A DNA stretch of 37,716 bases from Cryptosporangium minutisporangium. GTDB lineage: Bacteria; Actinomycetota; Actinomycetes; Mycobacteriales; Cryptosporangiaceae. The stretch is taken from assembly GCF_039536245.1 (NCBI RefSeq), contig NZ_BAAAYN010000038.1, positions 31,652-69,367 on the forward strand, given 5' to 3'. Position 1 is the stretch's first letter. Every line of letters begins with the position of its first letter. Shown here piece after piece: positions 1 to 37,716 of this stretch. The notes beneath the pieces were generated by a model that saw only the letters and a program-made list of their open reading frames with translations, had not been told where the DNA came from and made no database searches. The position numbers and the translations under genes are program-made.

Positions 1-24
1 CGCTCAGCCGCGGCCGGTGGGTGC

Positions 25-1200
25 TCAGGCGGACGGTTCGAACACCGCGCGGACGCAGTTGTCCTTCTTCTCCTTGAACAGCTCGTACCCCTTCGGACCC
101 TGCTTGAGCGGCATGATGTGCGTGGCGAGGTGCTCGGTGAGCAGCTCACCCTTCTCCATCCGCTCCAGCAGCATCGGGATGTAGCGCTGGCCGTGCATCT
201 GCGCGCTGCGGACCGTCAGGCCCTTGTTCATCATCGCGCCGAGCGGGAACTTGTCGACGACCCCGGCGTAGACGCCGAGCACGAAGACCGAGCCGCCCTT
301 CCGGCAGTTGTAGATCGCTTCCCGCACCGCGGTGGGCCGGTCGGTCTGCAGCCGCAGCTGGTGCTTCGCCTGGTCGTAGAGGAACTCGGGCCCGGGGGAG
401 TGGGCCTCCATCCCGACCGCCTCGATGCAGACGTCCGGCCCGCGGCCGCCGGATCGCTCGCGCAGCTCACCGCCGACGTCGGTCTGCTCGTAGTTGAGCG
501 TCTCCGCGCCGATGTAGCGCCGCACCTGCTCGAGCCGGTACTCGTAACGGTCGATGACGATCACCCGCTCGGCGCCGAGCAGGATCGCTGCCCGGGCGGC
601 CATCTGCCCGACCGCGCCGGCACCCCACACCGCGACGACGTCGCCGGGACGGACGTTGCCGAGGTCGGCGCCCATCCAGCCGGTGGACGCGGAGTCCGAG
701 GCGAACAGCGCCCGCAGGTCGCTCACGCCGTCCGGGATCGGAAACGCGCCGACGTCGGCGAACGGGACCCGGATGTACTCGGCGTGGCTCCCGGCGTTGC
801 CGCCCATCGCGTGGGAGTACCCGAAGCAGCCGCCGGGCGCGAAGCCCCAGAGCTCCTCGGTGATCGCCGGGTTCTGGTTGCCGTTGTCGCAGAGCGAGTA
901 CAACTCCTGCGCGCAGTACCAGCACTTGCCGCAGGAGATGAACGACGAGACCACGACCCGGTCGCCGACGCGGTGGTTCGTCACGTTCGGCCCGACCTCG
1001 ACCACCTCGCCGACGAACTCGTGCCCCAGCACGTCACCGGCCTTCATGAACGGGATGTAGCCACCCACCAGGTGCAGGTCGGAGCCGCAGGTCACGGTCT
1101 TGGTGACCTTGACGATGATGTCCCGGGTGTTGATGATCCGCGGGTCCGGGACCTTCTCGACCTGCAGCTTGTTGACGCCCTGCCAGGTCAGCGCCTTCAC
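25..1200 (-). CDS. Zinc-dependent alcohol dehydrogenase (MDR superfamily)
   Basis: 391-residue cytosolic oxidoreductase of the zinc-containing medium-chain dehydrogenase family, close to the glutathione-independent formaldehyde dehydrogenase/threonine dehydrogenase-like branch. It is expected to oxidise an alcohol or aldehyde adduct with NAD(P). Visible catalytic-zinc ligands are Cys38 (in TCGSD) and His60-Glu61 (GHE). The structural-zinc cysteines are C90, C93, C96 and C104. The Rossmann glycine motif is VWGAGAVGQ. The start is GTG at 1200, which overlaps the TGA of the upstream 158-aa gene (GTGA), so the two are translationally coupled. The long insert before the C-terminal lobe is typical of the formaldehyde-dehydrogenase-like branch. 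The substrate cannot be read from sequence. Confidence 0.93.
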   Translation of the reverse strand: MKALTWQGVNKLQVEKVPDPRIINTRDIIVKVTKTVTCGSDLHLVGGYIPFMKAGDVLGHEFVGEVVEVGPNVTNHRVGDRVVVSSFISCGKCWYCAQELYSLCDNGNQNPAITEELWGFAPGGCFGYSHAMGGNAGSHAEYIRVPFADVGAFPIPDGVSDLRALFASDSASTGWMGADLGNVRPGDVVAVWGAGAVGQMAARAAILLGAERVIVIDRYEYRLEQVRRYIGAETLNYEQTDVGGELRERSGGRGPDVCIEAVGMEAHSPGPEFLYDQAKHQLRLQTDRPTAVREAIYNCRKGGSVFVLGVYAGVVDKFPLGAMMNKGLTVRSAQMHGQRYIPMLLERMEKGELLTEHLATHIMPLKQGPKGYELFKEKKDNCVRAVFEPSA

Positions 1201-1673
1201 CGGCCCTCTCCCTTCGCGTGCGCGATCGCCAGCTCCAGCGGCTTGCCGGTGAGCGTCTTCTTGGTCGTTCCGGGCCGGTCCGGCGAGAGGATCTCGCCGG
1301 TCTCCAGGAGTTGCCGCGTGTCCCGGAGGGCCTTGCGGACGGCCTGGCGCGGGTCGGTTCCGGCGGCGCGGGAGGCCGCCGCCTTGACCCCGCTGGGCTC
1401 ACCTTCGGCCAGCCGGACGCCGATCTCGGTGCCCTTGTCGCCCGGCGCGGGCCGGATCACGATCTCGGTCTCCGGGCCGAGCTCGCGGAGCGGCTCGGGC
1501 AGCAGGCCGTCGGCCTTGACCTGGTCGGGGGAGACGTTCACGGTGACGAACCGCCACCTCGACGTGTCCGTCGTCGCGGTGCGGTTCCGCGCGCGGCGGG
1601 TTAGCAGTTTGCGGGCGGCCCAGCCGGTGCCGCCGACGACGGCTATCGCCGTGGCGCCGCGTACTCCTTGCAT
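1197..1673 (-). CDS. Small conserved protein coupled to the alcohol dehydrogenase
   Basis: 158-residue protein of unknown function. A short hydrophobic N-terminus with a glycine-rich stretch (about residues 7-18) is followed by a basic segment (RKLLTRRARNR) and an alpha/beta body with the phrase RPAPGDKGTE. The body is reminiscent of an SRPBCC/polyketide-cyclase-like fold, but I cannot confirm that. The ATG at 1673 is preferred: the open frame continues upstream, but that part is low-complexity Arg/Ser-rich and lies over the pseudogene. Its stop overlaps the dehydrogenase GTG, indicating a two-gene operon. Related small proteins accompany zinc dehydrogenases in other actinobacteria (recollection, not verified). 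A role as chaperone, subunit or stress partner is only inference. Confidence 0.72.
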   Translation of the reverse strand: MQGVRGATAIAVVGGTGWAARKLLTRRARNRTATTDTSRWRFVTVNVSPDQVKADGLLPEPLRELGPETEIVIRPAPGDKGTEIGVRLAEGEPSGVKAAASRAAGTDPRQAVRKALRDTRQLLETGEILSPDRPGTTKKTLTGKPLELAIAHAKGEGR

Positions 1674-1686
1674 GGTTTCGTCCACC

Positions 1687-2780
1687 TCACCGGGTATCGG
1701 AAATGTGTGCCCGGCGTCGTACCCCACCGAAGCGCGCTGAATCCCCAACGCATCGCTGCGGCGAGTCGAGGGCGGTCGCGAACGCCGGTCGGTAGCGGAC
1801 CGGCCACCGTCCGGTTCGGATCGGCTGTTCGACGAGCGTGTACGACGCGAGGGCGAGGGCCGCCGTCGCCGCGCACCGGACGCCCAGCAGCGCACCGCCG
1901 CTCAGACCGGTCCGGTCGGCGTCCAGCAGCAGGAACGTCGGCCAGTGCCACAGGTAGAGCCCGTAGGAGATCCGGCCGATCCCGACCAGCGGTGGCAGCG
2001 CGAGCGTCCGCGCGGTGAGCCCGTCGGGCCGCGTCTCGATCCGGGCGACGACCACGGCGACCCCCAGCACCCCGATCCCCACCAGCGCCAGCGCCGCTCC
2101 CGCGGCGGCGGCTCGGCGGATTGTCGAGTCGTCAACGTGGCGAGGGCCTTCTGCGCGTTGACTTCTGGGCAAGCCGTCGTTGGGGGCGGGCGAGCGCCAC
2201 CGCTAGCGCGCAGCCGATCAGCAGGCCGAAGCAGCGGGTGCCGCTGCCGTGGTAGGTCGGGCCGGGCTCGGCCTCCGGCCCGGCGGCGACGGCCATCGCG
2301 ATCGCCGAGGCGGAGGCCCCGGCTAGCGCGAACACGCCGAGCCACCGGGCCGCGAACCGGTCGGCTGCCGGCGCCCCCGCCGGACGCGCGCGGCTCCGGG
2401 CCCGGCGCACCGCCAGCGCGCACATCCCGGCGGCGACCAGCGGCCAGAGCAGAGAGAACTGCTCCTCGATCGCGAGTGACCAGGTGTGCTGCAGCGGCGA
2501 CGGCGCGGCGGTCAGCGCGACTTAGCCGGTGCCGCGGTCGATCATCCGCCAGTTCGCGACGTAGGCGAGCGCGGCCAGTGCGTCACCGCGCAGCAGCGAC
2601 GTGATCAGGTACCCGGAGAGCACGAAGAACACGTCGACGCCGAGCCGGCCGCCGGGCAGCCGGGGGAACTCCGGCGTGGAACAACAGCACGATCAGGACG
2701 GCAACGGCGCGTAGTCCGTCCAGTGCCGGCGGTAAGCGATTCGCGCAGCGCGCGGTGTGGACGCTCGCGGCCGTTCTCAA
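1687..2780 (-). pseudogene. Acyltransferase-3 (OafA/YrhL type) membrane protein, multiply broken
   Basis: Remnant of a polytopic O-acyltransferase. Recognisable pieces occur in family order on the minus strand. First is an N-terminal RLPPALDGLRAVAVLIVLLFH piece (about 2740-2675). A frameshift near 2670 leads to GVDVFFVLSGYLITSLL. Then comes ANWRMID and an in-frame TAA at 2522-2524. This is followed by APSPLQHTWSLAIEEQF and the segment ending at 2132. A second frameshift at about 2130-2170 leads to GRISYGLYLWHWPTFLLLD and LVEQPIRTG. Segments normally found between LITSLL and the ANWR motif, and before GRISYG, are missing, so there are internal deletions as well. At least two frameshifts, one stop and two deletions make a sequencing error an unlikely sole cause. 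It probably once acylated a cell-surface glycan. Confidence 0.88.
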
Positions 2781-2822
2781 CCCCGAGTTGCCGCTGATTC
2801 CGCCGAAGTGCAGCGGCGCTGC

Positions 2823-4208
2823 TCAGCTGGGCCCCCATCCGGGCAGAACGAGCGCCGCCCACACCAGCAGTGGCCCGATGAGCACGACGATGACGCTGTA
2901 CACGAGGATCTGCCGGTAGAACACCGGTTCCGCGATCGACTCGGGGCGGTTGGCGAGGATCAGCGCCCCGTTGGTCGAGAACGGGCTCACGTCGACGATC
3001 GTCGACGAGATCGCCAGCGCGGCGACGAACATCGCCGCGTCGACGCCGCCGTTCACCACCAGCGGGACCCCGATCGGGATGATCACCGGAAGCAACGCGG
3101 TGGACGACGCGAACGCCGACACGACGCCGCCCACGTAACAGAGCACCAGCGCGCCGAGCACGGCCGTGCCGAGCCCGGCCGCCCAGTTACCGACGAACTC
3201 CGGCGAACCGGCCTCGGTGAGCACGGTGGCGTAGGTGCTGACACCGGCGACCAGCAGTACCGTCGGCCAGGCGATCTGGCGGACCGCGTTGCGGTTCCGG
3301 GTCGGGGAGAGCGCGGTCAGGATCACCGCCGCCGTGATCGCGACGAACCCGATGTTCTTGTCGAAGGCCAGTGCGACGACGGCGACCGCGAGGAACGCGA
3401 CCAGCGTGAGGATCTGCTCCCGACGGCTGCCGGTGTCGTCGGTCCCGGCCGACCCGGTGCCGGTGTCGGTGTCGGTGTCGGTGTCGGTGTGCGCCAGGGT
3501 CCGGCTCCGGGTGCGTCCGGCCGCCGTGCTGCGGACGGTCGCGAGCGGGTCGTCGGCAGTGGCCGTGGCCGTGGTCGGCGCTGCTCCCGCCGGGGCGACG
3601 CGCCGCCGCAGCAGGTCGCGTCCGAACAGCAGGAACAGGATCACCGCCATGACCGTGTTCACGGCCAGGCTGGCCAGGAAGACCGTCAGCTCGCTGCTGG
3701 GGAGGTCCGCCTCCTCCATCACCGAGTTGGTGATCGTCCCGTAGATGCTGATCGGCGAGAAGCCCCCGCCCTGGGCGCCGTGGACGACGAACATCCCCAT
3801 CATCAGCGGGTTGATGCCGTAGCGGCCGGCGAAGCCGAGCGCGATCGGCCCGATGATCGCGCACGCCGCCGGACTGGCCGCGCCGATCGCGGTGAGGAGC
3901 GCGGTGACCCCGAACATCACCCAGGGGATCAGCGCGACCCGGCCGCCGACCGCCCGGACCGCCGAGTTCACGATCAGGTCGACCGTGCCGTTGTTGCGGG
4001 CGACCGCGAACAGGTACGTGACGCCGATCAGCGTGAGGATGAGGTCTCCGCTGACGCCGGCGAGGATCTCCTTCTCGTCCAGGCCGAGCGAGTACATGCC
4101 GACGAGCCAGGCCGCGACGTAGGCGAGCGCGCCCATGTTGATCGGAAGGGCCGTTCCGGCGACGAACAGCGCCACCAAGGCGAGAACCGCCACCCATTCC
4201 GGCCCCAT
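2823..4208 (-). CDS. MatC-like dicarboxylate/malonate carrier (SLC13-type permease)
   Basis: 461-residue inner-membrane permease with 11-12 predicted hydrophobic segments in two halves. The N-terminal half carries the MatC-N signature (ALPINMGALAYVAAWLVG, GVTYLFAVARNNGTVD), which in that family goes with uptake of malonate or other C4-type dicarboxylates. Both halves hold Ser/Thr-rich re-entrant-like stretches (GTITNS; SSTIVDVSPFSTNG) typical of ion-transporter substrate sites. A central cytoplasmic linker (residues about 218-270) contains an Asp-Thr repeat encoded by a 6-bp tandem repeat. The ATG at 4208 is chosen because GGGAGGT lies 4 nt upstream; an in-frame start 14 codons upstream lacks such a site. 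It is transcribed divergently from the TauE-like gene across a 110-bp region. The substrate is an inference. Confidence 0.85.
   Translation of the reverse strand: MGPEWVAVLALVALFVAGTALPINMGALAYVAAWLVGMYSLGLDEKEILAGVSGDLILTLIGVTYLFAVARNNGTVDLIVNSAVRAVGGRVALIPWVMFGVTALLTAIGAASPAACAIIGPIALGFAGRYGINPLMMGMFVVHGAQGGGFSPISIYGTITNSVMEEADLPSSELTVFLASLAVNTVMAVILFLLFGRDLLRRRVAPAGAAPTTATATADDPLATVRSTAAGRTRSRTLAHTDTDTDTDTGTGSAGTDDTGSRREQILTLVAFLAVAVVALAFDKNIGFVAITAAVILTALSPTRNRNAVRQIAWPTVLLVAGVSTYATVLTEAGSPEFVGNWAAGLGTAVLGALVLCYVGGVVSAFASSTALLPVIIPIGVPLVVNGGVDAAMFVAALAISSTIVDVSPFSTNGALILANRPESIAEPVFYRQILVYSVIVVLIGPLLVWAALVLPGWGPS
3462..3490 (+). repeat. Hexanucleotide tandem repeat (GGTGTC)n within matC-like gene
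   Basis: About 4.8 perfect copies of GGTGTC, preceded by one degenerate GGTGCC unit. On the coding (minus) strand it encodes alternating Asp-Thr in the cytoplasmic linker between the two halves of the carrier. Six-base units keep the frame, so copy-number slippage would alter linker length only. Confidence 0.9.
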
Positions 4209-4243
4209 ACGCACCTCCCGGTCGGCAGCGCGTCGAGACCGGA

Positions 4244-4257
4244 GTGACACCGGTCAC
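4244..4257. promoter_or_regulatory. Crp/GlxR-like palindrome GTGA-N6-TCAC
   Basis: GTGA and TCAC half-sites separated by six bases, in the 110-bp region between the divergent matC-like and tauE-like genes. The arrangement equals the core of actinobacterial cAMP-receptor (Crp/GlxR) sites TGTGAN6TCACA, lacking the outermost T and A. A match of eight fixed bases can occur by chance, but the position, midway between two divergent transporter genes, supports a regulatory role. Confidence 0.4.
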
Positions 4258-4318
4258 GTCGCGTTCTTCAGGTGGCCGTGCCGCCCCGGCGGTAAACCCC
4301 GAACCTAGGATGCGGTGC

Positions 4319-5077
4319 ATGAGCTCACCGGCCGAGTACGCGGCGGTGTTCGCGGCCGGGCTCGGCTCGGGCGTCCTGATCTCCACGATCGGGTTCGCGT
4401 CGCTGCTCAGTTTCCCGGTGCTGCTCGCCGTCGGACTGCCGCCGGTCGTCGCGAACGTCTCGAACACGATCGGGTTGACGCCGGCCGGGCTGAGCGGCTC
4501 GTTCGGTTACCGGCGCGAGCTGCGTGAGCACCCGGTCGTGACGACGGTCGTGCTGCTCACCTGCGCCGGTGGCGCGGTGCTCGGCGTCGTCCTGCTGCTG
4601 GGTCTGCCGCCGGGCGTCTTCGCGGCGGCCGTGCCGTACCTGATCCTCGTCACGTGTGTGCTCGTCGGCGTCCAGCCGGCGCTCTCGCGGTTGCTGCGCC
4701 GCGGGCGGGAACCGGCCGCCCGCACCCGGCTCTCCGGCCTGACGACGTTCTTCTGCACGCTCGTCGGGGTGTACGGCGGCTACTTCGGCGGCGGCTCCGG
4801 CGTGATGATGATGGCGGTGCTGGGCTTCGGCGCGGACCTCGAGCTACGCGTCGTCAACGCGCTGAAGACGTTGTCGGTCGCCGCAGGCAACGTCGTCGCG
4901 TCCGCGGTGTTCCTGGTCGTCGCGGAGGTGGACTGGGCCGCCGCGGGGCTGCTGGCCGTCGGGTCCGGCGCCGGCGGTTACGTCGGCGCGCTGATCGGCC
5001 GCCGGCTGCCTGCGACGCTGCTGCGGGTCCTGATCGTGCTCGGCGGCCTGGTCGCCGCCGTCATGATGCTCGGCTGA
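4319..5077 (+). CDS. TauE/SafE-family sulfite/anion exporter-like permease
   Basis: 252-residue membrane protein with eight predicted helices arranged as two inverted repeats, the hallmark of TauE/SafE (PF01925). Family phrases include GLTPAGLSGSFGYRREL in the first repeat and YGGYFGGGSGVMMMAVLG in the second. Family members export sulfite, sulfoacetate or other organic anions, or move C1/sulfur compounds; the substrate is not predictable here. The ATG at 4319 has AGGA eight bases upstream; an ATG nine bases earlier (4310) is possible but overlaps that site. Its 3' end overlaps the convergent diguanylate cyclase gene by 17 bp. Confidence 0.88.
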   Translation: MSSPAEYAAVFAAGLGSGVLISTIGFASLLSFPVLLAVGLPPVVANVSNTIGLTPAGLSGSFGYRRELREHPVVTTVVLLTCAGGAVLGVVLLLGLPPGVFAAAVPYLILVTCVLVGVQPALSRLLRRGREPAARTRLSGLTTFFCTLVGVYGGYFGGGSGVMMMAVLGFGADLELRVVNALKTLSVAAGNVVASAVFLVVAEVDWAAAGLLAVGSGAGGYVGALIGRRLPATLLRVLIVLGGLVAAVMMLG

Positions 5078-6569
5078 CCGGGCCGCGCTCGATCGGGTCC
5101 GGCGCCGCGGACAGCGACGCGCCGGCGGCGACGCGATCGCGGCCGTTGTCCTTCGCCGCGTAGAGCAGCTGGTCGGCGAGCAGCATCAGCGCGGCCGGAT
5201 CCGGCGCGTCGACCGGCAGCGTCGCGACGCCGACCGAGACGGTGACCGTGGTCGCCGCACTCCCGCTGACCGTGATCGGGGTTCGCCGGATCCCGCGGTG
5301 CACCCGGTCGGCGATCTGCCGTGCCTCCCGGGGCGTGACGCTCGGCAGCAGCACCGCGAACTCTTCGCCCCCGTAGCGGGCGACCAGATCACCGGGGCGC
5401 ACTGCCTGGGTCAGCCGGCGCGCGATCTCGCAGAGCACCCGGTCGCCGCCGTGGTGCCCGTACGTGTCGTTCACGGTCTTGAAGTGGTCGACGTCGAGCA
5501 GCAGCACGGCGAGTCCGGAGCCGCCGGCGGCCCGCTCCGCCGTGGTGGCGAGCGCGTGCTCGAAGTACCGCCGGGTCCGCAGACCGGTCAGGCCGTCGGT
5601 GATCGCGACCCGCTCCTGGGCGACGACCAGGCCGGCCATCCGGGTCAGGACGAGGAGGAACAGCACCGCACAGACGGTGGCCACCAGCGGGACGTGCAGC
5701 GGCGCCTCCCGCAGGTACTGGACGAACAGCGTGGCCGGGGCCAGTAGCGACGCGCCGGCGAGCACCACCATCCGCCCGAGGCCGGCGTGCGGCGCCGCGA
5801 CCGGGGACTCCTCGCTCAGCTCGCGCATCGACGGATGCAGGCCGGCCGCGCCCAGCAGGATCCACGACCCCATCCACATCGACTCCAGCCAGCCGCCCTC
5901 GGTGTAGGTGCCGGCGAAGACTTGCCAGGTGTAGAGGGCATCCGGCACCAGAACCAGCACGAACCCACTGGCGAGCAGCCTGAAGGCGGGTGGGCGGCTG
6001 CCCGCGCCGAGCATCAGCCGGGCGCCGACCGAGAGCAGCACCAGATCGCCGACCGGGTACGCGGCGGTGGTGAGCACGCCTGCGGTGGTCATGCCTCCGC
6101 CGCTCGCGCCGGGGCTGATCAGGAACACCCAGGAGACCAAGCCGGCCGCGACCGCGACGATGCTGGCGTCGACCAGCGCCGGCACGTCCCACCCCGGCGT
6201 CCGGCGCCGGATCAGCAGGAACAGCGCCACGCCGTCCAGCAGGTACTGGAGCAGGTAGAGCAGGTCGGCCACGCTCGGGTACGGCAGCGTGACGTCGACC
6301 AGGCTGGCGCCGTAGAACGTGATGTCCGCGCCGAGCGCGGACAGCTGGCCGAGCGCGAGCAGCCACCACGGCCACCGGGTCGTCGGCCGGTGCAGCCGGG
6401 CGCCGATCAGCAGGACGACGACCGCCGAGGCGTCCAGCGTCCAGTACAGGAGGTTCCGGCCGAGCTCGGGGACGCCGAGCAGCGGCGCGAGCCGGTACAC
6501 GACGATCGCGATCAGCCCGAGGCCGATGAACAGGGCCCACGGGGGAACCGCTCGGGGAGACCACCTCAT
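5061..6569 (-). CDS. Membrane-bound diguanylate cyclase (GGDEF)
   Basis: 502-residue protein that should make cyclic di-GMP from two GTP at the membrane. Residues 1-315 contain about nine hydrophobic helices forming a sensory/anchor region. Residues 318-485 form a complete GGDEF domain: DGLTGL (325-330), [19 protein letters not shown], active-site GGEEF (400-404) and a product-inhibition I-site RPGD (391-394) five residues before it. It therefore looks catalytically active and feedback-controlled. Its ATG overlaps the TGA of the hybrid kinase gene (ATGA, 6566-6569), so kinase and cyclase are co-translated, which suggests the kinase controls c-di-GMP output. Confidence 0.95.
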
Positions 6570-9469
6570 GCCGGCACCATCGGCGCGTACTCGGTCGCCA
6601 GGCGGTCGGCCAGGCGGGCAGCGTGCTCGGCCTCGTGGCGCAGCCGCGGCAGCACCGCGTCGGCGGCGGGCGGCGAGCCCGCGCGGGCGCCGTCCTCGAC
6701 GACGCCACCCAGCTGGGCGAGGCGAACCGCGCCGATGTTGGACGCCATACCCTTGAGGCTGTGGGCGGTGCTCGCGAGCGCCGTGTCGTCGCCGTCCGCG
6801 AGCGCCTGCGCCACCTGCGCGAGCGCTCCGGGCAGTCGCTGGACGAACGACGCGAACAGCCGCGCGACCAGGGCCCGCTCGGCGTCGTCGGCGTCCGGCT
6901 CGAGCAGGTCCTCGGCCCGGGCCCGCATGGCGGCGAGGTTCTGCCGCTCGATCGTCTCGTCGTCCGCTGGCTTCTCGTGCAGTGGGCTCTCGTGCAGTGG
7001 GCTCTCGTCCACGGGGATCTCGTTCACTCGGTCCTCGTCCAGTAGGTCCTCGGCGGGCGGGACCGGTGTCATCGGGGGGTGGGAGGCGGCTGGGCCGCCC
7101 GTGGTGTGCACGGCGGCGAGCGCCGCCGCCAGGTCCGCGGCACGGACCGGCTTCGGCAGGTACGAGTCCATGCCGGCCGCACGGCACGCGGCCTGGTCCT
7201 CGACGAGCACGCTCGCGGTCATCGCGATGATGTGCGGTTGCCGCTCGTCCGGTAGCACCGCGCGGATGCGGCGGGTGGCCTCCAGGCCGTCGAGCACCGG
7301 CATCTGCACGTCCATCAACACCGCGTCGTAGTGCGTGCGGGCGAGCGCGTCGACGGCCTCCTGCCCGTTGCCGACGGTGTCGATGCGGTGTCCCAACTTC
7401 TCCACGAGGAGCTGGGCCACCTGCTGGTTGATCGGGTTGTCCTCGGCCAGCAGGACCCGCAGGCGACGCCCGGCCGACGGCGCGGGCACCAGATCGGTGG
7501 TTCGCCGTCCGCGCTGCGCGTGCTCGGGCTCAACGGCGACACCGAGCACGTGCTCCAGCGTCGACCGGACCTGCGCCGGACGGAGCGGCTTCGCCAGGAC
7601 CGCGCGGAACAGGTCGTCCCCGGCGTCGTCCCGGTGGCCGCTGGCGTCGCTGAGCAGGACGAGCGGCAGGTCCCGCCCGACGGGCAGCTCCCGGATCCGC
7701 CGGGCCAGCGTTCCGCCGTCGGTACCGGCCAGACACCGGTCGATCAGCGCGAGGTCGTAGGTGACGCCGTCGGCGAGCGCCGTCAGCGCGGCGTCCGCCG
7801 AGTCGGCCTCGGTCCAGCGCAGGCCCCATCCGGCGACCTGCGCCGCCAGGGCTTCCCGGCTGCTGGCGTTGTCGTCGACGATGAGCACCGAGCGGTCGGC
7901 CAGACCGGGCACCGCGGCCCGGCGGTCGGCGCAGGCGGTCATCCGCGCGGTGAGCGTGAACGTCGTCCCGACGCCGAGCTCGCTGGACACCCGCAGGTCA
8001 CCGCCCAACGCGCGGGCCAGGCGCCGGCTGATCGCGAGGCCGAGCCCGGTCCCGCCGTACACCCGGGTGGTGGACGCGTCGACCTGGCTGAACTCGCGGA
8101 AGAGCCGGTCGGTCCGGTCGGCCGGGATGCCGATGCCGGTGTCGTGCACGGCGACCTCGAGCTCGATCGGGCTGTCGTCGTTCCGGATCGCGGTGCCGCC
8201 GGGCTCCGCGGGCACGCGGCGGCCCGTCACCGAGACGACGATCTCGCCGCGCTCGGTGAACTTCACCGCGTTGCTCAGCAGGTTGACGACGATCTGCTGC
8301 AGCCGCGTGACGTCGCCACGCAGGAACGTGGGGCAGTCCGGGTCCACCGTGCCGACCAGCTCCAGCCCCTTGGCCTGGGCCGGCAGCGCGACCAGGCTCA
8401 GCGCGGAGTCCAGGCATTCCTGGAGGTCGAACCGGGCGTCCTCGAGGTCCAGTTCGCCGGCCTCGATCTTCGAGAAGTCCAGGATGTCGTTGATGATCGC
8501 GAGCAGCGCCTCGCCGCTGTCCCGGACGGTCTCCGCGAGCCGCCGCTGCGAACCGTCGAGCTCGGTGTCGAGCAGCAGGCCGGTCATCCCGATGACCGCG
8601 TTCATCGGGGTACGGATCTCGTGGCTCATCGTCGCCAGGAAGGCCGACTTGGCGGCGGTGGCGGCGATCGCCTCGTCCCGGGCCGCGGAGATCGCATCGA
8701 CGGAGGCGTTGATGGCCTCCGCCGCCCGGCGCAGCTCGACCGGTCCGGTCGGCCGCACCCGCTGGTCGCGGTCGCCGCCGGTGATCTGCTCGGCGGCGTG
8801 GGTGATGCGCCGGACCGGAGCGGTCACCGAGTGGGTGATCCACCAAGCACCGGCGCCGATCAGCAGCGCCGCCAACGTCGAGCCCCAGAGGAGAACCCGC
8901 TGGGTGGCGGCCGCGCCCTCCGCGCGGGCGTCCTGGCGGCTGGCCAGCTGCGCGCAGGCGCGCTGCTCCATGCCGGTCAGCAACGACTGGATGCGGAGCA
9001 TGTCCTGGGCGCCGCGGTCGGTGAGTACGACCGCCTGCGCGGCCGCGAATCCCCGGGTGTCGCGCAGTCGGACCGTCTCGGCCAGCTCGGCGAGCTTCAC
9101 CGCGACGATCGGCCGCAGTGCGTCCAGTGCGCGCTGCTGGTCGACGTCGTCGTCGGTGAGCGTGTCCAGGTCGGCGAGCGTCTTCTCGACGTCCCGGAGG
9201 GCCTGGCGATAGGGATCCAGGTAGAGCGATCGGCCGGTGAGCACGTAGCCCCGCTGGCCGCGTTCGGCCGCCTGCAGGTGCGCCCAGACCGCGGAGACGC
9301 CGCCGAGCACCCGGTACGTCTGTTCGACCGAGACCTGGTCCCGGTCCATCGCCTCGATCCGCGCGTAGGCGCTGCCACCGAGGACGGCGGAGGCCAGCAT
9401 CGCCAGGACGTAGCCGAACGCGAGCAACCGACCGACGGTCGGTGTCCAGCTCGTTCCCCGCATGCCCAC
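6566..9469 (-). CDS. Hybrid histidine kinase: CHASE3-HAMP-HisKA-HATPase-REC-REC-HPt
   Basis: 967-residue membrane sensor kinase. A TM helix (14-36) is followed by an extracellular helical CHASE3-like domain (about 40-190), a second TM (192-212) and HAMP (213-265). HisKA has phospho-acceptor His283 in SHEIRTP. The HATPase domain has [16 protein letters not shown] and GGTGLGL. REC1 (527-645) keeps Asp577. REC2 (671-790) has Asp720 in LMDVQMP and Lys773. A variable acidic linker precedes a C-terminal HPt with His903 in AHSLKG. A full His-Asp-His-Asp relay can thus be drawn inside one chain. REC1 looks divergent, since the usual DxxMP after the Asp is absent. The start is either GTG 9469 or ATG 9463; both have GGAG-type sites. 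It forms an operon with the downstream cyclase. Confidence 0.94.
6975..7004 (-). repeat. Two perfect 15-bp tandem copies in the kinase linker
   Basis: Two identical, adjacent 15-bp units (TCGTGCAGTGGGCTC on the plus strand) encode the duplicated ESPLH peptide in the REC2-HPt linker. A third, degenerate unit follows at about 7005-7019. The unit is a multiple of three, so expansion or loss preserves the frame. Confidence 0.85.
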
Positions 9470-9677
9470 TCCAGCTCCCCGTCCCGCCGATCGCTGCCCC
9501 CGGGATCAGTTATCGGCCGGTCGGGTTCCGGGCGGGCAGCGGAACGGGTGCGGCCCGGGTGCGTGCGGACGGAGCGGGGGCGCTGCAACCGGAGCGCACC
9601 CGAGCGGCACCTCTCGCCGGGGCGGAGTCTGCCGATGTTCCGGGTGACACAGGAGCACGTCGGGTGGGGGTGGGTAC
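9470..9677. promoter_or_regulatory. Divergent promoter region, hybrid kinase / receiver
   Basis: 208 bp without a gene, between divergent starts. It must hold promoters for both units. The only dyad I see is GTTCCG (9526-9531) facing CGGAAC (9541-9546) with a nine-base spacer. No convincing -10/-35 pair could be assigned by eye. Confidence 0.4.
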
Positions 9678-10181
9678 GTGGGGGCGATCGTGATCGCCGA
9701 GGACGACCCGGATATCCGGGGGATGATCAGCGAGAAGCTGTCGCGGGCCGGTCACAGCGTCACCGCGACCGAGGACGGGGCGGCTGCCCTGGTCGCGGTG
9801 CGCCGCTCGGTGCCGGACGTCGTCGTGCTCGACATGCAGATGCCCGGGCTCTCCGGCCTGGATGTCGTCCGGCTGCTCCGGGTCGACCCGGCCACCGCCG
9901 ACGTACCGGTCATCATGGTGACGTCGCACAGTCAGGCGCAGTACATCGGCGAGAGCTTCAACTCCGGCGTGAACGACTTCCTCGCCAAGCCGTTCAGCCC
10001 GCGGGAGCTCGCCGCGCGGATCGAGCGTCTGATGGTCGACGGCCAGGAACCCGACGACGGAGGATCGACGCAGGTGGCGACGGCAGCGGAGGCCGTGGTC
10101 GACGCGCTCGTCGCCACCGAGGAGGCAGAGGAGAAGGTCGGCCGACGCCGGTTCTTCCGCCTGCTCACTCCGTCCTCCTGA
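9678..10181 (+). CDS. Stand-alone response-regulator receiver protein
   Basis: 167-residue protein. Residues 1-118 are a complete CheY-like receiver: acidic pair (EDD, 8-10), phospho-acceptor Asp52 in VVLDMQMPG, a conserved Thr in MVTS and a Lys in AKPFSP. The remaining 50 residues are an Ala/Glu-rich helix ending in a basic RRRFFRLL tail, with no recognised DNA-binding or enzymatic output. It may act as a phosphate shuttle, an adaptor or a membrane-touching regulator. The GTG at 9678 follows a G-rich stretch (GGGTGGGGGTGGG) that can serve as ribosome-binding site. It is divergent from the hybrid kinase across a 208-bp gap, so it is a plausible phosphorelay partner. Confidence 0.9.
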   Translation: MGAIVIAEDDPDIRGMISEKLSRAGHSVTATEDGAAALVAVRRSVPDVVVLDMQMPGLSGLDVVRLLRVDPATADVPVIMVTSHSQAQYIGESFNSGVNDFLAKPFSPRELAARIERLMVDGQEPDDGGSTQVATAAEAVVDALVATEEAEEKVGRRRFFRLLTPSS

Positions 10182-10282
10182 CGGATCATCCCGCCGGACC
10201 GGCTCCGGCCGTAAGGCGGGCACGGCGGCGTCCTGGAATGCTGGCTACCGGCCCGGGACCGCCACCGTGAAGGAGACCGTCG

Positions 10283-10768
10283 ATGGACGCCGCCGACCGC
10301 AGCGGTCCGGGCCGGCCCGACGTCGACGAATCCGGCCGGTCGTACGCGGTGCTGGCGTTCGGGCCGGACGCCGAGCGCGTGGCTACGACCTGGCGGGCCC
10401 GTCTCGCCGCACTGGGCCGGACGGTGTGGTCCTGGTCGGGGGAGCGGGCCACCGACGCCGCCCTGGCCGCGCTCGCCGAGCAGACACGCGTCGCGACCGT
10501 CGGCTGGCGGCTGCTGCTCGCGGGCCCGGAGGCCGACGTCCTGCGGGCGCGGGCGGTCGCGATCACCGGCGGTGCCGTGGACGCGGAGCTGACCGTGGTG
10601 GTCACCGACGATCGTCGCCGCCGGGTCTGGTGCGCGCATTGCGGGAGCACCACCGAGGCCGACGTCCGCGCAGGCGATGACCTGCCGTGCGCGGACTGCG
10701 GCCGGACGCTGTCGGTGCACGCCCACGTCTCCCGGCACCGGGCCGCGTATCTGGGAGCCGGCGAGTGA
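10283..10768 (+). CDS. dmmA: DmmA-like subunit of dimethylamine-type monooxygenase
   Basis: 161-residue cytosolic protein resembling dimethylamine monooxygenase subunit DmmA. An N-terminal alpha/beta domain (residues 20-110) is followed by a C-terminal double CxxC knuckle: C117/C120 in WCAHC and C136/C139 in CADC, ending with the family-like phrase VHAHVSRHRAAYLG. The four cysteines probably hold zinc. In characterised systems this subunit works with a flavin/2Fe-2S reductase and a haem-binding (DUF3445-type) catalytic protein to N-demethylate secondary amines. The ATG has AGGAGA seven bases upstream. Its TGA overlaps the GTG of the reductase. The catalytic haem partner is not in this window. 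Confidence 0.78.
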   Translation: MDAADRSGPGRPDVDESGRSYAVLAFGPDAERVATTWRARLAALGRTVWSWSGERATDAALAALAEQTRVATVGWRLLLAGPEADVLRARAVAITGGAVDAELTVVVTDDRRRRVWCAHCGSTTEADVRAGDDLPCADCGRTLSVHAHVSRHRAAYLGAGE

Positions 10769-11700
10769 CCGTGCTTCGCCTCGTCGTCCGGCGAACCACC
10801 GAGGTCGCCGACGGCATCCGGGAGATCGCCTTCGCGGCCGAGGACGGAGCGCCGCTCCCGCCGCACCCACCCGGCAGCCACCTCGTCGTGGAGTCCGGAC
10901 CGGCGCGGAACGCCTACTCGCTGACGAACGTCGGACGGGCTCCGGCCGAGTACACGATCGCGGTGCTCCGCCGCCCCGACGGTCGCGGCGGCTCCGAGCA
11001 CCTGCACCGCCTGCGCCCCGGTGACCGGATCGCCGCCTCCCGGCCGCGCAGCGCGTTCGCCCCGGTCAGCACCGCGCGGCGACACCTGCTGATCGCCGGG
11101 GGCATCGGCATCACACCGGTGCTCGCGCACGTCCGCGACGCGCGACTCTGGGGGCGGACGGTCGAGCTGCTCTACGTGCACCGGCCGGGCGCCGGCGCTT
11201 TCGCCGGTGAGCTCGTCGACCATCTCGGGCCTCGGCTGTTCCGGACCACGGACCGGGACGCGTTCGGGCGCCGGCTGGCGACCGCGCTGACGACCCAGCC
11301 GCTCGGCACGCACCTCTACGTCTGCGGACCCGGATCGCTCACCGACCAGGTCGTGACCGAGGCGTCGGCGGCGGGGTGGGTCCCGCAGCGCCTGCACCTG
11401 GAGCGGTTCGTGCCCGCCGAGCCGGCGTCCGGGCGGGCGTTCGTCGCGCGGCTGGCCCGGTCGGGGCGGGACGTCGTGGTGCCGTCCGGCACCAGCCTGC
11501 TCGACGCGGTGCGCGCGGCCGGGATCGACGTGCCGAACCTGTGCCGGCAGGGGATCTGCGGAGAGTGCCGAGTGGGGGTGCTGGCGGGGACGCCCCTGCA
11601 CCGCGACGAGTACCTCGCCGACGACGAGCGGGCCGCCGGCGACGCGGTGATGTGCTGCGTTTCCCGGAGCGAGACCGACACGCTGGAGCTCGATCTCTAA
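10765..11700 (+). CDS. dmmB: PDR/VanB-family FMN/2Fe-2S reductase (DmmB-like)
   Basis: 311-residue single-chain reductase delivering NAD(P)H electrons to an oxygenase. In order: a flavin-binding beta-barrel with RNAYSL (about 50), a nucleotide-binding domain with GGIGITPVLAH and the terminal CGPGSL motif, then a C-terminal plant-type ferredoxin domain with the 2Fe-2S ligands C-x4-C-x2-C (NLCRQGICGEC) and a distal Cys in VMCCV. Domain order is that of the phthalate dioxygenase reductase/VanB family. The GTG start at 10765 overlaps the stop of the DmmA-like gene, tying them as one complex. It could also serve another oxygenase if the haem subunit is absent from the genome. Confidence 0.85.
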   Translation: MTVLRLVVRRTTEVADGIREIAFAAEDGAPLPPHPPGSHLVVESGPARNAYSLTNVGRAPAEYTIAVLRRPDGRGGSEHLHRLRPGDRIAASRPRSAFAPVSTARRHLLIAGGIGITPVLAHVRDARLWGRTVELLYVHRPGAGAFAGELVDHLGPRLFRTTDRDAFGRRLATALTTQPLGTHLYVCGPGSLTDQVVTEASAAGWVPQRLHLERFVPAEPASGRAFVARLARSGRDVVVPSGTSLLDAVRAAGIDVPNLCRQGICGECRVGVLAGTPLHRDEYLADDERAAGDAVMCCVSRSETDTLELDL

Positions 11701-11732
11701 CCCTCAGGTCGAGGCTGTAACTACTATCGCGA

Positions 11733-12596
11733 CTATCCGTGGCGGGCCGGCGCCAGTCCGAGCCGCTCGGCCTGGCGTCCGAGTGACGCGACGATCTCGT
11801 CCGGCGACCTGTCGGGTAACCCCCAGATCGCGTCGGTGACGCCCGCCTCGGCCCAGGACGCGAGAAGCTCCGGGCTGGGCCGGGTGGTTGCGAGGACGTG
11901 GATCTGCGGGGCGCCCTCCCGCCCGGCGCGGGACCAGGCCTCGCGGAGCGCGTCGGCCTTGGCCTGCAGGCCGGTCTCGGTCGGGGTGGTCATCCAGCCG
12001 TCGGCGCTCCGAGCGATCCAGGCGAACGTCTTGGGACCGCCGCCCGCGCCGATGATCAGCGGAACGTGCTCCTGCACCGGTTTCGGGTAGGCCCACGACG
12101 GGCCGAACGCCACGTACTCGCCCTGGTAGGAGGCGACCTCCTGGGTCCAGAGCGCGCGCATCGCCTCGACGTACTCGCGGAGGACGGTCCGGCGGCGGGC
12201 GGCGTCCACCCGGTGGTCGGCGAGCTCGTCGGTGTTCCAGCCGAACCCCGCGCCGAGCGTGACCCGGCCGCCCGAGAGGTGGTCGAGCGTCGCGATCGTC
12301 TTCGCCAGCGTGATCGGGTCGGACTCGACCGGGAGCGCCACCGCGGTCGCCAGCCGGATCCGCGACGTCACCTGGGCCGCCGTGGCCAGCGCCACCCAGG
12401 GGTCGAGGGTCCTGGAGTAGCGGTCGTCCGGCAGCGCGGCACCCCCGGTGCCGGGGTGCGGTGCGTCCCGTCGCACCGGGATGTGAGTGTGTTCGGGCAC
12501 GTAGAACGTGTCGAAGCCGGCCTCCTCGGCGGCGCGGGCCGCGTCAGCGGGGCGGATTCCCCGATCACTCGCGAACAGCACCACGCCGTGCCTCAC
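11733..12596 (-). CDS. LLM-class F420-dependent oxidoreductase
   Basis: 287-residue TIM-barrel protein of the bacterial-luciferase-like group that uses F420 rather than FMN. Typical phrases are GFDTFYVPEHTHIP, SRIRLATAVALP, TLDHLSGGRVTLGAGFGWN and PLIIGAGGGPKTF. Family members catalyse hydride transfer in catabolic or redox steps; the substrate is unknown. GTG at 12596 is preceded by GGAGGTGG with a good spacing. A KstR-like palindrome sits 16 bp upstream of the start (12613-12626), so the gene probably has its own promoter although it follows the catabolic operon on the same strand. It contains a rare TTA codon (11817-11819, minus strand). Confidence 0.92.
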   Translation of the reverse strand: MRHGVVLFASDRGIRPADAARAAEEAGFDTFYVPEHTHIPVRRDAPHPGTGGAALPDDRYSRTLDPWVALATAAQVTSRIRLATAVALPVESDPITLAKTIATLDHLSGGRVTLGAGFGWNTDELADHRVDAARRRTVLREYVEAMRALWTQEVASYQGEYVAFGPSWAYPKPVQEHVPLIIGAGGGPKTFAWIARSADGWMTTPTETGLQAKADALREAWSRAGREGAPQIHVLATTRPSPELLASWAEAGVTDAIWGLPDRSPDEIVASLGRQAERLGLAPARHG

Positions 12597-12612
12597 GGGC
12601 CACCTCCGGAAC

Positions 12613-12626
12613 TAGAACACGTTCCA
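12613..12626. promoter_or_regulatory. KstR-like operator upstream of F420 oxidoreductase
   Basis: TAGAACACGTTCCA fits the KstR consensus TnnAACnnGTTnnA at every fixed position. It lies 16 bp before the GTG of the oxidoreductase gene, adjacent to its ribosome-binding site, a position where a bound TetR-family repressor would block transcription. KstR is the regulator of cholesterol/steroid catabolism in mycobacteria and rhodococci. Confidence 0.6.
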
Positions 12627-12662
12627 GAACGATGGCAGCCGGCGGGCGACGGCGCAAGCTCC

Positions 12663-12714
12663 GAGGCGGTGCACGTTTGCGGCCGTTCCAGGGCACGCGA
12701 ACGTGCACCGCTTC
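12663..12714. terminator. Strong hairpin closing the catabolic operon
   Basis: Inverted repeat with 19-bp arms (12663-12681 and 12696-12714; two mismatches) and a 14-nt loop. The arms contain CGGTGCACGTT and AACGTGCACCG. The right arm overlaps the TGA of the esterase gene, so the hairpin forms directly at the end of that reading frame. No clear U-tract follows, as is common in actinobacteria. It separates the five-gene operon from the downstream F420 oxidoreductase. Confidence 0.75.
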
Positions 12715-13642
12715 ACCGAAGCAGGTGCGCCCGCAGGAATTCGATCGTGCGGTCGAGTGCGGCGGCGGCGGCCTCGGGCGCTCCCAGCCACATGTGGTCG
12801 GCGCCGTCGAACAGTTCCAGCGTGACGTCCGCACCGGCCGCCGTCAGCGCGTCGGCGAGCCGTTCGCTCTGCCGGACCGAGATCAACCGGTCCGCACGAC
12901 CGTGCAGCAGCAGGAACGGCGGTGCGCCCGGCCCGGCGTACGTCACCGGGCTGGCCGCCGCGGTCCGCTCCGGCCGGGCCGTGACCGGCTCGCCGAGCAG
13001 TAGCGCTTCCCGGGAGTCGGCCGCGTCCGGATCGGCGCCGAGATCGGCGGCGACGGCACCCAGGTCGCTAGGGGTGTACCAGGCGACGACCGCGTCGACC
13101 GCGGACGACGGCCCGACCAGCCCGACGTCGCCCTCCAGGTCGAGGACGTCGTCCGTGAGGCCGACCAGCGCGGCGAGGTGCCCACCGGCAGACTCGCCCC
13201 AGGCCGCGATCCGCGCGGTGTCGATCCCGGCCTCACCGCCGCGGGCGCGGAGCCACCGCACCGCGGCCTTGACGTCGTGCAACGGCGCCGGCCACGTAGC
13301 CTCCGCGGAGAGCCGGTAGTCGACGCTCGCGACCCCGATCCCGGCCTGCGCGAGCCGTTCGAACGGGGTCGGACGGGCGCCCGCGTACGCCGGACCGACC
13401 GCGTTCCGGCTGCCCATCCGCCAGCCGCCCCCGTGCAGGAAGACCACGACCGGGGCGGGCGCGGTCGCCTCCGGCGGCAGGATCAGGTCGAGCTCGAGCG
13501 GCCGGTACCCGGGCACGCCCGCGTAGCGGATCGCGGTCACCGTGCGGACGCCGTCCGCGCCGACGTGGACGGCGGGCAGCGGTGCCTCGTGGACCGGCGG
13601 CAGCAGCGGACGCCCTCCGGGGGCGGAGTGCGGTGCGGTCAT
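12713..13642 (-). CDS. Alpha/beta hydrolase, HSL-type esterase
   Basis: 309-residue cytosolic carboxylesterase of the hormone-sensitive-lipase type. Oxyanion motif HGGG at 70-73, nucleophile Ser151 in GESAG, probable acid Asp251 (GRADRL) and His283 (GADHMW). The start is ATG 13642 with GGAGGG six bases upstream; an alternative GTG at 13669 overlaps the hydroxylase stop but lacks a ribosome-binding site. It is the last gene of the minus-strand operon with cupin, FAH hydrolase, DUF3500 and FAD hydroxylase. It could release the aromatic substrate from an ester, or hydrolyse an ester or lactone intermediate. Confidence 0.92.
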   Translation of the reverse strand: MTAPHSAPGGRPLLPPVHEAPLPAVHVGADGVRTVTAIRYAGVPGYRPLELDLILPPEATAPAPVVVFLHGGGWRMGSRNAVGPAYAGARPTPFERLAQAGIGVASVDYRLSAEATWPAPLHDVKAAVRWLRARGGEAGIDTARIAAWGESAGGHLAALVGLTDDVLDLEGDVGLVGPSSAVDAVVAWYTPSDLGAVAADLGADPDAADSREALLLGEPVTARPERTAAASPVTYAGPGAPPFLLLHGRADRLISVRQSERLADALTAAGADVTLELFDGADHMWLGAPEAAAAALDRTIEFLRAHLLR

Positions 13643-13665
13643 CGGGTTCCCTCCGTCGTCGGCAG

Positions 13666-15342
13666 TCACGGCGTCGGGCTGGGCACCGAGACGGTCGAGC
13701 CGGTCACCGTCCGCAGCAGGGTTTCCGCGTCCTCGACCCGGCCACCCCGCCAGGCGACGTGTTGGTCGGGGCGCACGAGCACGAGGTCCGCGCCGTAGTG
13801 CGGGCGGAGCTCGGGCCGGTCGGTGAGGTCGACCACCTGCACCGGGATACCGAGACGATCGGCCGCCGAAACCACCCCGTCCACGTCCCCGGCACCCACG
13901 CGCAGCAGCGTGAACTCCGGCCCTAGGCGGTCGTAGAGCGAGCCGCCGTCCGGCAGCCAGGCGTGCGGCAGCCGCGCTCCGGGATGCGCCGAGGGCGTGT
14001 ACAGCGTCAGCGTCGGCTCCGGCACGGTCGTGCCGCTACCCACATCCGGGCCGTCCAGTACCCCGGCGTCCTCCGGGACGACGGCGCCGTCCGGGACGAC
14101 GACCGGCGAGTCCGGGTAGTCGTAGCCGAGCACCAGGCCCAGGCTGTGGAACTCGGCGTCCTTGACCTGCAGGCCGTCGGCGAGCCGTGCCCGCAGCGCC
14201 TGTCCGGCCGGACCGGAGTCGGTGAGGTCGGCGCCGCCGGCGATCTCCCTCTTCAGCGCCGGTGCCAGGAACGCTTCCTGCGATCCGGCGGCGTCGATCG
14301 TGCGTGCGGCCACCGGACGCCGCTCGGCCTGGTAGCTGTCGAGCAACCCCTCCGACGCCCAGCCGCGCAGCACCGCGGCGAGCTTCCAGCCGAGGTTCAC
14401 CGCGTCGCCCACGCACGTGTTGAAGCCGTGCCCGCCCCACGGCGGGTTGAGGTGGGCGGCGTCGCCGACCAGGAACACCCGCTGCCCCCGGTACCGGTCC
14501 ACCAGCAGCATCCGCGCCGACCACGGATCGGTGGCCAGCACGTCGACGCCCACGTCGGCGCCGATCAGCGAGCGCACTAGCGCCGCCGCGTCCGCGTCCT
14601 CGTGCACCCCCTGCACGATCGCCCACCAGGTGCCGTCCAGGTCCAGCCGGCCCATCAAGCCGCCGACCTCGGCGCCGAGCACCCAGTAGTGGACGCCGAG
14701 CGCACACAGCGCCCGGGTCTCCAGCGCCGGTGCGCGGAACGTGACGCTGAGGTTCGGCATCGTGCCCGACGAACCCTCGTACCGGACGCCGATCGCCCGG
14801 CGGGTGATCCCGCTGCTGCCGTCGCAGCCCAGCACGTACTCGGCCACGACCTCGTGGCGGACGCCGTCCGGGTCGCGGAGCACCGCACGAACGACGTCGG
14901 GCCCGTCCTCGATCGATTCGGCCTCCCAGCCGATCTGCAGGCTGACGGTCGGCAGTTCCGCGACCGCCTCCCGGAGCACCTGCTCGACGACCGGCTGCGG
15001 AACCTGCTGACCGGCCTCGGCGAACTCCTCGCGCCGATCGGTGACCAGGCCGAACGCCTCGGTGAAGCGGGTGATCTCGTGCCCGAACAGGCCGGTGCAG
15101 AAGACGACGTCCTGGGCGTGGGCGACGGGCAGCGGCGCGAGCTCCCGGAGGCGGTCGGCCAGACCCCAGCGGCGCAGGTGCTCCATCGTCCGGACGCTGG
15201 TCGTCTTCGCGCGTGCCCGCAGCGGGTCGAGCGTCGTCCGCGGCTCGACGACCAGGACCTCGATGCCGCGGCGTCCCAGTTCGAGGGCGGCGGCGAGGCC
15301 GCTCGGTCCGCCGCCGACGATCAGCACGGGGACAGTGCTCAT
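13666..15342 (-). CDS. FAD-dependent aromatic hydroxylase (MhpA/phenol hydroxylase-like)
   Basis: 558-residue class A flavoprotein monooxygenase that inserts one oxygen into a phenolic ring using NAD(P)H. Features: N-terminal GGGPSG dinucleotide motif (10-15), the mid DG motif in GCDGSSGITR (172-181), the FAD-ribityl motif GDAAH (293-297) followed by PPWGGHGFN, and a C-terminal thioredoxin-like domain (about 440-550) as in phenol 2-monooxygenase and 3-(3-hydroxyphenyl)propionate hydroxylase. The ATG at 15342 follows AGGAG and overlaps the stop of the DUF3500 gene (ATGA). Within the operon it would prepare the ring for cleavage. Confidence 0.92.
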   Translation of the reverse strand: MSTVPVLIVGGGPSGLAAALELGRRGIEVLVVEPRTTLDPLRARAKTTSVRTMEHLRRWGLADRLRELAPLPVAHAQDVVFCTGLFGHEITRFTEAFGLVTDRREEFAEAGQQVPQPVVEQVLREAVAELPTVSLQIGWEAESIEDGPDVVRAVLRDPDGVRHEVVAEYVLGCDGSSGITRRAIGVRYEGSSGTMPNLSVTFRAPALETRALCALGVHYWVLGAEVGGLMGRLDLDGTWWAIVQGVHEDADAAALVRSLIGADVGVDVLATDPWSARMLLVDRYRGQRVFLVGDAAHLNPPWGGHGFNTCVGDAVNLGWKLAAVLRGWASEGLLDSYQAERRPVAARTIDAAGSQEAFLAPALKREIAGGADLTDSGPAGQALRARLADGLQVKDAEFHSLGLVLGYDYPDSPVVVPDGAVVPEDAGVLDGPDVGSGTTVPEPTLTLYTPSAHPGARLPHAWLPDGGSLYDRLGPEFTLLRVGAGDVDGVVSAADRLGIPVQVVDLTDRPELRPHYGADLVLVRPDQHVAWRGGRVEDAETLLRTVTGSTVSVPSPTP

Positions 15343-16589
15343 GGTTTCTCCTGCCACTGCTGCACATACGCACGTCCGTAGTCGTTGCCGTGCGGGGTGC
15401 GCAGGACCGTGTGGATGTGGAACGGCTGCGGGGTGTCGTAGTCGAGAAAGACACCGCAGTGGTGGTCGAGCTCGGCGATGATCACCGGCGACTGCAGCCG
15501 GAAGTAGAAGACGTCGCCGGTGCGGTGACCTCCGATCCAGCAGAACCACGTCTCGTCCCAGTGCTCGCGGATCTCGCGGAGACGGGCCGCCCGCGGCGCG
15601 GCCGGCAGCACGCCGACGAAGCGTTCGGCGAGCGCGTGCACCGCCTCCTGGGCGGCGGCCGGCATCTGCGCGACCCGCAGGCCTTCGTACGGGATCACCC
15701 GGTTGTCCTGGAACGCACCGGCGAGGTGCCGCTCGTCGCCGGGGTGGACCCGGCCGGGGGGCATGGCCGGGTCGACCAGCTGCCGGTACACCGTGGCGGC
15801 GTCGCGCTGCTCGGGCGTCAGGGCGTCCATCACGCGCAGGCCGAGCGCGATGTGCTCGCCGAACGAGCCGCGTCCGGCGTGTGGTCCGGCGTCGATCTCG
15901 TTGGGCTCGGCGCCGAGGAAGACGGGGGAGACGACCATGCGGCCCTCGACGACGAGGCAGTTGACCGCGCAGTGGTGGCCGAACAGCTGCCAGCCCCAGG
16001 GCGCCACCAAGTCCGGCACCCCGTAGAGCACGAGGTGGTAGCTGAACTCGTTGAGGATCGTCTCCAGGTCGACGACCTGACCGAGGAAGCCGTTGATCAG
16101 CATCATCGTGTGTGCCAGCTCGGCTCCCTCGGACGAGAGCGACGCGCGCATCAGTGCCAGCGCCTTCTCCCGGACCTCGACCGGTTGGAACTCCAGGCGC
16201 AGACCGGTGTCGAACTGCATGAACTCCGGGTTGGCCCAGGTCTGCCACTCGACCGCGTCCACCGGGAACGACACCCGCTCGCGATCCTCCGGCGACAGCG
16301 CGGCCAGCAGCTCCTCGGCGGCCGCGACCATCGCCGCGACCGGAGCTTCCTCGCCGGGCGCGGCGGGCTTCAGCGGGTAGAGGCCGTCGCGGAGCGTGCC
16401 GTCCTCGGTGATCCCGCGGAACTCGTTGAGGTACAGCGGGGTCCAGCCCTCGATCAGCCCGCCGGTGAACGTGCCGGGCTTCCGGGCGACGTCCCGGTAG
16501 GCGTACGGATCGAGGCCGCGGACCTCGGCCAGCCGCGGGTGGTCGTGGGGGAACAGGTACTGCCGGAAGGCCCCTGGCTCGTGCGACAT
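15339..16589 (-). CDS. DUF3500-family protein
   Basis: 416-residue soluble protein of family DUF3500; no biochemical function is known to me. No Tat or Sec signal is visible with the ATG at 16589, unlike DUF3500 members that I recall being exported. His-rich clusters could bind a metal: GHHCAVN in the middle, ELDHHCGV, and near the C-terminus FHIHTVLRTPHGNDYG, the family's best-conserved stretch. It lies between FAH hydrolase and FAD hydroxylase with ATGA overlaps at both ends, the tightest coupling in the operon. This implies stoichiometric production and a role in the same pathway, perhaps as a metal-dependent hydrolase or oxidase acting on a ring-derived intermediate (inference). Confidence 0.85.
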   Translation of the reverse strand: MSHEPGAFRQYLFPHDHPRLAEVRGLDPYAYRDVARKPGTFTGGLIEGWTPLYLNEFRGITEDGTLRDGLYPLKPAAPGEEAPVAAMVAAAEELLAALSPEDRERVSFPVDAVEWQTWANPEFMQFDTGLRLEFQPVEVREKALALMRASLSSEGAELAHTMMLINGFLGQVVDLETILNEFSYHLVLYGVPDLVAPWGWQLFGHHCAVNCLVVEGRMVVSPVFLGAEPNEIDAGPHAGRGSFGEHIALGLRVMDALTPEQRDAATVYRQLVDPAMPPGRVHPGDERHLAGAFQDNRVIPYEGLRVAQMPAAAQEAVHALAERFVGVLPAAPRAARLREIREHWDETWFCWIGGHRTGDVFYFRLQSPVIIAELDHHCGVFLDYDTPQPFHIHTVLRTPHGNDYGRAYVQQWQEKP

Positions 16590-17464
16590 CAACGGCTGCC
16601 CTGGTCCGAGGCGGTTGCGTGCCGCGCGTCGTTGCCGACGATGGGGTTGCGCAGGACGCCGATGCGCTCGACCTCGACCTCGACGACGTCGCCCGGCTGC
16701 AGCAGCCACTGCGGGTCGCGGGCGTAACCGACGCCCGACGGCGTGCCGGTGGCGAGCAGGTCACCCGGGCGCAGCGTCAACGTGTGGGAGATCAGCGAGA
16801 GCGTGTCGCCGACCGGATAGACCATCTCGTCGGTGCGGCCGTCCTGCACGGTCTCGCCGTTGACCCGGGTCTGCACGCGCAGCCCGTCGCGCAGGTCGCC
16901 GACCTCCGCGGCGGGCACCAGCGGGCCGAGCGGTCCGGAGTGGTCGCCGTTCTTGCCGAGGATCCACTGCGACGTGAGTTTCTGCGCCCGGCGGGACGTC
17001 AGGTCGTTGAACGCCGAGTAACCGACGACGGCGGCGAGGGCGGTCTCCGGGTCGGCGTCCACCAGCGTCGAGCCGACCCAGGCCACGACCTCGCCCTCCC
17101 AGTCGATGCCGTCCTCGTTCGCGGGCACCGGAACCGGTGCGCCGTCGACGGTCAGCGACTGGGTCCAGCGGGCGAACAGCGTGGGGTGCGGCGGGACGCC
17201 GTCCGCGGCGAACGTTCCTTCGGCGACGTGCTTGAGGTAGTTCAGCCCGATGCAGATCACCCGGGCGCCGGGCAGCACCGGCGGCACCAGCTCGACGTCG
17301 GCGCGGGCCAGCGTCGAGCCGGCGGCCGGGCGCGACAGATAACCCGGCGCGTCGGCCCAGAACTCCTCCAGCCCGGCGACCAGCGTGACCGCGGAACCGT
17401 CCGCCGCGAGGTCGGCCACCTCGACACCGGGCGCGTCGCTGCGGCGTACTCCGACGATCCTCAC
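16589..17464 (-). CDS. Fumarylacetoacetate hydrolase (FAH) family protein
   Basis: 291-residue metal-dependent C-C bond hydrolase/hydratase. Metal-binding acidic residues are seen in DWEGEV (E123, E125) and NDLTSR (D154), with GLNYLKH, TGTPSGVGYARDP and GDVVEVEVERIG characteristic of the family. Such enzymes hydrolyse acylpyruvates or ring-fission products of gentisate and homoprotocatechuate-type pathways, or decarboxylate/hydrate related enols. GTG 17464 is preceded by AGGAAGGA eight bases upstream. Its stop overlaps the DUF3500 ATG. With the cupin and the hydroxylase it fits a ring-cleavage route. Confidence 0.92.
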   Translation of the reverse strand: MRIVGVRRSDAPGVEVADLAADGSAVTLVAGLEEFWADAPGYLSRPAAGSTLARADVELVPPVLPGARVICIGLNYLKHVAEGTFAADGVPPHPTLFARWTQSLTVDGAPVPVPANEDGIDWEGEVVAWVGSTLVDADPETALAAVVGYSAFNDLTSRRAQKLTSQWILGKNGDHSGPLGPLVPAAEVGDLRDGLRVQTRVNGETVQDGRTDEMVYPVGDTLSLISHTLTLRPGDLLATGTPSGVGYARDPQWLLQPGDVVEVEVERIGVLRNPIVGNDARHATASDQGSR

Positions 17465-17498
17465 GATGCTGATCCTTCCTACGGGGGTGCACGGCGGG

Positions 17499-17528
17499 GC
17501 GCCGCCGCCCGGTGCGGTGCGGCGGCGC
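17499..17528. terminator. GC hairpin between cupin and FAH genes
   Basis: GCGCCGCCGC (17499-17508) and GCGGCGGCGC (17519-17528) form a perfect 10-bp stem with a 10-nt loop, inside the 100-bp gap within the operon. It could attenuate transcription, or stabilise the cupin mRNA 3' end so that the first gene is more abundant than the rest. Confidence 0.4.
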
Positions 17529-17564
17529 GTCCCGCGGGGTGACGACGCGGGGGCGTCGGGTGGC

Positions 17565-18131
17565 TCAGGCGTCCGAGTCGGGCGCGGGCCACGTGTACTG
17601 CGGCATGAACTGCATGTTGTGCTGTTGGGCGGCGGCCTGCATCCGCGGGAAGTCCGGGATGAACGGCGGCTGCTCCTTGGTGCCGTGATCGGTGGGCTGG
17701 CCCATGTGCTGGAAGAACCGCTCGAACCCGCCGGACATGACGCCGAGGATCCGGGCGGCCTCCTCGACCTGGTACGCGTGCGGCTTGCCGGCCGGCACGT
17801 ACGCGAAGTCGCCGGGCAGCAGCAGCGACGAACTCTTCGTGCCCTCGGAGTCCTCGAAGAACACTCGGAGCTTGCCTTCGAGCACGTAGAACGTCTCGTG
17901 GGTGTCGTTGTGCGAGTGGGTCGGGATGAGGTCCCCGGCGGGGCAGTCGCTGGTGATGACGCCGAACTGGCCGTTGGTCTCGTCGCTCGAGAGCAGCACC
18001 GTGAACAGGTCGGTGAACACCATGGCGTGTTCGCCTTCGCCGCGGCGCAGTACGTACGGCTCGGGCTTGCCCGGCAGGCTTCCGTGCCACGCGGGCCGGC
18101 CGGAGGGGTCGGCCAGGTACTCGAAGCTCAT
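17565..18131 (-). CDS. Quercetin 2,3-dioxygenase-type monocupin
   Basis: 188-residue cupin resembling the monocupin flavonol dioxygenase QueD of Streptomyces in size and sequence. Cupin motif 1 is perfect: G-x5-HxH-x4-E-x6-G with metal ligands His72, His74 and Glu79. Motif 2 provides His118 (VPAGKPH). The phrase GGFERFFQHMG matches QueD-like proteins. It may be an oxygen-dependent ring-cleaving dioxygenase, on a flavonol or another enolised aromatic. Two adjacent ATG codons exist; the second (18131) is better spaced from GGAG. It is the first gene of the five-gene operon, after a 145-bp regulatory region next to an IclR regulator. Confidence 0.85.
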   Translation of the reverse strand: MSFEYLADPSGRPAWHGSLPGKPEPYVLRRGEGEHAMVFTDLFTVLLSSDETNGQFGVITSDCPAGDLIPTHSHNDTHETFYVLEGKLRVFFEDSEGTKSSSLLLPGDFAYVPAGKPHAYQVEEAARILGVMSGGFERFFQHMGQPTDHGTKEQPPFIPDFPRMQAAAQQHNMQFMPQYTWPAPDSDA

Positions 18132-18201
18132 CATGTCTCCGTTGTCAGGTGAGGGCTCCGGGAATTACAGGGCTCCGTGCTTTCAGCTTCGGCAAGGATG
18201 C

Positions 18202-18215
18202 GTGACCGCGATCAC
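18202..18215. promoter_or_regulatory. Crp/GlxR-like palindrome upstream of the cupin operon
   Basis: GTGA-N6-TCAC 70 bp upstream of the cupin start. It is nested inside a wider dyad, GGCAAGG (18191-18197) and CCTTGCC (18228-18234). A Crp-type input would couple the catabolic operon to carbon status. Short motif, so chance is not excluded. Confidence 0.4.
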
Positions 18216-18230
18216 GGCGTCCCAGAGCCT

Positions 18231-18245
18231 TGCCATTGATTGGCA
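18231..18245. promoter_or_regulatory. Candidate IclR operator TGCCA-N5-TGGCA
   Basis: Fifteen-base perfect dyad, TGCCATTGATTGGCA, in the gap between the IclR gene and the operon it probably controls, 100 bp from the cupin start. IclR-type regulators bind palindromes of this length near target promoters. It partly overlaps the CCTTGCC arm of the wider dyad. Confidence 0.45.
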
Positions 18246-18276
18246 CGGACCTTGGATCGCCCGTTGCGGGAACCCG

Positions 18277-19140
18277 TCACCCGCCCGCGCCAGGGTCGTC
18301 GACCTCGGTGCGGCCGTCGGCGTCGGTGCGGCCGCCGGCCGGGTCGGGGCCGAGCGCGGCGGAGGAGCCGAGGCCGCGGGACACCGCCCGCGCGGCCGTG
18401 CGCACCGCCGGTCCGAGCGCCCGCGAATCGGCACCTTCCTCGGGCACCAGCACCGACAGCGCCGCGATCACCTGCTCGTCCCCGTCGAAGATCGGCGCGG
18501 CCACCGTGACCAGCGGCCGGGGCGCCTGCCGATGCACGATGGCCAGCCCGTCCCGGCGCACCTGCGCCAGCGTCCGGCGCAGCGCCGCGGCCGAGACCGG
18601 AATCTTCTCCGGCTCGTGCACCAGCGGCCGGGCCAGCACCTCGTCCTGGAATTCGGCCGGTGCGTGCGCCAGCAGGACCAGGCCCACCCCGGTCGAGTGC
18701 AGCGGCAGGCGTCCGCCGACGTAGTAGAGCACCGGCATCGCCCGCTGTGTCGACAGCCGCTCGACGAGCACCGCCTCGTCGCCCTCGCGCACCGCGAGCA
18801 GGATGTGCTGGCGGGTGACCTCGGAGAGGTCACGCATGTAGGGCAGCGCCACCTGCCGCAGACCGCGAGCCCGTGGCGCGAGCGCCGCGACCTCCCAGAG
18901 CCGGAGCCCGACGACGAACCGCCCATCGGCGCCCCGCTCCAGCGCACCCCACTCCACCAGCCGCGACGCGAGCCGCAGCGCGGAGCTGGGCGGGATCTCG
19001 CTCCGCCGGCTGAGTTCGGCGAGGCTCAGCGACGGATGCCGCACGTCGAACGCGGCGAGCAGCGCGAGCGCCCGGTCGACGACCGGATCACCCTGCGGCG
19101 GACGGCGCCCGCGCACGCGCGGCGAGTCGATGTTTTCCAT
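18277..19140 (-). CDS. IclR-family transcriptional regulator
   Basis: 287-residue regulator. An N-terminal winged helix-turn-helix (about 18-80, with LSLAELSRRSEIPPSSALRL) is followed by an IclR effector domain (about 85-260) of GAF type, with VGGRLPLHSTGVGLVLLA and AAPIFDGDEQVIAALSV. A Gly/Asp-rich tail follows. It lies immediately upstream of, and on the same strand as, the cupin-FAH-DUF3500-hydroxylase-esterase operon, so an aromatic-responsive local regulator is the natural reading. The ATG at 19140 has no obvious ribosome-binding site and may be leaderless. Confidence 0.93.
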   Translation of the reverse strand: MENIDSPRVRGRRPPQGDPVVDRALALLAAFDVRHPSLSLAELSRRSEIPPSSALRLASRLVEWGALERGADGRFVVGLRLWEVAALAPRARGLRQVALPYMRDLSEVTRQHILLAVREGDEAVLVERLSTQRAMPVLYYVGGRLPLHSTGVGLVLLAHAPAEFQDEVLARPLVHEPEKIPVSAAALRRTLAQVRRDGLAIVHRQAPRPLVTVAAPIFDGDEQVIAALSVLVPEEGADSRALGPAVRTAARAVSRGLGSSAALGPDPAGGRTDADGRTEVDDPGAGG

Positions 19141-19365
19141 TGACCGGCATTGTGCGCCGTTCCGGTCGCGTCGTGCGAGACCCCCGCGGTGAGCGCCGGG
19201 TTGCGGCGAGGACTGGCGCTCCCCTGGTCGCCGCCCCTCGCACGGCCGGCGACGTCGTCACCGGCCGTGCGTGGGACGGCGTTCGGCGAGACCAGCTCCA
19301 GATAGGAGTTCAGGGCCTAAGGTGTGCCGAGCGTAGAGCGAGCAGCGGCGCACGAGGGGGACGAG
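19141..19365. promoter_or_regulatory. Divergent region IclR / membrane glycosyltransferase-like gene
   Basis: 225 bp without a gene. The notable element is a long palindrome at 19239-19271 (listed separately). The ribosome-binding site of the rightward gene (GAGGGGG, just before 19366) is clear. No convincing -10 box was assigned. Confidence 0.4.
19239..19271. promoter_or_regulatory. 33-bp near-perfect palindrome
   Basis: Dyad centred on base 19255: 15 of 16 base pairs match (only 19250/19260 mispair) with essentially no spacer. Core arms are CGCACGGCCGG and CCGGCCGTGCG around GACGTCGTC. A spacer-less palindrome is more like a protein-binding operator or cruciform than a rho-independent terminator. 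It could serve the IclR gene, the rightward gene, or both. Confidence 0.6.
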
Positions 19366-21294
19366 ATGACCGCCCAGCTGCCAACGGCGCAGTCGCCGTC
19401 GCCGGAAGAGAGCCCGGGGCCGCCGTGGACCGAAGCAGCGCTGCGCCCGTACGCGCTCGCGGTAGGGGCGATCGCGGTCGTGCAGGGAGTGGTGATCGGC
19501 GCGCTCGGCGCGGCCGGCTACTTCTACCTCGACGACGTCGACTTCAGCGCCGACGGCGCCAAGCACCCGTTGAACTGGGACTACCTGACGCTCCCGGTGA
19601 ACGTCCATCTGACGCCGGGCTTACGCCTGGTCTACTGGCTCATCGCGCACTACGCGCCGTACGACAACGGCGCCACCGTGCTCGGCCGGGTGCTGGTCCA
19701 GGCGCTGGCCACGGCGTTGATGGGGTACCTGCTCGCGCAGCTGGCCGGACCGGGCCGGGCGGCGACCCTGGGCTTGGGCCTCTACGCTTTCTCGCCCCTA
19801 CTGGTGCCGTCGCTGCTCTCGCTGAGCAGCGGCGCCAGCCTGGTTCCGCTGCACGTCGGCGTGTTGGTCCTGCTGGTCATGCACGTGCGGTACGAGGCGA
19901 CCAGGCAGCTGAAGTACGCCGTGTTCGGCGCGCTGGGCGGCTGGTTCGCGCTGCTCTTCTGGGAGCAGGCTGTGTTGAGCTTCGCGTTGGCGCCGTTGCT
20001 GACGCTGCTGTACCTGACCGCCGGCGGGGTACGGGCCCGGTTGGCAGCGGTCCTGCGATCGTGGCCCGCCTGGCTCCTGTACGCCGCCCCCGTCGTCCTG
20101 TTCTTCGGGTACTTCCTGCACGGCCCGTACGGCTCCAGCAGCAGCATGCCGCACCCGGGTGACATCTGGAGCCTCGCGTGGGACGGCTGGTTGCACGCGC
20201 TGGGTCCGAGCCTGGTCGGCGGCCCATGGACGTGGTTCAGCATCGACAACGTCTACTACAGCGCGGCCGCGCCAGGGCTGGTCGTCACCGTCTGCGGCCA
20301 GCTCGCTGCGCTGGTCCTGAGCGTGCTGGCCGTCTACCGGAACGGCTTCTCCGCACTGCGAGCCTGGATCCTACCGGCCACGGCGCTGTTCGGAACCAGC
20401 ATCCTCCTCGCCGCCGGACGGTTCGAGTTCATCGGCACGTTCCTCGCCCGCAACTTCCATTACTGGACCGCGGCGTCGATCTCGCTCGTACTCGGCGTCG
20501 TGCTGCTCACGGTCCGGATCGACCCGGCCGCGGTCGCCGCGCGGGGCAGGTCGGGGCTGTGGGCCGCCGACGACCCGGCACCGCAGAGCCGGATCGAGGT
20601 GGTCAAGCCGATCAGCGCCGGCCTGGCGCTCGTCGTCGCCGCCTACGCGGTCAGCTACGGAACGACGATCGGCAGGTTCGAGCACCGCTGGGTGCAGAAC
20701 CCGATCCGCGGCTACCTCACGACGGCGATCGACGACCTGCGAGCGACCACCGCGAGCGGCCCGATCGCCATCTACGACAACTACGCGCCGGTGACGGTGG
20801 CGACGCTGATCCAGGGCAACCGCCGGGTCTCGGAGATCTTCCGGCCGGTGGAGCACGAGTTGCCCAACGACATCGCGTGGGACGACGTGGCCCTGCCCCT
20901 GTACCTGTTCGGGCCGGAAGGTGACCTGGTGAAGGCTCGGTTCGTCGAGGAGGCATCGAGTGTGGACAAGCCCGGCGTGTTCTGCCCCCATCCGCTGCGC
21001 GGCGTCGGTTCGGTGACGATGAAACTCGACAAGGCGGTCACCCGCTGGGACTCGTTCGCTCGGCTGGACTACCTGGCGCAGACCCCGACGGAGGTGACCG
21101 TGCGTCTCGCGAACGAGAACACCACGTTCGCTCCCCGACGCAACGGCACCCCGGTGCTGACCGCGGGCGCGTACCGCTCGCTGCTGCTGGGCACGCCGAA
21201 CCGAGGCTTCGACCGGGTCGTGGTGAGCAGCGTGAACCCGGACGCCGTGGTCTGTGTGTCGGTCAAGGCCGGATCCCCGGTGCCTGCGCTGTGA
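19366..21294 (+). CDS. Polytopic membrane protein, GT-C glycosyltransferase-like
   Basis: 642-residue membrane protein with about 11-12 hydrophobic helices. The first helix (residues 31-53) is followed by an acidic pair in YLDDVDF (D56, D57), the position where GT-C glycosyltransferases hold their catalytic acidic motif. The C-terminal 200 residues are mainly soluble and extracytoplasmic with beta-rich character. It may transfer a sugar from a polyprenyl phosphate donor to the envelope, but no specific family was recognised. ATG 19366 is preceded by GAGGGGG; the longer frame to 19324 has no ribosome-binding site. A TTA leucine codon occurs at residue 86 (19621-19623). It appears monocistronic. 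Confidence 0.75.
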   Translation: MTAQLPTAQSPSPEESPGPPWTEAALRPYALAVGAIAVVQGVVIGALGAAGYFYLDDVDFSADGAKHPLNWDYLTLPVNVHLTPGLRLVYWLIAHYAPYDNGATVLGRVLVQALATALMGYLLAQLAGPGRAATLGLGLYAFSPLLVPSLLSLSSGASLVPLHVGVLVLLVMHVRYEATRQLKYAVFGALGGWFALLFWEQAVLSFALAPLLTLLYLTAGGVRARLAAVLRSWPAWLLYAAPVVLFFGYFLHGPYGSSSSMPHPGDIWSLAWDGWLHALGPSLVGGPWTWFSIDNVYYSAAAPGLVVTVCGQLAALVLSVLAVYRNGFSALRAWILPATALFGTSILLAAGRFEFIGTFLARNFHYWTAASISLVLGVVLLTVRIDPAAVAARGRSGLWAADDPAPQSRIEVVKPISAGLALVVAAYAVSYGTTIGRFEHRWVQNPIRGYLTTAIDDLRATTASGPIAIYDNYAPVTVATLIQGNRRVSEIFRPVEHELPNDIAWDDVALPLYLFGPEGDLVKARFVEEASSVDKPGVFCPHPLRGVGSVTMKLDKAVTRWDSFARLDYLAQTPTEVTVRLANENTTFAPRRNGTPVLTAGAYRSLLLGTPNRGFDRVVVSSVNPDAVVCVSVKAGSPVPAL

Positions 21295-21319
21295 CCGCAC
21301 AGCGCAGGCACGCGATGGC

Positions 21320-21880
21320 TCAGCAGGACCGGCCCACCGGGACGCGAAGGGTCTGACGCCGCGTCCCGGAGCGGACCTCGACCGGCACGCACTGCGGCGT
21401 GCGCACCGAGAAGCCGCCCGGAAACGCCATCCACGGGCTGTCCGGCCCCGCGGTTCCCGGGCACCCGGGGATCCGCAGCACCATCGTCCATTTGCCGCGG
21501 TTGGTGCCCCACGCGACCGCCACTGCCGGCGGAACCGTGAGCGTCACCGGGCGGTCGGCGCGGACGACCAGGCCGGTCTTCGCGAACAGGTCGTACGGGT
21601 CGCCGGGGCCGGACGGGGACGCGGGCCGGACCGACGCGGTCGCGAGCGCGACCGCGTCGAGCGCGGTGGTGTACCCGGTCGGCGGCGTCGCGAGCGTGTC
21701 GATCGGCGACTCGCACGACAATTCGATCTCACCCGGCGCCAGCGACTCGGGCGGGGGAGGGTCGAGGGAGACCATGGACGGGGGTCCGGGCGCTGGGCGC
21801 TGCGCGCCGGAGTCAGACGTGTCCCCGCTGCAGCCGGTGAGGCAGCAGACCAGGGCCACCACGGCGAGACGCGTGCGCAC
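21320..21880 (-). CDS. Putative lipoprotein of unknown function
   Basis: 186-residue exported protein. A short basic N-terminus and hydrophobic stretch lead to lipobox LTGC with Cys17, followed by Ser/Asp/Pro-rich sequence typical of a membrane-proximal tether. The rest is a small beta-rich domain with three further cysteines (in LSCES, PGCPG, PQCVP) plus a C-terminal Cys, so two disulphides are possible. GTG 21880 lies three bases after the stop of the F420 oxidoreductase gene, so both are one transcript. No family recognised. Confidence 0.78.
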   Translation of the reverse strand: MRTRLAVVALVCCLTGCSGDTSDSGAQRPAPGPPSMVSLDPPPPESLAPGEIELSCESPIDTLATPPTGYTTALDAVALATASVRPASPSGPGDPYDLFAKTGLVVRADRPVTLTVPPAVAVAWGTNRGKWTMVLRIPGCPGTAGPDSPWMAFPGGFSVRTPQCVPVEVRSGTRRQTLRVPVGRSC

Positions 21881-21883
21881 GGC

Positions 21884-22822
21884 CTACCCGACCAGCGGGC
21901 GCAGCGTCCGCCCGGCGAGCTCCACGGCGCCCGGCCGGTGCCCGATGTGCGGCATGTTGATCGTCAGCCCGGTGATCCCGGCGTCGAGGATCTCCTTCTG
22001 CAGGATCTCGGCCACCCGGTCCGGTGTTCCGGCGACGACCCGTCCGCGCGCCCCTGGCGACAGCGGCTCCAGCAGCGTCGCGACCTCCGCCTCGGTCTCC
22101 GCGACCAGCACCGACGTGAGGAAGCTCGTCGGCAGGGTCTCGGGGTCGCGTCCGGCCTCCTCGCACCGCTGCCGCAGGGCCTCCACCTTGCGCGGGATGT
22201 CGGCTCGACCGCAGATGATGTTCAGGTGGTCGGCGAAGAGGGCCGCCAGCCGGAACGTCTTCTTCTCGCCGGAGCCGCCGAGCATGATCGGGATCGTCGG
22301 CCGCACCCGAGGGTTGTTCAGCGCGTTCGCCACCGTGTACCACTTGCCGGAGAACGACGGCGCCTCGCCGCGCAGCATCGGCGCGACGATGTTCAGCGCC
22401 TCCTCGAGCCGTTCGAACCGGTCGGTGAACGTGCCGAACTCGTAGCCGTAGTCATCGTGCTCGCGCTCGAACCACCCCGCGCCGATGCCCAGGATCGCGC
22501 GGCCCTTCGACACCACGTCCAGCGTCGTCACGCACTTGGCCAGCATCGGCGGATTGCGGTACGTGTTGCCGGTGACCAGGGCGGAGAGCTGCACGGTCGA
22601 CGTGGCGGTCGCCAGCGCACCGAGCGTCGTGTAGCACTCCAGCATCGGCTGGTCCGGCGTTCCGAGGCCGGGCAGCTGGTAGAAGTGGTCCATCACCAGG
22701 ACGGTGTCGAAGCCGGACGCCTCCGCCTCGCGGGCCTGTGCGATCACGGCGTCGAACAGCCGCTCGTTCGGCGTCTCCGGGTAGGTGAAGTTCGGGATCT
22801 GGTAGCCCAGGCGAATCGTCAT
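21884..22822 (-). CDS. LLM-class F420-dependent oxidoreductase
   Basis: 312-residue luciferase-like TIM-barrel oxidoreductase with the F420-group phrases LGYQIPNFTYP, GFDTVLVMDHFYQLP, TTLDVVSKGRAILGIGAGWFEREHDDYG and IPIMLGGSGEKKTFRLAA. It resembles the F420 subfamily common in steroid- and lipid-degrading actinobacteria. The reaction is presumed hydride transfer to or from an unknown substrate. ATG at 22822; divergent from the NTF2-like gene with a shared 63-bp promoter region containing a KstR-like box. Followed at three bases by the lipoprotein gene. Confidence 0.92.
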   Translation of the reverse strand: MTIRLGYQIPNFTYPETPNERLFDAVIAQAREAEASGFDTVLVMDHFYQLPGLGTPDQPMLECYTTLGALATATSTVQLSALVTGNTYRNPPMLAKCVTTLDVVSKGRAILGIGAGWFEREHDDYGYEFGTFTDRFERLEEALNIVAPMLRGEAPSFSGKWYTVANALNNPRVRPTIPIMLGGSGEKKTFRLAALFADHLNIICGRADIPRKVEALRQRCEEAGRDPETLPTSFLTSVLVAETEAEVATLLEPLSPGARGRVVAGTPDRVAEILQKEILDAGITGLTINMPHIGHRPGAVELAGRTLRPLVG

Positions 22823-22863
22823 GTCCGGACCATAGCGCCGGCCGTAACGCCCGACCGGCGGAC

Positions 22864-22877
22864 TAGAACGCGTTATA
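22864..22877. promoter_or_regulatory. KstR-like operator in divergent promoter
   Basis: TAGAACGCGTTATA matches TnnAACnnGTTnnA at all eight fixed positions. It is eight bases before the ATG of the NTF2-like gene and 41 bases before the ATG of the divergent F420 oxidoreductase, so one dimer could control both. The very short gap to the rightward ATG suggests that transcript is leaderless or nearly so. Confidence 0.65.
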
Positions 22878-22885
22878 GTGCGACG

Positions 22886-23341
22886 ATGATCGAGTCGGAG
22901 TTCATCACCTGGAACGCACCGGACGGCGAGAACCCGGCGCGGGCGGCGTCGCAGCGGTCGTACGACGCCGTCGGGCGCGGGGCGAAGGACGAGTGGCTCG
23001 AGCTCTTCTCCGAGCACGCCGTGCTCGAAGACCCAGTCGGTCCCTCGTTCTTCGACCCGGAAGCCAAGGGGCACCACGGCCGCGAGGGCATCGCCGCGTT
23101 CTGGGATCTCGCGATCGCGCCGGTGAAACGGTTCCACTTCACGGTGCACGACTCGTTCGCGAACGGTCCGCACTGCGCGAACGTCGCGACGTTCAGCACC
23201 GAGCTGGCGGACGGCACGCGCGCGGACACCGAGTTGGTCAGCGTCTACCGTCTCGACGACGCCGGGCGGATCGAGATGATGCGCGCGTACTGGGAGGTCG
23301 AGCGGACGCTGGCCAGCGTGCGGCCGCCGGACGCCCAGTGA
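22886..23341 (+). CDS. NTF2/SnoaL-like protein (ketosteroid-isomerase fold)
   Basis: 151-residue protein of the NTF2-like cone fold, the fold of ketosteroid isomerase, SnoaL cyclases and limonene epoxide hydrolase. Family-like features are the early aromatic/acidic helix (DEWLELFSEHAVLEDPVGPSFF), the HHGREGIAAFWD loop and the terminal strand RIEMMRAYWEVE. The catalytic residues of true steroid isomerase cannot be assigned. ATG 22886 sits just eight bases after a KstR-like box. With the downstream phosphotransferase it forms a rightward catabolic set. Confidence 0.87.
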   Translation: MIESEFITWNAPDGENPARAASQRSYDAVGRGAKDEWLELFSEHAVLEDPVGPSFFDPEAKGHHGREGIAAFWDLAIAPVKRFHFTVHDSFANGPHCANVATFSTELADGTRADTELVSVYRLDDAGRIEMMRAYWEVERTLASVRPPDAQ

Positions 23342-23384
23342 AGCCTTGACCGCACCGCCCCCGCGCCTCTACATTCCGCGAAAC

Positions 23385-23398
23385 CAGAACGCGTTCCA
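23385..23398. promoter_or_regulatory. KstR-like operator upstream of the phosphotransferase gene
   Basis: CAGAACGCGTTCCA: seven of the eight fixed positions of TnnAACnnGTTnnA (C replaces the first T), with the full AACGCGTT core. It ends 17 bases before the ATG at 23416, nearly the same offset as the box before the oxidoreductase at 12596. Confidence 0.5.
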
Positions 23399-23415
23399 GT
23401 GCAGGGAGGCGTGCG

Positions 23416-24555
23416 ATGGCCGAGTCCGAAAGCTCTCCGCGAGCGACCAAGACCATGACGACGACGGTCACCGATCTGGTGGACCTCCGCCGTCGCCTGA
23501 CCGAGTGGCTGACCGCCCGGACCGGCGGGCCGGCCGAGGTCGGCGAGCTGTCCAGGCCGGGGGCGACGGGCCTCTCCAGCGTCTCGCTGCTCTTCGATGC
23601 GGCGTGGACGCGGGACGGGGAGCGGGTGCAAGCCGGTCTGGTGGCCCGCGTCCCACCCGATCTCGACGCCTTCCCGGTGTTCCCCGCCTATGACCTCCAG
23701 CGTCAGTACGACGTGATCTCCGCGGTCGCCGCGCACACCGACGTCCCGGTGCCGCAGGTGCACTGGCACGAAACGTCGGCGGAAGTCCTCGGCTCGCCGT
23801 TCCTGGTGATGGATCGGATCGCCGGCCGGATTCCGGTGGACAACCCGCCGTACGTGTTCGGCGGCTGGCTCGCCGAGGCCACTCCGGACGAGCAGCGGAC
23901 GTTGCAGGACGCGACCGTGCGCCTTCTCGCGGGCATCCACGGCCTGCCCGACGTGCGGCAGCGGCTGCCGCTGCTCGCCGCGGAGGCCGGCTCCGACCCG
24001 CTCCGGCGGCTCGTCGACGACCAGCGCGCCTACTACGAGTGGACGCGGGCCGAGGACGGCCTGCGGATCCCGGTGATCGAGGACGCGTTCGCATGGCTGG
24101 AAGAGCACTGGCCGGACGAGCCGGGTGAGGCCGTCCTCTGCTGGGGCGACGCCCGGCCGGGCAACGTCATCTACGACGGCTTCCGTCCGGTGGCCGTGCT
24201 GGACTGGGAGATGTGTGTCCTCGGTCCGCGCGAGGTCGACCTCGCCTGGATGGTGTTCCTGCACCGGTTCTTCCAGGACATCGCGGAGATGTTCGACGCA
24301 CCCGGGCTGCCCGGCTTCTTCCGGCCGTCCGAGGTCGTCGCGGTCTACCAGGAAGCGTCCGGCCATACCGTCCGCGACCTCGACTTCTACCTCGTCTACG
24401 CGGCGGTCCGGCACGCCGTGATCATGAGCCGGATCAAACGCCGGATGATCCACTTCGGGGAGGACACGGTGCCACCGACGCCGGACGAGTACGTGCTGTT
24501 CCACAATCTGCTGCGCGGGATGCTCGACGGCCGCGCCGACTGGATGCGCCAGTGA
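23416..24555 (+). CDS. Aminoglycoside-phosphotransferase-fold kinase (phosphotransferase family)
   Basis: 379-residue kinase-like protein of the APH fold. The N-lobe ends in FLVMDRIAGRIP. The catalytic loop is WGDARPGN (Asp245, Asn250; the usual HGD is WGD, as in a subgroup found near acyl-CoA dehydrogenase genes). The metal-binding DWE is at 263-265 in VLDWEMCVLGPREVDLAW. It presumably phosphorylates a hydroxyl on a small molecule, possibly a hydroxylated lipid or steroid intermediate; antibiotic resistance is less likely from context. ATG 23416 has GGGAGG seven bases upstream. The stop overlaps the GTG of the next gene (GTGA). Confidence 0.88.
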   Translation: MAESESSPRATKTMTTTVTDLVDLRRRLTEWLTARTGGPAEVGELSRPGATGLSSVSLLFDAAWTRDGERVQAGLVARVPPDLDAFPVFPAYDLQRQYDVISAVAAHTDVPVPQVHWHETSAEVLGSPFLVMDRIAGRIPVDNPPYVFGGWLAEATPDEQRTLQDATVRLLAGIHGLPDVRQRLPLLAAEAGSDPLRRLVDDQRAYYEWTRAEDGLRIPVIEDAFAWLEEHWPDEPGEAVLCWGDARPGNVIYDGFRPVAVLDWEMCVLGPREVDLAWMVFLHRFFQDIAEMFDAPGLPGFFRPSEVVAVYQEASGHTVRDLDFYLVYAAVRHAVIMSRIKRRMIHFGEDTVPPTPDEYVLFHNLLRGMLDGRADWMRQ

Positions 24556-25658
24556 AGCCGACGCCGCTGGACGAGTACCCGATCCACCAGGCGTCGCTGC
24601 CGATCGCCCGCGCCGCCACCAGCGACCGGCACTTCTACGACCGCAACTACTTCCTCGCGCACGACCGGACCGGCGAGCTGTCGGTGATCACCGGCTTCGG
24701 CGTCTACCCGCACCTGGGCGTCGTCGACGCGTTCGCCCTGGCGCGGCGCGGCGACGTCGCGTACTCGGTGAAGTTCTCCGACGCGCTGGAAGCGCGGAGC
24801 CTGCAGCAGTGCGTCGGCCCGTACCGGATCGAGATCGTCGAGCCGCTGCAGCGACTCCGGGTGATCTGCGACGCGGCGGACCTGGGGGTGGGGTTCGACC
24901 TCACCTGGGAAGGCTCGTTCCCGGCCGTGCTGGAGCAGTCGCACCTGATGCTCAGCGGCCCGCGGGTGACGCTGGACGCGAACCGGTTCGCGCAGGTCGG
25001 CACGTGGAGCGGGCAGCTCGTCGTGGACGGCACCGAGGTCGACGTCGACCCGGACGTCTGGGTCGGCACCCGGGACCGGTCCTGGGGAATCCGCCCGGTC
25101 GGTGAAGCCGTGCCGGCCGGGCGCCCGTCGGACGACCCGAACGAGGGCCTCTGGTGGCTCTACGTGCCGCTGCGGTTCGACGACTTCGCGATCGTGATCA
25201 TCGTTCAGGAATCCCCGGACGGGTACCGCACGCTCAACGACGCGACCCGGGTCTTTCCGGACGGACGCGTCGAGCAACTCGGGTGGCCGCGGATCGAGAT
25301 CCAGTACACCAGCGGGACGCGGATGCCGGTCGGCGCACGTCTGCACTGCACCACCGCACGGGGTGAGCCGCTGGTCGTCGACGTCGAATCGCTCGGCGGC
25401 ATCCCGCTGCACGTCGGCGCCGGCTACGGCGGCGATCCGGACTGGACCCACGGCACCTGGCACGGCCGCAACTGGTCGCGCGCCGACCGGTACGACATGA
25501 CCGACCCGGCGCACGCCGGGCGGGCGGTGTGGGGCGTCGTCGATCACCCGGCGCGGGCCACCTGCGACGGTCAGGTCGGGTGGGGTCTGTTCGAACACGC
25601 CAGCATCGGCCGCCACGACCCGTCCGGCTTCGCCGACTTCGGATCGGTCGCGCCCTGA
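24552..25658 (+). CDS. Lipocalin/tocopherol-cyclase-like protein coupled to the kinase
   Basis: 368-residue soluble protein, rich in beta strands, with two related halves that look like a double beta-barrel. Phrases include YSVKFSDALEARSLQQCVGPYRIEIVEPLQRLRV, the RDRSWGIRP motif and TWHGRNWSRADRYD near the C-terminus. I associate it with the DUF7064/DUF7065-type hydrophobic-ligand proteins that accompany this phosphotransferase family, but that assignment is from memory. GTG 24552 overlaps the kinase stop. It likely binds a lipid-like substrate handled with the kinase (inference). Confidence 0.75.
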   Translation: MKPTPLDEYPIHQASLPIARAATSDRHFYDRNYFLAHDRTGELSVITGFGVYPHLGVVDAFALARRGDVAYSVKFSDALEARSLQQCVGPYRIEIVEPLQRLRVICDAADLGVGFDLTWEGSFPAVLEQSHLMLSGPRVTLDANRFAQVGTWSGQLVVDGTEVDVDPDVWVGTRDRSWGIRPVGEAVPAGRPSDDPNEGLWWLYVPLRFDDFAIVIIVQESPDGYRTLNDATRVFPDGRVEQLGWPRIEIQYTSGTRMPVGARLHCTTARGEPLVVDVESLGGIPLHVGAGYGGDPDWTHGTWHGRNWSRADRYDMTDPAHAGRAVWGVVDHPARATCDGQVGWGLFEHASIGRHDPSGFADFGSVAP

Positions 25659-25673
25659 TCCGTGGGCTCTGAC

Positions 25674-25760
25674 GCCCGGGCGGGCCCAGTTTCGCCCGGG
25701 CGGGCCCAGTTTCGCCCGGGCGAGCCCAGTTTCGCCCGGGCGAGCTCAGTTCGCCCGGGC
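25674..25760. repeat. Four-copy 20-bp tandem repeat with embedded GCCCGGGC palindrome
   Basis: Units at 25674-25693, 25694-25713, 25714-25733 and 25734-25752 (the last is 19 bp), plus a final GCCCGGGC to 25760. Consensus is GCCCGGGCGGGCCCAGTTTC, with a G-to-A change at position 10 in units 3 and 4. Each unit carries a self-complementary GCCCGGGC. It lies between two convergent genes and extends into the last codons of the MEDS-ATPase gene. Folding of alternate copies could terminate transcription from both sides. Confidence 0.9.
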
Positions 25761-26747
25761 TTCGAGGCCGCGGTGCGTAACCTCGTGCGGGAAGTGGAGC
25801 CGGACCGCGGTGCGCCCCTCGGCGCTCTGGGTGAGCAGGACGTCCGCGAGCTGCCGGGCGATCCACAGACCGGCTCCGTCGCCCGGCCGGGCCGGCGGCC
25901 GGTACCCGGCGTCCGCCGGGATCGGGTGGCCACCCTGATCCTCGACGTGGACGACGAGCGTCGCGTCGTGGTGCCAGGCCCGCACCCGCACCGGTGGGAC
26001 GCCGTGCCGCATCCCGTTCGTCACCACCTCGTTCGTCGCCGACACGACGTGGTCGGCGGCGAGTTCGGCGAAGTCGCGCTCTTGCGCCCAGCGACCGATC
26101 GCGGCGCGGAAGCCGATCAGCTCCCGCAGGTCGGTGACGACGACGTCCAGCTCGGCGGTGTCGGGCGGCGGGAGCATCGCGACGTCGGCCCGTCCGCTGA
26201 GGTACTGCGCGGCGGGGATGTAGCCGTCGTTCTCGACCCGGCCGTCGACGGTCAGCTCGTGGTCGTGGATGCTGCGGACGCCTTCGATCACCAGGGTCGG
26301 GTGGCGTCTGCTGTCCCACAGACAGGTGATCGGGCAGCCGTACGGCGCGTAGACCTCACCGCACACCGACTCGTAGCCGAGATAAGCCGCGACCCGGTCG
26401 GCCGGAGCGTCCACGCCGGTCATGACGTCGGGCTCGGCGATCACGTGCACACGCCGTCCGCGGGCGTGCTGCTCCCGCAGGTAGTCGCGGAAGCCGGCGA
26501 ACGCGAAGCCGAGCCGCTGGTAGAAGGTTTCCCGCGCACCCCACTCCAGGGCCTCGGCGTCCCGCCCGAGTCGCGTCCGGAGCACCCGCTCGGTGTGCGG
26601 GCCGACCACTAGGAGCGCCGGGGTGCCCTCGGCCACGTGGTGGCGCAGCACCGGCACCAGCAACTGCTCGACGGTGGCGTCCGAGTCGATGATCAGTGCG
26701 GCGTGGTCGGATCGTCTGCGGGTCGGAGGGCCTGCGGTCGTGGTCAT
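25746..26747 (-). CDS. MEDS-domain anti-sigma-type ATPase / sensor kinase
   Basis: 333-residue soluble regulator. Residues 13-180 form a MEDS (DcmR-type) sensory domain, with HAALIIDSD, LLVVGPHTERVLRTRL and the long YGCPITCLW stretch. Residues 198-325 are an HATPase domain of the RsbW/anti-sigma type: ATNEVVTNGMRHG (Asn239, Asn244), EDQGG and GAGLWIARQLAD. This domain pairing occurs in actinobacterial proteins that sense C1 compounds or redox and phosphorylate STAS partners (general knowledge, not specific evidence). ATG 26747 overlaps the stop of the STAS gene. The C-terminal codons fall inside the 20-bp repeat, so the tail may have been replaced. Confidence 0.87.
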   Translation of the reverse strand: MTTTAGPPTRRRSDHAALIIDSDATVEQLLVPVLRHHVAEGTPALLVVGPHTERVLRTRLGRDAEALEWGARETFYQRLGFAFAGFRDYLREQHARGRRVHVIAEPDVMTGVDAPADRVAAYLGYESVCGEVYAPYGCPITCLWDSRRHPTLVIEGVRSIHDHELTVDGRVENDGYIPAAQYLSGRADVAMLPPPDTAELDVVVTDLRELIGFRAAIGRWAQERDFAELAADHVVSATNEVVTNGMRHGVPPVRVRAWHHDATLVVHVEDQGGHPIPADAGYRPPARPGDGAGLWIARQLADVLLTQSAEGRTAVRLHFPHEVTHRGLEARAN

Positions 26748-27118
26748 CGGCCGGGGCGGGCCGCGGGATCGGCCCGGCGAGTCGGTGGCTCGAGGAGCAG
26801 CCCGGTGACCTGACGGATGCCGCAGAGCTCGAGGATGCGCCAGACGATCATCGAGCAGGTCACCCGCACGACGACGTGCTCGGCCTCCGCGGACCCGCCG
26901 AGCAGCACGAGCACGCGCACGCCGGCCGCGCTGAAGAACGTCACCCCGCTCAAGTCGAGCCTGGTGACCCCGCCACCGATCGCGGCCGCCGCTCGCTCGA
27001 CCAACGGCGAAGCGCTGTCCTCGTCGATCTCCCCGGCGATCGCCAGACAAGCACCCGTGCGCGTCAGGTCGCAGCGGCTGAGGTTGCCCGAGTGCCCCAT
27101 GCGCATGGAGAACCACAC
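26744..27118 (-). CDS. STAS-domain anti-sigma-factor antagonist
   Basis: About 124 residues, nearly all STAS domain. It contains RLDLSGVTFFSAAGVRVLV with Ser63 at the regulatory phosphorylation position of SpoIIAA-like proteins. It is overlapped by the MEDS-ATPase gene, which supplies a fitting kinase, so the pair forms a partner-switching module. The start is uncertain: GTG 27118 (AGAGGG close upstream) or ATG 27106/27100. The 87 bp upstream to the PhoD gene hold no clear promoter box. No sigma factor gene is nearby. Confidence 0.85.
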   Translation of the reverse strand: MWFSMRMGHSGNLSRCDLTRTGACLAIAGEIDEDSASPLVERAAAAIGGGVTRLDLSGVTFFSAAGVRVLVLLGGSAEAEHVVVRVTCSMIVWRILELCGIRQVTGLLLEPPTRRADPAARPGR

Positions 27119-27205
27119 CCTCTGTGCGACGCCAGGTCCCGGAACACAGTCAGCATGCCACTACCACCAGTGATCTGCAGCTCACTCAACGGGGCGCGCC
27201 GACGC

Positions 27206-28768
27206 TCAGCCGAGCGGATCGTCCGCGTCGTCCACGATGACGCCCGGTCGTCCGTACTCGACGACGAAGCGGGCCGCCGTACGGACCGTCGTCGGGCCGG
27301 CGCTGCGAACCGTTCCGACCACCCGCAACCGCGCCTGGAGCTGCTCCGGCGTCAGCTCGCCGACCAGGTAACCGCGCCGGTTGTCCAGGTACTTCCAGTG
27401 CGGGTTCTCCGTCCGCAGCGGGTCGAGCGCTTGGCGGAATCCGACGACGTCCGCGTCGCCGCCGGACGTGATCGACGTGCCGATCAGCTCGGCGGCGACG
27501 ACCGGGGAGTCGTCCGCGTCGAAGTCCGGCTTGAGATCGCACGCCCAGGTGGCGTGCTGGTCGCCGGTGAGGACGACCGGGTTGCGGGCGACGCCGGTCG
27601 CGAGGAACTCCAGCAGCCGGTGGCGCTGCGCGCGGTAGCCGTCCCAGCCGTCGAACCCGAAGCGTTGACCGCGACCGCGCTGCCGGTCGACCGAGGCCCA
27701 CATGACCTGGTTCGCCAGCAGGTTCCATCCGCTCCGGGCGCGGACCAGCCCCTCGACCAGCCAGCGCTCCTGCGGGCGGCCGGTCATCGTCCGCCAGGGT
27801 TCGTTGGCCTGGGTGAGCGTCCGGGGGTGCCGCGACCGGTACTGACGGGTGTCGAGGACGTGCAGCGTCGCGAGGTGGCCGAACCGTAGCCGCCGGTAGA
27901 GGCGGAGCCCCGGACCCACGCGCATCGGGAGGTGCTCGGCGAACGCGCGCAGCGCGGCGGCCTTGCGCGCGGCGAACGGCACCGGCTCCCGCGCCGATGG
28001 ATCGGCCGGGAACGCGCCGGTCCAGTTGTCGTCGACGTCGTGGTCGTCGAGGGAGACGATCCAGGGTGCGGCGGCGTGCATCCGGGCGAGGTCGGGGTCG
28101 GTGCGGTACTGGGCGTGCCGGTTGCGGTAGTCCTCGAGCGTGTACGGCTGGCCAGCCCCGACGTGGTTGCGGAGCCGGGTGGGGCCGGGTGTGGCCTCGT
28201 AGAGGTAGTCGCCGAGGAACGCGACGAAGTCCACGTCTTCCTCGGCCATCGCCCGGTACGCCGTGTAGAAGCCGTCCTGCCAGTTCTGGCAGGACGCGGT
28301 GGCGAACCGCAGGCGGCGCGGGTGGGCGTCGGGCGCGGGGGCGGTGCGGGTGCGGCCGATCGGGGACGTCTGACGCCCGGCGGTGAACCGGTAGAAGTAG
28401 TCGGCGGCGGGGCGCAGGCCGCGGGCGTCGACGTGGACGGTGTGCGCGGCGGACGGGCGGGCGACCGCGGTTCCGCAGCGGACGATCGTCCGGAACCGTT
28501 CGTCGGTGGAGACCTCCCACCCGACCTCGACCGGCCTGGCCGGCATGCCACCGCCCTCGAGCGGACGCGGCGCCAGCCGGGTCCAGAGCACGACGCCGTC
28601 GGGCAGCGGGTCGCCGGACGCCACGCCGAGCGTGAAGACGTCGGGCGGGAGGCGGTCCGGGCTGGCCGACCGCACCCGGCCGCCCCGGCCGTCCGCGCCC
28701 ACCAGGACGGGCACGAGCAGCCCGGTGGCGAGGAAGCGGCGCCGGGGCAGCGGAAAGGACAGCGGCAC
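27206..28768 (-). CDS. phoD: Alkaline phosphatase PhoD (Tat-exported), copy 1
   Basis: 520-residue phosphodiesterase/phosphatase of the PhoD family, exported folded by the Tat system. The N-terminal RRRFLATG (9-16) and hydrophobic stretch form the Tat signal. A PhoD N-terminal beta-sandwich (about 40-145) precedes the metallophosphatase domain with SCQNWQDG, FLGDYLYE, SLDDHDVDDN and LTGDQHATW, the usual iron/calcium-site segments. It releases phosphate from phosphomono- and diesters outside the cell. GTG 28768 follows AGAGG and is six bases after the TetR stop, so both are in one transcript. It shares a 138-bp identical DNA block with copy 2. Confidence 0.93.
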   Translation of the reverse strand: MPLSFPLPRRRFLATGLLVPVLVGADGRGGRVRSASPDRLPPDVFTLGVASGDPLPDGVVLWTRLAPRPLEGGGMPARPVEVGWEVSTDERFRTIVRCGTAVARPSAAHTVHVDARGLRPAADYFYRFTAGRQTSPIGRTRTAPAPDAHPRRLRFATASCQNWQDGFYTAYRAMAEEDVDFVAFLGDYLYEATPGPTRLRNHVGAGQPYTLEDYRNRHAQYRTDPDLARMHAAAPWIVSLDDHDVDDNWTGAFPADPSAREPVPFAARKAAALRAFAEHLPMRVGPGLRLYRRLRFGHLATLHVLDTRQYRSRHPRTLTQANEPWRTMTGRPQERWLVEGLVRARSGWNLLANQVMWASVDRQRGRGQRFGFDGWDGYRAQRHRLLEFLATGVARNPVVLTGDQHATWACDLKPDFDADDSPVVAAELIGTSITSGGDADVVGFRQALDPLRTENPHWKYLDNRRGYLVGELTPEQLQARLRVVGTVRSAGPTTVRTAARFVVEYGRPGVIVDDADDPLG

Positions 28769-28774
28769 GGGCCT

Positions 28775-29380
28775 CTACCGGGTTGCCGACAGCAGCGGCC
28801 CGGCCAGGTCGCGCAGGCGGGCAACGGCCCGCTGGTCGCCGAAGCGCAGTGCGGTGTTCGTCGCGCACAGCAGTGCGTCCAGGCCGAACGCGGCGTGTTC
28901 GGCGTCCACCGCGGCGATCTCGCCGGCCGCGACGGCCGTGCGGAACTGCTTCGCCAGCAACTCGGTCCAGTCCCGCTGGTCCCGGGCGAGCGCGTCGTGC
29001 ACCGGACCCGGGTGGCTGTCGAACGTCGCCAGGTTCGCGACGCGGAAGCAGCCGCCGGCGAACAGCGGTGCCTCCGCGTAGGTGATCCAGTGGTCCACCA
29101 GCGCGAGCAGGCGCGCCCGCCCGTGCGGCGCTGCCGCGGCCGGCCGGACCACCGCGTCGACGAAGAGGTCCCGCGCGGTGTCCACGGTGGCCAGCTGGAG
29201 CGCCTCCTTCGTCCGGAACAGCGTCTGGACACCGGCCTTGCTCATCCCGGTGTCCTCGGCCAGCCGTCCGAAGCTCAGGCCGTCGAGGCCGTCGAGCGAG
29301 GCGACGTCCACGGCGCGCCGGAGGACTGCCTGCCGGGTCCGCGCCCCGCGGAGCAGGCGTTTGTCCGTGGTTACCGCCAT
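28775..29380 (-). CDS. TetR-family regulator
   Basis: 201-residue repressor. The N-terminal helix-turn-helix (about 12-58, with FGRLAEDTGMSKAGVQTLFRTKEAL) is followed by a ligand domain resembling TetR_C proteins with AGGCFRVANLATFDSHPG. It sits between an SGNH hydrolase (16 bases upstream) and PhoD (six bases downstream) on the same strand. A dyad CATACG-N6-CGTAGG spans its own ATG (29378-29395), and a sister dyad spans the hydrolase ATG, so it probably autoregulates and controls this unit. Confidence 0.9.
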   Translation of the reverse strand: MAVTTDKRLLRGARTRQAVLRRAVDVASLDGLDGLSFGRLAEDTGMSKAGVQTLFRTKEALQLATVDTARDLFVDAVVRPAAAAPHGRARLLALVDHWITYAEAPLFAGGCFRVANLATFDSHPGPVHDALARDQRDWTELLAKQFRTAVAAGEIAAVDAEHAAFGLDALLCATNTALRFGDQRAVARLRDLAGPLLSATR

Positions 29381-29395
29381 ACGGACGATCGTAGG
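29378..29395. promoter_or_regulatory. Candidate TetR operator overlapping the tetR start codon
   Basis: CATACG-GACGAT-CGTAGG, an imperfect 18-bp dyad in the 16-bp gap between the SGNH hydrolase and TetR genes. The first three bases are the complement of the TetR ATG. Same half-site and spacing as the site at 30072-30089. Confidence 0.6.
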
Positions 29396-29396
29396 G

Positions 29397-30074
29397 TCAC
29401 TGGGTCAGGCGACGAGCGAGCGCCCGCACCATCTCGCTGGCGAGCACCGCCTGCCCGACGCCGGCGAAGTGGATGCGGTCGGCGCTGAGCAGATCGTCCC
29501 GGAACTTGACCGGGTGGTCCTCCATGTCGACGAGGACGGCGTCGTACGCCGCGGCGATCGCCCGGACGAGGGCGTTCAGCCGCTGGATCCGGTCGCACCA
29601 GTCCGGGAACACCGGGACCACGTAGGCCGACGAGAGCGTGAACGTGGTGAGCGTCGCGCCGGTCGTCGCGGCCCGGTCGTAGAGAACGCGCAGCGAGCGG
29701 GCGATCGCGTCGAAGTCGGGTGTCCTCCGGAGCAGGTCGTTGGCTCCGCACGGCAGGTGCAGGAGGTCGGGCTCGAACGCCAGCGCCCGGTCCAGCTGGG
29801 TGCGGAGCGTGTCTTCGGTCGTCGCGCCGACGACCGCCGTGTTCAGGTAGGCGAGCTCGGGCCGGACGCTCCGCAGGTGAGCGGCGAGCCGATCGGGCCA
29901 GCCGCCGTCACGGTAGCCCGGGCTGGCGTCGCCGGTTCCGGCGGAGAGGCTGTCGCCGATCGACGCGTACCGCCGCCACGGTGCGGACGCGAGCAGGCCG
30001 GACGCGGCGTCGGGGGACAGGCAGAAGGGATCGGCGTCTTCCGGGAGGGTGTCGGTGTTCACGCAAGAAACCAT
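29397..30074 (-). CDS. SGNH/GDSL hydrolase
   Basis: 225-residue esterase/lipase-like hydrolase without a signal peptide. Block I is GDS (40-42) with nucleophile Ser42. An oxyanion Gly/Asn pair is seen in GANDLL, and the C-terminal catalytic Asp-x-x-His is SADRIH. Cytosolic ester hydrolysis is expected; the substrate is unknown. The start may be ATG 30074 (inside the operator dyad, no ribosome-binding site, perhaps leaderless) or GTG 30062. It is the first gene of the SGNH-TetR-PhoD unit. Confidence 0.88.
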   Translation of the reverse strand: MVSCVNTDTLPEDADPFCLSPDAASGLLASAPWRRYASIGDSLSAGTGDASPGYRDGGWPDRLAAHLRSVRPELAYLNTAVVGATTEDTLRTQLDRALAFEPDLLHLPCGANDLLRRTPDFDAIARSLRVLYDRAATTGATLTTFTLSSAYVVPVFPDWCDRIQRLNALVRAIAAAYDAVLVDMEDHPVKFRDDLLSADRIHFAGVGQAVLASEMVRALARRLTQ

Positions 30075-30089
30075 ACGTCCGACCGTATG
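30072..30089. promoter_or_regulatory. Candidate TetR operator overlapping the SGNH hydrolase start
   Basis: CATACG-TCCGAC-CGTATG, a perfect 6+6+6 dyad. The left CAT is the complement of the hydrolase ATG. Identical half-site to the dyad over the TetR start, so one repressor should recognise both. Confidence 0.65.
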
Positions 30090-30181
30090 TACATCTCAAG
30101 GGTTTCGCGTTCTCCCGTGCCGCGCCGGGCGGTCGCCCACCGAACCTGGCACCAACGGTCGGGGAACTATCGGCGAACAAT

Positions 30182-30198
30182 AGACGCGAATAGCGTCT
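30182..30198. promoter_or_regulatory. Inverted repeat AGACGC-N5-GCGTCT
   Basis: Perfect 6-bp arms with a 5-nt spacer, in the 211-bp divergent region between the SGNH hydrolase and PstS-like genes. The surrounding 30160-30260 is noticeably AT-richer than average, as promoters often are. It could be an operator or the hairpin of a 5' leader. Confidence 0.35.
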
Positions 30199-30285
30199 GG
30201 CCCTTTGTGGAATGCCGCTCGCGGCCATTGTGTACGCTGCATTCATCGTTATTTCCGTGCGGGCTGGAGAGCGGCCGACCACACG

Positions 30286-31842
30286 ATGCTCAGCGACATC
30301 GGCGACAATGCCGACACGATTCTGACGTTTCTCACGACGATAGCGACGCTGGTCACCGCGGCCGGCTGGCTGTTCGAACGGGTCAGCAGCCGGAACCGGA
30401 AACGCCTGAACTATCGGGTGCACTGGAATGAATCGCTCACTCGGCCGGAGGGTCAGCCGTTCGCCAACGACCTGGAACTGAAGCACAAGAATGAAGTCGT
30501 CCGAGATCCCCAAGTCGTGGTGATCCGGGTCGAGAACACCGGTGGATCGTTGTCCGCCAGGGACTTCGACCCGCCGCTGGTGTTCGGATTCGGCACGCGT
30601 CGGGTCATCCACGCGGTCGTGGCCGAGACCGCGCCGCGCACGCTGTTCGCCGGGAAGGCCGACGACCTCGAAGCAGCCGCCGCCACGGGCCAGACCGAAT
30701 TACCCCTGCCGCCGGTCGAGATGCGCCACGGTGACCGCTTCAAACTCACCGTGCTGCTCAACGGCCGCCACGACAGGGTCACCGGCTCCTGGGACCGTCG
30801 GGACGCACGACTGATCGAGGAGGACAAGCGGGTCCGGCGGAGTCGCCGGGGCCTCGCGCTCGGCGGTGCGACGCTCGCGCTGCTCGGTCTGCTGCTCGGC
30901 CTGATCATCGTGCCGTCCGATTCGAAGCCCCGCACCGTCGCGACGATCGGCTGCCACGCCGGCACCGTCTCGATCAGCGGCTCCACCGCACTCCGCCCCG
31001 CGATCGAAACCCTCGCCGCCGAGTTCGAGAAGCGGTGCCGGGACACCGATCCGGACGCCGTGCCGCAGATCGTGATCAGCGAGTCCGGGAGTCGGACCGC
31101 GCTCGACACGCTGGTCCGGCTCGGCACCAGCGCTACCAACCAGGAGATCCAGCGCACCCGGCTGGTCATGTACGACGGCGCCGCGGAGGACCCCGGCCGG
31201 GTGCTGGCCCGGCACACGCTCGGGATCGGCATCTTCGGCATCGTCGCCCACCGGGGCGCGATTCCCGACGGCGGTCTCTCCCGCGCGGAGGTGCGGCGGC
31301 TCTGGGACGGCCGAGCGTCCACGTTCGAGGCGGTGGACGGCGCCGACCAGGAGGTGAAGCTGATCAGTCGGCATCCGGGCTCCGGTACCCGGGACCGGTT
31401 CGAACGGACCGTGCTCGGGGGGCGTCCGGCGGCCGCGCCGCAGACGTCGTCCGACTGCACCGGGTTGGATCCGCGCCCGAAGTCCGACGTCGTCCACTGC
31501 GTGCGGCAGACGACCGAGGCAGTACTGGACGTCGTCGACGCGCTGGACGGCGCGATCGGCTACGCGGACGTCCGCGCCGCGGCCCGGTATCCGGACGTGG
31601 AGGTGATCCGGCTCGACGGGTACGGCCCGTCCGAGGAGGACGTCGCGTCGGAGGCGTATCCGTTCTGGGCGGTCGAGAACCTCTACACGTTCGGCGAGCC
31701 GCCGTCGGGCACCGCGCTCAAGGACTTCCTCGCGTTCGTCGCCACCGACGAGGCACGGGCGATCCTCACCGACAAGTTCGGATACCTCCCGTGCAGCCGG
31801 TTCAACCGGAGCGAGCCGGCCCGCGCCTGCGCGTCGAAGTAG
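30286..31842 (+). CDS. Membrane-tethered PstS-like phosphate-binding receptor
   Basis: 518-residue protein with an unusual layout. TM1 is at residues 11-31. A 155-residue beta-rich region follows, flanked by basic clusters RNRKR and RRSRR, so it is probably cytoplasmic. TM2 is at 190-210. An extracytoplasmic PstS-type substrate-binding domain occupies 222-518, with SGSTALRP (231-238), SRHPGSGTRDRF and TLGIGIFGIVAHRG. PstS normally is a secreted or lipid-anchored part of a phosphate ABC importer; no pstCAB genes are here. A transmembrane sensor is an attractive alternative. ATG 30286 is chosen; the frame remains open upstream to a TTG at 30205, but that stretch looks non-coding. It has a TTA codon at 30700-30702. 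Confidence 0.8.
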   Translation: MLSDIGDNADTILTFLTTIATLVTAAGWLFERVSSRNRKRLNYRVHWNESLTRPEGQPFANDLELKHKNEVVRDPQVVVIRVENTGGSLSARDFDPPLVFGFGTRRVIHAVVAETAPRTLFAGKADDLEAAAATGQTELPLPPVEMRHGDRFKLTVLLNGRHDRVTGSWDRRDARLIEEDKRVRRSRRGLALGGATLALLGLLLGLIIVPSDSKPRTVATIGCHAGTVSISGSTALRPAIETLAAEFEKRCRDTDPDAVPQIVISESGSRTALDTLVRLGTSATNQEIQRTRLVMYDGAAEDPGRVLARHTLGIGIFGIVAHRGAIPDGGLSRAEVRRLWDGRASTFEAVDGADQEVKLISRHPGSGTRDRFERTVLGGRPAAAPQTSSDCTGLDPRPKSDVVHCVRQTTEAVLDVVDALDGAIGYADVRAAARYPDVEVIRLDGYGPSEEDVASEAYPFWAVENLYTFGEPPSGTALKDFLAFVATDEARAILTDKFGYLPCSRFNRSEPARACASK

Positions 31843-31845
31843 TGC

Positions 31846-31861
31846 GCCCCCGAAGAGGGGC
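31846..31861. terminator. Small GC hairpin after PstS-like gene
   Basis: GCCCC (31846-31850) and GGGGC (31857-31861) with a 6-nt loop, four bases after the stop. Stem is short, so it may only weakly attenuate readthrough into the histidine kinase gene 90 bp downstream. Confidence 0.3.
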
Positions 31862-31932
31862 CAGCGCGGGGCGGCGGGGATCCGTACCATGCGCCGGTAA
31901 CCCCCACGACCGGCGAAGAGACGCGACCATCG

Positions 31933-33762
31933 ATGTCGGGCCACTGGCTCTCCCTGCCGAGCACCGTTCCGGTCCTCCGGCACCAGACCGCGCGGGTCGT
32001 CCTCTGCGCGGTCGCAGCCGGAACGCTGGTCGTCCTGATCGGCTTCCCGTACTGGCGCACCCACCTGGTCCACGGTGCGGTGGCCGGCCTCGCCTGCGCC
32101 GGGTTCGCTGCGGCCGGTGCGCTGCTCGCGACCGGCGGCGCGCGGCGTCGGCTCACCGGCCGGCTCCTGCTCGCGGGCGGGTTCTGCTGGCCGTTCGCCT
32201 GGATGATCTCCTGGGACAGCGGCCCCGGCCCGATGCTCTCGTTCCTCGCTCAGTTCGGGTTCTTCGCGCTCGTCGGCACCGCGATCCTGTCCTACCCGGA
32301 GGGGCGCATCGTCGGAGGGCGCGATCGGGCCTGGGTGATCGCCGCCGTCCTGACGCTGGTCGGTGGGGAGATCGCACTCCAGTCCGTCACCGCACCGGAG
32401 TGGCTCGGCGTGCGCACCGGCGTCTCCTGGCTGCACGTGGCGCCGAACCGGACCGCGTTCGAGATCGGCATCCGGGTCCAGGCCGTCGCGCAGGTCCTGC
32501 TCGCGGCCTGGTTCGCCGGGCTGCTCTGGCGCCGGGTCCGGTGGCTGTCCACGCTCGACCGCCGGATCGCGATCCCGGTCCTGCTCGCGGCCGCCGCGCT
32601 GGGGTTGATCTCGTCGATCCAGGCCGTAGTGCAGCCGGAGGCGTGGACGAACGTCGCCGAGCTCCAGGCGTTCTACTTCAACCAGGGCGTGATCGCGCTG
32701 GTCGTCTCGGTCGCGCTGGTGTCCGGGGCACTGCGTGACCGGTGGTGGGAGCTGAGCGCGCCGCACCGCGTCGTCCGGATCACCTCGTCGGGCACGTCGG
32801 TGGCGACCGTGCGGGTCGCGCTCGCCGACGCGCTGCGCGACGGGACCCTCCGGCTGTACTTCTGGGCACCGACCGAGCGCGGGTGGGTGGACCCGGCCGG
32901 CCGGCCGGCAGCGCCGACCCTGCCGACGGCACCGGACGACGCGTCCGGCGGCGCCGACCCGGACGACCACCGCTGGCGGATCCCGATCGCCGGGGAGCAG
33001 CACCCGCTGGCGATCGTCGACGTCGACGCCTCGCTGCGGCGTCGCCCGGTCCTGGTGGACGCCGTCCTGCGCGCCGGCGGGCAGGCCCTGCTCACCGCCC
33101 AGCTCCAGGCGGCGGCAAGCGCGAACCTCGCCCAAGTGCTGGCCGCCCAGTACCGGCTGGAGGAGAAGGAGCTCGCCGAGCGGTCCCGGCTGGAGCAGGA
33201 GCTCCGTGAGGGGGCGCAGCGCCGTCTGGGTGATCTCGCGCGGCAGCTCGACGGGCTGGCCGCGCACACGACCGACCCGGTCGCGGGGGTCGTCGCCGGT
33301 GAGTGCCGGGACGAGGTGCTGGCGACGGTCGGGGATCTGGAGCAGCTCGCGCACGGGCTCCTGCCGGCCACGCTGCGGGAGCGCGGTCTCGGCCCGGCGC
33401 TGGAGGCGGTCGCCGCGCGGCTCCGGCTGCCGGTGCAGCAAGTGGTCTGTCCCGGGCGGTTCCCGGCCGCGGTCGAGGCGACGCTCTACTTCGCCCTCTG
33501 CGAGGGCCTGACGAACGTCGCGAAGTACGCACCGGACGCGGCCGTACGCGTGGAAGTGCTGCTCGCCGACGGCTGGCTGAGCGGTTCGGTGGCCGACGAC
33601 GGACCCGGCGGCGCCGTGGCCAAGCCGGGCGGCGGGCTGGCCGGTATCGAGCGCCGGGCCCGCGCGCTGTCCGGCTGGGCGGGCGTGGACAGCTCGCCCG
33701 CCGGCACCCGGGTACGCGTCACCATCCCCGCGGACGCCGCCCTGGTCGCGTCACCGCCGTAG
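31933..33762 (+). CDS. Membrane histidine-kinase-like protein lacking the phospho-acceptor His
   Basis: 609-residue protein with about seven hydrophobic helices (residues 20-265), a cytoplasmic linker, a coiled region (390-425) and a NarL-type kinase core. In the HisKA_3 motif the usual LHDGAQQRL reads LREGAQRRL (424-432), so the His position is Arg425. The ATPase domain retains the N-box EGLTNVAKY (Asn528), DDGPGG (555-560) and GGGLAGIERR. It may bind ATP but cannot autophosphorylate at the canonical site. No response regulator is adjacent. Its location downstream of the PstS-like receptor suggests they act together (inference). ATG 31933 has only a weak ribosome-binding site. Confidence 0.88.
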   Translation: MSGHWLSLPSTVPVLRHQTARVVLCAVAAGTLVVLIGFPYWRTHLVHGAVAGLACAGFAAAGALLATGGARRRLTGRLLLAGGFCWPFAWMISWDSGPGPMLSFLAQFGFFALVGTAILSYPEGRIVGGRDRAWVIAAVLTLVGGEIALQSVTAPEWLGVRTGVSWLHVAPNRTAFEIGIRVQAVAQVLLAAWFAGLLWRRVRWLSTLDRRIAIPVLLAAAALGLISSIQAVVQPEAWTNVAELQAFYFNQGVIALVVSVALVSGALRDRWWELSAPHRVVRITSSGTSVATVRVALADALRDGTLRLYFWAPTERGWVDPAGRPAAPTLPTAPDDASGGADPDDHRWRIPIAGEQHPLAIVDVDASLRRRPVLVDAVLRAGGQALLTAQLQAAASANLAQVLAAQYRLEEKELAERSRLEQELREGAQRRLGDLARQLDGLAAHTTDPVAGVVAGECRDEVLATVGDLEQLAHGLLPATLRERGLGPALEAVAARLRLPVQQVVCPGRFPAAVEATLYFALCEGLTNVAKYAPDAAVRVEVLLADGWLSGSVADDGPGGAVAKPGGGLAGIERRARALSGWAGVDSSPAGTRVRVTIPADAALVASPP

Positions 33763-33781
33763 CGCGGCAGTTCGGGGGACG

Positions 33782-35395
33782 TCACCGGCGCGGTCCGATC
33801 GGTGGGGCCGCGCCGCCCGGTGCGCCGGTCAGATCGGGTGGGCCGTCCAGCGCGGCGCCGGGCCGGTCGCTCTGCACCACGAAGCGGGCGCCCGTCCGCA
33901 CCGCGCCGCCCGCCGGGTCGAGCACCGTGTCGACGACGCGCAGCCGGACCTGCAACGCGGTGGCGGACAGCTCGCCGAGCAGGTAGCCGCGCCGGTTGTC
34001 GAGGTACTTGCAGTGCGGGTTCTCGGCGCGCAGCGAGTCGTGCTCGCGGCGGAACCCCTCCACGTCCGGGTCGCCGCCGGAGGTGATCGAGGTACCGGCG
34101 AGCTCGGCGCCGACCACCGGGGAGCCGTCGGTCCGCGCGTCCGGCTTCAGGTCGTTGACCCAGGTCGCATGCGTGTCCCCGGTGAGGACGACGGGGTTGC
34201 GCGCCGCGCCGCTGCCCAGGTACTCGAGCAGCCGCCGCCGCTGTACCCGGTACCCGTCCCAGCTGTCGAAGCTGTACCGCTCGCCCGGCCCGGCCCGGCT
34301 GTCGGCGGACGCCCACAGCACCTGGTTCGCCAGCAGGTTCCACCGGCTCCCGGCACCGGCCAACCCGTCGACCAGCCAGCGTTCCTGGGTGAGCCCGGTC
34401 ATCGTCCGCCAGGGTTCTTCCGCCTCCTCGACCGTGCGGGGGTGTGGCGAGCGGTATTGACGGGTGTCGAGGACGTGCAGCGTGGCCAGGTCGCCGAACC
34501 GGAGCCGACGGTAGAGGCGGTGCCCCGGGCCGACCCGCATCGGAAGGTGCTCGGCGAACGCGCGCAGGGCCGCGGCCTTGCGGGCCGGGAAACGGACGGG
34601 TTCCCGCTGCCCGGGGTCGGCGGGCGCGTCGCCGGTCCAGTTGTCGTCGACGTCGTGGTCGTCGAGGGAGACGATCCAGGGTGCGGCGGCGTGCATCCGG
34701 GCGAGGTCGGGGTCGGTGCGGTACTGGGCGTGCCGGTTGCGGTAGTCCTCGAGCGTGTACGGCTGGCCGGGGCCGGTGTGCGCGCGGAGCGTTCCTGGCC
34801 ACGGCGCGGCCTCGTAGATGTAGTCGCCGAGGAACAGCAGGAAGTCCAGCTCCTCGGTCGCGAGCGAGCGATAGGCGGTGTAGTAGCCGTCCTGCCAGTT
34901 CTGGCACGACGCGGTGGCGAACCGCAGTCGGCGGGGGTGGGCGTCCGGCGCGGGGGCGGTGCGGGTGCGGCCGATCGGGGACGTCTGGTTCCCGACCCGG
35001 AAGCGGTAGAAGTAGTCGGCAGCGGGGCGCAGTCCCCGGGCGTCCACATGGAGCGTGTGCGCAGCGGCGGGGTGTGCGACCGCGGTACCGGTCCGCACGA
35101 CCGTGCGGAAGCGTTCGTCGGTCGCGATCTCCCACCGGACCTCGACCGGTGCGGCGGGCATGCCGCCGCCGTCCGTGGGGCGGGGAGCCAGCCGGGTCCA
35201 GAGCACGACGCCGTCGGGTAACGGATCGCCGGACGCCACCCCGAGCGTGAACATCCCGGACGGGAGCCGCTCCGCCCGGGCCGACGACACCCGGAGGTGC
35301 CGTCCGTCGGCGGTCACCAGCGAGGGACCCAGGAAACCCGCCCCGGCGGACCCGACCAGGGCGAGGAAGCGGCGGCGAGGGAGTGGGTATTCCAT
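33782..35395 (-). CDS. phoD: Alkaline phosphatase PhoD (Tat-exported), copy 2
   Basis: 537-residue PhoD-family phosphatase, paralogue of the copy at 27206-28768. Tat signal RRRFLALVG (7-15). Metallophosphatase segments SCQNWQDG, FLGDYIYE, SLDDHDVDDN and LTGDTHATW are all present. It ends with a Pro/Gly-rich tail. ATG 35395 is favoured by GGAGGGGG upstream; GTG 35401 overlaps that site. It is convergent with the kinase-like gene (20-bp gap) and follows a TetR gene 21 bases upstream. A TTA codon is at 35219-35221. A 138-bp block (34631-34768) is identical to copy 1 (28016-28153), much closer than the rest of the gene. Confidence 0.93.
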   Translation of the reverse strand: MEYPLPRRRFLALVGSAGAGFLGPSLVTADGRHLRVSSARAERLPSGMFTLGVASGDPLPDGVVLWTRLAPRPTDGGGMPAAPVEVRWEIATDERFRTVVRTGTAVAHPAAAHTLHVDARGLRPAADYFYRFRVGNQTSPIGRTRTAPAPDAHPRRLRFATASCQNWQDGYYTAYRSLATEELDFLLFLGDYIYEAAPWPGTLRAHTGPGQPYTLEDYRNRHAQYRTDPDLARMHAAAPWIVSLDDHDVDDNWTGDAPADPGQREPVRFPARKAAALRAFAEHLPMRVGPGHRLYRRLRFGDLATLHVLDTRQYRSPHPRTVEEAEEPWRTMTGLTQERWLVDGLAGAGSRWNLLANQVLWASADSRAGPGERYSFDSWDGYRVQRRRLLEYLGSGAARNPVVLTGDTHATWVNDLKPDARTDGSPVVGAELAGTSITSGGDPDVEGFRREHDSLRAENPHCKYLDNRRGYLLGELSATALQVRLRVVDTVLDPAGGAVRTGARFVVQSDRPGAALDGPPDLTGAPGGAAPPIGPRR

Positions 35396-35415
35396 CCTCA
35401 CCCCCTCCGACCAGG

Positions 35416-36027
35416 CTAGGAGTCGGTGCGCCGGACCGCGGGCAGCAGGATCTCGTCGATGATCGAGACGAGGAACGCCTGGTCGACCGGTCGCTGCTGG
35501 ATCAGCGTGCGGTAGACCGTCATCGACGGGCTGAGCAGCGCCAGGAAATCGACGTCGCAGTCGGGGCGGATCTCGCCGCGCTCGATCGCACGGCGGAGCA
35601 GGAACCGGTTCGCGGCGGCGCGTGGCTCGATCATCGCCGCCCGGAGCGCGTCGCCGAGCTCGGGATGCTTGGAGAGCATCGAGACCACGCCGGTCATGAT
35701 CTGGAGCTTGCGCTTCGCGTCCTGGATCGTCGGTGGCTTGATCATCGCCAGCAGGTCGCCACGCAGCGTGCCGGTGTCGGGGAGCGCCTCCGGCCGGAGA
35801 TCCTCCTTCTTCATGCAGGCGATCGCGTCGATGACCAGCTCGGCCTTGGACGGCCAGCGGCGGTAGAGCGTCGCCTTACCGGCCTTGGCGCGGCCCGCGA
35901 CCTGGTCGAGCGTCATGCCGTCGTAGCCGGTCTCGGCGAGGACGTCCAGCGCCGCGTCGAGGATCTCGGGGTCGCGGCTGTGGTCGCGCTTGCGGCCCGG
36001 CTTGACCACGGGAACGGCGGACGTCAT
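35416..36027 (-). CDS. TetR-family regulator of the divergent exporter
   Basis: 203-residue TetR repressor. The helix-turn-helix is at about 25-68 (LDQVAGRAKAGKATLYRRWPSKAEL), with a TetR_C_11-like ligand domain after it. It is divergent from the MFS exporter with a 97-bp shared region containing phased palindromes, the classical layout for a drug-responsive repressor controlling an efflux pump. ATG 36027 has GAGGAG upstream. A -10-like TATCAT on the minus strand (36060-36065) lies next to the operator. Confidence 0.92.
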   Translation of the reverse strand: MTSAVPVVKPGRKRDHSRDPEILDAALDVLAETGYDGMTLDQVAGRAKAGKATLYRRWPSKAELVIDAIACMKKEDLRPEALPDTGTLRGDLLAMIKPPTIQDAKRKLQIMTGVVSMLSKHPELGDALRAAMIEPRAAANRFLLRRAIERGEIRPDCDVDFLALLSPSMTVYRTLIQQRPVDQAFLVSIIDEILLPAVRRTDS

Positions 36028-36071
36028 CGGGGCCGGCTCCTCTCATGCGTAGTCCGCTCATGATACTCACC

Positions 36072-36110
36072 AGTTCCGGAACTAACCAGTTTCGAAACTC
36101 GCCAGTTCCG
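36072..36110. promoter_or_regulatory. Phased TetR operators, 16-bp period
   Basis: AGTTCCGGAACT (36072-36083) and AGTTTCGAAACT (36088-36099) are each perfect 12-bp palindromes. A third half-site AGTTCCG follows at 36104. All three begin exactly 16 bp apart. They overlap the presumed promoters of both the TetR and the MFS gene; TATATG at 36111-36116 may be the exporter -10 box. Confidence 0.8.
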
Positions 36111-36124
36111 TATATGGTCGTTGC

Positions 36125-37627
36125 ATGACTTCGGCAACTATCTCGCCGCCGACCGACGCGGCTTCCTCCCGGCGCTGGTGGGCGCTGGTCACCGTGGGCC
36201 TGGCCCAGCTGATGGTGGTGCTCGACGCCACCGTCGTGAACATCGCGCTGCCCGCGACCCAGGCCGATCTCGGGTTCTCCAACGGGGACCGGCAGTGGAT
36301 CATCACCGCCTACTCGCTCGCGTTCGGCAGCCTCCTGCTGCTCGGCGGCCGCCTCTCCGATCTGATCGGCCGTAAGCGCACGTTCCTCATCGCGCTCGTC
36401 GGGTTCGCCGCCGCCTCGGCGCTCGGCGGTGCGGCCCAGAGCTTCGGCGCGCTGGTCGGCGCCCGCGCGCTGCAAGGCGTGTTCGGTGCGCTGCTCGCGC
36501 CCACCGCCCTCGCGGTCCTCACCACCACGTTCACCGCTCCGCGCGAGCGGGCCCGCGCGTTCGGCGTCTTCGGCGCGGTCGCCGCGGCCGGCGGCGCGAT
36601 CGGCCTGCTCCTCGGCGGCGCCCTCACCGAGACGCTCAGCTGGCGCTGGACGCTCTACATCAACGTCGTGATCGCCGCCGTGGCCCTCGTCGGCACGCTG
36701 CTCTTCGTCGCGTCGCCGGCCCGCATCGGACCGCGCCCACGGCTCGACGTGCCCGGAACCGTGCTGGTCTCGGCGGCCTTGTTCGCGATCGTCTACGGGT
36801 TCTCCAACGCCGAGACCGACGGCTGGGGCTCCGTCCGGACCTGGGGGATGCTGACCGCCGGCGTGCTGCTGCTGGTCGGCTTCCTGGCGTGGCAGCGCCG
36901 GGCCGCGCACCCGCTGCTCCCGCTCGGCATCCTGCTGCACCGTGACCGGGGAGCCGCGTACCTCGCGGTGCTCATCGCGGCGACCGGCATGTTCGGTGTG
37001 TTCCTGTTCGTCACGTACTACCTCCAGGGCACGCTCGGTTACTCGCCGATCCGCACCGGCCTGGCGTTCCTGCCGATGGTGATCGCGCTGGCGGTGGCCG
37101 CGCAGCTCTCGACGAACCTCCTGGTGCCCCGGCTGGGGCCGAAGGTGATGGTGCCGATCGGGCTCGGGCTGGGTGCGATCGCGATGGTCGCGCTGACTCG
37201 CCTCGGTCTGCACTCGACGTACGTGTCGGACCTGCTCGTGCCGCTGACGCTGCTCGGCTTCGGCATGGGGACGACGATGCCCGCCGCGATGCAGTCGGCG
37301 ACGCTCGGCATCGACCGACAGTTCGCCGGGGTGGCGTCCGCGCTGGTCAACACCAGTCAGCAGGTCGGCGGGTCGATCGGCACCGCGCTGCTGAACACGC
37401 TCGCCGCCACCACCGCGGCGAACTACCTGGTCGCGCACGGGCCGGTCACCGACGCGGTGGCGGCGGAGGCCGCGGTGCAGAGTTATGCGACCGCGTACTG
37501 GTGGGGCGCCGGGTTCTTCGCGACCGGAGCGGTGCTCGCCGCGCTCCTCTTCCGGCGCCGGGTCTCGCCGGACGCCGTGCCCGACACCGCACCCGCCCCC
37601 GACTTGGTTCCCGCCGTCGCCCACTGA
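36125..37627 (+). CDS. MFS drug:H+ antiporter, DHA2 (14-TM) family
   Basis: 500-residue inner-membrane exporter of the QacA/EmrB type. TM1 carries LMVVLDATVVNIALPA (Asp in TM1, usual in DHA2). Motif A GGRLSDLIGRKRTF follows TM2. A glycine-rich motif C-like segment lies in TM5 (AAAGGAIGLLLGG). About 14 hydrophobic helices are visible and the length is typical. It probably expels hydrophobic or cationic toxins using the proton gradient. Repression by the divergent TetR is inferred from the shared operator. ATG 36125 lies 14 bases after the last half-site, with no strong ribosome-binding site, suggesting a short leader. Confidence 0.93.
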   Translation: MTSATISPPTDAASSRRWWALVTVGLAQLMVVLDATVVNIALPATQADLGFSNGDRQWIITAYSLAFGSLLLLGGRLSDLIGRKRTFLIALVGFAAASALGGAAQSFGALVGARALQGVFGALLAPTALAVLTTTFTAPRERARAFGVFGAVAAAGGAIGLLLGGALTETLSWRWTLYINVVIAAVALVGTLLFVASPARIGPRPRLDVPGTVLVSAALFAIVYGFSNAETDGWGSVRTWGMLTAGVLLLVGFLAWQRRAAHPLLPLGILLHRDRGAAYLAVLIAATGMFGVFLFVTYYLQGTLGYSPIRTGLAFLPMVIALAVAAQLSTNLLVPRLGPKVMVPIGLGLGAIAMVALTRLGLHSTYVSDLLVPLTLLGFGMGTTMPAAMQSATLGIDRQFAGVASALVNTSQQVGGSIGTALLNTLAATTAANYLVAHGPVTDAVAAEAAVQSYATAYWWGAGFFATGAVLAALLFRRRVSPDAVPDTAPAPDLVPAVAH

Positions 37628-37668
37628 GCGGGCGGACAGCCGTCCCGCCCGGTCGGCCCCGCCGATTG

Positions 37669-37713
37669 ACGCCGAATCCGTCTCCACGGGCGCCGTGGGG
37701 ACGGATTCGGCGT
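37669..37713. terminator. Long hairpin terminator after the MFS gene
   Basis: Arms 37669-37689 and 37693-37713 give a 21-bp stem with one mismatch and a 3-nt loop, 41 bases after the exporter stop. The symmetric stem could terminate transcription from either direction; no T-run is visible before the window ends. Confidence 0.82.
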
Positions 37714-37716
37714 AAC

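What the first reader, a model, noticed from the sequence alone, without database searches (positions are those of the whole stretch)
12713..18131. Tightly coupled aromatic operon with a DUF3500 protein of unknown role
Cupin dioxygenase, FAH-family hydrolase, DUF3500, FAD hydroxylase and esterase lie on one strand. DUF3500 has 4-base stop-start overlaps on both sides, the operon is capped by an IclR regulator and closed by a 19-bp hairpin. Hydroxylation, ring cleavage and C-C hydrolysis are all represented. DUF3500 is the one part without a known reaction, so this context offers a route to its function. His-rich motifs suggest a metal site.
Basis: partly seen in the sequence, partly recalled or inferred. 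Interest (0 to 1): 0.75.

Follow-up and report, generated by a model that had tools for sequence, protein, structure and literature searches.

The report
Bacterial flavonol-degrading operon with DUF3500
A bacterium carries a compact set of genes that looks able to take apart plant flavonols such as quercetin, and it suggests a job, opening an aromatic ring, for a protein family whose role in bacteria is unknown.

Summary
The operon is real: IclR, cupin, FAH, DUF3500, FAD monooxygenase, esterase, all on the minus strand. One detail is wrong: DUF3500 overlaps FAH by 1 base and the monooxygenase by 4. The cupin is a quercetinase homologue. This suggests a flavonol route: quercetinase opens the C ring; the esterase splits the depside; the monooxygenase makes 1,2,3,5-tetrahydroxybenzene from the A-ring acid; DUF3500 opens that ring; FAH cleaves the product. 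Families and context are shown; the reactions are inferred. FAH lies within two genes of DUF3500 in 77 of 80 loci; a quercetinase, mono- or bicupin, is near 31 of 80, with an esterase in all 31 (not significant once phylogeny is considered). A two-palindrome promoter site precedes the cupin and, in relatives, glycosidase genes. DUF3500 is not wholly unknown: a fungal member is proposed to cleave 1,2,3,5-tetrahydroxybenzene, a pathway described in 2026 as seemingly restricted to fungi. Its only solved relative found is titled a dehydratase, which supports a rival. I rate it a bacterial variant of a fungal pathway kind.

The parts
18277..19140 (-). IclR-family regulator, probable regulator of the operon
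   Evidence: Pfam IclR_C 1.2e-28, HTH_IclR 6.7e-12; closest NCBIfam model TIGR02431 pcaR_pcaU, below its cut-off; 95% identical and in the same place in congener L133
18202..18245 (-). candidate operator: two palindromes TGCCA-N5-TGGCA and GTGA-N6-TCAC with a 15-base spacer, in the IclR-cupin gap
   Evidence: same arrangement upstream of the cupin in relatives; 26 matches in the fetched loci scanned; one match in the own 9.2 Mb genome and none for the reversed pattern
17565..18134 (-). monocupin, predicted flavonol 2,4-dioxygenase (quercetinase); putative metal ligands H73, H75, E80, H119
   Evidence: phmmer against PDB: B. subtilis quercetinase 2h0v 2.8e-44, Streptomyces QueD 5flh 3.4e-37; cupin motif 1
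16589..17464 (-). FAH-family hydrolase, predicted to cleave a 2,4-dioxo acid from the opened A ring
   Evidence: PF01557 1.4e-62; best NCBIfam hit, far below its cut-off, 2,4-didehydro-3-deoxy-L-rhamnonate hydrolase; PDB 6iym, 8sky, 8gsr
15339..16589 (-). DUF3500 protein, predicted A-ring-opening enzyme; invariant H205, H206, E373, D375, H376, H377, H391, H393, D403 in the 64-sequence alignment
   Evidence: PF12006 5.3e-101; conservation; AF2 model pLDDT 91.7; Foldseek: only 9x86 below 0.001
13666..15342 (-). FAD aromatic monooxygenase with C-terminal Rng_hyd_C domain, predicted to make 1,2,3,5-tetrahydroxybenzene
   Evidence: PF01494 2.3e-72 and PF21274 5.8e-13; NCBIfam PRK06126 over cut-off; nearest solved RebC 2r0c 2.5e-69
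12713..13642 (-). alpha/beta-hydrolase esterase (GESAGG), predicted depside hydrolase or lactonase; GTG start at 13669 possible
   Evidence: BD-FAE PF20434 1.2e-54; GESAGG and HGGG; start region
12663..12714 (.). hairpin with two 19-base arms at the operon end, possible terminator without T-tract
   Evidence: fold and z-score; not found in congener
11733..12596 (-). F420/LLM-class oxidoreductase, possibly associated with the operon
   Evidence: TIGR03619 over cut-off; next to the orthologous FAH in two congeners without a DUF3500 orthologue (L155, L156)

Best explanation
The operon encodes flavonol (quercetin-type) breakdown including the A ring. (1) The cupin, a quercetinase, cleaves the C ring of a flavonol with O2, giving CO and a depside. 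(2) The esterase hydrolyses the depside to protocatechuate (B ring, passed to the genome's protocatechuate 3,4-dioxygenase) and 2,4,6-trihydroxybenzoate (A ring). (3) The FAD monooxygenase hydroxylates the A-ring acid with loss of CO2, giving 1,2,3,5-tetrahydroxybenzene. (4) DUF3500 opens that ring between two neighbouring hydroxyls, giving 2,4-dihydroxymuconate / 2,4-dioxoadipate or its lactone. (5) FAH hydrolyses this acylpyruvate to pyruvate and malonate. IclR probably controls the operon through the two-palindrome site. Shown: gene families, co-location, conservation, predicted fold, promoter motif. Reaction 1 is known for homologues; reaction 4 is proposed for a fungal DUF3500 protein; reactions 2, 3 and 5 and the whole sequence in this organism are inferred.
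For: Cupin is quercetinase-like: PDB 2h0v 2.8e-44, QueD 5flh 3.4e-37, with cupin motif 1; reaction and motif read in PMC4416304 (passages). In Arthrobacter-type and Brevibacterium loci a different, bicupin gene takes its place; the one tested (L099) is nearest to quercetinase too (2h0v 8.3e-62). FAH within 2 genes of DUF3500 in 77 of 80 loci; quercetinase-type cupin in 31 of 80 (17 mono, 14 bi), esterase in 31 of these 31 against 10 of 49 others, monooxygenase cluster in 30 of 31 against 25 of 49 (the esterase and monooxygenase clusters are broad). In 61 relatives, homologues at 70% identity or more of DUF3500, quercetinase and monooxygenase occur in the same 4 genomes; in one of them (G423) the quercetinase sits apart, paired with an esterase. 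Distant DUF3500 proteins in L134 (41%) and L137 (46%) also lie with FAH and a monooxygenase. Glycosidases recur: a GH1 cluster in 15 loci and a rhamnosidase cluster in 5 loci, representatives confirmed by Pfam. In Geodermatophilaceae loci a second copy of the promoter site precedes GH1 or esterase-GH1 genes. Own genome has a protocatechuate 3,4-dioxygenase beta gene over its cut-off. Literature: fungal DUF3500 AN10530 proposed to convert 1,2,3,5-tetrahydroxybenzene to 5-hydroxydienelactone (PMC12388069, passages); IPR021889 named as the ring-opening family (PMC13094099, passages, printed there as DUF3550). Deleting 17 canonical ring-cleavage genes left A. niger growing on gallate (PMC10512348, passages). 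No operon protein matches a canonical ring-cleavage dioxygenase family at E 0.001.
Against: No biochemistry was possible. The only solved relative of DUF3500 found is titled a dehydratase (9x86), and it shares the GHH, E-x-D and HxH residues (alignment), so these are not specific to O2 chemistry. Two congeners, G396 and G398, keep FAH and LLM without cupin, monooxygenase or DUF3500 orthologues (they hold only distant DUF3500 proteins at 30-34%), so FAH is not strictly tied to this DUF3500. Of 80 loci 49 have no quercetinase called within 6 genes, so flavonols are at most one source of substrate. With phylogeny considered, quercetinase and esterase go together in 2-5 of 7 independent pairs and never oppose, p 0.0625-0.5, not significant; monooxygenase and glycosidase show no significant association. 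The 80 loci are the best 80 of 240 relatives, so the counts describe close kin. The fungal key paper (PMC10832562) was not held, so its evidence was seen only through other papers. The monooxygenase substrate is a guess from chemistry.
Confidence: 0.55

Rival explanations
1. The operon does degrade flavonols, but DUF3500 acts as a dehydratase, hydratase or isomerase on an already opened or quinonoid intermediate, as its solved relative ApmL/Amc20 is said to be a dehydratase. Ring opening is done by rearrangement of the monooxygenase product, or by an enzyme elsewhere.
For: 9x86 is the only Foldseek match below 0.001 (E 1.4e-17, TM by target 0.82) and is titled dehydratase ApmL in amipurimycin biosynthesis; H205, H206, E373, D375, H391 and H393 are kept in most DUF3500 proteins with no FAH or monooxygenase hit nearby.
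Against: Fungal work as reported in other papers points to ring cleavage. No other ring-cleavage candidate is in the operon. The close clade adds H377 (79 of 79 close proteins; of 23 distant ones only L002 and L006, the two that lie with FAH and a monooxygenase; 20 have another residue and one is truncated).
Confidence: 0.25
2. DUF3500 and FAH form a lower pathway for another polyphenol (gallate, phloroglucinol or a similar compound), and quercetinase plus esterase are a separately recruited flavonol detoxification pair that happens to sit here.
For: 49 of 80 DUF3500 loci lack a called quercetinase within 6 genes and 38 carry a regulator of one cluster beside DUF3500, GntR/FCD in the one tested; in G423 quercetinase and esterase are on another contig; two congeners keep FAH without the DUF3500 orthologue.
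Against: The same four of 61 genomes hold close homologues of DUF3500, quercetinase and monooxygenase; two quercetinase architectures occur near the module; in this window all sit in one compact same-strand gene run.
Confidence: 0.15
3. One reading: the cupin is a ring-cleavage dioxygenase of gentisate or homogentisate type, FAH finishes the route, and DUF3500 is an accessory protein.
For: Cupin, FAH and monooxygenase are usual parts of gentisate-like routes (general knowledge).
Against: Best solved relatives of the cupin are quercetinases, in the monocupin and in the one bicupin tested, and no gentisate dioxygenase is among their PDB matches at 0.001; FAH stays beside DUF3500 in 46 of the 49 loci without such a cupin.
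Confidence: 0.05

Closest known systems
Fungal 1,2,3,5-tetrahydroxybenzene central pathway (A. nidulans AN10530 DUF3500; PhyA)
   Same: DUF3500 protein as proposed ring-opening enzyme, downstream of a decarboxylating gallate monooxygenase that makes the tetrahydroxybenzene; that the fungal cluster has an FAH-like gene is recalled from the abstract of PMC10832562, which was not held
   Different: Bacterial operon; adds quercetinase and esterase; no short protein without known domain (that fungal feature is recalled); fungal sequences could not be compared here; substrate source predicted to be flavonols rather than gallate
Quercetinase QueD of Streptomyces sp. FLA (monocupin) and YxaG of Bacillus subtilis (bicupin)
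   Same: Sequence and 3-His/1-Glu cupin motif; size of the monocupin
   Different: Here embedded with genes that could serve the fate of the A ring; I saw no such arrangement described in the listings (most of them capped)
ApmL/Amc20 of amipurimycin biosynthesis (PDB 9x86)
   Same: Only solved relative found; shared fold core and GHH, E-x-D, HxH
   Different: 22% identity, 119 residues shorter, biosynthetic context, titled dehydratase; Asn and Thr in place of H376 and H377
2,4-dioxo-acid hydrolases of the FAH family (L-2,4-diketo-3-deoxyrhamnonate hydrolase 8gsr)
   Same: FAH family; the substrate class is the kind predicted here
   Different: Score far below the equivalog cut-off (136.7 against 500 bits), so the substrate is not assigned

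Membership tests
DUF3500 (PF12006) | match over the curated gathering score | tested here: met
   338.5 bits against 27.2, profile 2-297 of 297
DUF3500 (PF12006) | fold of the solved relative | tested here: met
   Foldseek of the predicted model: 9x86 E 1.4e-17, TM 0.82 by target, 0.52 by query
Quercetinase (flavonol 2,4-dioxygenase, cupin) | closest solved relatives are quercetinases | tested here: met
   top six of 21 PDB matches are quercetinases or yxaG
Quercetinase (flavonol 2,4-dioxygenase, cupin) | G(X)5HXH(X)3,4E(X)6G with three of the four metal ligands | tested here: met
   GDLIPTHSHNDTHETFYVLEG; motif present in 17 of 17 monocupins of the cluster, window included
Quercetinase (flavonol 2,4-dioxygenase, cupin) | second cupin motif G(X)5PXG(X)2H(X)3N | tested here: inconclusive
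   PAGKPH with the fourth ligand is present, the final Asn is not; B. subtilis quercetinase lacks that Asn too in the alignment
Quercetinase (flavonol 2,4-dioxygenase, cupin) | cleaves flavonols with release of CO | not testable with these tools
   needs an enzyme assay
1,2,3,5-tetrahydroxybenzene pathway (fungal) | DUF3500, FAH-like and FAD monooxygenase genes together | tested here: met
   window operon; FAH within 2 genes in 77 of 80, monooxygenase cluster within 6 genes in 55 of 80; that the fungal cluster has an FAH-like gene is recalled
1,2,3,5-tetrahydroxybenzene pathway (fungal) | short protein of no known domain acting on hydroxydienelactone (recalled from an abstract) | tested here: not met
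   all five operon proteins have Pfam matches and none is such a protein. Hence described as working like that pathway, not filed as a member
1,2,3,5-tetrahydroxybenzene pathway (fungal) | orthology of bacterial and fungal proteins | not testable with these tools
   no fungal genomes in the collections; paper PMC10832562 not held
Canonical intradiol, extradiol or LigB ring-cleavage dioxygenases | Pfam match of an operon protein | tested here: not met
   none among the matches of the five operon proteins at E 0.001
ApmL-type dehydratase | dehydratase activity | not testable with these tools
   only the PDB title was seen; no paper on the protein was seen (20 of 22 listed; 5 of 5 listed) or the passages

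The most novel reading that the evidence does not exclude
DUF3500 of this clade is a bacterial ring-cleavage dioxygenase of a fold unlike any known dioxygenase, and this operon is the first bacterial 1,2,3,5-tetrahydroxybenzene pathway and a complete one-operon route from a flavonol to central metabolites, with its own IclR operator.
Probability: 0.42. Interest if true: 0.8.

Novelty: new variant of a known kind. Interest (0 to 1): 0.66.

Why it matters
It gives a domain of unknown function, found in 26 of 396 sampled genomes of the phylum, a specific and cheaply testable reaction in bacteria. It also suggests where the A ring of flavonols could go after bacterial quercetinase and esterase action, and would place in actinobacteria a central aromatic pathway that a 2026 database paper describes as seemingly restricted to fungi (PMC13094099, passages). 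If DUF3500 proves to be an oxygenase, it would be a new structural class of ring-cleaving enzyme.

Tried and rejected
Gentisate-type role for the cupin: rejected, since the solved relatives are quercetinases. Single-sequence structure of DUF3500: unusable, pLDDT 35; replaced by a 64-sequence alignment model. Terminator reading of the hairpin: left open, no T-tract and not found in the congener. Malonate fate: no malonyl-CoA decarboxylase (PF05292) found in the own genome, but no control genome rang either, so this says nothing. Association of quercetinase with glycosidases: strong in raw counts for GH1 (14 of 31 against 1 of 49) but not supported by independent pairs. Paper searches gave no study of a bacterial DUF3500 protein in aromatic breakdown that I could see in the listings (and one search were capped lists).

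Rows dropped or doubtful: L039 was dropped from the neighbour counts because my simple gene caller missed its DUF3500; in L086 it picked a different DUF3500 protein at 25% identity. L044 and L062 hold a monocupin whose start my caller over-extended (compare); they are therefore missing from the 31 quercetinase loci and were labelled bicupin, where the corrected count is 20 mono and 14 bi. Some loci end at contig ends within 6 genes, so absence of a gene there is not shown. The operator scan skipped L001 and L110-L132 (short loci and a duplicate of the window), and L159 is probably the same record as L047 (same two sites), so the 26 matches are not 26 independent sites. Pfam scans of neighbours covered representatives, not every gene. 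The alignment holds the window and 63 of the 75 usable proteins listed; three proteins were left out by length.


Full report
WHAT IS THERE. On the minus strand of the window lie, in order of transcription, an IclR regulator (18277-19140), a cupin (17565-18134), an FAH-family hydrolase (16589-17464), a DUF3500 protein (15339-16589), an FAD monooxygenase (13666-15342) and an alpha/beta-hydrolase esterase (12713-13642). A hairpin with two 19-base arms follows, then an F420/LLM-class oxidoreductase (11733-12596). The junctions read TGATG (FAH/DUF3500, one shared base), ATGA (DUF3500/monooxygenase, four shared bases) and GTGA or a 23-base gap (monooxygenase/esterase). So the claim of 4-base overlaps on both sides of DUF3500 holds on one side only. 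The hairpin region is stable (MFE -49.3 kcal/mol, z -3.6), but I see no T-tract, and no such repeat was found behind the operon of a congener.

THE CUPIN. It is 189 residues long. Its best solved relatives are quercetinases: B. subtilis 2h0v (2.8e-44), Streptomyces QueD 5flh (3.4e-37) and 1gqg (4.6e-14). It carries the first cupin motif with three of the four metal ligands, as do all 17 monocupins of the cluster. The second motif has the histidine but not the last asparagine, as in B. subtilis quercetinase. The reaction of quercetinase (flavonol to depside and CO) and the motifs were read in passages of PMC4416304. In Arthrobacter, Pseudarthrobacter and Brevibacterium loci a bicupin takes the place of the monocupin; the one tested, L099, is again nearest to quercetinase (2h0v 8.3e-62).

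NEIGHBOURHOOD. A scan of genome contigs gave 240 relatives of the DUF3500 protein; the best 80 were kept, actinobacterial by their record titles. Genes were called with a simple script and clustered. Over 80 rows (79 loci and the window; L039 dropped), FAH lies within two genes of DUF3500 in 77, a quercetinase-type cupin within six genes in 31 (17 mono, 14 bi), an esterase in 31 of these 31 against 10 of the other 49, and a monooxygenase in 30 of 31 against 25 of 49. The esterase and monooxygenase clusters are broad: they take in proteins down to about 30% identity to the window's. Fisher's p for the esterase is 8e-14, but related genomes are not independent. On a quick tree, seven independent pairs on supported branches differ in quercetinase; the esterase goes the same way in two to five and the opposite way in none (p 0.0625-0.5, not significant). 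Monooxygenase and glycosidases show no significant association there. Gene order differs between lineages while content largely stays. DUF3500 proteins at 41% and 46% identity (L134, L137) also lie with FAH and a monooxygenase. Of the fetched regions around DUF3500 proteins at 25-31%, one (L145) has an FAH hit and none a hit to the window's monooxygenase.

CO-OCCURRENCE IN RELATIVES. Among 61 relatives, homologues at 70% or more of DUF3500, quercetinase (E 1e-15) and monooxygenase (E 1e-100) are in the same four genomes; a further monooxygenase at 48% is in a fifth and a second cupin at 34% in one of the four. In G423 the quercetinase is on another contig, paired with an esterase. Result against strict coupling: FAH at 70% or more (E 1e-60) is in these four and also in two congeners, G396 and G398, which lack the other three and hold only distant DUF3500 proteins (30-34%). 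There FAH sits beside the LLM gene, and in G398 an MCP gene and then a DmmA/Fer2 gene of the kind that flanks the window's operon follow, so it may be the same chromosomal site. Either the rest of the operon was lost there or it was built around FAH.

PROMOTER SITE. The gap between IclR and the cupin holds two palindromes, TGCCA-N5-TGGCA and GTGA-N6-TCAC, 15 bases apart (18202-18245), conserved in the congener. The composite pattern has 26 matches in the fetched loci scanned: 16 before a monocupin (in L044, L062 and L087 judged against an over-extended gene start), 9 before a second gene of the cluster and one at a locus end. Of four second units tested, three are or include a GH1 glycosidase (L034, L159, and L044 behind an esterase) and one is an MFS transporter (L054). 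In six whole genomes it occurs once in the window's genome, once in G397, twice in G438 and not in G396, G398 or G423; the reversed control pattern occurs in none. The likely reader is the IclR protein; this is inference.

DUF3500 ITSELF. Sixty-four close sequences, the window's first, aligned with 69% mean column identity. Across 79 close and 23 distant proteins, H205 and H206 are kept in all 102, and E373, H391 and H393 in all 79 close and 22 of 23 distant ones (one distant protein is truncated); D375 is kept in 79 and in 20 of 23. H377 is found in 79 of 79 close proteins and, among the distant ones, only in L002 and L006, the two that lie with FAH and a monooxygenase. The alignment-based model has pLDDT 91.7 and pTM 0.92. 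Foldseek finds one PDB entry below 0.001: 9x86 (E 1.4e-17), titled dehydratase ApmL in amipurimycin biosynthesis, molecule name Amc20; the next is at 0.26. By this search the fold resembles no solved dioxygenase.

LITERATURE. DUF3500 occurs in 3 of the 5.39 million papers searched. One review states that A. nidulans AN10530, a DUF3500 protein, is proposed to convert 1,2,3,5-tetrahydroxybenzene to 5-hydroxydienelactone as a putative dioxygenase (PMC12388069, passages). [quoted passage not shown] The primary paper (PMC10832562) was not held; that its gene cluster also has an FAH-like gene and a short protein is recalled from its abstract. In A. niger, deletion of 17 canonical ring-cleavage genes did not stop growth on gallate (PMC10512348, passages).

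MECHANISM. Quercetinase gives the depside; an esterase would give protocatechuate and 2,4,6-trihydroxybenzoate; hydroxylation with loss of CO2 at the carboxyl-bearing carbon would give exactly 1,2,3,5-tetrahydroxybenzene; opening between neighbouring hydroxyls gives 2,4-dihydroxymuconate, whose keto form 2,4-dioxoadipate is an acylpyruvate, a class of substrate cleaved by several FAH-family enzymes, here to pyruvate and malonate. The chemistry is from general knowledge. It uses each gene of the operon once and fits the fungal proposal. The genome has a protocatechuate 3,4-dioxygenase gene. Weak points are the unknown substrate of the monooxygenase, the open choice between depside and lactone for the esterase, and the dehydratase title of the only solved relative.

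VERDICT. A real catabolic operon with a conserved DUF3500-FAH core; most likely a flavonol route with a bacterial counterpart of the fungal tetrahydroxybenzene pathway. It is filed as a new variant of a known kind, not as a member of the fungal pathway, since one recalled feature of that pathway is not met and orthology could not be tested.

Noticed in passing
window 18202-18245: Two-palindrome promoter element shared with Geodermatophilaceae clusters, where a second copy precedes GH1, esterase-GH1 or MFS genes; it marks a small regulon and could be used to find further flavonoid genes.
   Followed up: partly
L155 9373-11193 and L156 8368-10110: Two congeners keep the FAH and LLM homologues side by side but lack close DUF3500, cupin and monooxygenase homologues: a partial loss, or an earlier state of the operon.
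   Followed up: partly
window 2823-4250: A MatC-type dicarboxylate carrier gene (Pfam MatC_N) lies about 8 kb from the operon; malonate is a predicted product of the FAH step. No link was shown.
   Followed up: no
L030-L109 neighbourhoods: A GH1 glycosidase cluster in 15 loci and a bacterial rhamnosidase cluster in 5 loci near the DUF3500 genes (representatives by Pfam), as expected for flavonol glycosides, though not significant on independent pairs.
   Followed up: partly
window 27206-28768 and 33782-35401: Two PhoD-like phosphatase genes about 5 kb apart, each with a TetR-type regulator gene just upstream on the same strand.
   Followed up: no
L005-L029 (distant DUF3500): Many DUF3500 proteins at 25-31% identity keep the His/Glu/Asp core but have no FAH or monooxygenase hit nearby; their role is open.
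   Followed up: no
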